33,692 nucleotides of DNA from Clostridiales bacterium (GTDB lineage: Bacteria; Bacillota; Clostridia; Saccharofermentanales; Saccharofermentanaceae), in NCBI GenBank assembly GCA_024691135.1, contig JAILNZ010000005.1:1-33692 (forward strand). The letters run 5' to 3'. Shown piece by piece: positions 1 through 33,692 of the stretch. Numbering within the stretch: position 1 is the first letter of the stretch; every line of letters begins with the position of its first letter. The translations under genes and the position numbers were made by a program. The notes beneath the pieces were generated by a model. The model saw nothing but the letters and a program-made list of their open reading frames with translations. It was not told the origin of the DNA and did no database searches.

Positions 1-522
1 AGAAATTACGATGACGGCGTCGAATACATTGGACTCGGCCTCTGCTGCGAAGCGGCCGCGGCCCTTATCATCGACCGGGACGAAAAGTTCTCTTTAATTC
101 CCGAAGCGCCCCTCCCGTACGGCATCGATCTTATCAACGGCATCAGTGAAGATATAGCGGCCGCCCTTGACGGCTTCTGCGTCGATAAGAGCTGCTCAGA
201 CAGGGCCGCGTTCTTTCTCACGCTGGAGATACTTGACGGCAGATGGGAAGAGCTACTGAAAGATCTTAAAAAAACCCCTGTGTCAAAAAAAGACCGGGAT
301 GAGTTTATCAACTCCCGTCTAATTGAGTTTCGTAATCTCCTGATCTATTTTCTGTACAGGCACAAAGGCAACAGAAAATATGCTGCGGAGAGCTGCCGGA
401 TCATCGCCGAAGTCTGCGTCCGTTCCGGTCTCGACCTGAAAGAGATAAGCAGGATGTATTCGGCGGAAGTCGAATACTCGGACGTCAATACCGCCATAAT
501 GGAAGAAGGAGGTTACGAATGA
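1..522 (+). CDS. Partial CDS (5' end outside window), protein of unknown function
   Basis: Frame 1 is open from base 1 to TGA at 520-522, in frame with the 280..522 ORF. The stop overlaps the next ATG (ATGA), consistent with an operon. Confidence 0.7.
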   Translation, partial: RNYDDGVEYIGLGLCCEAAAALIIDRDEKFSLIPEAPLPYGIDLINGISEDIAAALDGFCVDKSCSDRAAFFLTLEILDGRWEELLKDLKKTPVSKKDRDEFINSRLIEFRNLLIYFLYRHKGNRKYAAESCRIIAEVCVRSGLDLKEISRMYSAEVEYSDVNTAIMEEGGYE

Positions 523-1535
523 GAAAACGCAATTACTTTCTGGACTTCTGGAAGTTCATCGCCGCGCTCGGCGTTATCATGGTGCATGTCCCGTACGGCG
601 GCAAGCTCGGCGCGACGCTCGCGTGTGTGGGAAACTGGGGCGTGAGTTTTTTCTTCCTCATAAGCGGCTACATGTGCTTCGGCGACAGGGAAAAAGTGTG
701 CGGCAAGATAGCACGGCGCTTCAGGAGAAACGGCATCATCACGGTCATATCGGTCGCGGTCTATCTTCTCTTCACATATATCGAGAGCCGCATGAATCAC
801 ACCGACGTGCTCCTTAAGCTGAAGCTCAAAAAACCGGTGACCTACGTCCGGATGATCCTTCTCGGAGACTTCGAATTCTTCTACGGTTCCGCATTCTGGT
901 TCCTGGTCGCACTCTTATATGGATACATATTGTTCTACCTGATAGCGAGGTTCAGCCTTCGAAAACTCGCATATATCTTACTTCCGATCTTCCTCTTCTT
1001 AAGGATCACAGTCGAGACCTGCGTCAGTTCCTTCGGCTGGAACTGGCACTGGAGCGGCAACGCCCTCGTCGGCGCCATTCCGATGATGCTCGCCGGATAT
1101 GTCATCGCGGACCAAAAGGACAGACTCATGAAGATTCCAACAGCGGTCCTTATCATACTTTCCGTCCTTACCGCGGTACTGATGTTCATTACGGTCAATT
1201 ACAGGGTCGGAAGATACGACATCTCGCAGCCGTTCAAGATCCTGTGTTCATCGCTGGTATTCATTCTCGGAATAAAGAAGCCGTCATGGTACATCATCAA
1301 GCCGGTCGCTTTTCTGGGACGCACGATATCGCTTTATATCTACATTACGCACTTCATGCTGATCGTCATCATCGCGAACATCATGCAGAGGACGAGGGTC
1401 TATTACTGGCAGCTTCCGCCTGCCGTCATCATCGCTTCGATACTGGTCTCGCTTGTCATTTTCGGTGTCGAAGTTCTGATAAAGCGGCTCATCCGTAAAA
1501 AGACGGAGCCGGCCGCGGCGGGCTCCGGGCAATAG
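519..1535 (+). CDS. Acyltransferase family 3 membrane protein
   Basis: Translation MRKRNYFLDFWKFIAALGVIMVHVPYG... with multiple TM segments, typical of Acyl_transf_3. ATGA overlap with upstream gene and GGAGG upstream. Confidence 0.85.
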   Translation: MRKRNYFLDFWKFIAALGVIMVHVPYGGKLGATLACVGNWGVSFFFLISGYMCFGDREKVCGKIARRFRRNGIITVISVAVYLLFTYIESRMNHTDVLLKLKLKKPVTYVRMILLGDFEFFYGSAFWFLVALLYGYILFYLIARFSLRKLAYILLPIFLFLRITVETCVSSFGWNWHWSGNALVGAIPMMLAGYVIADQKDRLMKIPTAVLIILSVLTAVLMFITVNYRVGRYDISQPFKILCSSLVFILGIKKPSWYIIKPVAFLGRTISLYIYITHFMLIVIIANIMQRTRVYYWQLPPAVIIASILVSLVIFGVEVLIKRLIRKKTEPAAAGSGQ

Positions 1536-1561
1536 GTTTTCGAGAAGAGGAGGGATAAGAT

Positions 1562-2077
1562 ATGTTACGGTTAAGACAGTACAAGCGCTGCGATTCCGAG
1601 AAGATCGCCAAGTGGCTCGAGGACGAGAACGTCTACCTCAAGTGGGGCGGCAAGATGATGGGGGACTACCCCCTCCCGGCCGCGGCGATAGACGAGACGT
1701 ACAGGGCAAAGAACGGGTTCTGCGAAGAGGACAATTTCTATCCCTGGGTCGCGCTGGACGACAACGACAACGTGGTCGGCCATTTTATCATGAGATACCT
1801 TAAGGGCGACAGAAGGCTCCTTCGATTCGGGTGGGTCATCGTTGACGACTCGAAAAGGGGCAGGGGATACGGGACCGAGATGCTCCGCGCGGGTCTGAGG
1901 TACGCGTTCGGGATCTTCGGCGCTGAGAAGATAACGATCGGAGTTTTCGAGAAGAATGATATTGCGGCAAACTGCTACAGAAAACTCGGATTCAAGGAAG
2001 TCGAGACGGTTCCGGGAGACCCCTGGAACGTTATCGAGATGGAACTGCCGAGGGAGGACTGGAAAGATGTTTATTAA
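1562..2077 (+). CDS. GNAT family N-acetyltransferase
   Basis: GNAT-like motif RGRGYGTEMLRAGLRYAFGIFGAEKITIGVFEKNDIAANCYRKLGF. Confidence 0.9.
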   Translation: MLRLRQYKRCDSEKIAKWLEDENVYLKWGGKMMGDYPLPAAAIDETYRAKNGFCEEDNFYPWVALDDNDNVVGHFIMRYLKGDRRLLRFGWVIVDDSKRGRGYGTEMLRAGLRYAFGIFGAEKITIGVFEKNDIAANCYRKLGFKEVETVPGDPWNVIEMELPREDWKDVY

Positions 2078-2804
2078 TGACGACGGTATCGAGCTGCATG
2101 TTGAACTCGAAAAGCCCGCTGATCCGCCCCCGCGGATGCCTCTGGTGATCGTGATCCACGGCTTTACGGGGAACATGGAGGAAGAGCACATACTGGCCGC
2201 TTCGAGGACCTTCAGGGATCTGGGGTACGCGACGCTTAGAGTCGAGATGTACGGCCACGGCCAAAGCGGCGGATCATTCAGGGATCATACCCTCCTTAAG
2301 TGGATCGGGAACGCTCTTACCGTTATCGATTACGCGTTGACTTTGGACTTCGTTACGGACATCTACCTGTGCGGCCACTCCCAGGGCGGTCTGACCGTCA
2401 TGCTAGCGGGCGGCCTCAAGCACGACGTCATAAAGGGACTGATCGAACTTGCCCCGGCGGCGATGATCCCCGAGCTCGCGAGGCAGGGGCAGCTCCTGGG
2501 CTACGACTATGATCCCGACAACATTCCCGACGAGCTCATGGTAAGACCCGGCATGCCCCTCGGCAATAACTACGCCAGAACGGCGCAGCTGATCCACATC
2601 GAGGACGCGATCGACAGATATGACGGGCCCGTCCTGATCGTTCAGGGAACGTCTGATTATCCGGAACTCATAAAGTCCGCGGAGTTCGTTTCAAAGCGCT
2701 ACAGAAACTGCACCTATGTCACGATCGAAGGATCGACGCACTGCTACGACGGCCACATCGCCGATATGGAGAACGCCATAAGAGGCTGGATTCCGGAGGT
2801 TTGA
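2067..2804 (+). CDS. Alpha/beta hydrolase (serine esterase-like)
   Basis: In-frame ATG at 2067 (the 1956 ORF start is too early). HGFTGN oxyanion segment, GHSQGG nucleophile elbow, DYPE acid region and STHCYDG histidine. Overlaps the GNAT end by 11 bp. Confidence 0.85.
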   Translation: MFINDDGIELHVELEKPADPPPRMPLVIVIHGFTGNMEEEHILAASRTFRDLGYATLRVEMYGHGQSGGSFRDHTLLKWIGNALTVIDYALTLDFVTDIYLCGHSQGGLTVMLAGGLKHDVIKGLIELAPAAMIPELARQGQLLGYDYDPDNIPDELMVRPGMPLGNNYARTAQLIHIEDAIDRYDGPVLIVQGTSDYPELIKSAEFVSKRYRNCTYVTIEGSTHCYDGHIADMENAIRGWIPEV

Positions 2805-2866
2805 GTTTATTGGTTGTGCTCTTACCCATACTGGCGGTAGAATAAAAAATCTACGATTAGTATTAG

Positions 2867-2893
2867 CAGTCGGTTTAAAACCGGCTGCTTTTC
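2867..2893 (+). terminator. Hairpin with short U-tract upstream of the XRE regulator
   Basis: GCAGTCGGTTTAAAACCGGCTGC followed by TTTTCGTTT: strong stem with one T-G wobble. Confidence 0.45.
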
Positions 2894-2936
2894 GTTTATC
2901 ATACAGACAGATGAGACGAAAGGAGCGGAACCGTTT

Positions 2937-4001
2937 ATGGAACTTCGGTTAGGCGAGAACATAAAGAAAATGAGAAAAGACAGGGCTCTTACACAGGAAG
3001 GCCTCGCTGACGCGCTGGGCGTCACGACCGGAGCCGTCTACAAATGGGAGTCCGGCCTTTCCGTCCCCGAGCTTACGATGCTCGTCAAGCTCGCCGACTA
3101 TTTTGAGGTCTCCGTGGATGTCCTCCTCGGCTACAAGAAGCTCGACGGGCGCCGCGAAGAGATCGCGCAGCAGATCTACCGGTACATCGGGGCCAAGGAC
3201 CGGTCCGGCATCGACGAAGCCGAGCGCGCGCTCCTCAAATACCCGAACGACTACGGGATCATCAAGGCGGCCGCAAACATCTGGGCCAGCTTCGGCATCG
3301 AGGAAAAAGACCATGAGATGATGAGACGGAGCATCATGCTTTTCGAAAAAGCGCTGACGCTTATACCGAACGATGAGGATCCCCGGTACGGCGAGCTCGC
3401 CATCTACGGCAGCATCGCGACGATCTACTACACCCTTGGCGAGAGGGAGAGAGCGGTCAGCATCCTCAAGAAAAACAACAAGGGCGGGATCTTCAATACC
3501 GAGATAGGCTCGATGATGTCGCTCGATCACGCCCGGTCCGCCGAGTGCAGGAATTATCTCATGAACGGTTTCATTCAGGTGAATTCGCGGCTGATCAACA
3601 TGGCTTTCGGCCTGAACTGCTTCTATAAGGAGCAGGGTGATATGACGATGGTCAGGGAAGTTTCCGAATGGATACTGAACTACATAGAGAGCATCAGGGG
3701 CAGTGCCGATATCTGTTACGCGGACAAGATCGGCAGCGCATATCTGGTCTGCCTGAGCTACGCAGTGTACAGGCTCGAAGGCGAAGATCAGGGAAGAGAA
3801 TATCTCATAAAGGCGAAGTCTCTCGCGGAAAGATTCGATTCCTCGCCCGACTACCGCCTTCCGAGCAGGTTCTTCGGCGGCGCGGAGCAGGGCAGTTCGT
3901 ACGACATATTGGGCAGAACCGCTTCCGAGTCGATCGAAACGGCCCTGGATTTTATAAAAGACAAAAAGTTCACGGCGTTATGGAATAAGGTCAACGCATA
4001 A
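2937..4001 (+). CDS. XRE-family HTH regulator with TPR-like C-terminal region
   Basis: LGENIKKMRKDRALTQEGLADALGVTTGAVYKWESGLSVPELTMLVKLADYFEVSVDVLLGY is a classic HTH_3. RBS AAAGGAGCGG upstream. Confidence 0.9.
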   Translation: MELRLGENIKKMRKDRALTQEGLADALGVTTGAVYKWESGLSVPELTMLVKLADYFEVSVDVLLGYKKLDGRREEIAQQIYRYIGAKDRSGIDEAERALLKYPNDYGIIKAAANIWASFGIEEKDHEMMRRSIMLFEKALTLIPNDEDPRYGELAIYGSIATIYYTLGERERAVSILKKNNKGGIFNTEIGSMMSLDHARSAECRNYLMNGFIQVNSRLINMAFGLNCFYKEQGDMTMVREVSEWILNYIESIRGSADICYADKIGSAYLVCLSYAVYRLEGEDQGREYLIKAKSLAERFDSSPDYRLPSRFFGGAEQGSSYDILGRTASESIETALDFIKDKKFTALWNKVNA

Positions 4002-4012
4002 AGGAGTTCATC

Positions 4013-5731
4013 ATGAAAAACAAAGATCTGTATGCGGAACTGAAAAGTCAGTTCCTTAGGGGAAACCGCGCAAATTTTGTGCTTGCCGTCATCGGCTCGT
4101 TCATGTCGGGAACAGTCTGCATGGGCGTATCCTGGGGCGCGGGCGAGCTGATCGACACCGCGGCGGGAGCGGGCACCAGAAGTATCGGTGAGCTCGCCGC
4201 CGCCGCACTCGGCATAATCGTATTCCTTCTTCTGTCATCCCTCATCTCCTGCTTCTCGCAGCCTCGATACATTCGAAAAGCGATGTGCAACTATAAGGAA
4301 AAGGTCTTCTCTCTCCTCACCGGAAAGAACATCTCCTCCTTCGTCAAAGAAAGCACCGCGACATACCTGTCGGCACTCACGAACGATGCCGTCTCGATCG
4401 AGACAAACTATCTCGACAAACAGTTCCAGCTCATCACCAGAGTCGTCTCCTTCTTCGGCGCTCTCACCATGATGCTGATCTATTCACCCCTTTTAACTTT
4501 GATAGCGGTTGCCGTCACGATCCTGCCTCTTCTTGTATCAATCATATCGGGCGGCAAACTTGCTTCAAAGGAAGTCAGCGTCTCCGACAGGAACCGCAGC
4601 TTCACGGGCACCATCAGCGACTGCCTGAGCGGTTTCACCGTGGTCAAGAGCTTCCGCGCCGAGAAAGAGATCTTCGACCTCTTCGCAAAGGATAACAGCA
4701 GGCTCGAGGGCGAGAAATGCGCCAAGCGCACCCTCCAGATCTTTGTCGGCACGCTGGGCCTTTTCGCTGGCATCACGGCGCAACTGTCGATATTCTTCGC
4801 GGGTACCTACATGGCCGTCACCGGCAAGGGCATCACCGCCGGCACCGTCATGATCTTCGTAAACCTCATGAACTTCCTGATCCAGCCGGTCGCAGAACTT
4901 CCGGGCCTCCTGGCCGCCCGCAAAGCCTCCCTTGCCCTTGTTCGTAGGATCGCCGAGTGCCTCCGCAAAGACTCTTTCACGGGCGGCACCGCCGAGCTCC
5001 GCAAACTTGACGGAGCCATCAGCATAAAGGACGTGTCCTTCTCCTACGACGACGACAGGGAAGTCCTGCACGACATCTCCTTCGACTTCGAGGCCGGCAA
5101 ATCCTACGCGATCGTCGGCGGCAGCGGCAGCGGAAAATCGACACTCCTCAACCTCCTCCTCTCCGGCGCGGGCGGTTCCGATTACAAAGGCTCGATCCGC
5201 TGGGACGGCACGGAGCTGCGCGACTGCTCGTCCGACTCACTCTTCGAGCAGGTCTCGTCGATCCAGCAGAACGTCTTCGTATTCAACTCGTCCATCAGGG
5301 ACAACATCACGATGTTCCGTGACTTCTCGAAAAAGGACGTCGATGCCGCCATCAACCGCGCCAACCTCAGCGGCCTCATCGCCGAGCGTGGTTCCGACTA
5401 TCTCTGCGGTGAAAACGGAAGCGGCCTGTCAGGCGGCGAGAAGCAGAGGATCTCGATCGCCAGGAGCCTTCTCAAGGACTCTTCCGTCCTCCTCGCCGAC
5501 GAGATCACGGCCGCTCTCGATTCGCAGACGGCGCACCGCGTGTCATCCGACATACTCGATCTGACCGGCATCACAAGGATCGTTGTCACGCACTCGCTCG
5601 ACGAGAGTCTCATGAGGCGCTACGACAAGATCCTGGTCATGAAAGACGGCAGGATCAAGGAATCCGGAACCTTTGACGAGCTCCTGGCGAAGAAGGATTA
5701 TTTCCACGCATTATTCACCGTCTCCGTCTAA
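4013..5731 (+). CDS. ABC transporter, fused permease/ATP-binding exporter
   Basis: N-terminal TM region, Walker A GGSGSGKST, signature LSGGEKQR, Walker B VLLADEITAALD. Confidence 0.93.
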   Translation: MKNKDLYAELKSQFLRGNRANFVLAVIGSFMSGTVCMGVSWGAGELIDTAAGAGTRSIGELAAAALGIIVFLLLSSLISCFSQPRYIRKAMCNYKEKVFSLLTGKNISSFVKESTATYLSALTNDAVSIETNYLDKQFQLITRVVSFFGALTMMLIYSPLLTLIAVAVTILPLLVSIISGGKLASKEVSVSDRNRSFTGTISDCLSGFTVVKSFRAEKEIFDLFAKDNSRLEGEKCAKRTLQIFVGTLGLFAGITAQLSIFFAGTYMAVTGKGITAGTVMIFVNLMNFLIQPVAELPGLLAARKASLALVRRIAECLRKDSFTGGTAELRKLDGAISIKDVSFSYDDDREVLHDISFDFEAGKSYAIVGGSGSGKSTLLNLLLSGAGGSDYKGSIRWDGTELRDCSSDSLFEQVSSIQQNVFVFNSSIRDNITMFRDFSKKDVDAAINRANLSGLIAERGSDYLCGENGSGLSGGEKQRISIARSLLKDSSVLLADEITAALDSQTAHRVSSDILDLTGITRIVVTHSLDESLMRRYDKILVMKDGRIKESGTFDELLAKKDYFHALFTVSV

Positions 5732-5817
5732 CCGACCGCCCTTTTCGAGAAACGGAAAAAGCCTTGCCTAGTGTGGTAGAATACCTTAAGTTTCAGCGCA
5801 AGAGGAGATATATCGTT

Positions 5818-6183
5818 ATGGCAGTGATCTGGTACAAGACAATGAACTCGAATCTTCAGGATTCGCTCCGCAAAGGCAAGGTCCCCGAGAAGAACGTTCT
5901 CGAACTCAGCGAGAAGATAAAGGCCGAGAACAAAAAGAACTTCAAAACGCTCAGCGTCGTCATGGCCATCATCTTCGTTATGATGGGCGGATACATGACC
6001 TTCGTCCTTGCAAGCAATTCGGATCTTCAGGACGCTCTGCTCCAGTGGATCATCAGCTTTCTGGTCATATACGCGATCATCTTCATCGGGACATATCTGG
6101 CTGTCGGCGGCATAATGAAGATCCAGTTCAACGGCGCGGTCAGAGAAGGCTATCCCGAACTCTACTCCAAGTGCAAGGTCTGA
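5818..6183 (+). CDS. Small integral membrane protein of unknown function
   Basis: ATG 5818 with RBS AAGAGGAGATATATC. Two predicted TM stretches (LSVVMAIIFVMMGGYMTFVLA and WIISFLVIYAIIFIGTYLAVGG). Confidence 0.7.
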   Translation: MAVIWYKTMNSNLQDSLRKGKVPEKNVLELSEKIKAENKKNFKTLSVVMAIIFVMMGGYMTFVLASNSDLQDALLQWIISFLVIYAIIFIGTYLAVGGIMKIQFNGAVREGYPELYSKCKV

Positions 6184-7218
6184 TCACGCCGGCTTGATAC
6201 CGGTGACGGTCGTCACCAATGCGTCATGATCCGACAGTTCCATGCTCTTGATCGACGGTGAATAGATGGTCGTCCTGATCATATCAGTCTGATCGGCATA
6301 CCTGTTTGCAAACGAATAATCCAGTACGTTCTGGATGCCGGTCGGCAGCTTCATGACTTCTATGGTCTTCGTGTCCCTCAAGACGGCATTAAGACTTCTT
6401 ATCCTGTCCTCAAAAGGACCGCCGATACACGAGTTCAAGTCTCCGACAAGAAGGAATTTCTGCTTCTTTTCCGAATAGAACTGAGAGATTTCCATAATAT
6501 CTTTCCACATCATCTCGGCAAGATTTACGCGATCCTGCTGATTTCCGAAAGTTTGAGGAACCCATGCATTAAGCACAGCATAATCATCCGCTTCTAGCAG
6601 GTTATACCTGAGCCTGAATCCGGCCGCCTCATCCCTGAGGTGCATCGTGCGGGAAACTGTCACATTTTTGCCTTTCAGCATAATGCATATGCAGTTGTTG
6701 TAATCCTCTTTCTGCTTATACGCTGCCGGGAAAACCGGCTCATAATACTTTTCGAGCACACGCAATAAAGCTTTAAGACAAACGTTATCCTCCCCCGCCT
6801 TGAATTCCTGCAGGAACAGTATGTCGGGCAAGACCTTTAAGACCTCCTTGGATATGCCTGTAAGTCGCTCCGCCAGCTCCCTGCCTGTGGATTTGTACCC
6901 CTTTACGTTCAGGCTCATGAACACCCGTTCCTTCGGTTCTTTGTAGATCCTGAGCAAGACGCAGATCAGCATAGAGTAAGGAACAAATATCCCGTACCTG
7001 CTCCTGATCTCTCTTTTAAGCTCCCTAAGGAACTCAACGTTCTCGAGGTCGACCTTTACCCCGACCTTCTTGCCACTGTTTATGCTCCTGTCTTTTACAA
7101 GTCTCGGCCAAAACAGGTCCAGGACTTTGCGGTCTTTTCTTACAGCCTTCAAGAGCCTGTTTACAGTAAGCGGGGCACACATGATTCTTGCTGATTGTCT
7201 TATGCTGATCGTGACCAT
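6184..7218 (-). CDS. Endonuclease/exonuclease/phosphatase (EEP) superfamily protein
   Basis: EEP landmarks ILFLQEF, LLVGDLNS, LSDHDALV; RBS AAGGAGGAATCC before the ATG. About 110 N-terminal residues precede the EEP core. Confidence 0.75.
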   Translation of the reverse strand: MVTISIRQSARIMCAPLTVNRLLKAVRKDRKVLDLFWPRLVKDRSINSGKKVGVKVDLENVEFLRELKREIRSRYGIFVPYSMLICVLLRIYKEPKERVFMSLNVKGYKSTGRELAERLTGISKEVLKVLPDILFLQEFKAGEDNVCLKALLRVLEKYYEPVFPAAYKQKEDYNNCICIMLKGKNVTVSRTMHLRDEAAGFRLRYNLLEADDYAVLNAWVPQTFGNQQDRVNLAEMMWKDIMEISQFYSEKKQKFLLVGDLNSCIGGPFEDRIRSLNAVLRDTKTIEVMKLPTGIQNVLDYSFANRYADQTDMIRTTIYSPSIKSMELSDHDALVTTVTGIKPA

Positions 7219-7340
7219 GGATTCCTCCTTGTCCTCATATTACAGAACCTTGGCGCCTTCTTGGGCAACAATTGAGGACAAAGACCGACAATCGGTACTA
7301 AGGCAGCACCGGAGTGCCCTTCTGCCGCGCTTTCCCACGG

Positions 7341-7661
7341 TTTTTTCCAACCTTAAGTTTTATTTGCTTTTTTATGATTTTGGTTTTTCCAACCTAAGGA
7401 GTTTTTTGCATTTTTCTGTTTTTATTTTTTCCAACCTAAGGTTGATAAGTGGAGTGAGAATAAGGCGTTTTTGCTGTCGAAACCTCAGATTCGGGAATGC
7501 TTTTCGAGAAAAATCCAACCCTGGGTTGTTGATCAAGATGAAGGTGCATGTCTTTTGACTTCCTAAGGTTGGAAAAACAAAAAGGCAGGACCCGGAAAGG
7601 AAACTTAAGGTTGGAAAAATATAAGGCGGAATAAGAGAAGGTGACTTAGGGTTGGAAAAAA
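7341..7661. repeat. Cluster 1 of CTAAGGTTGGAAAAA-type repeats (7 units, both orientations)
   Basis: Units seen near 7341-7358, 7384-7400, 7425-7446, 7510-7530, 7562-7576, 7603-7619 and 7643-7660. Confidence 0.8.
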
Positions 7662-7726
7662 CCCGGGACGCGGCGGGAAAGAGGAGAATGGATCCGGGAG
7701 GGGAGGAAGAAAAAGGAGAGATGATC

Positions 7727-8728
7727 TTAACGATCTCTCTCCTCGATTACGTGGAATATCTCATTGGAATTCAGGAATTCGCTCAGGCGCTCTTTTATGA
7801 ACGACGGCTTGATGTTGTATTTGTCGATCTCGGCAACCGGGAGCCAGACGAGTTTCTCGCCGTCGTCGGTCTCGGGTCGGCACTTGAGAAGTTCCTCGGG
7901 CGTGACGCTCATGCGGTAGTAGAACTCGATCGTGTGGCAGTCGAAGCCGTCGATCACGCCGTCGCTGCCGTTGAAGAAGTTCTCGCAGACGATCGAGAGG
8001 TGGTCGATGGAGGACTTCATGCCGGATTCCTCTTCGAGTTCGCGGAGGATACAGGAGGACGTTGTCTCGCACATCTTGACGGCGCCGCCGATCATGTAAT
8101 AGTAGTCGGCGTAGTTATTCTTGACGAACAGCATCTTGCCGTCGTTTATCACGATCGCGCCTGTCCTGAAGCGGAAGTACTTGGTCGGGCGCAGGAAGCC
8201 GCAGTCGGGCGAGAGGAGCTTTTGGGCGCGCTTGAGGATCGGGAGCTCTCGCTGGGCGATGAGGCGGCCGATGCGGGTGTCGCAGTGGGATTCGTAGTTG
8301 CGGACGGCGTCGTCGTAGGACAGGCGCAGCGTGGTCAGATGGAAGTCGTTTTGCTCGTCTTCCGTCAGGTGCCGGTCGCCCAGGGAGTTGATGCGGCACA
8401 GGAAGTAGTTGCTGATGTTGTGCCTTTGGATCACGTTGTAGTAATCGCTTACCGTACCGATCTTCCAGAGGACGTCGACGTCGGCGCCGAGCTCCTCGCT
8501 CAGTTCGCGGCGGATCGCATCCTCGGGGCTTTCGCCGGGCTCCATGCCGCCGCCGGGAGTCTCGATGTGCGTGGCTTTTCCGAACAGGTCGTCGCGCTCG
8601 GCGCGGACAAAGTAGAAGTAACCGTCCGAATCGAAGACGATCGCCCTCGCGATGTGCCTGTCGTGAGTGATCTCGCCGAGCGGCCACTCGTTGTCCTTAA
8701 ATTCCAGTTTCAGTTCTCTTCCGATCAT
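7727..8728 (-). CDS. Tandem (two-domain) NUDIX hydrolase
   Basis: Two complete NUDIX boxes: GGMEPGESPEDAIRRELSEELGA and GAVKMCETTSSCILRELEEESGM. Start taken at MIGRELKLEF with RBS AAGGAAG; the upstream extension to 8851 is unlikely. Confidence 0.85.
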   Translation of the reverse strand: MIGRELKLEFKDNEWPLGEITHDRHIARAIVFDSDGYFYFVRAERDDLFGKATHIETPGGGMEPGESPEDAIRRELSEELGADVDVLWKIGTVSDYYNVIQRHNISNYFLCRINSLGDRHLTEDEQNDFHLTTLRLSYDDAVRNYESHCDTRIGRLIAQRELPILKRAQKLLSPDCGFLRPTKYFRFRTGAIVINDGKMLFVKNNYADYYYMIGGAVKMCETTSSCILRELEEESGMKSSIDHLSIVCENFFNGSDGVIDGFDCHTIEFYYRMSVTPEELLKCRPETDDGEKLVWLPVAEIDKYNIKPSFIKERLSEFLNSNEIFHVIEERDR

Positions 8729-8947
8729 CCGATCACTTCCTTTTCGAAAAAAATGTTGAGATATGAAAATATCATTAACGCTCCGGAAATGCAAGATGCC
8801 TCTGCGCGAAAAGGAAATTTTGTTAGCACTAATGAAACAGTTTGTTTTCATTCTTTTGTAGGATTATTCGCACGGGCGATATATAATAATATTTATATTC
8901 GCAAAGAAACTTTAGAATTTACCGGGTTGGCAAGAGAGGAAAAAGTT

Positions 8948-9481
8948 ATGAAAGAAAAAAACTTGAACGATTATAGTCTCGGTGATGTTTCCAGGATATT
9001 TATGGAAAATGTCGACGCGCTGATCATCGTCGACGCGGAGATCGACCAGTATAAGACGGTCCTGAGGAAAGGGTTTTTCGAGACGTTTCTGAAGGAGGGC
9101 GGAAGGTATCACGATCTCATACTGGATCTGTGGTTCCACTTTAATGATTCGAGCGAGAAAGTGACGAAGGATTATCAGATCTTTGCAGACAACACCGGAG
9201 TATTCAAGAATAAATACAGCCGGAGATTAAGGCTGATGCTGGATAACGAGGAGTTCCTTATCATCTGCTACGGCAAGAACTCGATCGAGGCGAAGGCCAG
9301 CGCGGAGGAGTTGAGGCGGAAAGTCGATGATTACATGTTCCCGGAGATCGGGCACATCACCTGCTCGGTCGGCGTCACGGAGATCTTCGGAGGCGACAGC
9401 ATGACGGAGGCTTTTAACAGGATCGACAAGGCGATGTACGCTTCCAAGCACAACGGAAGGAACATGGTAACGGTAATGTAA
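8948..9481 (+). CDS. Degenerate GGDEF-domain protein
   Basis: Start ATG 8948 (MKEKNLNDYSLGD). C-terminal GGDEF landmarks (HITCSVGVTEI...EAFNRIDKAMYASKHNGRNMV) with DNEEF in place of the GGDEF signature. The ORF track extends it spuriously to 7652. Confidence 0.7.
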   Translation: MKEKNLNDYSLGDVSRIFMENVDALIIVDAEIDQYKTVLRKGFFETFLKEGGRYHDLILDLWFHFNDSSEKVTKDYQIFADNTGVFKNKYSRRLRLMLDNEEFLIICYGKNSIEAKASAEELRRKVDDYMFPEIGHITCSVGVTEIFGGDSMTEAFNRIDKAMYASKHNGRNMVTVM

Positions 9482-9508
9482 CAGGCAATATGAAGAGGCC
9501 GTAAAAAG

Positions 9509-9545
9509 GGCTGCCGGGGGAGATCTCCCGGCGGCCTTTTTCTCT
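9509..9545 (+). terminator. Rho-independent terminator
   Basis: GGCTGCCGGGGGAGATCTCCCGGCGGCC followed by TTTTTCTC. Confidence 0.8.
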
Positions 9546-9589
9546 TCTTCTGCTCGAAAAAGAAGACACGGTCTTCTTGAAGTATCAAA

Positions 9590-9619
9590 TTGACCGCGCA
9601 ATCAGATTCTTGATATAAT
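9590..9619 (+). promoter_or_regulatory. Sigma70-type promoter for alanine dehydrogenase
   Basis: TTGACC - 18 nt - TATAAT, about 35 bp upstream of the CDS. Confidence 0.75.
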
Positions 9620-9653
9620 GTCTTCACCGTTTTTATTTAAACAGAAAGGATAA

Positions 9654-10772
9654 ATGACTATGAAGATCGGTTGTGTAAAAGAAATCAAGAACAATGAATT
9701 CCGTGTCGGTTTGACCCCTGATAACGTTAAGGCGTACGTTGCCGCAGGCCACCACGTCTACATCGAAAAAGGTGCCGGTATCGGTTCGGGATTCTCGGAT
9801 AACGAGTATGTGGATGCGGGTGCGTCCCTTATCGACAACGCAGCCGATGTGTGGAACCTCGTCGAGATGATGGTAAAGGTAAAGGAGCCGTTGCCGTGCG
9901 AGTATCCGTTGTTCCGCGAAGGACTTATCCTCTATACATATCTCCATCTCGCCGCTGACAGGGAGCAGGCAGACGCTCTCCTTAAGGGTAAGGTCAAGGC
10001 AGTAGCTTACGAGACGCTCCAGGAAAAGGACAGATCGCTTCCCTGTCTTGCTCCGATGTCTCAGATCGCGGGCCGTCTCTCCATTCAGGAAGGCGCCAAG
10101 TACCTCGAGAAAAAGTTCGGCGGCGAGGGCATCCTCCTTGCAGGCGTCCCCGGCACACCTAAGGCAAACGTCGTTATCTTAGGCGGCGGCACGGTCGGAA
10201 TGAACGCGTGCAAGATCGCAGTCGGCATGGGCGCCAACGTAACGATCCTTGACGTTAACCTCAAGAGGCTCGAAGAACTCGACAACATGTTCGGAGCTCA
10301 TATCCAGACTCTCGTCAGCAACGACTCGAATGTTGAGCGCGCTGTAAAGGATGCTGACCTCGTAATCGGTTCGGTCCTGATCCCGGGCGGCTCGACGCCG
10401 AAGCTCTTCAAGAAGAAGTATCTTCCGGAGATGAAGGACGGCGCAGTCTTTGTAGACGTAGCCATCGACCAGGGCGGCTGCGGCGAGTCTTCTCACGTCA
10501 CGACCCACGACGATCCTGTATTTATCGAGGACAGCGTCGTTCACTACTGCGTCGGAAATATGCCGGGCGCAGTCCCGAGAACGAGTACGATCGCTCTGAC
10601 CAACGCTACTCTCAAGTACGGCCTCCAGATCGCCGCAAACGGTCTCGAGGAAGCTTGCAAGATGAGCGAGGTCATCGCTTCGGGCGTAAACTGCTACAAG
10701 GGCAAGGTCACGAACAAGAACGTCGCCATCGCTCTCGGCTACGAGTACGAGGAACTCTCCTCATTGATCTGA
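9654..10772 (+). CDS. ald: Alanine dehydrogenase
   Basis: MKIGCVKEIKNNEFRVGLTPDNV..., PMSQIAGRLSIQEGAKYLEK, VVILGGGTVGMNACKIAVGMGANVTILD, VGNMPGAVPRTSTIALTNATL. Confidence 0.95.
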   Translation: MTMKIGCVKEIKNNEFRVGLTPDNVKAYVAAGHHVYIEKGAGIGSGFSDNEYVDAGASLIDNAADVWNLVEMMVKVKEPLPCEYPLFREGLILYTYLHLAADREQADALLKGKVKAVAYETLQEKDRSLPCLAPMSQIAGRLSIQEGAKYLEKKFGGEGILLAGVPGTPKANVVILGGGTVGMNACKIAVGMGANVTILDVNLKRLEELDNMFGAHIQTLVSNDSNVERAVKDADLVIGSVLIPGGSTPKLFKKKYLPEMKDGAVFVDVAIDQGGCGESSHVTTHDDPVFIEDSVVHYCVGNMPGAVPRTSTIALTNATLKYGLQIAANGLEEACKMSEVIASGVNCYKGKVTNKNVAIALGYEYEELSSLI

Positions 10773-10785
10773 TAAGATTTGCGGG

Positions 10786-10821
10786 GCCCGGTGCTTTTTG
10801 AAGGCGCCGGGTCTTTTTTTG
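10786..10821 (+). terminator. Rho-independent terminator after ald
   Basis: CCCGGTGC-tttttgaag-GCGCCGGG followed by TCTTTTTTT. Confidence 0.85.
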
Positions 10822-10942
10822 CTCGAAAACTCCGCCCCGCGGCGTTTTGTAACAGTGTTAAGACGGCTTTATCGCCGCGGGAGGATGAATTATAATAGCG
10901 GGGTAAGGGATGCACATTTGTTTTTCGAAAAGGAGTGTTGAT

Positions 10943-11560
10943 ATGAAAAAGTTCGCGGCAATTCTTGCGGTAATGATGCTTCTCCTGTGCGGCTGCGCTC
11001 CGCAGGGAAAATTCTCGGACAAAAATGCGGCAAGGGTCTTCGGCGAGGAGCTCGATGTCGAAGAAGATGATGCCCAAGATGTTCTGGACGCGCTCAGGGA
11101 CGGGGACCTGCCTTATTTTGAGGACGGTGTCTGGGCGCGGTTTGACGGTAAGCAGACGCGGAAATTCCGGACGAGATGCGGGATCGGTACGTATATCGGC
11201 AGCGTCAAGAAGGCGGAGAGTTCGATCTGCTATATTGAGGGCGAAGGACTGAAGACGCGCGAGACGGTGATCGTCATGGTCCTGACTTTTAAGGATGAGA
11301 AAGACGCGGAAGATTTCCTTGAGGAAACTTACGGGATTTGGGAAGACACGGCCGCCTTTTTCAACGATTATGATTCGGAGGAAGGTGACGATGAGATCCT
11401 GGCGTGGTGGAAAGGATTCGGCGAGGATTTCTTTATGGGCGCGTATAAGAGCGGCAGGCAGGTCCTGGCCATGTGCGCCGTCAATGACGGGGACTATAAC
11501 TATATGGACGATGTCTGCGACGCGTTCGATCTTGATAACCCGTCAGAGCTCGCGAAGTGA
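10943..11560 (+). CDS. Putative lipoprotein of unknown function
   Basis: MKKFAAILAVMMLLLCGCAPQ signal peptide with lipobox; RBS AAAAGGAG upstream. Confidence 0.75.
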   Translation: MKKFAAILAVMMLLLCGCAPQGKFSDKNAARVFGEELDVEEDDAQDVLDALRDGDLPYFEDGVWARFDGKQTRKFRTRCGIGTYIGSVKKAESSICYIEGEGLKTRETVIVMVLTFKDEKDAEDFLEETYGIWEDTAAFFNDYDSEEGDDEILAWWKGFGEDFFMGAYKSGRQVLAMCAVNDGDYNYMDDVCDAFDLDNPSELAK

Positions 11561-11616
11561 TCTGACCCCCGGGTTTTGTGCTAAAATGTTTGTTGATGAA
11601 CGGGGGAGAAGAGCAG

Positions 11617-12309
11617 ATGAAATACGACTGTCTGATCATAGATGACGAGAAGGTCCTCGCCGACAACACATGCGAATATTTCAACATGTTTGACGTCAAG
11701 ACCAGGGCGCTCTACAGCGTGGCCGAGGCGACGGAGTTCCTCAGGGAGAACGAGGTGTCGCTGATCCTTCTGGACATCAACCTGGAGGACGGCAGCGGCT
11801 TCGAGCTGTGCCGGCACATCAGGACGACGATGAATGTCCCCATCCTCTTCATATCCGCGAGGAACACCGATGACGACAAGATAATCGCGCTCAATATCGG
11901 CGGCGACGATTACATCGAGAAGCCGTATTCGCTGGGCGTCATCCTGGCCAAGGTGAAGGTCGTCCTCAAGAGGTACGGCAAGGACGACGGCGCCCCGAAG
12001 CAGGATGTTTTCGAGGACGGGAAGCTTAAGGTCGATATAAAAAACAGGACCGTTTTTGTGGACGGGACCGAAAAGAAGCTGACGAGCATGGAGTTCTCTC
12101 TCCTTTGTTACCTTATCGAAAACAAAAACCGGCTGATAACCAAATCCGAACTCTTTGACAACGTGTGGAAGGACAGGTTCACGTCCGACGGCACGCTCAA
12201 TGTTCACATAAGAAAGCTCCGCGAAGCCGTTGAGGACGACCCGAAAAATCCGGTGCGCATCGTGACGGTTTGGAAAGAGGGCTACAAATACATAAAAGGT
12301 GACGCGTGA
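11617..12309 (+). CDS. OmpR/PhoB-family response regulator
   Basis: Receiver landmarks (IIDDEK, LLDINL, ISARN, YIEKPYS) and winged-helix C-terminus (LLCYLIENKNRLITKSELFDNVW...LNVHIRKLREAVEDDP). Confidence 0.93.
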   Translation: MKYDCLIIDDEKVLADNTCEYFNMFDVKTRALYSVAEATEFLRENEVSLILLDINLEDGSGFELCRHIRTTMNVPILFISARNTDDDKIIALNIGGDDYIEKPYSLGVILAKVKVVLKRYGKDDGAPKQDVFEDGKLKVDIKNRTVFVDGTEKKLTSMEFSLLCYLIENKNRLITKSELFDNVWKDRFTSDGTLNVHIRKLREAVEDDPKNPVRIVTVWKEGYKYIKGDA

Positions 12310-13559
12310 TGAGAGGCCGGGTCTTCGTCATCTTCATCGTCATACTGCTCCTTATGGAGGCGTCGCTGACCGTGCTGTTCCTTAAAAAGGCTCAGACGGA
12401 GGAGCAGGACAATGTCGCGGTCAACGACTGTCACAAGACCGTCGAGGAGAACTTCGGCGAGACTTCTTCATATCCGTCCGGCCTTTCATATTCCGTGATC
12501 GGGCTGAACGGCGACGTCCTTTTCGCGAACGGGGAGGGCGTATCCCTTTCCATGAGCGAAGCGGTCAAGAAGAATGACACGATCCTGGACATCATCAATG
12601 ACGGCGAGCTCAAAGGGCATATCATCTTCAGAAATGACACGGCCGACCGTATCAACGGCTGGCGGAAAAGGATCGCGGTCACGGTTACGGTAAGCACCGT
12701 TTTGCAGGCGGCCCTTATCGTCGCCTATTATCTCTATATCAGAAAGACCGTAACGAAGCCGTTTGACGAGCTGAACGCTTTTGCCTCGCGTGTGGCGGGC
12801 GGCGATCTCGATGTGCCGCTCGAGGTCGATAAGAAGCATGTTTTCGGAAGCTTCACGGAAGCGTTCGATCTTATGCGGGCGGAACTTAAGCGATCGAGAG
12901 CTGCCGAAAAAGCCGCGAACGATGCCAAAAAAGAGATGGTCGCCAAACTCTCTCACGACATAAAGACGCCGGTCGCGTCGATAAAATCCTCCTCGGAGAT
13001 GGGCTACGAGATCACCTCCGACCCGAAGGCAAAGGAGAGATTCAACGCGATCAACGTCAAGGCCGACGAGCTGACCGTGCTCGTGGAAAACCTTTTTAAT
13101 TCCAGTGTCAACGACGCGACGGAGATAACGGTCGATCCTCGGGAGAACACGTCGGACACTATCTTACGGGCGATCCGCAACGCCGACTACCTCAACAGGG
13201 CGGGCGACGTTTCTATCCCCGAGTGCAAAGTGTTTACCGACAGTTTAAGGATCCAGCAGGCCTTCGATAATGTTTTTATCAATTCCTATAAATACGCGGA
13301 CACGGACATCAAGGTCGACGCCAAACTGGAAGACGGCTACCTTAAGGTGGCGGTAAGGGACTTCGGTCCGGGAGTTACCGAAGAGGAAGTATCGGTCATC
13401 AAGGGCAAATATAACAGAGGAAAGAACAGCGAAGGAAAGGACGGCGCAGGTCTCGGATTATACCTCACTTCTTATTTTCTTAAGAGCATGGACGGCGACA
13501 TATTCGTGACCAACGAGGATCCGGGTCTTCAGGTGCTTTTCCTGATCCGGACGATTTAA
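12309..13559 (+). CDS. Sensor histidine kinase with HAMP domain
   Basis: Two TM segments, HAMP, H-box KLSHDIKTPVASIKSSSEM, ATPase G boxes VRDFGPGV and KDGAGLGLYL. Overlaps the response regulator stop (GTGATG). Confidence 0.9.
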   Translation: MRGRVFVIFIVILLLMEASLTVLFLKKAQTEEQDNVAVNDCHKTVEENFGETSSYPSGLSYSVIGLNGDVLFANGEGVSLSMSEAVKKNDTILDIINDGELKGHIIFRNDTADRINGWRKRIAVTVTVSTVLQAALIVAYYLYIRKTVTKPFDELNAFASRVAGGDLDVPLEVDKKHVFGSFTEAFDLMRAELKRSRAAEKAANDAKKEMVAKLSHDIKTPVASIKSSSEMGYEITSDPKAKERFNAINVKADELTVLVENLFNSSVNDATEITVDPRENTSDTILRAIRNADYLNRAGDVSIPECKVFTDSLRIQQAFDNVFINSYKYADTDIKVDAKLEDGYLKVAVRDFGPGVTEEEVSVIKGKYNRGKNSEGKDGAGLGLYLTSYFLKSMDGDIFVTNEDPGLQVLFLIRTI

Positions 13560-13594
13560 GAAAGATTTAAGAGTTCCTTAAAGGCACTTAAGGG
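13553..13594 (+). promoter_or_regulatory. Helically phased TTAAG direct repeats upstream of the ABC operon (candidate response-regulator operator)
   Basis: TTAAG at 13556, TTAAG at 13567, TTAAAG at 13578 and TTAAG at 13588: spacing 11, 11 and 10 bp. Confidence 0.5.
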
Positions 13595-13633
13595 TTGAAA
13601 AGATACCATAGTGCCATAAGGAGGCAAAAACCT

Positions 13634-14389
13634 ATGAAAGAAATAATCAAGACAAACAGACTTTGCAAGACTTTCTCGAACGGAGGAGTCCAGCAGCACG
13701 TATTAAGGAACATCGATCTCGATATCTATGAAGGCGACTTCACGGTCATCATGGGCGCGAGCGGAGCCGGCAAATCCACGCTCCTTTATGCGCTCTCGGG
13801 AATGGACAAGCCGACTTTGGGCGAGATCCTTTTCGCAGGCGAGAAGATCACGGACAAAAAGCCGGACGAGCTGGCCCTGTTCAGGAGAAAGAACTGCGGC
13901 TTCGTTTTCCAGCAGACATATCTCGTCGAATCGATGAGCGTTCTCGACAACGTCCTCGCGGCAGGCCTTCTGACCGAGAAGAACAAAAAGGCCGCGGCGA
14001 CCAGGGCAAAAGAGGTCCTCAAGTCGGTGGACATCGAAGAATCTCTCTGGGACAAGTTCCCGGCGCAGCTGTCGGGCGGCGAGGCTCAGAGAGTCGGCAT
14101 CGCGAGAGCGCTTGTAAACAGACCGAGGGTCGTCTTTGCGGACGAGCCGACGGGAGCGCTGAACTCCAAGACGGGAAAGGATGTCCTCGACACCCTGACG
14201 AGAGCGAATAATGACGGCCAGTCCGTCGTGATGGTCACCCACGACATCACGAGCGCCAGAAGGGGGAACAGGATCCTCTACGTAAAGGACGGTGAGATCG
14301 CGGGCAAGCTCGACCTCGGAAAGTACCTCTCCGGAGACAAGGAACGTCACCTTAAGCTACGTGATTTTCTCGGCGGAATGGGGTGGTAA
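13634..14389 (+). CDS. ABC transporter ATP-binding protein (MacB/LolD-like)
   Basis: Walker A GASGAGKST, signature LSGGEAQRVGIARAL, Walker B VVFADEPTGALN. Start with RBS AAGGAGG. Confidence 0.93.
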   Translation: MKEIIKTNRLCKTFSNGGVQQHVLRNIDLDIYEGDFTVIMGASGAGKSTLLYALSGMDKPTLGEILFAGEKITDKKPDELALFRRKNCGFVFQQTYLVESMSVLDNVLAAGLLTEKNKKAAATRAKEVLKSVDIEESLWDKFPAQLSGGEAQRVGIARALVNRPRVVFADEPTGALNSKTGKDVLDTLTRANNDGQSVVMVTHDITSARRGNRILYVKDGEIAGKLDLGKYLSGDKERHLKLRDFLGGMGW

Positions 14390-14391
14390 CG

Positions 14392-16749
14392 ATGACAAAA
14401 GAATTCTTGCTCGCCAAATCTCATTTTCGAAAAAACAGGGGAACAGCGGCAGGCATATTTCTACTCATGTTCCTTGCGTCTTTCCTCCTGAGCATATCCA
14501 TGATCCTCTTCACGGACGTTTACCCCACGGGGAAAAAATCGGCCGAGCGCCTTGATTCCGGCGACGGCGTAATCAAGATCTACAACATAGGCGACAAAGA
14601 TGACGCGTTCATAAGAGATCTCCTGGACGGCGACGTCGAGAGGTACGGCATAAGCAGATGCCTCAATTACCCCAACACGAGCGTCATCAGCAACACCGAA
14701 GGCGCGGAGGTCATGGTCAACCTGATCGTCGAGACTTCCGAGCAGGCGCTTAACAAGACGATGGCAAGAACGGAGATCATCGACGAAGATGATACCGTCA
14801 CGGAAGGCTACGTCTATCTGCCTTATCAGCTGCATACGAGCGGCCACTTTGAGATCGGGGACATGTACCCCGTTACCGTGGCAGGAAAGAGGTACGACCT
14901 GAAGATCAGGGGCTTTCTCGAGAATACCTACTACGGCTGCAACAATTCGGGCTGCTATGAGATCATCGTTCCGGACAACATCTACGACGAACTCATGGAG
15001 ATATCGGGAAAGACCAATCTCATGGCCTGCGTCCCGTATGCCCTCAAGGACAAGAGCACACAGAACCACTTCGCGACGAGAGTTTCCAACGACGGCTTAA
15101 AGTATGACATCAACATGTCTGTCGAGAACGTCAGCCTAAGTGACGTCATCTTGTCAAGGACCTTCATGTCGCTCATCATCGCGGTCTCCTTCTTTACCGT
15201 AACAGTCATCGTCATGGCGGTAATCATCATGATGATCGCCAACAGCATCGCGAACTACGTAAAGGAAAACATGAAGACCATAGGAGCTTTGAAGGCCATC
15301 GGCTACACCGGAAGGAACATCAGGATCTCTCTTATCATCATGTTCCTTATGATCTCGGTCATCGCTTCCGTCACGGGAGTCTGCCTCTCATATGCGGCGC
15401 TTCCGTACGTGGCAGAGATCGTCGTGGCCCAGATGGGACTTCCTTACAGATCTTCCTTCAGCCTTTTCGCGACGGCCGCTTCCTTTTTTGCAGTCGTTAT
15501 CTTCACTTTGATCGCCACTTTGTTTTCGGCAAGAAAAGTCAACAGGATCATCCCCATCGTTGCCCTCCGCGAAGGCATCGAGAGCCACAACTTCAAGCGC
15601 AATCCCATAAAGCTCGAGAGATCGTTCCTGAACCTTGACCTGAGCCTTGCGATGAAGACGTTGTTTTCCAACCTCAGGCAGAACGTCATAGTCTTTGTAG
15701 TGATCGCCTTTCTCATCTTCCTCTGCGTCAATTCGCTCCTGATGTACGAGAACTTCAGCCGCAAGCCGAATCTCAAGCTCATGGCTCTCGAGATCTGCTC
15801 GGGCGTCATAGGCGTCGACGGCGAAAACGCAGAAGACGCGCAAGACTTCCTGTCTTCAAGACCCGAAGTCAGCAGTGTCAGAAAGCTCTACAACTTCCGC
15901 GTGTTCACCGATGACGAGGACAGCATCGTCCTGAACGCCTTCGAAGATCCTTCAAAGATGAACAACCAGGACCTCTGCTACAAGGGCCGCCTCCCGCTGC
16001 ACGACAACGAGATCTGCCTGAGCGGCAGGTACGCCAAATCCGCCGGCCTGAAGATCGGCGACGAGGTCCGGCTCAATCTCGCCGGCAACTCATATAGCTA
16101 CGTCATCTCCGGCTTCATCCAGATCATGACCAACGGCGGAAAAGAAGCCGTTCTGACCGAAGCTGCGGCGGCCAACCTCGCCGACCTCGGGAACTTCCCG
16201 ACCTACTTCTACTTTGATACAGAAACCGAAGACGAGACCGTCAAGCTCCTTGAAGACTGCGAAGCAAGATTCGGGGATCACCTGCTGAGCAGCTCAAACT
16301 TCTACCAGAACGTCAAGGGCTCCCTCGCAACCTTCAAAGGCATCTCCGCCCTCATGATGATCCTTGTCTGCTCCGTCTCGGCCGCAGTCATAATCCTCGT
16401 CCTCTACCTTCTCATCAGATCCCTCATCTTCTCGAAAAGGAAGGACTACGGCATCTACAAGGCGATCGGATACACTTCACGGGACCTCGTGTTCCAGACC
16501 GCTGCGAGCTTCATGCCTGCGATCATCTTATCAACGATAATCTCAACGATCGCCTCCTACTACCTCGCCAACCCGTATATGCAGGTGATCATGATCAACT
16601 TCGGCCTCATGAAGTGCACGTTCAACATCCCGATCCCGGGTCTCATCATCATCGCCGTCTCGATGATAATCGTATCTTTCCTTTTCGCGGTCTTCGAATC
16701 CGGAAAAGTCAGAAAGATCGAAGCCTATAACATGCTGGTCTCAGAATAA
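14392..16749 (+). CDS. ABC transporter permease, FtsX-like, two FtsX domains
   Basis: Long protein with paired TM blocks (IAVSFFTVTVIVMAVIIMMIANSIANYVKENMKTIGALKAIGYTG and FSKRKDYGIYKAIGYTSRDL) typical of MacB/FtsX permeases. Confidence 0.9.
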   Translation: MTKEFLLAKSHFRKNRGTAAGIFLLMFLASFLLSISMILFTDVYPTGKKSAERLDSGDGVIKIYNIGDKDDAFIRDLLDGDVERYGISRCLNYPNTSVISNTEGAEVMVNLIVETSEQALNKTMARTEIIDEDDTVTEGYVYLPYQLHTSGHFEIGDMYPVTVAGKRYDLKIRGFLENTYYGCNNSGCYEIIVPDNIYDELMEISGKTNLMACVPYALKDKSTQNHFATRVSNDGLKYDINMSVENVSLSDVILSRTFMSLIIAVSFFTVTVIVMAVIIMMIANSIANYVKENMKTIGALKAIGYTGRNIRISLIIMFLMISVIASVTGVCLSYAALPYVAEIVVAQMGLPYRSSFSLFATAASFFAVVIFTLIATLFSARKVNRIIPIVALREGIESHNFKRNPIKLERSFLNLDLSLAMKTLFSNLRQNVIVFVVIAFLIFLCVNSLLMYENFSRKPNLKLMALEICSGVIGVDGENAEDAQDFLSSRPEVSSVRKLYNFRVFTDDEDSIVLNAFEDPSKMNNQDLCYKGRLPLHDNEICLSGRYAKSAGLKIGDEVRLNLAGNSYSYVISGFIQIMTNGGKEAVLTEAAAANLADLGNFPTYFYFDTETEDETVKLLEDCEARFGDHLLSSSNFYQNVKGSLATFKGISALMMILVCSVSAAVIILVLYLLIRSLIFSKRKDYGIYKAIGYTSRDLVFQTAASFMPAIILSTIISTIASYYLANPYMQVIMINFGLMKCTFNIPIPGLIIIAVSMIIVSFLFAVFESGKVRKIEAYNMLVSE

Positions 16750-16791
16750 GGACAACGTTTTCCTCTTCCGATCACGCTGCCGTTTTAAAAA

Positions 16792-17105
16792 TCCAACCCT
16801 AGGGTGGAAAAAGAAAACCGCAGAAAAACAAATCCAACCTAAGGTTGGAAAAAGAAATCCGCAAATTAATAAATCCAACCTAAGGTTGGAAAAACAAAAC
16901 AGGCAGGAATCTTCTTGGTAACCAAGGGTTGGAAAAATCTTCAAAACCGGAGAGATCAGAGGGAAAAAAGAGAAAACCGGACGAAATCCCGGTAATAAAT
17001 CCAACCCTAGGTTGGAAAAAGAAATCCGCAAAATAATAAATCCAACCTAAGGTTGGAAAAAGCAAAAAGACAAATTCAGATATGCGGCATAAGGTTGGAA
17101 AAACG
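16792..17105. repeat. Cluster 2 of TCCAACCTAAGGTTGGAAAAA palindromic repeats (7 units)
   Basis: Units at 16792-16813, 16833-16853, 16874-16894, 16922-16936, 17000-17020, 17041-17061 and 17090-17104. Confidence 0.85.
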
Positions 17106-17146
17106 GAAAGGAAGCGGACGGTAAGATACTGTGCCGGGACATAAAG

Positions 17147-17185
17147 ACAGGACGGATCCTTTTTGGGGACGTCCTGCTTCTTTTT
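17147..17185 (+). terminator. Rho-independent terminator upstream of the MFS gene
   Basis: CAGGACG...CGTCCTG stem followed by CTTCTTTTT. Confidence 0.55.
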
Positions 17186-17235
17186 GCGGGCAGATTAATG
17201 GTAAAATCTTTCCAGGATCGGCAAAGGAGGACCGG

Positions 17236-18456
17236 GTGTCAGTGGAAAGCAAAAAGACGGGCGGTCTGTGGACCTTGAGGTATACGCTCATCAACTCGAC
17301 TTATTTTATTGCGTTTTGTACTATTCATGCCTGTGCGGCAGTTTATCTTCTGGCTAACGGCTTCTCGAATACCGAGGTCGGCGTGCTTTTGGCGATCGCA
17401 AATATCGTATCGGCTTTTTTCCAACCTTTTATCGCGGGTATCATCGACAAGGGAGGCGCGCTCACGAACAGGAGGTTTATCCTTATTTCCGTAACCGTTA
17501 TCCTGGCAGGTTCCGTGATACTTCTTCTGGTGAAGGATATCAAAGCGGTGGTGTTTTTTGTCTTCGCGCTGATCTACATGATCCAGTTCGCGTATCAGCC
17601 TGTCATGACGGCCCTTTGCTTTGAGTATCAGAAAGCGGGCAGCAAGATCAACTTCGGCCTTGCCAGAGGTCTCGGGTCTGCGAGTTTTGCCGTGACGGCT
17701 GCATTCATCGGCGGGATCATTGAGAAGAAGGGAGTAGACATCCTTCTTATCGTCAATATCGTTGTCATGGCGCTTTCCTTTATCGTGGTCTTTACTTTCA
17801 TTAAGCCCCGCTCGGAGGAAGACTCAGGCAGATCAAAGAAAGAAGCATCTCACAACAGCCTTTTTTCCTTCTCGAAAACATACCCCGCCTTTTCACTCTT
17901 TCTTGTCGCGACCGTGTGCTTTTTCTTCGCACACAACATGATCAACGATTTTATGATCCAGATCATAAGGCACCTCGGCGGCGGCGAGACGGAACTGGGA
18001 TATTCGAATTTCCTTCAGGCCATACTGGAACTCCCCGTCATGGCTCTCATAGGACTTATCCTTAAGAAGATCTCCTCGAAAAGCCTCCTCGTCATGTCAG
18101 GATTTGCATTCCTGGTCAAGATAGCCATACTCATATTTGCGACGAATATGGTGATGATGTATGTAAGCCAGTCCTTCCAGTTGTTTGCTTACGCGGTATT
18201 CATCCCGGCGGCCGCATATTATGTAAGCTCGACGATGGAGGAATCCGATCAGGTAAAAGGGCAGGCGTATGTCACGAGCGCGATAACCGTCGGAGGTGTC
18301 TTCTCAAACCTCATAAGCGGAGTGATCCTGGATCATCTCGGGATAGGAGCAATGCTCGGGATAGGAACCGGCGTCTGTGCTATAGGGGCCGTTACGGCAC
18401 TTGTTGCCATGACCGTACTTAAGCATCACAATGAGATCGGAAAAGAAGCTCTTTGA
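17236..18456 (+). CDS. MFS transporter (MFS_1-like)
   Basis: About 12 TM segments. GTG start at 17236 with AAAGGAGG upstream; the ORF-track start at 17131 overlaps the terminator. Confidence 0.85.
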   Translation: MSVESKKTGGLWTLRYTLINSTYFIAFCTIHACAAVYLLANGFSNTEVGVLLAIANIVSAFFQPFIAGIIDKGGALTNRRFILISVTVILAGSVILLLVKDIKAVVFFVFALIYMIQFAYQPVMTALCFEYQKAGSKINFGLARGLGSASFAVTAAFIGGIIEKKGVDILLIVNIVVMALSFIVVFTFIKPRSEEDSGRSKKEASHNSLFSFSKTYPAFSLFLVATVCFFFAHNMINDFMIQIIRHLGGGETELGYSNFLQAILELPVMALIGLILKKISSKSLLVMSGFAFLVKIAILIFATNMVMMYVSQSFQLFAYAVFIPAAAYYVSSTMEESDQVKGQAYVTSAITVGGVFSNLISGVILDHLGIGAMLGIGTGVCAIGAVTALVAMTVLKHHNEIGKEAL

Positions 18457-18463
18457 CTGCTCG

Positions 18464-18487
18464 AAAAAGAAGCCCCCAATTAGGAGC
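18464..18487 (-). terminator. Minus-strand terminator between convergent genes
   Basis: On the minus strand: GCTCCTAATTGGGGGC followed by TTCTTTTT. Confidence 0.45.
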
Positions 18488-18489
18488 GG

Positions 18490-20259
18490 TTACTGTTCAT
18501 TGTTCGTTTGCTGGAGGAGCGCCGCAAAAATGGTCTTGCCGATCTGGCCCGCGATGAACTCGCCGCGGTCGTAGATGTCAGTCGTCGCCTCGCAGACCAG
18601 GGAGCCGTAGATGTAGTTTCCGTGGAAGACAGGGAAGATGACGTAGCCGTTGCAGTCCCATGAGAGTTCATCACGAAGGAACATGTACTCGACGGGCGTG
18701 GTCCTTCTTTCTTTCGGGAGGATGTAAAGTTCACCGTTCTTGATCGAGCAGCGCAGGTCGATGGAGGTCGGGAAGTCGGATTCTTTCGGTATGCGGCCGC
18801 CCAGGAAGACGGGGTTCTCGTACATGTAGAAGGCGGCGTTCTTAAGGCCTAGTTTGTCGAATGAACGGAGGATACGCGGGATGTTGTCCTCTTCCTTGCC
18901 AGTAAAATCGACGCCGCTGATCATGAACTGGACCAGGTAATCGCGCGTTTTGTTGGAGCGCGTCAGCTCTTTGTGGAGCTGCGTTGATACGTAGCGGAGC
19001 GCGAGGTCCTTCATGTAGGAGAAGAGACGGTTGTTCATGACGTTTGCCGACGGCGACTTGACCATGACGTTCATGCTCGCCTGAAGACGGTCGATACTCT
19101 TGATGAGCTTGGTCGTATCCGTGTATTCCATGATCCCGTTCTCGAAAAAGATCTCGATCAGCAGCTTGAGTTCGTTGAACTCATCCAGGCTCATGTACTT
19201 GCGCTTCATGGCGACAAGCATCTTTGATGCGATCTCGAAAAAGAGACGCTTCAGGTTAATCTCTTTCTTGCTGATCTTCTCGTTCTTGTATCTGTAGAAG
19301 CAGTCATCGAACATCCTGTAGATGAAGGCAGAGTCGATGTTGCTCATCTCGAGGGTGGAGTATTCGTACATCTCGTAGCCGAAGGATTCGCGGCCGTAAA
19401 GACTTGTGGGGAGCAGGGCGGAAGAGACTTCCTTGCCGTCCAGAAGGTCGAGGATGAGTTCGAGTGCTTTCTGGCCGAGGATGTCTTTGGAGGCGCCGAT
19501 CGAAGACAGTGACGGCATCATCTCGCCTGCCATGAGAGTATTGTCAAAACCGAATACGAGGATGTCCTTGCCGGGGACCTTGCCGCGCTCTTCCATTGCC
19601 TGGTAAAGGCCCCTGGCTACGGCGTCGTTGACGCAGAAGACTGCCTGGCAATCGGGGTTTCTCTCGAGGAGCTCGTCGGCCTCGTCAAAGCAGTTGATCG
19701 ACATGTCGGTATCGATGTACTGGGATTCGCTGTATGGGATGTTGTGTTCGGCGAGGCAGGCTTTGAAGATCTTCTTGCGCTTCATCGCATCGCCGTTGTC
19801 GGGACGGCCGCCGAGCATGCATATGTTGGTCACGTTGTGGATGTTGATGAGGCAGTCCATCGCTTCCTTGATGCCCATCGCGTTGTCGTAGTTGACTGTG
19901 ATGAAGTTGTCGATCTCGGCTGCAACGATGACCTTGGGGATGTTCTCGAAGGTGGTTTGATATTTCTTCAGGAAAAGGTTCTCTTCGTGAGGATCGATAC
20001 TGCCGAGGGATATGATGAGCCCGTCGATCTCGCAGATCTCGGCGAGCTTGTAGATCGTGTTGTACATCTTCTTGTACGGGTAGTCGAAAGCCGTGGGAAT
20101 GTTCTCGTTTATGTACTTGCCTGCAAAGACCACGATCCGGATGTCCCTGTTGTCCGGGATCGCGTTGATCGCGCTGTGGATGATGTCTTTGGCGAAGTCG
20201 GAAAAGATATCGTCCACCAGGATCCCGACCGTGGTTTTCTTGTTGCTCTTGTCGATCAT
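18490..20259 (-). CDS. LacI-type periplasmic-binding-like (Peripla_BP_3) sensor protein lacking HTH and GGDEF, with GAF-like C-terminus
   Basis: VGILVDDIFSDFAKDIIHSAINA... and CQAVFCVNDAVARGLYQAMEERGKVPGKDILVFGFDNTLMA are the LacI/PBP fold. No HTH before residue 10 and no signal peptide. Start overlaps the FIST-EAL stop (ATGA). Confidence 0.75.
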   Translation of the reverse strand: MIDKSNKKTTVGILVDDIFSDFAKDIIHSAINAIPDNRDIRIVVFAGKYINENIPTAFDYPYKKMYNTIYKLAEICEIDGLIISLGSIDPHEENLFLKKYQTTFENIPKVIVAAEIDNFITVNYDNAMGIKEAMDCLINIHNVTNICMLGGRPDNGDAMKRKKIFKACLAEHNIPYSESQYIDTDMSINCFDEADELLERNPDCQAVFCVNDAVARGLYQAMEERGKVPGKDILVFGFDNTLMAGEMMPSLSSIGASKDILGQKALELILDLLDGKEVSSALLPTSLYGRESFGYEMYEYSTLEMSNIDSAFIYRMFDDCFYRYKNEKISKKEINLKRLFFEIASKMLVAMKRKYMSLDEFNELKLLIEIFFENGIMEYTDTTKLIKSIDRLQASMNVMVKSPSANVMNNRLFSYMKDLALRYVSTQLHKELTRSNKTRDYLVQFMISGVDFTGKEEDNIPRILRSFDKLGLKNAAFYMYENPVFLGGRIPKESDFPTSIDLRCSIKNGELYILPKERRTTPVEYMFLRDELSWDCNGYVIFPVFHGNYIYGSLVCEATTDIYDRGEFIAGQIGKTIFAALLQQTNNEQ

Positions 20260-22844
20260 AACATGTCCTCCGTGAATGGTTTGGGATTAGAGAAGAGGTA
20301 GCCCTGGGAATAATCTATGGAATAGCCGAGGAGAAGGTCCTGGATCTCCTTGTTCTCGACGAATTCGGCGACGATCTTGATGTCCTTCGAACTGATCCTT
20401 TTCCAGTCGGCGATGAGTGCGATGAGGTTCTCGGACTCTTTGCTGTTGCAGCAGTTGCGCACGATGGAGCCGTCGATCTTGAGATAGTCGGAATGGATGT
20501 TCGCGATGTGCTGCAGGTTGGAGTAGCCGCTTCCGAAATCGTCGATCGAGATCAGGCCGCCGAGGTCGTGGATCGTATCGACGAACTTGATGAGCGCGAT
20601 ATAGTCGTCGACATCTTCGTTTTCGAGGATCTCGAAGACAAAGTTCTCCGGATGGTCTGCGGTCCTCAGGAAGTCGTAGATGTATTCGACGAGCTTGCGG
20701 TTCTTGATGTCGCGCAGGCTCAGGTTGATGCTGACGCTCTTGCCTTCGACGTGACGGAAGGTGTTGAATACCTTGTGGATCATCATCGATGACATGTTGT
20801 CGTAAAGAAGCCCGAAGGTTCGTGCGACCTCGAGGAAGCTTCCGGGATAGTAGATGTTCCCGGCCTCGTCCTTGAGCCTCATCAGCGATTCGTAGTGGTG
20901 GATCGTCTTCTGCTCGTTGTCGTAGATGCCCTGGTAGTAAGGGATTATCTGGTCGTGCGCGATGGCGTAGTTTATGACGTTTACCATCCGGTAGTGCTCG
21001 CGGATCTTCTCCTCGTCAAGCCGGTTGTCCTCCGCGTCGCGCACGTAGAACTGGATGTTCCTCTGGCCCATCTCGACCCGGGCCGCGGAGTAGACGGAGT
21101 TTATGTTGTCGATGGTGCAGCCGTCCAGGATACAGAAGCCAGGAACGATCGCTATCGTCTCTTTGGAGTTCTCGAAAAGGATTTTCTGCAGCTCCTCCAT
21201 GTGCGTCACAAAAGTCCGGAGGGACACCATGTGCGACGGCGCGCCGACCGCAAAGAGCCATTCGTCGATAAGGTAGAGGCGGTAGTGCTTGCGCCTTGCA
21301 AAACCGACGCACTTGTTTATGAGGCTCGATCTCGTGATCTGCACTTCCTTTTTCGAAAAGACGGTTTTCATGTCGGATACGTTGAAGACGTTTATGTAGC
21401 AGATCCTGTCGTAGCCGCGCGTCTTGATGTCCAGGCTGAAGGCGGCTTCGTTCAGGACGTCGTCGGTGTCGGAATAGAGGAGCTTGAGCTCGCAGTCGCC
21501 GATACATTTGCGGAGGCTTTCCGCGCTGCTTCTGTTCTCCGTGTCCTCGAGCCTGCTGCCGATATCCATGAGGTAGTCCAGAAGTTCCAGGTTGTCTTCG
21601 GCGAGGGCGTCCGTCCTTGAGAAGGCGTAGGGATTATATTCCTGTGCCGTTTTCTCCTCGCCTGCGGCGGCGACGACAAAGGAGCAGTTGGCGAATGTGT
21701 TCCGGCCGTTGGAGTTCGTGATCTCGCCGACCGTGACGCAACCGCAGATGTTGGTGTTCTCGTAGGCCGACAGCTCCCACTTGACGCAGTTGGAGTAGAT
21801 GGTGGACCTGACGACGCAGGTGTAGCCGAAGAGGGTCTCGGCTTTTTCGAAGCTCTCGATGTCCTGGAAGAGTTTTCTGTTGTCGGCCAGGATCTTTCTG
21901 TCGTAGATGAAGGCGCGGGTGAGGCGTCTTCCGGAAGGAATGTTGCTGTTTGCGTAGATATATTCGCCTTTCTTACCGGTGTCGATGTCGGGCCTTTTCG
22001 AGAAGGCTTCCCTGTAGTAAGGATCTTCGGGAGGGAACAGTTCCGACAGGCTCTTTCCTTCGGCGTAATTGAGATAGACCGGTATGTCCGGCATCTCCTC
22101 GAAAACGTAAGGGAACAGGTTATGGAACTTGGAATCCGTGTCCGACACGACGAGCTTGTGGTTCTTGAGCGTGCTGACGCCGTCCATCTTGAGGATGCAG
22201 GGGCCCGCGCTGTCGGTGATCTCCTCGCTGTCGCCGACGACTTCGGCGCCCGTCGTGTATGACGTTATCGCTTCGAGGTCGTCGCCGCTTAACGCGGCCA
22301 GCATGAGGGCATCCTCATACCACCCGTTCTCATCGAAAAGGAAACCCTGATCTTCTTCCGGGGTGTTGGCGAGGCCGCCGATCATCTTGACTTCGGGGAA
22401 GTACGAATTGGTCCTGTCGACGAACTCCAGGATGTTCCTGAAGGATTGCGTCGAAAAAGTAAGGAGGAGCTTTGTGTTGGCGCGTATCAGCTCCTCATCG
22501 ATCTTCCTGCAGAGATCATCCGCAGGGACGGGGACGTTATCAGCATCAAGCGTCGGGCTGACGGCGGTCCTTACCGTTCCGCCCTGCATCTGAGATATGG
22601 AGATGACGCACTGGTTCTGCGAGAGCTTGCCGCTGTTGATCGTTGCGGAAGTGCTGGTTCCGAAGATCTTTACTTCGGGCATGGTGTCCTTGATAAAGCG
22701 CGCAAGGTCAACGGCTTCGTCCCTTTTGTGGATCGAAGTGTGGATCCTTATCAAAATGTCGCCGCTGTGAGCGGAAAGCATCAGCTGATTCAGAGTATCA
22801 GCGATCCTTGACTTCGACATATATTGAAAATTCCAAGTGAACAT
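20256..22844 (-). CDS. FIST-domain sensor fused to an EAL phosphodiesterase domain
   Basis: N-terminal FIST-like region (VKIFGTSTSATINSGKLSQNQCVISI). C-terminal EAL landmarks HYESLMRL, INLSLRDI, FEILENE, IDDFGSGYSNL, LKIDGSIV, VAEFVEN and YSQGYLFSNP. Confidence 0.85.
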   Translation of the reverse strand: MFTWNFQYMSKSRIADTLNQLMLSAHSGDILIRIHTSIHKRDEAVDLARFIKDTMPEVKIFGTSTSATINSGKLSQNQCVISISQMQGGTVRTAVSPTLDADNVPVPADDLCRKIDEELIRANTKLLLTFSTQSFRNILEFVDRTNSYFPEVKMIGGLANTPEEDQGFLFDENGWYEDALMLAALSGDDLEAITSYTTGAEVVGDSEEITDSAGPCILKMDGVSTLKNHKLVVSDTDSKFHNLFPYVFEEMPDIPVYLNYAEGKSLSELFPPEDPYYREAFSKRPDIDTGKKGEYIYANSNIPSGRRLTRAFIYDRKILADNRKLFQDIESFEKAETLFGYTCVVRSTIYSNCVKWELSAYENTNICGCVTVGEITNSNGRNTFANCSFVVAAAGEEKTAQEYNPYAFSRTDALAEDNLELLDYLMDIGSRLEDTENRSSAESLRKCIGDCELKLLYSDTDDVLNEAAFSLDIKTRGYDRICYINVFNVSDMKTVFSKKEVQITRSSLINKCVGFARRKHYRLYLIDEWLFAVGAPSHMVSLRTFVTHMEELQKILFENSKETIAIVPGFCILDGCTIDNINSVYSAARVEMGQRNIQFYVRDAEDNRLDEEKIREHYRMVNVINYAIAHDQIIPYYQGIYDNEQKTIHHYESLMRLKDEAGNIYYPGSFLEVARTFGLLYDNMSSMMIHKVFNTFRHVEGKSVSINLSLRDIKNRKLVEYIYDFLRTADHPENFVFEILENEDVDDYIALIKFVDTIHDLGGLISIDDFGSGYSNLQHIANIHSDYLKIDGSIVRNCCNSKESENLIALIADWKRISSKDIKIVAEFVENKEIQDLLLGYSIDYSQGYLFSNPKPFTEDML

Positions 22845-22865
22845 ACCGTGGTCCTCGCAAACTGA

Positions 22866-22892
22866 CGAAAAAAGGACTTCCCCAAGTCCTTT
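22866..22892 (-). terminator. Minus-strand terminator-like hairpin between PBP-GGDEF and FIST-EAL
   Basis: Minus strand: AAAGGACTT-GGGG-AAGTCCTTTTTTCG, 9-bp perfect stem plus U-run. Confidence 0.8.
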
Positions 22893-22925
22893 CCGCCTAA
22901 AGATTTATATGTTCATTACCCTTAG

Positions 22926-22934
22926 ATTATATCA
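22926..22934 (-). promoter_or_regulatory. Extended -10 element upstream of FIST-EAL
   Basis: Minus strand TGATATAAT (TG-N-TATAAT). Confidence 0.45.
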
Positions 22935-22980
22935 CAAATATTATTTAGAATCTTTGTTCTTTTTGAACGCTTTATTAATC

Positions 22981-24816
22981 TTACCTGTGCTTTTTGGTCC
23001 TCTTCTCGACGTACATGATCTTGTCAGCCTTGTTCATGGATTCCATGAGAGTGCTCCAGTCGCTGACTTCGCATGTACCGATGCTCGCGCTCAGAGTGTA
23101 GTTCAGCTTTTTGTTGGCTTCCTTGATCGCGTTCCTGAACGACCTTATGAACTGGCCGATCCTGCCCGGGTTATCGAGGAACAGAACGGCCTCGAACTCG
23201 TCGCCGCCCATCCTGGCCACGAACTCGTTCCTGTTGATCGATTTCTGGAGGCACTTGCCGATCATGATGATCGCCTCATCGCCCGCGGAGTGACCGAAGT
23301 TGTCGTTGATCGACTTCAGGTCGTCCATGTCGATGCTCGCGACGGCGAGCTTCGTGCCGTCGCCTTCCTTCTTTTTGTCGAGGATGTTCGAGAGATATTT
23401 CTCGAAGCCTCTCCTGTTATAAAGGCCCGTGAGCGCGTCCCTTATATAGAGGTCCATGACGTCGCTTACTTCAAAGAGCTTATTGTAGAGGCGGAGACGG
23501 TTGAGCGACTGGCCGAGAAGAAGGAGCATGAACTCGAGCCTCTCGTCAAAGAAACGCTTGATCTTGCTGTCCATCTCCAGGACGGCATAACCGTAAACTT
23601 CGTTCTTAAAATGTATAGGCAGATAGATCCTTACGCCCGAAAAATCAGCGTTGTATTTTTTCGGGAGGAGGTCAGTCATAGGGAAGGAGATGTCACATGC
23701 CTTCTTGTCCTTTGTGTCGAACATTCCGACGAGGGAGCGGTCGTTCTCGCCGTACATACAGATGAAGCCCTTCTTGAAGATCTTCAGGGCCATGATGCTC
23801 TGCAATGTCAGGAGCACGCAGTCGTCCTTGGACATTACGTCCTGATAATCGGAACTGAGCCTTACGAAGGCGAGAGTCTGGTCAAAGTATGTCTTCTGTA
23901 TGAGATCGAATTCGTGATAGGCGGCAGTCAGGTCCCTCTCAGTCGTTCCGCCGGTGCTCTCCCTGATAAAGAGCCTGCCCGGGACGGTCATATAGAAATC
24001 GACCTCTTTTCCCTCCTTGATATCCTCGAGACATTTGATCGCCTTATCGACAAGACCGTCTTCCGGGATGTCCGATGTCGTGAGGGAAGGGATGTGGTTA
24101 AGAGCCGGCGGGAGATTGTCGACGCCCGTGACCATGACATCCTGAGGGATCTTATATCCCCTGTCCATGAGTTCGTCGATAAGTCCCAGGGCCATATAAT
24201 CGTTGGAACAGATGACAGCTTCGGGAAGCGTTCCGTCCTTGCGGATAAAGAAGTCTGCCGTGGCAGGACCCTGGTCGATCCAGTAGTTGCCGTGGAATAT
24301 CATGTCTTCGCTCACGGTGTAGCCCGCTTCGTGCATCGCGTCCTCAAAGCCCGCGCGTCTTTCCTTCGAGTCGACGAGGTCGTCACGGCCGGCGACGAAG
24401 CCGATGTCGCCGTTCTTAGTGACGGAGAGGACATGCTTCGTGATGTCATACATGATGAGCCTGTTGTCCGGGACGATGTTATAGAATCCTTCCTCGTCGC
24501 ATCTGATGCTGATCACGGGAGGGATGTCGGAAGCCGACATGAGATTATCGAGGAGCTCTTTGTTGAGACCTGCGTGATGCAAAGTGTCGGAACAGAGGAT
24601 TATTCCGTCATATTCATGAAGCGGCGGGATGTTAAGGATACTCTTCAATCCTTCGGCGTGAAGCGGATTGTCGCTCGATACGGCACAGTTACCGAAAATG
24701 TCCACACGGTGTCCGTTCTTGACGGCACGCTCCATGAGGCTTCTGATAACAGCCGACGAATAGTCGCGATACATATCTCCGATAAAAGCACATATTCTCA
24801 TAGGCAGATACCTCAC
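22981..24816 (-). CDS. Cytosolic PBP-like (LacI-type ligand domain) sensor diguanylate cyclase with GGDEF domain
   Basis: N-terminal ligand-binding fold (ICSNDYMALGLIDELMDRGYKIPQDVMVTGVDN), GAF-like middle, DALTGLYNRRGFEKYL and intact ARMGGDEFEAVL. No signal peptide. Confidence 0.88.
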   Translation of the reverse strand: MRYLPMRICAFIGDMYRDYSSAVIRSLMERAVKNGHRVDIFGNCAVSSDNPLHAEGLKSILNIPPLHEYDGIILCSDTLHHAGLNKELLDNLMSASDIPPVISIRCDEEGFYNIVPDNRLIMYDITKHVLSVTKNGDIGFVAGRDDLVDSKERRAGFEDAMHEAGYTVSEDMIFHGNYWIDQGPATADFFIRKDGTLPEAVICSNDYMALGLIDELMDRGYKIPQDVMVTGVDNLPPALNHIPSLTTSDIPEDGLVDKAIKCLEDIKEGKEVDFYMTVPGRLFIRESTGGTTERDLTAAYHEFDLIQKTYFDQTLAFVRLSSDYQDVMSKDDCVLLTLQSIMALKIFKKGFICMYGENDRSLVGMFDTKDKKACDISFPMTDLLPKKYNADFSGVRIYLPIHFKNEVYGYAVLEMDSKIKRFFDERLEFMLLLLGQSLNRLRLYNKLFEVSDVMDLYIRDALTGLYNRRGFEKYLSNILDKKKEGDGTKLAVASIDMDDLKSINDNFGHSAGDEAIIMIGKCLQKSINRNEFVARMGGDEFEAVLFLDNPGRIGQFIRSFRNAIKEANKKLNYTLSASIGTCEVSDWSTLMESMNKADKIMYVEKRTKKHR

Positions 24817-24912
24817 TATCAGTCAATTATAACGGATTTTTGACGGTTTTTAAAGAAGATGCGGTCTTCGTAATACCTTTTCGGGAAGCTTGGTGATATA
24901 ATTTTTCAGTAT

Positions 24913-24988
24913 GGGGGCGTAGCTCACCTGGGAGAGCGTTGCATTCGCATTGCAGAGGTAGTGGGTTCAAGTCCCATCGTCTCCACCA
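24913..24988 (+). tRNA. tRNA-Ala (anticodon CGC), CCA encoded
   Basis: Cloverleaf read by eye: acceptor GGGGGCG/CGTCTCC, D-arm TAGCTCACCTGGGAGAGC, anticodon arm TTGCA-TTCGCAT-TGCAG, T-arm GTGGG-TTCAAGT-CCCAT, then ACCA. Confidence 0.93.
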
Positions 24989-25065
24989 GATTGCCTGATG
25001 GTACCCTTGTTTTTCGAAAAAAGGATACGGAAAACGGGGGTACGTCAGTTTATGGAGGAAATGAT

Positions 25066-25791
25066 ATGAAGATAGGGATAAGGGTAGCGGCATTACTGAT
25101 GTCGGCAGCGGTCCTGGTTTCAGTCTGTTCATGTGAAAGTAAGAAGGACAGAAGAGTAAAGGATAAGGGTTCGAAGGACCGTATTGAGGAGACAAAGGGA
25201 GATAAGGAAGATATAAAGGAAAAGAGAGAGAGTTTTTCCGGCAATACGATGGGCTCATTATTTCAGCTCATGGATGATGCCACGGGCAAGGATAAGTTTA
25301 CGGCCGTTCAGATGATCGAAGACTACTTCGGTACGGAGCTTGCAGATCCCGTCGAGTTCCAGGAGGAGTGGTTCGGACTTAAGTTAAATACCGAATTTTA
25401 TTATACCCGGCTCTATACGGGGGAATACCGTTTCCTTGAAGTATCGGTGGGTGTCGATCCCGATACCGATGTTGTAAGAAGGATCAGCTTTTACTGCAGC
25501 AACGACGACTTCTTCACATCGTCGTTTGACGATCTTAAGGGTTTTGATGACGAAGTCAGATCTCTTGTCGAAGCAGCTGACAGCGAGCTTGAAGATGTGT
25601 GCGGAGAACCGTTCGAGACGGGTGATCTGGTAGCAGATGAGGATTCGTTCTACCATCTGTACAAATATGGCAATGATTGTGAGATAAGGGTCGAATACTA
25701 CGATTATACCGAAGAAGGCGGAAACGGGCTTCTGGCCGTAGAACTGTTCTTCACGGACAATTCCGTTCCGGGCGAAGCGACACCGGAGTAA
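25066..25791 (+). CDS. Putative lipoprotein of unknown function
   Basis: MKIGIRVAALLMSAAVLVSVCSCESKK with lipobox-like VCSC and a highly charged linker. RBS ATGGAGGAA. The ORF-track start at 24961 lies inside the tRNA. Confidence 0.75.
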   Translation: MKIGIRVAALLMSAAVLVSVCSCESKKDRRVKDKGSKDRIEETKGDKEDIKEKRESFSGNTMGSLFQLMDDATGKDKFTAVQMIEDYFGTELADPVEFQEEWFGLKLNTEFYYTRLYTGEYRFLEVSVGVDPDTDVVRRISFYCSNDDFFTSSFDDLKGFDDEVRSLVEAADSELEDVCGEPFETGDLVADEDSFYHLYKYGNDCEIRVEYYDYTEEGGNGLLAVELFFTDNSVPGEATPE

Positions 25792-25804
25792 GAAGAGCAA
25801 AGAT

Positions 25805-26950
25805 ATGTCGGAATTACTGATCAGGCTGTTTGTCAAAGACCCGTCGCAAAGGCATAAGTACGGGCTTTTGGCGGGCGTTGTGGGCATCATCTGTAATGTC
25901 ATACTCGCTTCGACCAAGATCGTGCTCGGGCTTGTTACGGGCGCGGTATCGATCGTGACGGATGCGGTCAATAATCTTTCCGACGCGGTTTCTTCCGTGG
26001 TGACCCTTGTCGGGTTCAAGATATCCGGCAAGCCTGCCGACAGGGAACATCCGTACGGTCACGGAAGAGTCGAATACATAACGGGATTTGTAGTATCCGC
26101 TGCGGTCATTGCAGTTGCGATAGAACTTTTCAAGGAATCAGTATCGAATATCATCCATCCGGAAGAACTGGACGTAAGTATAGTTACGATCGTCTTTCTG
26201 GCGCTTACCATCGTGATCAAGCTGTGGATGTCGGTCTTCTACGGCAAGATCGCAAAGAAGATCTCGTCGGAGGCGATGAGGGCGACCGCGACGGATTCCA
26301 GGGCCGACTGCATAACGACGGGCGTAGCTCTCATCTCGGTCCTCATAATGCTCATTTCCGGAATCAATATTGACGGTTATGCGGGAGCGCTGGTCGCGAT
26401 CCTGGTAGTGATCTCGGGTGTCCGTTCGGCCAAGGAGACGATAGCGCCGATCCTGGGAGAAGCTCCCGACAAGGAGTTCCTCGCGGAGCTCGAGAAGGAG
26501 GTCAGATCCAATGAAGGCATCCTCGGGGTTCACGACATAAGGATCCACGAGTACGGACACAGCACGAAGATCGTGTCACTCCATGTCGAGATGCCGGACG
26601 ATGTCCCGCTCGTCAAGGTCCATGACGTCATCGATATCATAGAGAAAGATCTGGTATCGAAGGGCTTTGCCTCGGAAGTCACGATCCATGTCGATCCGGT
26701 AGCGACGGACGATCAGGAGATGCTAGGCGTCAGGTCCTGTCTGGAGGGATATCTTAAGACCGTTAACGGAAAGATAAGTATCCACGATTTCAGACTGATA
26801 AGGGAGACGGACTGTAAAAGGCTCATCTTTGAGATCCTCGTGCCTTATGACGACAAGCATTCCGACAGCGAGCTTAAGGGCCTTATAGAAGGGCATCTGA
26901 AGGAGACGGGGAAGGATTATGACATCTCGGTCACGGTCGACCGCGAATGA
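25805..26950 (+). CDS. Cation diffusion facilitator (CDF) family transporter
   Basis: TDAVNNLSDAVSSVVTLVGFKISGKPADREHPYGHGRVEYITG and TATDSRADCITT are CDF motifs; cytoplasmic C-terminal domain present. Confidence 0.93.
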   Translation: MSELLIRLFVKDPSQRHKYGLLAGVVGIICNVILASTKIVLGLVTGAVSIVTDAVNNLSDAVSSVVTLVGFKISGKPADREHPYGHGRVEYITGFVVSAAVIAVAIELFKESVSNIIHPEELDVSIVTIVFLALTIVIKLWMSVFYGKIAKKISSEAMRATATDSRADCITTGVALISVLIMLISGINIDGYAGALVAILVVISGVRSAKETIAPILGEAPDKEFLAELEKEVRSNEGILGVHDIRIHEYGHSTKIVSLHVEMPDDVPLVKVHDVIDIIEKDLVSKGFASEVTIHVDPVATDDQEMLGVRSCLEGYLKTVNGKISIHDFRLIRETDCKRLIFEILVPYDDKHSDSELKGLIEGHLKETGKDYDISVTVDRE

Positions 26951-27065
26951 TCATCTTTAACATTTCTTTATGATTTCTGTATGACATCTTAGGATTATCG
27001 AGATGATTGTTTAACATCGAGGAAGTAATCTTTGATCATAAACAACTTACTGATCAACGGAGGGC

Positions 27066-28058
27066 ATGAAAAACATGGCAAAACAACTTACTAACCAGAG
27101 GAAATGGAGACCTTGGAAGGGTATAATACTTTTCTTCGTTGCAGCCGCCATAATACTCGGCGGATCACTTCTTACTGTAAAGCTCGGAACGCTGTTGGGA
27201 ATGATCGTCTTACAGGGAACGCTCCTTTTGACAGCAATCATTTGCTGCTTCATAAACAGGACTCCTGTGAAGGAAGTTTTTCCTCTTAAGGGGATAACCG
27301 TAAGGGATTTCTTCGGAACGGCCATGATGTGGGCAGGCGGACTTATGTTCGGAATGATGTCCGTATACGTTACCGCCATCTTATTCCCGAACGTCTATGA
27401 AGCAGTCATAGATTCCATGCAGACCATCACATCGGGACCATGGATCGCATCTTTGATCATTACCGTCGTCCTTCCCCCTATCTGTGAGGAAGCGATCGTC
27501 AGGGGCGCGATCCTTAGCAACTTCAGAAGCCTTAAGAGAGACTGGGTCATCATCCTTATCGTAGGACTTATGTTCGGTGCTCTTCACATGGATCCGATCA
27601 GGTTCATCAACACGGCGATCCTCGGAGGCATCTCGGCCTACCTTATCGTCAAGAGGGATAACTTCGTCCTTGCATGGCTCGTCCACTTCCTCAATAACGG
27701 ATTCGCGTACTTAATGTCAACGCTCAGTGATCTCGGCGGGGATGATGCGGCCGAAGCGGCAAAAGAGGCGGCAGCTGCCATTGAGACTTCGAAGGGCCAG
27801 ACACTCGCGTCCCTCATGGTATTCTTCTGCATCGCACCGATCCTTCTGGTCATCGGATCACATCTCATAAAGAGACAAAGAGAGATCTCGGAAGGTCTCG
27901 AGCCTTCGGGCATGAGGCTCGGATTTAAGATCCTCATCGCAGGGGTCATCGCGTTCATACTCTTCAGCGTCGGCATCGGTTACACGGTCATGAACATGCC
28001 TGACATGGAAAAGATAAAAGAAGCTGCAGGCGCGGTCACGTTCCTCGCAGCACGCTGA
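27066..28058 (+). CDS. CPBP (CAAX/Abi-type) intramembrane metalloprotease
   Basis: CEEAIVRGAILSNFR (EExxxR), FGALHMDPIRFI and WLVHFLNN motifs within multiple TM segments. Confidence 0.88.
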   Translation: MKNMAKQLTNQRKWRPWKGIILFFVAAAIILGGSLLTVKLGTLLGMIVLQGTLLLTAIICCFINRTPVKEVFPLKGITVRDFFGTAMMWAGGLMFGMMSVYVTAILFPNVYEAVIDSMQTITSGPWIASLIITVVLPPICEEAIVRGAILSNFRSLKRDWVIILIVGLMFGALHMDPIRFINTAILGGISAYLIVKRDNFVLAWLVHFLNNGFAYLMSTLSDLGGDDAAEAAKEAAAAIETSKGQTLASLMVFFCIAPILLVIGSHLIKRQREISEGLEPSGMRLGFKILIAGVIAFILFSVGIGYTVMNMPDMEKIKEAAGAVTFLAAR

Positions 28059-28099
28059 CAACGGATATCCCAAGGAAGTTTGTTGTTTTATATCGCAGG

Positions 28100-28132
28100 G
28101 CTGTCCCGAAGGCTTTCGGGGCAGCTTTGTCA
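28100..28132 (+). terminator. Terminator-like hairpin after the CPBP protease gene
   Basis: GCTGTCCCGAA-GGCT-TTCGGGGCAGC, 11-bp stem with wobble, followed by TTTGT. Confidence 0.5.
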
Positions 28133-28203
28133 TGTCTGTAACAATGTTATTTTTCAGCCCTTAGCTCCTTTTCGAAAAGGAAGGCGAAGAATTGCCGCAA
28201 AAT

Positions 28204-28235
28204 TACTTTGACTATCAAAGTATCGGTGATAATAT
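28204..28235 (+). promoter_or_regulatory. Promoter with overlapping palindromic operator upstream of the lipid operon
   Basis: TACTTTGA-CTA-TCAAAGTA (8-bp perfect arms) overlapping TTGACT (-35 like, 28208-28213), with TAATAT/GATAAT -10 candidates at 28228-28235. Confidence 0.6.
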
Positions 28236-28283
28236 GTAGTAAACCGCATCAGTTGTGGTACGATAGGTGAGTAGAGGTAGGAA

Positions 28284-28874
28284 ATGGTCAGATACATATT
28301 GATGATGTACATAACACTTGTTCCGGCGATCCTTGCGGGCATCGTTGTCATGATATGGTGTAAACTTCCGGTCCTGAAGGCGCTCTCGAAGCCGGTCGAC
28401 TTCGGAAGAAACTTCGCGGACGGCAAGAGGATATTCGGTGACAACAAGACCTGGAAGGGTATTTTGGGATACGTTCTGTTCAATATGATTTTTTCCGTTC
28501 TCTGGGGCCTGGTCCTCGGAAACGGCACTTTAAGAGACCTCGACTTTTTCTATCAGCAGCATGACAACACGTTTTTATATAACCTTCTGACCGGATTTCT
28601 TCTGGGGCTGGGCTATTCGCTCTTCGAGCTTCCCAACAGTTTCCTCAAAAGAAGGATCGACGTAACTCCCGGCAAGACCAAGAAAGGTTTTTGGAAGGTG
28701 TTTTTCGTGTGTCTGGATCAGGCGGATTCCGTATTCGGCGTCGCACTTGTGGTATGGCTGTTCTACCCTCTGGGGATCGGCTTATACCTGCTCTACGTCC
28801 TGGTCGGTTCATTGACACATCTGTTCCTCAACATGATGCTGTACTTCATGAGGCTGCGTAAAAATATGTTTTAA
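28284..28874 (+). CDS. CDP-archaeol synthase (CarS)-like / CTP:lipid cytidylyltransferase family membrane protein
   Basis: ADGKRIFGDNKTWKGILGYVLFN, ELPNSFLKRRIDVTPGKT and DQADSVFG match the CarS/CDP-diglyceride synthase-like signature. Confidence 0.75.
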   Translation: MVRYILMMYITLVPAILAGIVVMIWCKLPVLKALSKPVDFGRNFADGKRIFGDNKTWKGILGYVLFNMIFSVLWGLVLGNGTLRDLDFFYQQHDNTFLYNLLTGFLLGLGYSLFELPNSFLKRRIDVTPGKTKKGFWKVFFVCLDQADSVFGVALVVWLFYPLGIGLYLLYVLVGSLTHLFLNMMLYFMRLRKNMF

Positions 28875-28885
28875 GGGGTAGGACG

Positions 28886-31387
28886 ATGATAGTCAGATTT
28901 GACGGCAGGGAAGACGGAAATGAGAAACTGGGGAATAAGGGCAGATTCCTGCTTGAGATGAGAAGGTGCGGCATCAACGTACCTGACGGCTTCGTGCTCG
29001 ACAGCGACGTCTATGACAAGACGGTCGCGCCCGTAAAAAGCGGCATCAAAGAGATCCTCATGACGCTTACGAAGGATAACATAAGGGAAGTGTCGGAAAA
29101 GATATCGGCACTTCTTGACGGCGTGTCTTTGGACAAAGAGATAACGGATGAGATCAACTCCCTCACTTCGGATGATAAGCTCTACGCGGTAAGGAGCAGC
29201 GGCATCAAGGAAGACCTGGACGAGGCTTCTTTCGCGGGGCAGTATGATACTTTTCTTAACACACCGCGCGAAAACATACCGCAGAAGATAACAGAGTGCT
29301 ATAAGTCCATGTTCGGTGAGGTTATATTGAGCTATCTGATCGACAGGACGATCGATATCGAAGACCTTAAGATGGCAGTTGTCGTTCAGGAGATGGTCGA
29401 TTCCGACTTAAGCGGCATCTGTTTTACGACAGATCCCGTGACGGGCAGGGACAAGATAATGCTCATCGAAGTATCCGAGGGATTAGGCGAGAACATAGTA
29501 AGCGGAAAGACGGTCCCCGACAGATATCACTACGACTGGTATGAGAAAAGGGAAGTCGGAAGGGACCCCCGAAACAAGCTCCTCACAGAAGAGCAGGTGA
29601 AAGATCTGGCGGAAAATTTCTCTTCGATCCAGCAGCATTTCGGCTATCCGTGCGACATCGAGTTCGCCTTGAAGGACAACGTACTTTATATCCTCCAGTC
29701 GAGAAAGATAACGAAGATAAGCTATACGGGCATAGACGACATGTGGACGACGGCCGACTTCAAGGACGGCGGCGTCTCGGCGACTGTCTGCACACCGTAC
29801 ATGTGGAGTCTCTATGAATATATCTGGGAATATTCCTTAAGAAAGTTCATCGTCGATTCGAAGATCTTAAGAGACGACGAGCTCCCCAAAAAACTCGGCG
29901 AGATGTATTACGGCCGATGCTACTGGAACATGTCCGCGGTCAAGAAGACGATGAGCAGGATCGTGGGATATAAGGAGAGGGAATTCGATAACGAATACGG
30001 CATAGCAGGAAACTACGAAGGCGACGGGGAAGTTACTTCGCCGACACCGAAGGTCCTGTTCCGCATGATCCCGATCATCATAAAGCAGAAGGCGCTCCTG
30101 GACGACAGGAAGAAGAATTCGGAAAAGTATAAAAACGAGCTTCTCGATCTTTATTACGGTTATAAGGACCGGCTCGACAACGGTAAGATCAGAAGCATTG
30201 AAGAGGACTTCGTGAAGATCACGAAGGAAACATACCTGAGGAGCGAGACGACTTATTTCTGGCAGATATTCATCAACACGATCCACCAGTCGCTCTATAA
30301 AGAGAGCCTTCTTAAATACGTGAGCGAGAGCGAGTATCTGTCGCTCCTCGGAAGCATCGACAACATCTCCCACCTCCTGCCGTTCTACGACATGTGGGAT
30401 ATCACGAGGGAGATAAGAAAAGATCAAAAAGCAAAGAATTTCTGGGAGGAAAATGACCCGGAAACGATCGCGAAGGAACTTAGAAGCGAAGGCTTTTTCA
30501 TGCCGAAGGTAAATAAGCTCATCGAAGATTACGGATATCATTCCGACAAGGAACTCGACATCACTTATCCGTGCTACTACGAGGAGCCGGAAGTCCTGAT
30601 CGCGATGGTAAAGGACATGGTCCTTCTGGACGATTCGTTCTCGCCCGTCGAAGACAAGGAAAGAGGCACAAAGGTCTATAAGGACATCCTCGATGGCATC
30701 TCGAAAAGGGTATCAAAATCGAAGTATAAAAAGATCTCCTCCAAGGTCAAGAACATGCGCAAGATGCTCTGGTGGAGAGAAGAATTCAGGGACGTATCCA
30801 CAAGGTTCTACTACATGCTCAGGATGTACACCGTAAAGTACGCCCAAAAGCTCGAAAAAGACGGAGTGCTGGGATCCCGGGAAGATGTCTGGTTCCTGAA
30901 GGTCGGCGACCTCTGGGACTATACCGAAAACAAAAAGACAGGCGAAGACTTAAGAGATCTGATAGAGAAAAACAGATTCTACTATAACGCATTCAGGAAC
31001 TATATAAGCGACAACGAGATAGGTCACGACATAAAGAAAACTGACGAGGGAAAAACGGGAGATACGATAAGGGGACTCGGAGCAAATAACGGCAAGGTCA
31101 CGGCAACCGCGAGAGTCATCGAAGACTTTACGAAGATCGACAGGCTTCAAAAAGGCGACATACTCGTAACGAGATTTACGGATACGGGATGGACACCGAA
31201 GTTCGCGATACTGTCGGGAATCGTAACCGAGTACGGCGGTATACTCTGTCACGCCGCGATCGTGTCAAGGGAATACGGAATCCCCGCGATAGTATGCTGC
31301 AAGGATGCGATGAGCAGGATAAAGGACGGTCAGATCATAACGATAGACGGGTCTGACGGAACGGTAACGATACCGGACGGTGAATGA
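28886..31387 (+). CDS. PEP synthase / rifampin-phosphotransferase-like dikinase (PPDK_N ATP-grasp plus phosphohistidine domain, no TIM barrel)
   Basis: KLGNKGRFLLEMRRCGINVPDGFVL, YAVRSSGIKEDLDEASFAGQYDTFLN, DPVTGRDKIMLIEVSEGLGE, ILQSRKIT; C-terminal GGILCHAAIVSREYGIPAIV phosphohistidine swivel domain ends the protein. Confidence 0.85.
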   Translation: MIVRFDGREDGNEKLGNKGRFLLEMRRCGINVPDGFVLDSDVYDKTVAPVKSGIKEILMTLTKDNIREVSEKISALLDGVSLDKEITDEINSLTSDDKLYAVRSSGIKEDLDEASFAGQYDTFLNTPRENIPQKITECYKSMFGEVILSYLIDRTIDIEDLKMAVVVQEMVDSDLSGICFTTDPVTGRDKIMLIEVSEGLGENIVSGKTVPDRYHYDWYEKREVGRDPRNKLLTEEQVKDLAENFSSIQQHFGYPCDIEFALKDNVLYILQSRKITKISYTGIDDMWTTADFKDGGVSATVCTPYMWSLYEYIWEYSLRKFIVDSKILRDDELPKKLGEMYYGRCYWNMSAVKKTMSRIVGYKEREFDNEYGIAGNYEGDGEVTSPTPKVLFRMIPIIIKQKALLDDRKKNSEKYKNELLDLYYGYKDRLDNGKIRSIEEDFVKITKETYLRSETTYFWQIFINTIHQSLYKESLLKYVSESEYLSLLGSIDNISHLLPFYDMWDITREIRKDQKAKNFWEENDPETIAKELRSEGFFMPKVNKLIEDYGYHSDKELDITYPCYYEEPEVLIAMVKDMVLLDDSFSPVEDKERGTKVYKDILDGISKRVSKSKYKKISSKVKNMRKMLWWREEFRDVSTRFYYMLRMYTVKYAQKLEKDGVLGSREDVWFLKVGDLWDYTENKKTGEDLRDLIEKNRFYYNAFRNYISDNEIGHDIKKTDEGKTGDTIRGLGANNGKVTATARVIEDFTKIDRLQKGDILVTRFTDTGWTPKFAILSGIVTEYGGILCHAAIVSREYGIPAIVCCKDAMSRIKDGQIITIDGSDGTVTIPDGE

Positions 31388-31388
31388 T

Positions 31389-32000
31389 ATGTTTATAGGC
31401 AAATGGAACAAGTCGGTCATATTGACATACATCGGGGCGATGTTCGCGGTAGCGGGAATCTTCCTCGCGTTTTCCGCGGACAAGATCACATATTCATACT
31501 GCTGTCTGATGATGGCGGGTATCTGTGATCTCTTTGACGGAATGGTCGCAAGAAGATGCAAGAGGACCGACGAGGAGAAGAGGTTCGGGATCGAACTTGA
31601 TTCGCTCGTTGATGTCATCAGTTTTATAGCTCTTCCGGTATGCATCTTTATCGCCATGGGACTTAAGCGCATATGGGATCTTCCGATCTTCATGCTGTTT
31701 TCGATATGCGGTGTCGCAAGGCTCGGATACTTTAACATCGCGACTGCCGACAGCGAGAAGGCGGTAAAGTTCTATACGGGTCTTCCGGTCACTTTCTCGG
31801 CACTGATCTTCCCACTTATCTATCTTCTCAAGGTGCCGCTTCCGAAGGGCATCTTCAAGTATGTCTTTGAAGGCGTGACAGTATTAGTCTCGATCCTTCA
31901 GATCCTTAAGATAAAGATCCCCAAGCCGAAGGGGATCTGGTACGGGATATTGGGACTTCTCGCGGCCGTCATGCTCACGGTCTATCTGGTCTTTTTGTGA
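31389..32000 (+). CDS. pssA: CDP-alcohol phosphatidyltransferase, phosphatidylserine synthase type
   Basis: CDP-OH-P motif DGMVARRCKRTDEEKRFGIELDSLVD plus CGVARLGYFN typical of PssA. ATG 1 bp after the upstream stop. Confidence 0.85.
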   Translation: MFIGKWNKSVILTYIGAMFAVAGIFLAFSADKITYSYCCLMMAGICDLFDGMVARRCKRTDEEKRFGIELDSLVDVISFIALPVCIFIAMGLKRIWDLPIFMLFSICGVARLGYFNIATADSEKAVKFYTGLPVTFSALIFPLIYLLKVPLPKGIFKYVFEGVTVLVSILQILKIKIPKPKGIWYGILGLLAAVMLTVYLVFL

Positions 32001-32008
32001 GGGATGAT

Positions 32009-32866
32009 ATGAAGGTCTACGACAGACAGAAAAAAGAATATGAGACCTCTGATCAGTACGGTCAGGAGAAGCTTAGATTCCTCTATGAAAATGCTATCGG
32101 AAGACTGCTCCTTCGGCTCGCCGTGTCGCACTTTGTATCAGGGATCTATGGCAGTATCAATTCTCGAAAAAGCTCCGCTAAAAAGATACCCGGTTTTATC
32201 GAAAAGCATCATATCGACATGAGCGATTTTGAAGAGGAAAAATACGGAAGCTTCAATGAGTTTTTCGTAAGGAAGATAAGGCCGGAGAAAAGACCGTTCA
32301 GCATGAGAAAAGATGTCTTTATATCACCCGCGGATTCAAAGCTTCTCATGTACGGGATAGACGAAGATACGAAGCTTTTTATCAAGGGCAGGGAATATAC
32401 GCTCGACGAGATAACGGGAGGGACTTATACAGAAGGGTTTAAGGGCGGACATGCATTTGTCTTCAGGCTGTGCATGGACGATTATCACAGATACTGTTTT
32501 ATCGATGACGGGAAGGTCGTATCGGAAAAAAGGATAAAGGGAAGACTTCACACGGTAAGTTCCTTTTCGAGAGACCATAAGATCTATAAGGAGAACACGA
32601 GACAGGTAAGCGTCCTTAAGACGGAGAACTTCGGCATGGTCATCATGATAGAAGTCGGTGCGCTCCTGGTGGGAAAGATAGTTGATCATGACATCAAGGA
32701 GTTTAAGAAGGGGCAGGAGAAGGGTTACTTTGAGCCCGGCGGATCGACTGTTATAATCATTACCGGAGATAATATCGAAGTTGATGAAGACATTATGGAA
32801 CAAAGTTCAGCCGGGATAGAGACCAAGGTCAGATACGGCGAGAGGATAGGGACATCAAGATGCTGA
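32009..32866 (+). CDS. psd: Phosphatidylserine decarboxylase proenzyme
   Basis: FNEFFVRKIRPEKRPF, ISPADSKLLMYG, HRYCFIDDGKV, and GGST maturation motif FEPGGSTVIII. Confidence 0.88.
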   Translation: MKVYDRQKKEYETSDQYGQEKLRFLYENAIGRLLLRLAVSHFVSGIYGSINSRKSSAKKIPGFIEKHHIDMSDFEEEKYGSFNEFFVRKIRPEKRPFSMRKDVFISPADSKLLMYGIDEDTKLFIKGREYTLDEITGGTYTEGFKGGHAFVFRLCMDDYHRYCFIDDGKVVSEKRIKGRLHTVSSFSRDHKIYKENTRQVSVLKTENFGMVIMIEVGALLVGKIVDHDIKEFKKGQEKGYFEPGGSTVIIITGDNIEVDEDIMEQSSAGIETKVRYGERIGTSRC

Positions 32867-33692
32867 AACGACTTCATATCTACTTCAAGGAACGTTATCC
32901 GATCATACCGAGACTTATACTCGGCATCATCGTTTTTCTCGAGATACATTTCATAATCCTTCTGAACCTGGGAGTTACGAAGGATCAGTTCAGGATCGGC
33001 ATTCAGGAATCCGTCGGTGCGTGGACGGTCTTCGCATTCCTTTTGTGGCTCAGGATCGCGGACGATCTCAAGGATTTTGAGACGGACAAGAGGCTGTTTC
33101 CGGACAGGCCCCTGCCGAGCGGAAGAGTATTCAAAAAAGATGTCATGGTCGCCTGCGTAGTAGTTCAGATCATAACGGTCGTCCTGAACGTCATCTTCAT
33201 GAGAAAATGCATCATCTTCTTCGTGATCTTATATATCTACGGATACCTGATGAGCAAGTGGTTCTTCAAGAAAAAGAAGATACAGCCGAGCCTTCCTCTG
33301 GCGCTCGTGACGCATAATCCGGTTCAGGCATTCATCAACCTCTACATCATCTCATTTACGGTCATAAAATACGACCTGCCGTTCTTTACGCTGACGAACA
33401 TCATGGCGCTCTGGACACTCTATTTTCCGGCTCTCATATGGGAGGTCTCAAGAAAGATCAAGGCGCCGAAGGACGAGAATGATTACACGACATACAGCAA
33501 GCTCTTCGGCTACAAGAAGGCGACACGTTTTGTACTCATACTTACGATCGCCGATATCATCACGAACTTTATCCTCGTTTGGAACCTGAACAAGATCTCG
33601 GTTTTGGTCCTGGCACTCCTCGTGTCATGGATGACGTGGAAGTTCATCCGGTTCATGAAGGACCCGGAAAAGTTCACGCTCGTAAACAAGGT
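32860..33692 (+). CDS. UbiA-family prenyltransferase (truncated by window end)
   Basis: Not in the ORF track because it has no stop in the window. Translation MLKRLHIYFKERYPIIPRLIL...LRIADDLKDFETDKRLFPDRPLPSGRV...EVSRKIKAPKDENDYTTYSKLFGYKKA: two Asp-rich UbiA motifs. Overlaps the psd stop by 7 bp. Confidence 0.82.
   Translation, partial: MLKRLHIYFKERYPIIPRLILGIIVFLEIHFIILLNLGVTKDQFRIGIQESVGAWTVFAFLLWLRIADDLKDFETDKRLFPDRPLPSGRVFKKDVMVACVVVQIITVVLNVIFMRKCIIFFVILYIYGYLMSKWFFKKKKIQPSLPLALVTHNPVQAFINLYIISFTVIKYDLPFFTLTNIMALWTLYFPALIWEVSRKIKAPKDENDYTTYSKLFGYKKATRFVLILTIADIITNFILVWNLNKISVLVLALLVSWMTWKFIRFMKDPEKFTLVNK

Follow-up and report, generated by a model that had tools for sequence, protein, structure and literature searches.

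A conserved operon of rumen and gut clostridia that combines archaeal-like lipid enzyme classes with acyl chemistry and may make an unusual ethanolamine phospholipid

INTRODUCTION

CarS- and UbiA-type steps are usually treated as markers of archaeal membranes. The archaeal phospholipid pathway comprises GGGPS, DGGGPS, CarS, ASS and ASD, and the clostridial operon described here resembles it in uniting a CarS-like enzyme, a UbiA-fold enzyme, a serine CDP-alcohol transferase and a serine decarboxylase. Unlike the archaeal set, it adds two dikinases, a GNAT and an acyl-AMP ligase, its UbiA has a changed motif 3, and it resides in a bacterium with its own CdsA and in hosts in which we detected no GGGPS or extra prenyl synthase. 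The putative archaeal-lipid genes of "Candidatus Cloacimonetes" and FCB bacteria likewise comprise a bacterial lipid locus with a UbiA-superfamily gene; these bacteria have homologues of GGGPS and DGGGPS and no CarS (PMC7852524), whereas the clostridial operon has a CarS-like gene and UbiA but no GGGPS.

Two bacterial pathways share other parts of the operon. As in the synthesis of PE by CdsA, PssA and Psd, the operon encodes a Pss and a Psd with intact active-site motifs, that of Psd being GGST. It departs from this pathway in having a CarS-like protein in place of CdsA, a Psd set apart by a well-supported branch, and UbiA, dikinases, GNAT and ligase in the same operon. As in the rhodobacterial ceramide gene set (spt, acpR, aasR, epi and aca/yghO), an acyltransferase of the YghO kind adjoins an acyl-AMP ligase; unlike that set, the operon lacks acpR, its carriers in the family studied here lack SPT, and the acyl enzymes are joined to CDP-alcohol enzymes and UbiA. 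Finally, the dikinases share with those of the rifampin phosphotransferase type an N-terminal ATP-grasp domain, a middle domain and a C-terminal swivel-histidine domain, with no PEP-barrel domain by Pfam, but have a divergent middle domain and occur as two paralogues in a lipid operon.

Our search of open-licence papers found no account of an operon of this kind, whether in Clostridia, in Butyrivibrio or in Saccharibacteria. A conserved gut and rumen operon encodes a lipid route that matches no described pathway we found. We put at about even chances the reading that, as its enzyme classes predict, the operon forms an ethanolamine phospholipid by a CDP-alcohol route of its own, on an anchor other than plain diacylglycerol and with prenyl and acyl addition. 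Because the operon mixes CarS- and UbiA-type steps with acyl chemistry, the presence of these markers is not by itself sufficient evidence of archaeal lipids in a bacterium.

RESULTS AND DISCUSSION

The window ends inside an eight-gene operon

The window, the whole stretch of DNA that we analyzed, is contig C124, 33,692 bases of a 1.97-Mb draft genome that is 75% complete. Five open reading frames on the + strand lie at its end, where a sequence-only reading had placed them, and the five enzyme classes named there are borne out by Pfam scores well over the cut-offs. The first gene (28284..28874, +) encodes a putative CarS-like CTP:lipid-phosphate cytidylyltransferase of 196 aa (PF01864, 69.8 bits against a cut-off of 22). 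It is followed by Dik1 (28886..31387, +; 833 aa), an ATP-dependent dikinase of the rifampin-phosphotransferase/PEP-synthase kind (PPDK_N, 203 bits; PEP-utilizers, 87 bits), and by Pss (31389..32000, +), a serine-type CDP-alcohol phosphatidyltransferase of 203 aa counted from the conserved ATG at 31389 (PF01066, CDP-OH_P_transf, 52.7 bits), for which an in-frame GTG at 31380 is an alternative start. Psd (32009..32866, +) is a phosphatidylserine-type decarboxylase of 285 aa from the conserved ATG at 32009, with an alternative GTG at 31997 (PF02666, PS_Dcarbxylase, 163.4 bits). The last gene (32860..33690, +) encodes the first 277 residues of a UbiA-superfamily prenyltransferase, probably of subfamily PRK13592/NF010118 (PF01040, 43.8 bits against a cut-off of 34.2); its reading frame is still open at 33690 because the contig, exactly 33,692 bases long, stops inside the gene. 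Counted from the conserved ATG starts, the genes are 11, 1 and 8 bp apart, and Psd and UbiA overlap by 7 bp; of the earlier figures only the first, given as 12 bp, needed correction. A promoter and terminator scan gave nothing above chance.

The five genes begin an eight-gene operon, which in relatives runs CarS-like, Dik1, Pss, Psd, UbiA, Dik2, a GNAT acyltransferase and an acyl-AMP ligase (ACS). A strong CarS match (E below 1e-12) was present in 41 of 115 genomes of the window's family, and each of the 20 loci that we extended in other family genomes had the order CarS, Dik1, Pss, Psd, UbiA, which places the grouping far beyond chance and answers the earlier call for a check of neighborhood conservation in favor of a conserved order. 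Wherever the stretch downstream of UbiA was long enough, it contained Dik2 and the GNAT, a protein of about 355 aa, and mostly also the AMP-ligase of about 486 aa. In the window's own genome, contig C122 carries the C-terminal part of UbiA followed by Dik2, GNAT and ligase; it overlaps the window end by 337 bp with 96.7% DNA identity and 111 identical residues. We infer that C122 and C124 are one locus, and the combination of 96.7% DNA identity with full protein identity suggests that the assembly break is probably due to strain variation.

Gene order was also nearly constant across 80 loci from named genomes. Among the 55 fully flanked loci, CarS was present in 55, Dik1 in 54, Pss in 44, Psd in 53, UbiA (the search anchor) in 55, Dik2 in 55, GNAT in 55 and ACS in 51. 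The pairwise distances of the eight proteins were correlated (r 0.59 to 0.92, uncorrected for the species tree), as expected of co-inherited genes. None of the eight proteins had a match in a PADLOC scan, which gives no sign of an anti-phage system.

Some loci vary from this plan. In L075 (16413-17429), L077, L078 and L053, the YghO-like GNAT and the ligase are separated by an extra protein of about 340 aa, which in L075 is a double GNAT by Pfam. L138 and L155 are variant loci with a divergent CarS (40 to 41%) and no recognizable Dik1. In Butyrivibrio sp. INlla14 (L134:6767-8581), Dik1 has 604 aa compared with about 835 elsewhere, by either truncation or sequencing error.

The CarS-like enzyme is present alongside CdsA

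The sole match of the CarS-like profile in the PDB was archaeal CarS (5GUF, E 4.7e-8), which makes archaeal CarS its nearest relative and agrees with the earlier assignment of the protein as CarS-like. It scored 78.1 bits against the CDP-archaeol synthase equivalog NF003114, under the cut-off of 148, and is therefore CarS-like rather than the archaeal equivalog. Its DQ.DS motif was kept in 67 of 67 loci. The search for a separate cdsA that had been proposed located a canonical CdsA of the window genome on contig C60, next to open reading frames that we take to be uppS-, dxr- and rseP-like. CdsA was found in 14 of the 15 carriers searched, the exception being a 79%-complete genome.

Both dikinases of the operon were best matched by 5hv1, 5hv2 and 5fbs, with 5hv2, 5fbs and 5hv1 the best PDB matches of Dik1; these entries, deposited as PEP synthase, are rifampin phosphotransferases. 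Dik1 has the ATP-grasp domain, middle domain and C-terminal swivel histidine of RPH-type dikinases, and its swivel histidine H789 and ATP-grasp residues are invariant. Since Dik2 conserves the swivel histidine and the ATP-grasp residues as well, both enzymes should transfer phosphate.

UbiA and the lack of GGGPS argue against an archaeal diether

The truncated window copy of UbiA scored 384.7 bits against NF010118, with a curated cut-off of 443, and its full-length relatives scored 410 to 448 bits. It had no other NCBIfam match at E<1e-10, and the concern that it might group with quinone or heme enzymes was not borne out, as it matches no such family. By sequence, the UbiA profile had no meaningful match in the PDB, and the best matches of the UbiA structure model (pLDDT 83) were the DGGGPS structures 6m31 and 7bpu (TM 0.61 to 0.64, 15% identity). 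DGGGP synthase is characterized by N62 and D66xxxD70 in motif 1 and by D180, D183 and D187 in motif 3 (PMC9385802). By hand alignment, the operon UbiA keeps motif 1, with D72 and D76 invariant and D68 at the place of N62. Two of the three motif-3 aspartates are lost in the same alignment, K199, A202 and E206 standing at the positions of D180, D183 and D187 and being invariant in 24 sequences. The motif E[VI][SA]RK..AP..E was found in 77 of 77 loci. Without the two aspartates, the enzyme may not use prenyl diphosphate in the usual way.

These features bear on the idea that the operon makes an archaeal-type isoprenoid ether lipid with an ethanolamine head, in which UbiA would be DGGGP synthase and the CarS-like protein CDP-archaeol synthase. 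The affinity of the latter to archaeal CarS, the nearness of Pss to archaetidylserine synthase models and that of the UbiA model to DGGGPS structures speak for such a lipid; the altered motif 3 speaks against it, and the GNAT, the ligase and two dikinases would be left without a role. The accompanying genes that the sequence-only reading had suggested looking for were also missing. A search for GGGPS/PcrB with PF01884 over the 115 family genomes gave no credible match, only matches of at most 60 residues at the profile end, none scoring more than 22.4 bits; two of them exceed the cut-off with their neighbors (G099 and G105), and these are genomes of genus g5 without a strong CarS match. The family genomes contained one full-length PF00348 polyprenyl synthase each, operon or not, and carriers had no extra prenyl synthase by this profile. 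Genomes listed with two PF00348 proteins had partial matches, mostly at contig ends, and the synthase was not found in 11 genomes, including the incomplete window genome. The absence of GGGPS together with a single polyprenyl synthase makes an archaeal GGPP-based diether unlikely as the product, and we give the ether lipid as a whole only a small chance of being correct. Of the earlier proposal, the dedicated lipid operon with archaeal-like enzyme classes is supported, by its classes and conserved order, and the archaeal-type isoprenoid backbone is not.

The acyl enzymes point to acylation rather than sphingolipid synthesis

Dik2, GNAT and the acyl-AMP ligase, which lie beyond the window, point to an acylation step. 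No Pfam family matched the GNAT over the cut-off, and its profile gave no meaningful match in a PDB sequence search. Its structure model is a tandem GNAT fold, and hhalign detected remote homology to YghO over most of the protein (97.6%, E 3.3e-12, 308 columns, 19% identity). Both yghO and CC_1154 encode N-acyltransferases that act in ceramide synthesis (PMC9386255). This homology, and the pairing of the GNAT with an acyl-AMP ligase as in the rhodobacterial ceramide genes (PMC9386255), would fit synthesis of a sphingolipid or of ceramide phosphoethanolamine, in which the GNAT would serve as ceramide synthase and the ligase would provide the acyl donor. Such a pathway is disfavored because carriers in the window's family lack an SPT-type enzyme: TIGR01825 at E<=1e-40, covering SPT/KBL-type enzymes, was absent from all of them, and the two family genomes that have it, G044 and G047, lack the operon and a strong CarS match. 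We regard a sphingolipid product as very improbable.

Pss and Psd seem to be the replaceable part of the operon

The best NCBIfam matches of Pss were archaetidylserine synthase and PssA, both under the cut-off. Its CDP-alcohol motif DGxxAR..G...D...D is intact in 59 of 60 loci, and the self-cleavage site GGST of Psd was found in 72 of 72 loci by the (L/G)GST criterion. In a Psd tree, a branch with full support lies between 16 housekeeping Psd proteins and those of the operon. The orphan Psd genes of L177, L178 and L179, which have no adjacent Pss and belong to genus g5 genomes without a strong CarS match, fall on the operon side of this tree and are possible operon remnants.

The window genome has a second Pss-Psd pair on contig C72, and this pair together with the separate CdsA makes the earlier description of the operon as a dedicated second PE branch right for this genome. 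The description fails for many relatives, in which the operon Psd is the only one found; at least 18 carriers with a completeness of 90% or more are of this kind (G002, G009, G013, G021, G023, G036, G037, G052, G056, G057, G064, G067, G069, G071, G081, G082, G084 and G091). Conversely, some operons lack Pss and/or Psd. For each of the four Pss-less operons that we checked (L108, L111, L123 and L131), the genome encodes a housekeeping-type Pss at another site, which adjoins a Psd in three of the four, and L078, which lacks Psd in the operon, has one elsewhere in its genome. In L065, L156 and L157, the Pss-Psd pair stands at the 3' end of the operon. Their frequent loss or move, with housekeeping copies elsewhere, suggests that Pss and Psd are the replaceable part, and by gene content the operon core is CarS-Dik1-UbiA-Dik2-GNAT.

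Because Pss and Psd can be absent or moved, their role may be no more than to provide ordinary PE for a core pathway that makes something else. The main rival to a dedicated CDP-alcohol pathway holds that the CarS-like protein, Pss and Psd make ordinary diacyl PE as a donor or membrane partner, and that Dik1, UbiA, Dik2, GNAT and ligase make a different product, such as a carrier with a prenyl linkage or an envelope modification drawing on PE. The sole operon Psd of the carriers named above, the operons without Pss and/or Psd and the 3' Pss-Psd pairs all favor this explanation. It fits less well with the retention of CarS in all fully flanked loci although nearly all carriers searched have CdsA, and archaeal CarS discriminates against phosphatidic acid (PMC9385802). 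We consider PE supply a possible but somewhat doubtful role.

The operon, its conservation, its intact catalytic motifs and the separate CdsA in nearly all carriers searched are established. For the CDP-alcohol pathway, each step is assigned from enzyme class. A dikinase would use ATP to phosphorylate a hydroxyl of a hydrophobic anchor, and the CarS-like enzyme would react the product with CTP to a CDP-lipid that differs from the product of CdsA. Pss would then replace CMP by serine, and Psd would decarboxylate the serine headgroup to ethanolamine. UbiA would add a polyprenyl chain to the anchor or an intermediate; farnesyl or undecaprenyl donors are likely because carriers have one polyprenyl synthase. 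Acyl-AMP ligase and GNAT would acylate an amine, on either the anchor or the ethanolamine head. Counting against this pathway are the frequent absence or move of Pss and Psd, which seem replaceable by housekeeping copies, the loss of two motif-3 aspartates in UbiA, and the absence of ACS in some loci. We tentatively suggest, as a possibility, that the product represents a new bacterial membrane lipid class, an N-acylated phosphoethanolamine lipid that bears a prenyl group, with a dikinase-phosphorylated anchor and CarS-type CDP activation parallel to CdsA, encoded by a mobile module of rumen and gut clostridia and Saccharibacteria.

Host range and neighboring genes

In an evenly drawn class-level search of 388 genomes, the UbiA subfamily was found in 7, of which three belong to the window's own genus and one to each of four other families; the operon was present in all four of the latter, one of them being L065 with its 3' Pss-Psd pair. 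The named kin of the window genome are Saccharofermentans and other rumen clostridia. Named genomes yielded 250 relatives in a scan, and the 80 that we retained included carriers among Saccharofermentans, Ruminococcus-labelled MAGs and Lachnospiraceae, the last with Butyrivibrio sp. INlla14 and XPD2006. Some of the Butyrivibrio and Lachnospiraceae carriers are recorded as isolates and not MAGs, which makes the operon product directly searchable; isolate carriers are Butyrivibrio sp. XPD2006 and INlla14, Lachnospiraceae P6A3 and AC2028, and Ruminococcaceae YRB3002. Two further carriers are MAGs labelled "Candidatus Saccharibacteria" (L152 and L154, in G492 of 0.9 Mb and G493 of 1.1 Mb), in which the upstream open reading frames are, by our reading by eye, LemA-like and TPM-domain-like; the operon Pss is the sole PF01066 protein found in G492. 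The placement in Saccharibacteria is apparent, and a binning error is possible. The patchy presence of the operon suggests horizontal transfer.

The operon also occurs on a contig labelled Fibrobacter succinogenes (RUG12208, L087), with a UbiA 82% identical to that of the window, by either cross-phylum transfer or a mislabelled or chimeric MAG.

Directly upstream of the operon, the window carries a CDF-type cation transporter gene and a CAAX-protease-like (Rce1) gene (25805-28058, +), and a CDF gene also lies 5' of the operon in L047, L017, L025, L082 and L083. Further upstream are two open reading frames of 668 and 276 aa (22837-24843, + and 24961-25791, +) with no Pfam match at E<1e-5, and a gene for an 862-aa protein (20256-22844, -) in which a FIST sensor domain is fused to an EAL phosphodiesterase domain.

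Follow-up and report, generated by a model that had tools for sequence, protein, structure and literature searches.

The substrates of characterised enzymes of RPH or PEP-synthase architecture are pyruvate, antibiotics, phenols or pyrroles. In the rifampin phosphotransferase RPH-Lm, Lys22, Arg117 and Thr136 are needed on the ATP side, Arg666-Glu667 is required when the phosphate passes to the drug, and His825 is the phosphate carrier (PMC4844700). The two-component small-molecule dikinase HpeHI has an ATP-grasp (9goj) related to that of dik1, the dikinase described here, and transfers phosphate to a hydroxyl by a His swivel, but dik1 differs from it in that HpeHI consists of two separate subunits and acts on phenolic substrates in a degradative pathway (PMC12167813). 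The prodigiosin ligases PigC and RedH are like dik1 in layout and related to it in sequence but they condense pyrroles and occur in another context. PpsA and PPDK share the ATP-grasp and His domains with dik1 whereas their His domain is central and is followed by a TIM barrel. On the lipid side, the archaeal route of CDP-archaeol synthase, archaetidylserine synthase and decarboxylase resembles the operon that holds dik1 in bringing CarS-like, PssA-like, Psd and UbiA-family proteins together; the operon differs in scoring below the archaeal cut-offs and in having dikinases, a GNAT and an AMP ligase in addition. In the open-access literature we found no description of this operon, of any lipid dikinase, or of a lipid kinase of RPH or PEP-synthase architecture, and absence there is not proof of novelty.

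The dik1 gene is located at positions 28886..31387 of the forward strand of the window, which is the whole stretch of 33,692 nucleotides that was analysed, and it encodes 833 aa from an ATG start with AAGGGG just upstream. In a Pfam search, PPDK_N was matched at aa 13-217 (E 9.7e-60, plus a second stretch) and PEP-utilizers at aa 755-825 (E 5.4e-25), and neither PEP-utilizers_C nor a PEP-pyruvate barrel was found. The ATP-grasp domain (aa 1-278; 28886..29719) is followed by a middle, putative acceptor-binding domain (aa 279-725; 29720..31060), and the protein ends in a phosphohistidine swivel domain (aa 726-833; 31061..31384) with the His motif GGILCHAAIVSREYGIPAIV, whose His789 (31250..31252) is the predicted phosphate-carrying residue and is invariant across all dikinases compared. 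The preliminary description, made from the sequence alone, had already recognised an N-terminal ATP-grasp, an unassigned middle, a C-terminal His domain and the absence of the barrel, and this layout is confirmed, with a middle stretch of about 450 aa that runs from roughly aa 278 to aa 726. Orthologs of dik1 with about 51-77% identity, most of them full length, were found in more than 80 other genomes, and a chance ORF is thereby excluded.

When the PDB was searched by sequence with dik1, RPH-Lm ranked first (E 2.2e-75). In a fold search with an AlphaFold model of dik1, for which 28 orthologs served as input (pLDDT 78.6), the best match was RPH with AMPPNP and rifampin (5hv1, E 2.5e-38; see also 5fbs), and the middle domain of the model matched RPH along its length; PEP synthase and PPDK ranked below RPH with much shorter alignments. 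The residues of both half reactions are retained, in that RPH-Lm K22, R117, T136, R666-E667 and H825 align with dik1 K18, R103, T122, R631-E632 (30776..30781) and H789, and E259, Q271 and R273 of the ATP-grasp domain are likewise aligned to RPH-Lm. These catalytic residues are kept in dik1, in dik2 (a second dikinase of the operon) and in further paralogs, the exceptions among 19 dik1 rows being Ser at position 122 in two and Lys at 631 in one. From the fold match and the conserved residues, dik1 is an RPH-architecture His-swivel dikinase with a predicted RPH-like mechanism, which agrees with the earlier choice of an RPH-type enzyme over a PEP synthase.

The automatic family names given to such proteins, PEP synthase or rifamycin phosphotransferase, would suit a rifampin-inactivating kinase or a true PEP synthase that is located here by accident. 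This is extremely improbable since dik1 lacks the PEP/pyruvate barrel, the operon is kept across many genera, and the rifampin-contact pair Gln336-Gln337 of RPH-Lm, which the compared RPHs of Streptomyces and Bacillus retain, is replaced by Phe292-Lys293. On the rifamycin phosphotransferase model NCBIfam NF041857 dik1 scored 325.5 bits against a cut-off of 999, and this score and the missing Gln pair indicate that it is not a rifampin enzyme, nor RPH proper, though RPH-like in its working. For the role of drug or xenobiotic kinase, a stronger candidate within the genus is dik3, a third RPH-layout paralog with about 778 aa, which lies beside a TetR-like regulator (L144 4343-7296; L145 4282-7177; L146 512-3481; L147 4066-6967). 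The PigC and RedH models gave 308 and 300 bits with dik1, and these high scores together with the common layout would favour a ligase in which, as in prodigiosin synthesis, phosphoryl transfer drives a condensation and no phosphate ester is released. However, the scores are far under the cut-offs of 1300 and 1350, respectively, and PssA/CarS chemistry requires a phosphorylated lipid, and we consider a ligase very unlikely.

Across orthologs the conservation of aa 279-390 and 441-520 was 0.81 compared to 0.65 for the ATP-grasp domain, and 42 of the 130 invariant residues in the middle domain were aromatic or His as against 14 of 110 elsewhere (Fisher p 4e-4). In the PDB sequence search no recognisable RPH match was obtained at the acceptor region, about aa 280-500. 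This pattern is compatible with a large, specific and apolar acceptor, although aromatic residues also serve folding and their enrichment may reflect that, which weakens the case for a lipid alcohol as acceptor. No membrane segment was found in dik1, and most characterised dikinases have soluble substrates, both of which would be in keeping with phosphorylation of a small soluble precursor such as serine or glycerol for the head or the backbone. But PssA-type enzymes use free serine, so that PssA and Psd chemistry does not need phosphoserine; the partner of dik1 is carS and not pssA; and the middle domain is large, conserved and rich in aromatics. A soluble precursor is therefore quite unlikely, and the version of the preliminary description in which serine or another headgroup precursor is phosphorylated is left unsupported.

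The gene immediately upstream of dik1, with a gap of 11 bp, encodes a CarS-like CDP-lipid synthase, a membrane protein of 196 aa (28284..28874, forward strand, as are all operon genes of the window; PF01864, E 3.8e-19). Its profile hits CDP-archaeol synthase (structure 5guf, E 6e-7), and GDNKTWKG, LPNSFLKRR and DQADS are invariant. Downstream are a pssA-like CDP-alcohol phosphatidyltransferase gene whose start overlaps the end of dik1 (31380..32000; PF01066, E 8.3e-14), a phosphatidylserine decarboxylase gene, psd (31997..32866; PF02666, E 7e-48), with the GGST processing site, and a PRK13592-like prenyltransferase gene of the ubiA family (32860..33690; PF01040, E 2.5e-11) with a DDxxDxxxD motif, which is cut by the contig end. 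The cytidylyltransferase, CDP-alcohol transferase and decarboxylase families thus stand together in one operon, carS-pssA-psd. The CarS-like protein scored 78 bits against the archaeal equivalog (cut-off 148) and UbiA 385 bits against PRK13592 (cut-off 443), and the NCBIfam archaetidylserine synthase and PssA models scored the PssA-like protein equally, both under cut-off. That CarS, PssA, Psd and UbiA all fall under their equivalog cut-offs fits altered substrates, as far as profile scores can tell. An archaeal-type G1P ether-lipid pathway was considered and rejected, as PcrB/GGGP synthase (PF01884) had no match over cut-off in 59 congeners.

The window stops inside the operon, and contig C122 of the same genome opens with the same ubiA 3' end, 333 bases long and at 100% protein identity. 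This contig (locus L020) continues with dik2, a second dikinase of RPH layout (394-2685), a gene for a predicted tandem GNAT with an HRGLGKA motif of the acyl-CoA type (2675-3751), and amp, a gene for an AMP ligase of the acyl-AMP type (3753-5213). The GNAT protein was not recognised by any Pfam or NCBIfam model and a sequence search of the PDB with the GNAT profile was also empty; it was the fold search of its model that returned a tandem GNAT. These genes and the role of ubiA were absent from the preliminary description, and with dik2 in the same operon a second kinase step also needs explaining. A promoter-like site upstream of carS (28208..28235, forward strand; TTGACT-16-TAATAT with TG before the second hexamer) is a candidate operon promoter by consensus scan only, a scan that gave 11 sites in the region where 8.4 are expected by chance; neither the promoter nor the terminator scan of the region was clearly above chance, and an Rfam search gave only tRNA. 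On the opposite strand, a few kb before the operon, positions 22981-24816 encode a protein that by eye resembles a LacI-type sugar-binding domain joined to a GGDEF domain. Several kb upstream of the operon at two loci (L016 251-1309; L017 4682-5737) is a protein of 351-352 aa that by eye resembles the glycerol-1-phosphate-dehydrogenase type (AraM-like).

In 80 loci of other genomes the order is carS - dik1 - pssA - psd - ubiA - dik2 - gnat - amp. Many of these genomes were assembled from metagenomes, and some of the record titles under which the loci stand (Fibrobacter, Saccharibacteria) are probably incorrect. Where contigs were long enough, ubiA was present in 72/73, dik2 in 73/73, gnat in 65/66, psd in 70/74, pssA in 63/76 and amp in 53/62, the last three genes showing some loss or shuffling. 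The carS gene adjoins dik1 in 78 of the 80 loci with a median gap of 14 bp; of the two others, L086 has its carS truncated at the contig end and L102 starts inside dik1. This adjacency bears out the tie to a CDP-lipid pathway that had been proposed from the neighbouring genes. Every ortholog locus examined had dik1 within the operon or, at one contig edge, leading into pssA-psd-ubiA, and homologs are thus not found mostly outside lipid operons. Seven operon proteins evolve in parallel (mirror-tree r 0.67-0.94, 50 loci), as expected for an operon inherited as a unit. When 399 genomes of the phylum were searched with the ubiA profile, the window's own genome alone gave a match, and the operon is therefore patchy. 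CdsA was found in 37/39 congeners, which makes CarS an extra cytidylyltransferase, and in most operon carriers the sole Psd is that of the operon. The membrane-lipid operon of this gut bacterium is conserved across many genera and has apparently not been described. Two seeming UbiA-dik2 fusions were discarded; a 1012-aa frame (L028 9441-12479) that joins a shortened ubiA to a start-less dik2 is probably a deletion or misassembly, and a 1931-aa frame in genome G668 resolves to separate genes.

Among 60 congeneric genomes a dik1 ortholog was present in 32, ubiA was present in 31 of these and in none without dik1, the sole exception (G031) having dik1 at a contig edge. This near-perfect co-occurrence of dik1, dik2 and ubiA raises the question whether dik1 belongs to the UbiA half of the operon, where dik1 and dik2 would phosphorylate a prenol or prenyl acceptor for UbiA and CarS would take its phosphate from that product with no separate lipid kinase step. 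In line with this, in two loci (L067 and L068) pssA-psd are relocated to the operon end and dik1 stays beside ubiA. In those loci, however, carS and dik1 are still paired, as they are almost throughout the 80 loci, and there are clusters with BtaA, described below, that hold a dik2-like dikinase and usually UbiA without dik1, from which it follows that the UbiA half does not need dik1. A place for dik1 in the UbiA half is thus unlikely, though less so than the other alternatives.

The clusters without dik1 were found by a class-wide search for dik2-like dikinases. Four sister clusters (L123 6224-15267; L124 9519-18169; L126 7405-15362; L143 8032-16569), which represent three genera since two of them share a genus, each contain one dik2-like dikinase together with GNAT, AMP ligase and BtaA (DUF3419), and carS, dik1, pssA and psd are all missing from them. 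UbiA is clear in three of the four, and in L123 there is at most a short remnant. DUF3419 occurs in 4/391 class genomes, which are exactly the four genomes with these clusters. In the dikinase tree dik2 groups with the dikinases of the BtaA clusters (100/96) and dik1 forms a separate clade (100/100), with the placement of long branches unsure; dik1 and dik2 are thus not recent tandem duplicates. In the sister clusters BtaA replaces carS-dik1-pssA-psd beside the dik2/GNAT core. Enzymes of the BtaA family transfer an aminocarboxypropyl group from SAM to a free lipid hydroxyl, giving a homoserine head, and there is no phosphate step. Since BtaA acts on a free lipid hydroxyl, a lipid alcohol is the plausible end product of the shared core, and we infer that dik1 belongs to an alternative head module that needs phosphate. 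It is this swap of head modules that strengthens the lipid-alcohol version of the preliminary description. Three of the BtaA clusters also encode a 445-aa membrane protein that matched no family and that by eye resembles the CTP-dependent dolichol/phytol-kinase type.

CarS-like proteins were found in 7/301 class genomes, five of which have dik1, and the other two are those of loci L125 and L160. The variant cluster L125 (4510-11980) has the order dik - ubiA - carS - HMG-CoA reductase fused to an EcKL/APH-type kinase - pssA, and the kinase domain occupies the position of dik1. This domain may be a mevalonate kinase, given an HMG-CoA synthase match in that genome. In L160 (7875-10103) the operon is decayed: behind a truncated carS, psd is fused in frame to the N-terminal portion of dik1, and ubiA, dik2 and gnat are gone.

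The best-supported reading, and one that we regard as somewhat probable, is that dik1 is an RPH-like dikinase that phosphorylates the lipid alcohol of the operon for CarS. In favour of it are the match to RPH and the conserved catalytic residues, the pairing with carS even where pssA-psd are relocated, the co-occurrence of dik1 with ubiA, the BtaA swap, the restriction of CarS-like proteins outside dik1 genomes to L125 and L160, and the conserved aromatic middle domain. Against it are the small number of BtaA clusters, one of them lacking a clear UbiA, the possible mevalonate kinase of L125, and the chance that PssA could draw CDP-diacylglycerol from the ordinary CdsA. As for the order of steps, we infer that the ATP-grasp domain would transfer the beta-phosphate from ATP onto His789, releasing AMP and Pi, upon which the C-terminal domain would swing to the middle domain, where R631-E632 would help to hand the phosphate to a hydroxyl, most likely that of a lipid alcohol which the other operon enzymes produce. 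CarS would then convert the lipid phosphate to a CDP-lipid, PssA would add serine and Psd would decarboxylate it, giving a phosphoethanolamine-headed lipid. UbiA and dik2, together with the tandem GNAT and, in many loci, the AMP ligase, would build or acylate the lipid.

If this is true, lipid enzymes would be among a group of proteins that carry the label 'PEP synthase'. It is possible, and we suggest it tentatively, that Clostridia that live in the gut or degrade plant material have an undescribed class of membrane lipids with a backbone made by UbiA and a His-swivel dikinase and with interchangeable heads, either phosphoethanolamine, for which a second His-swivel dikinase would act as lipid kinase together with CarS, PssA and Psd, or a homoserine-type head from BtaA. 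The exchange of the phosphate-head module for BtaA provides a genetic handle on the product of the shared core, and what would then be a membrane lipid of bacteria common in rumen and gut could be sought directly in the cultured carriers Pseudobacteroides cellulosolvens and Butyrivibrio sp. XPD2006.
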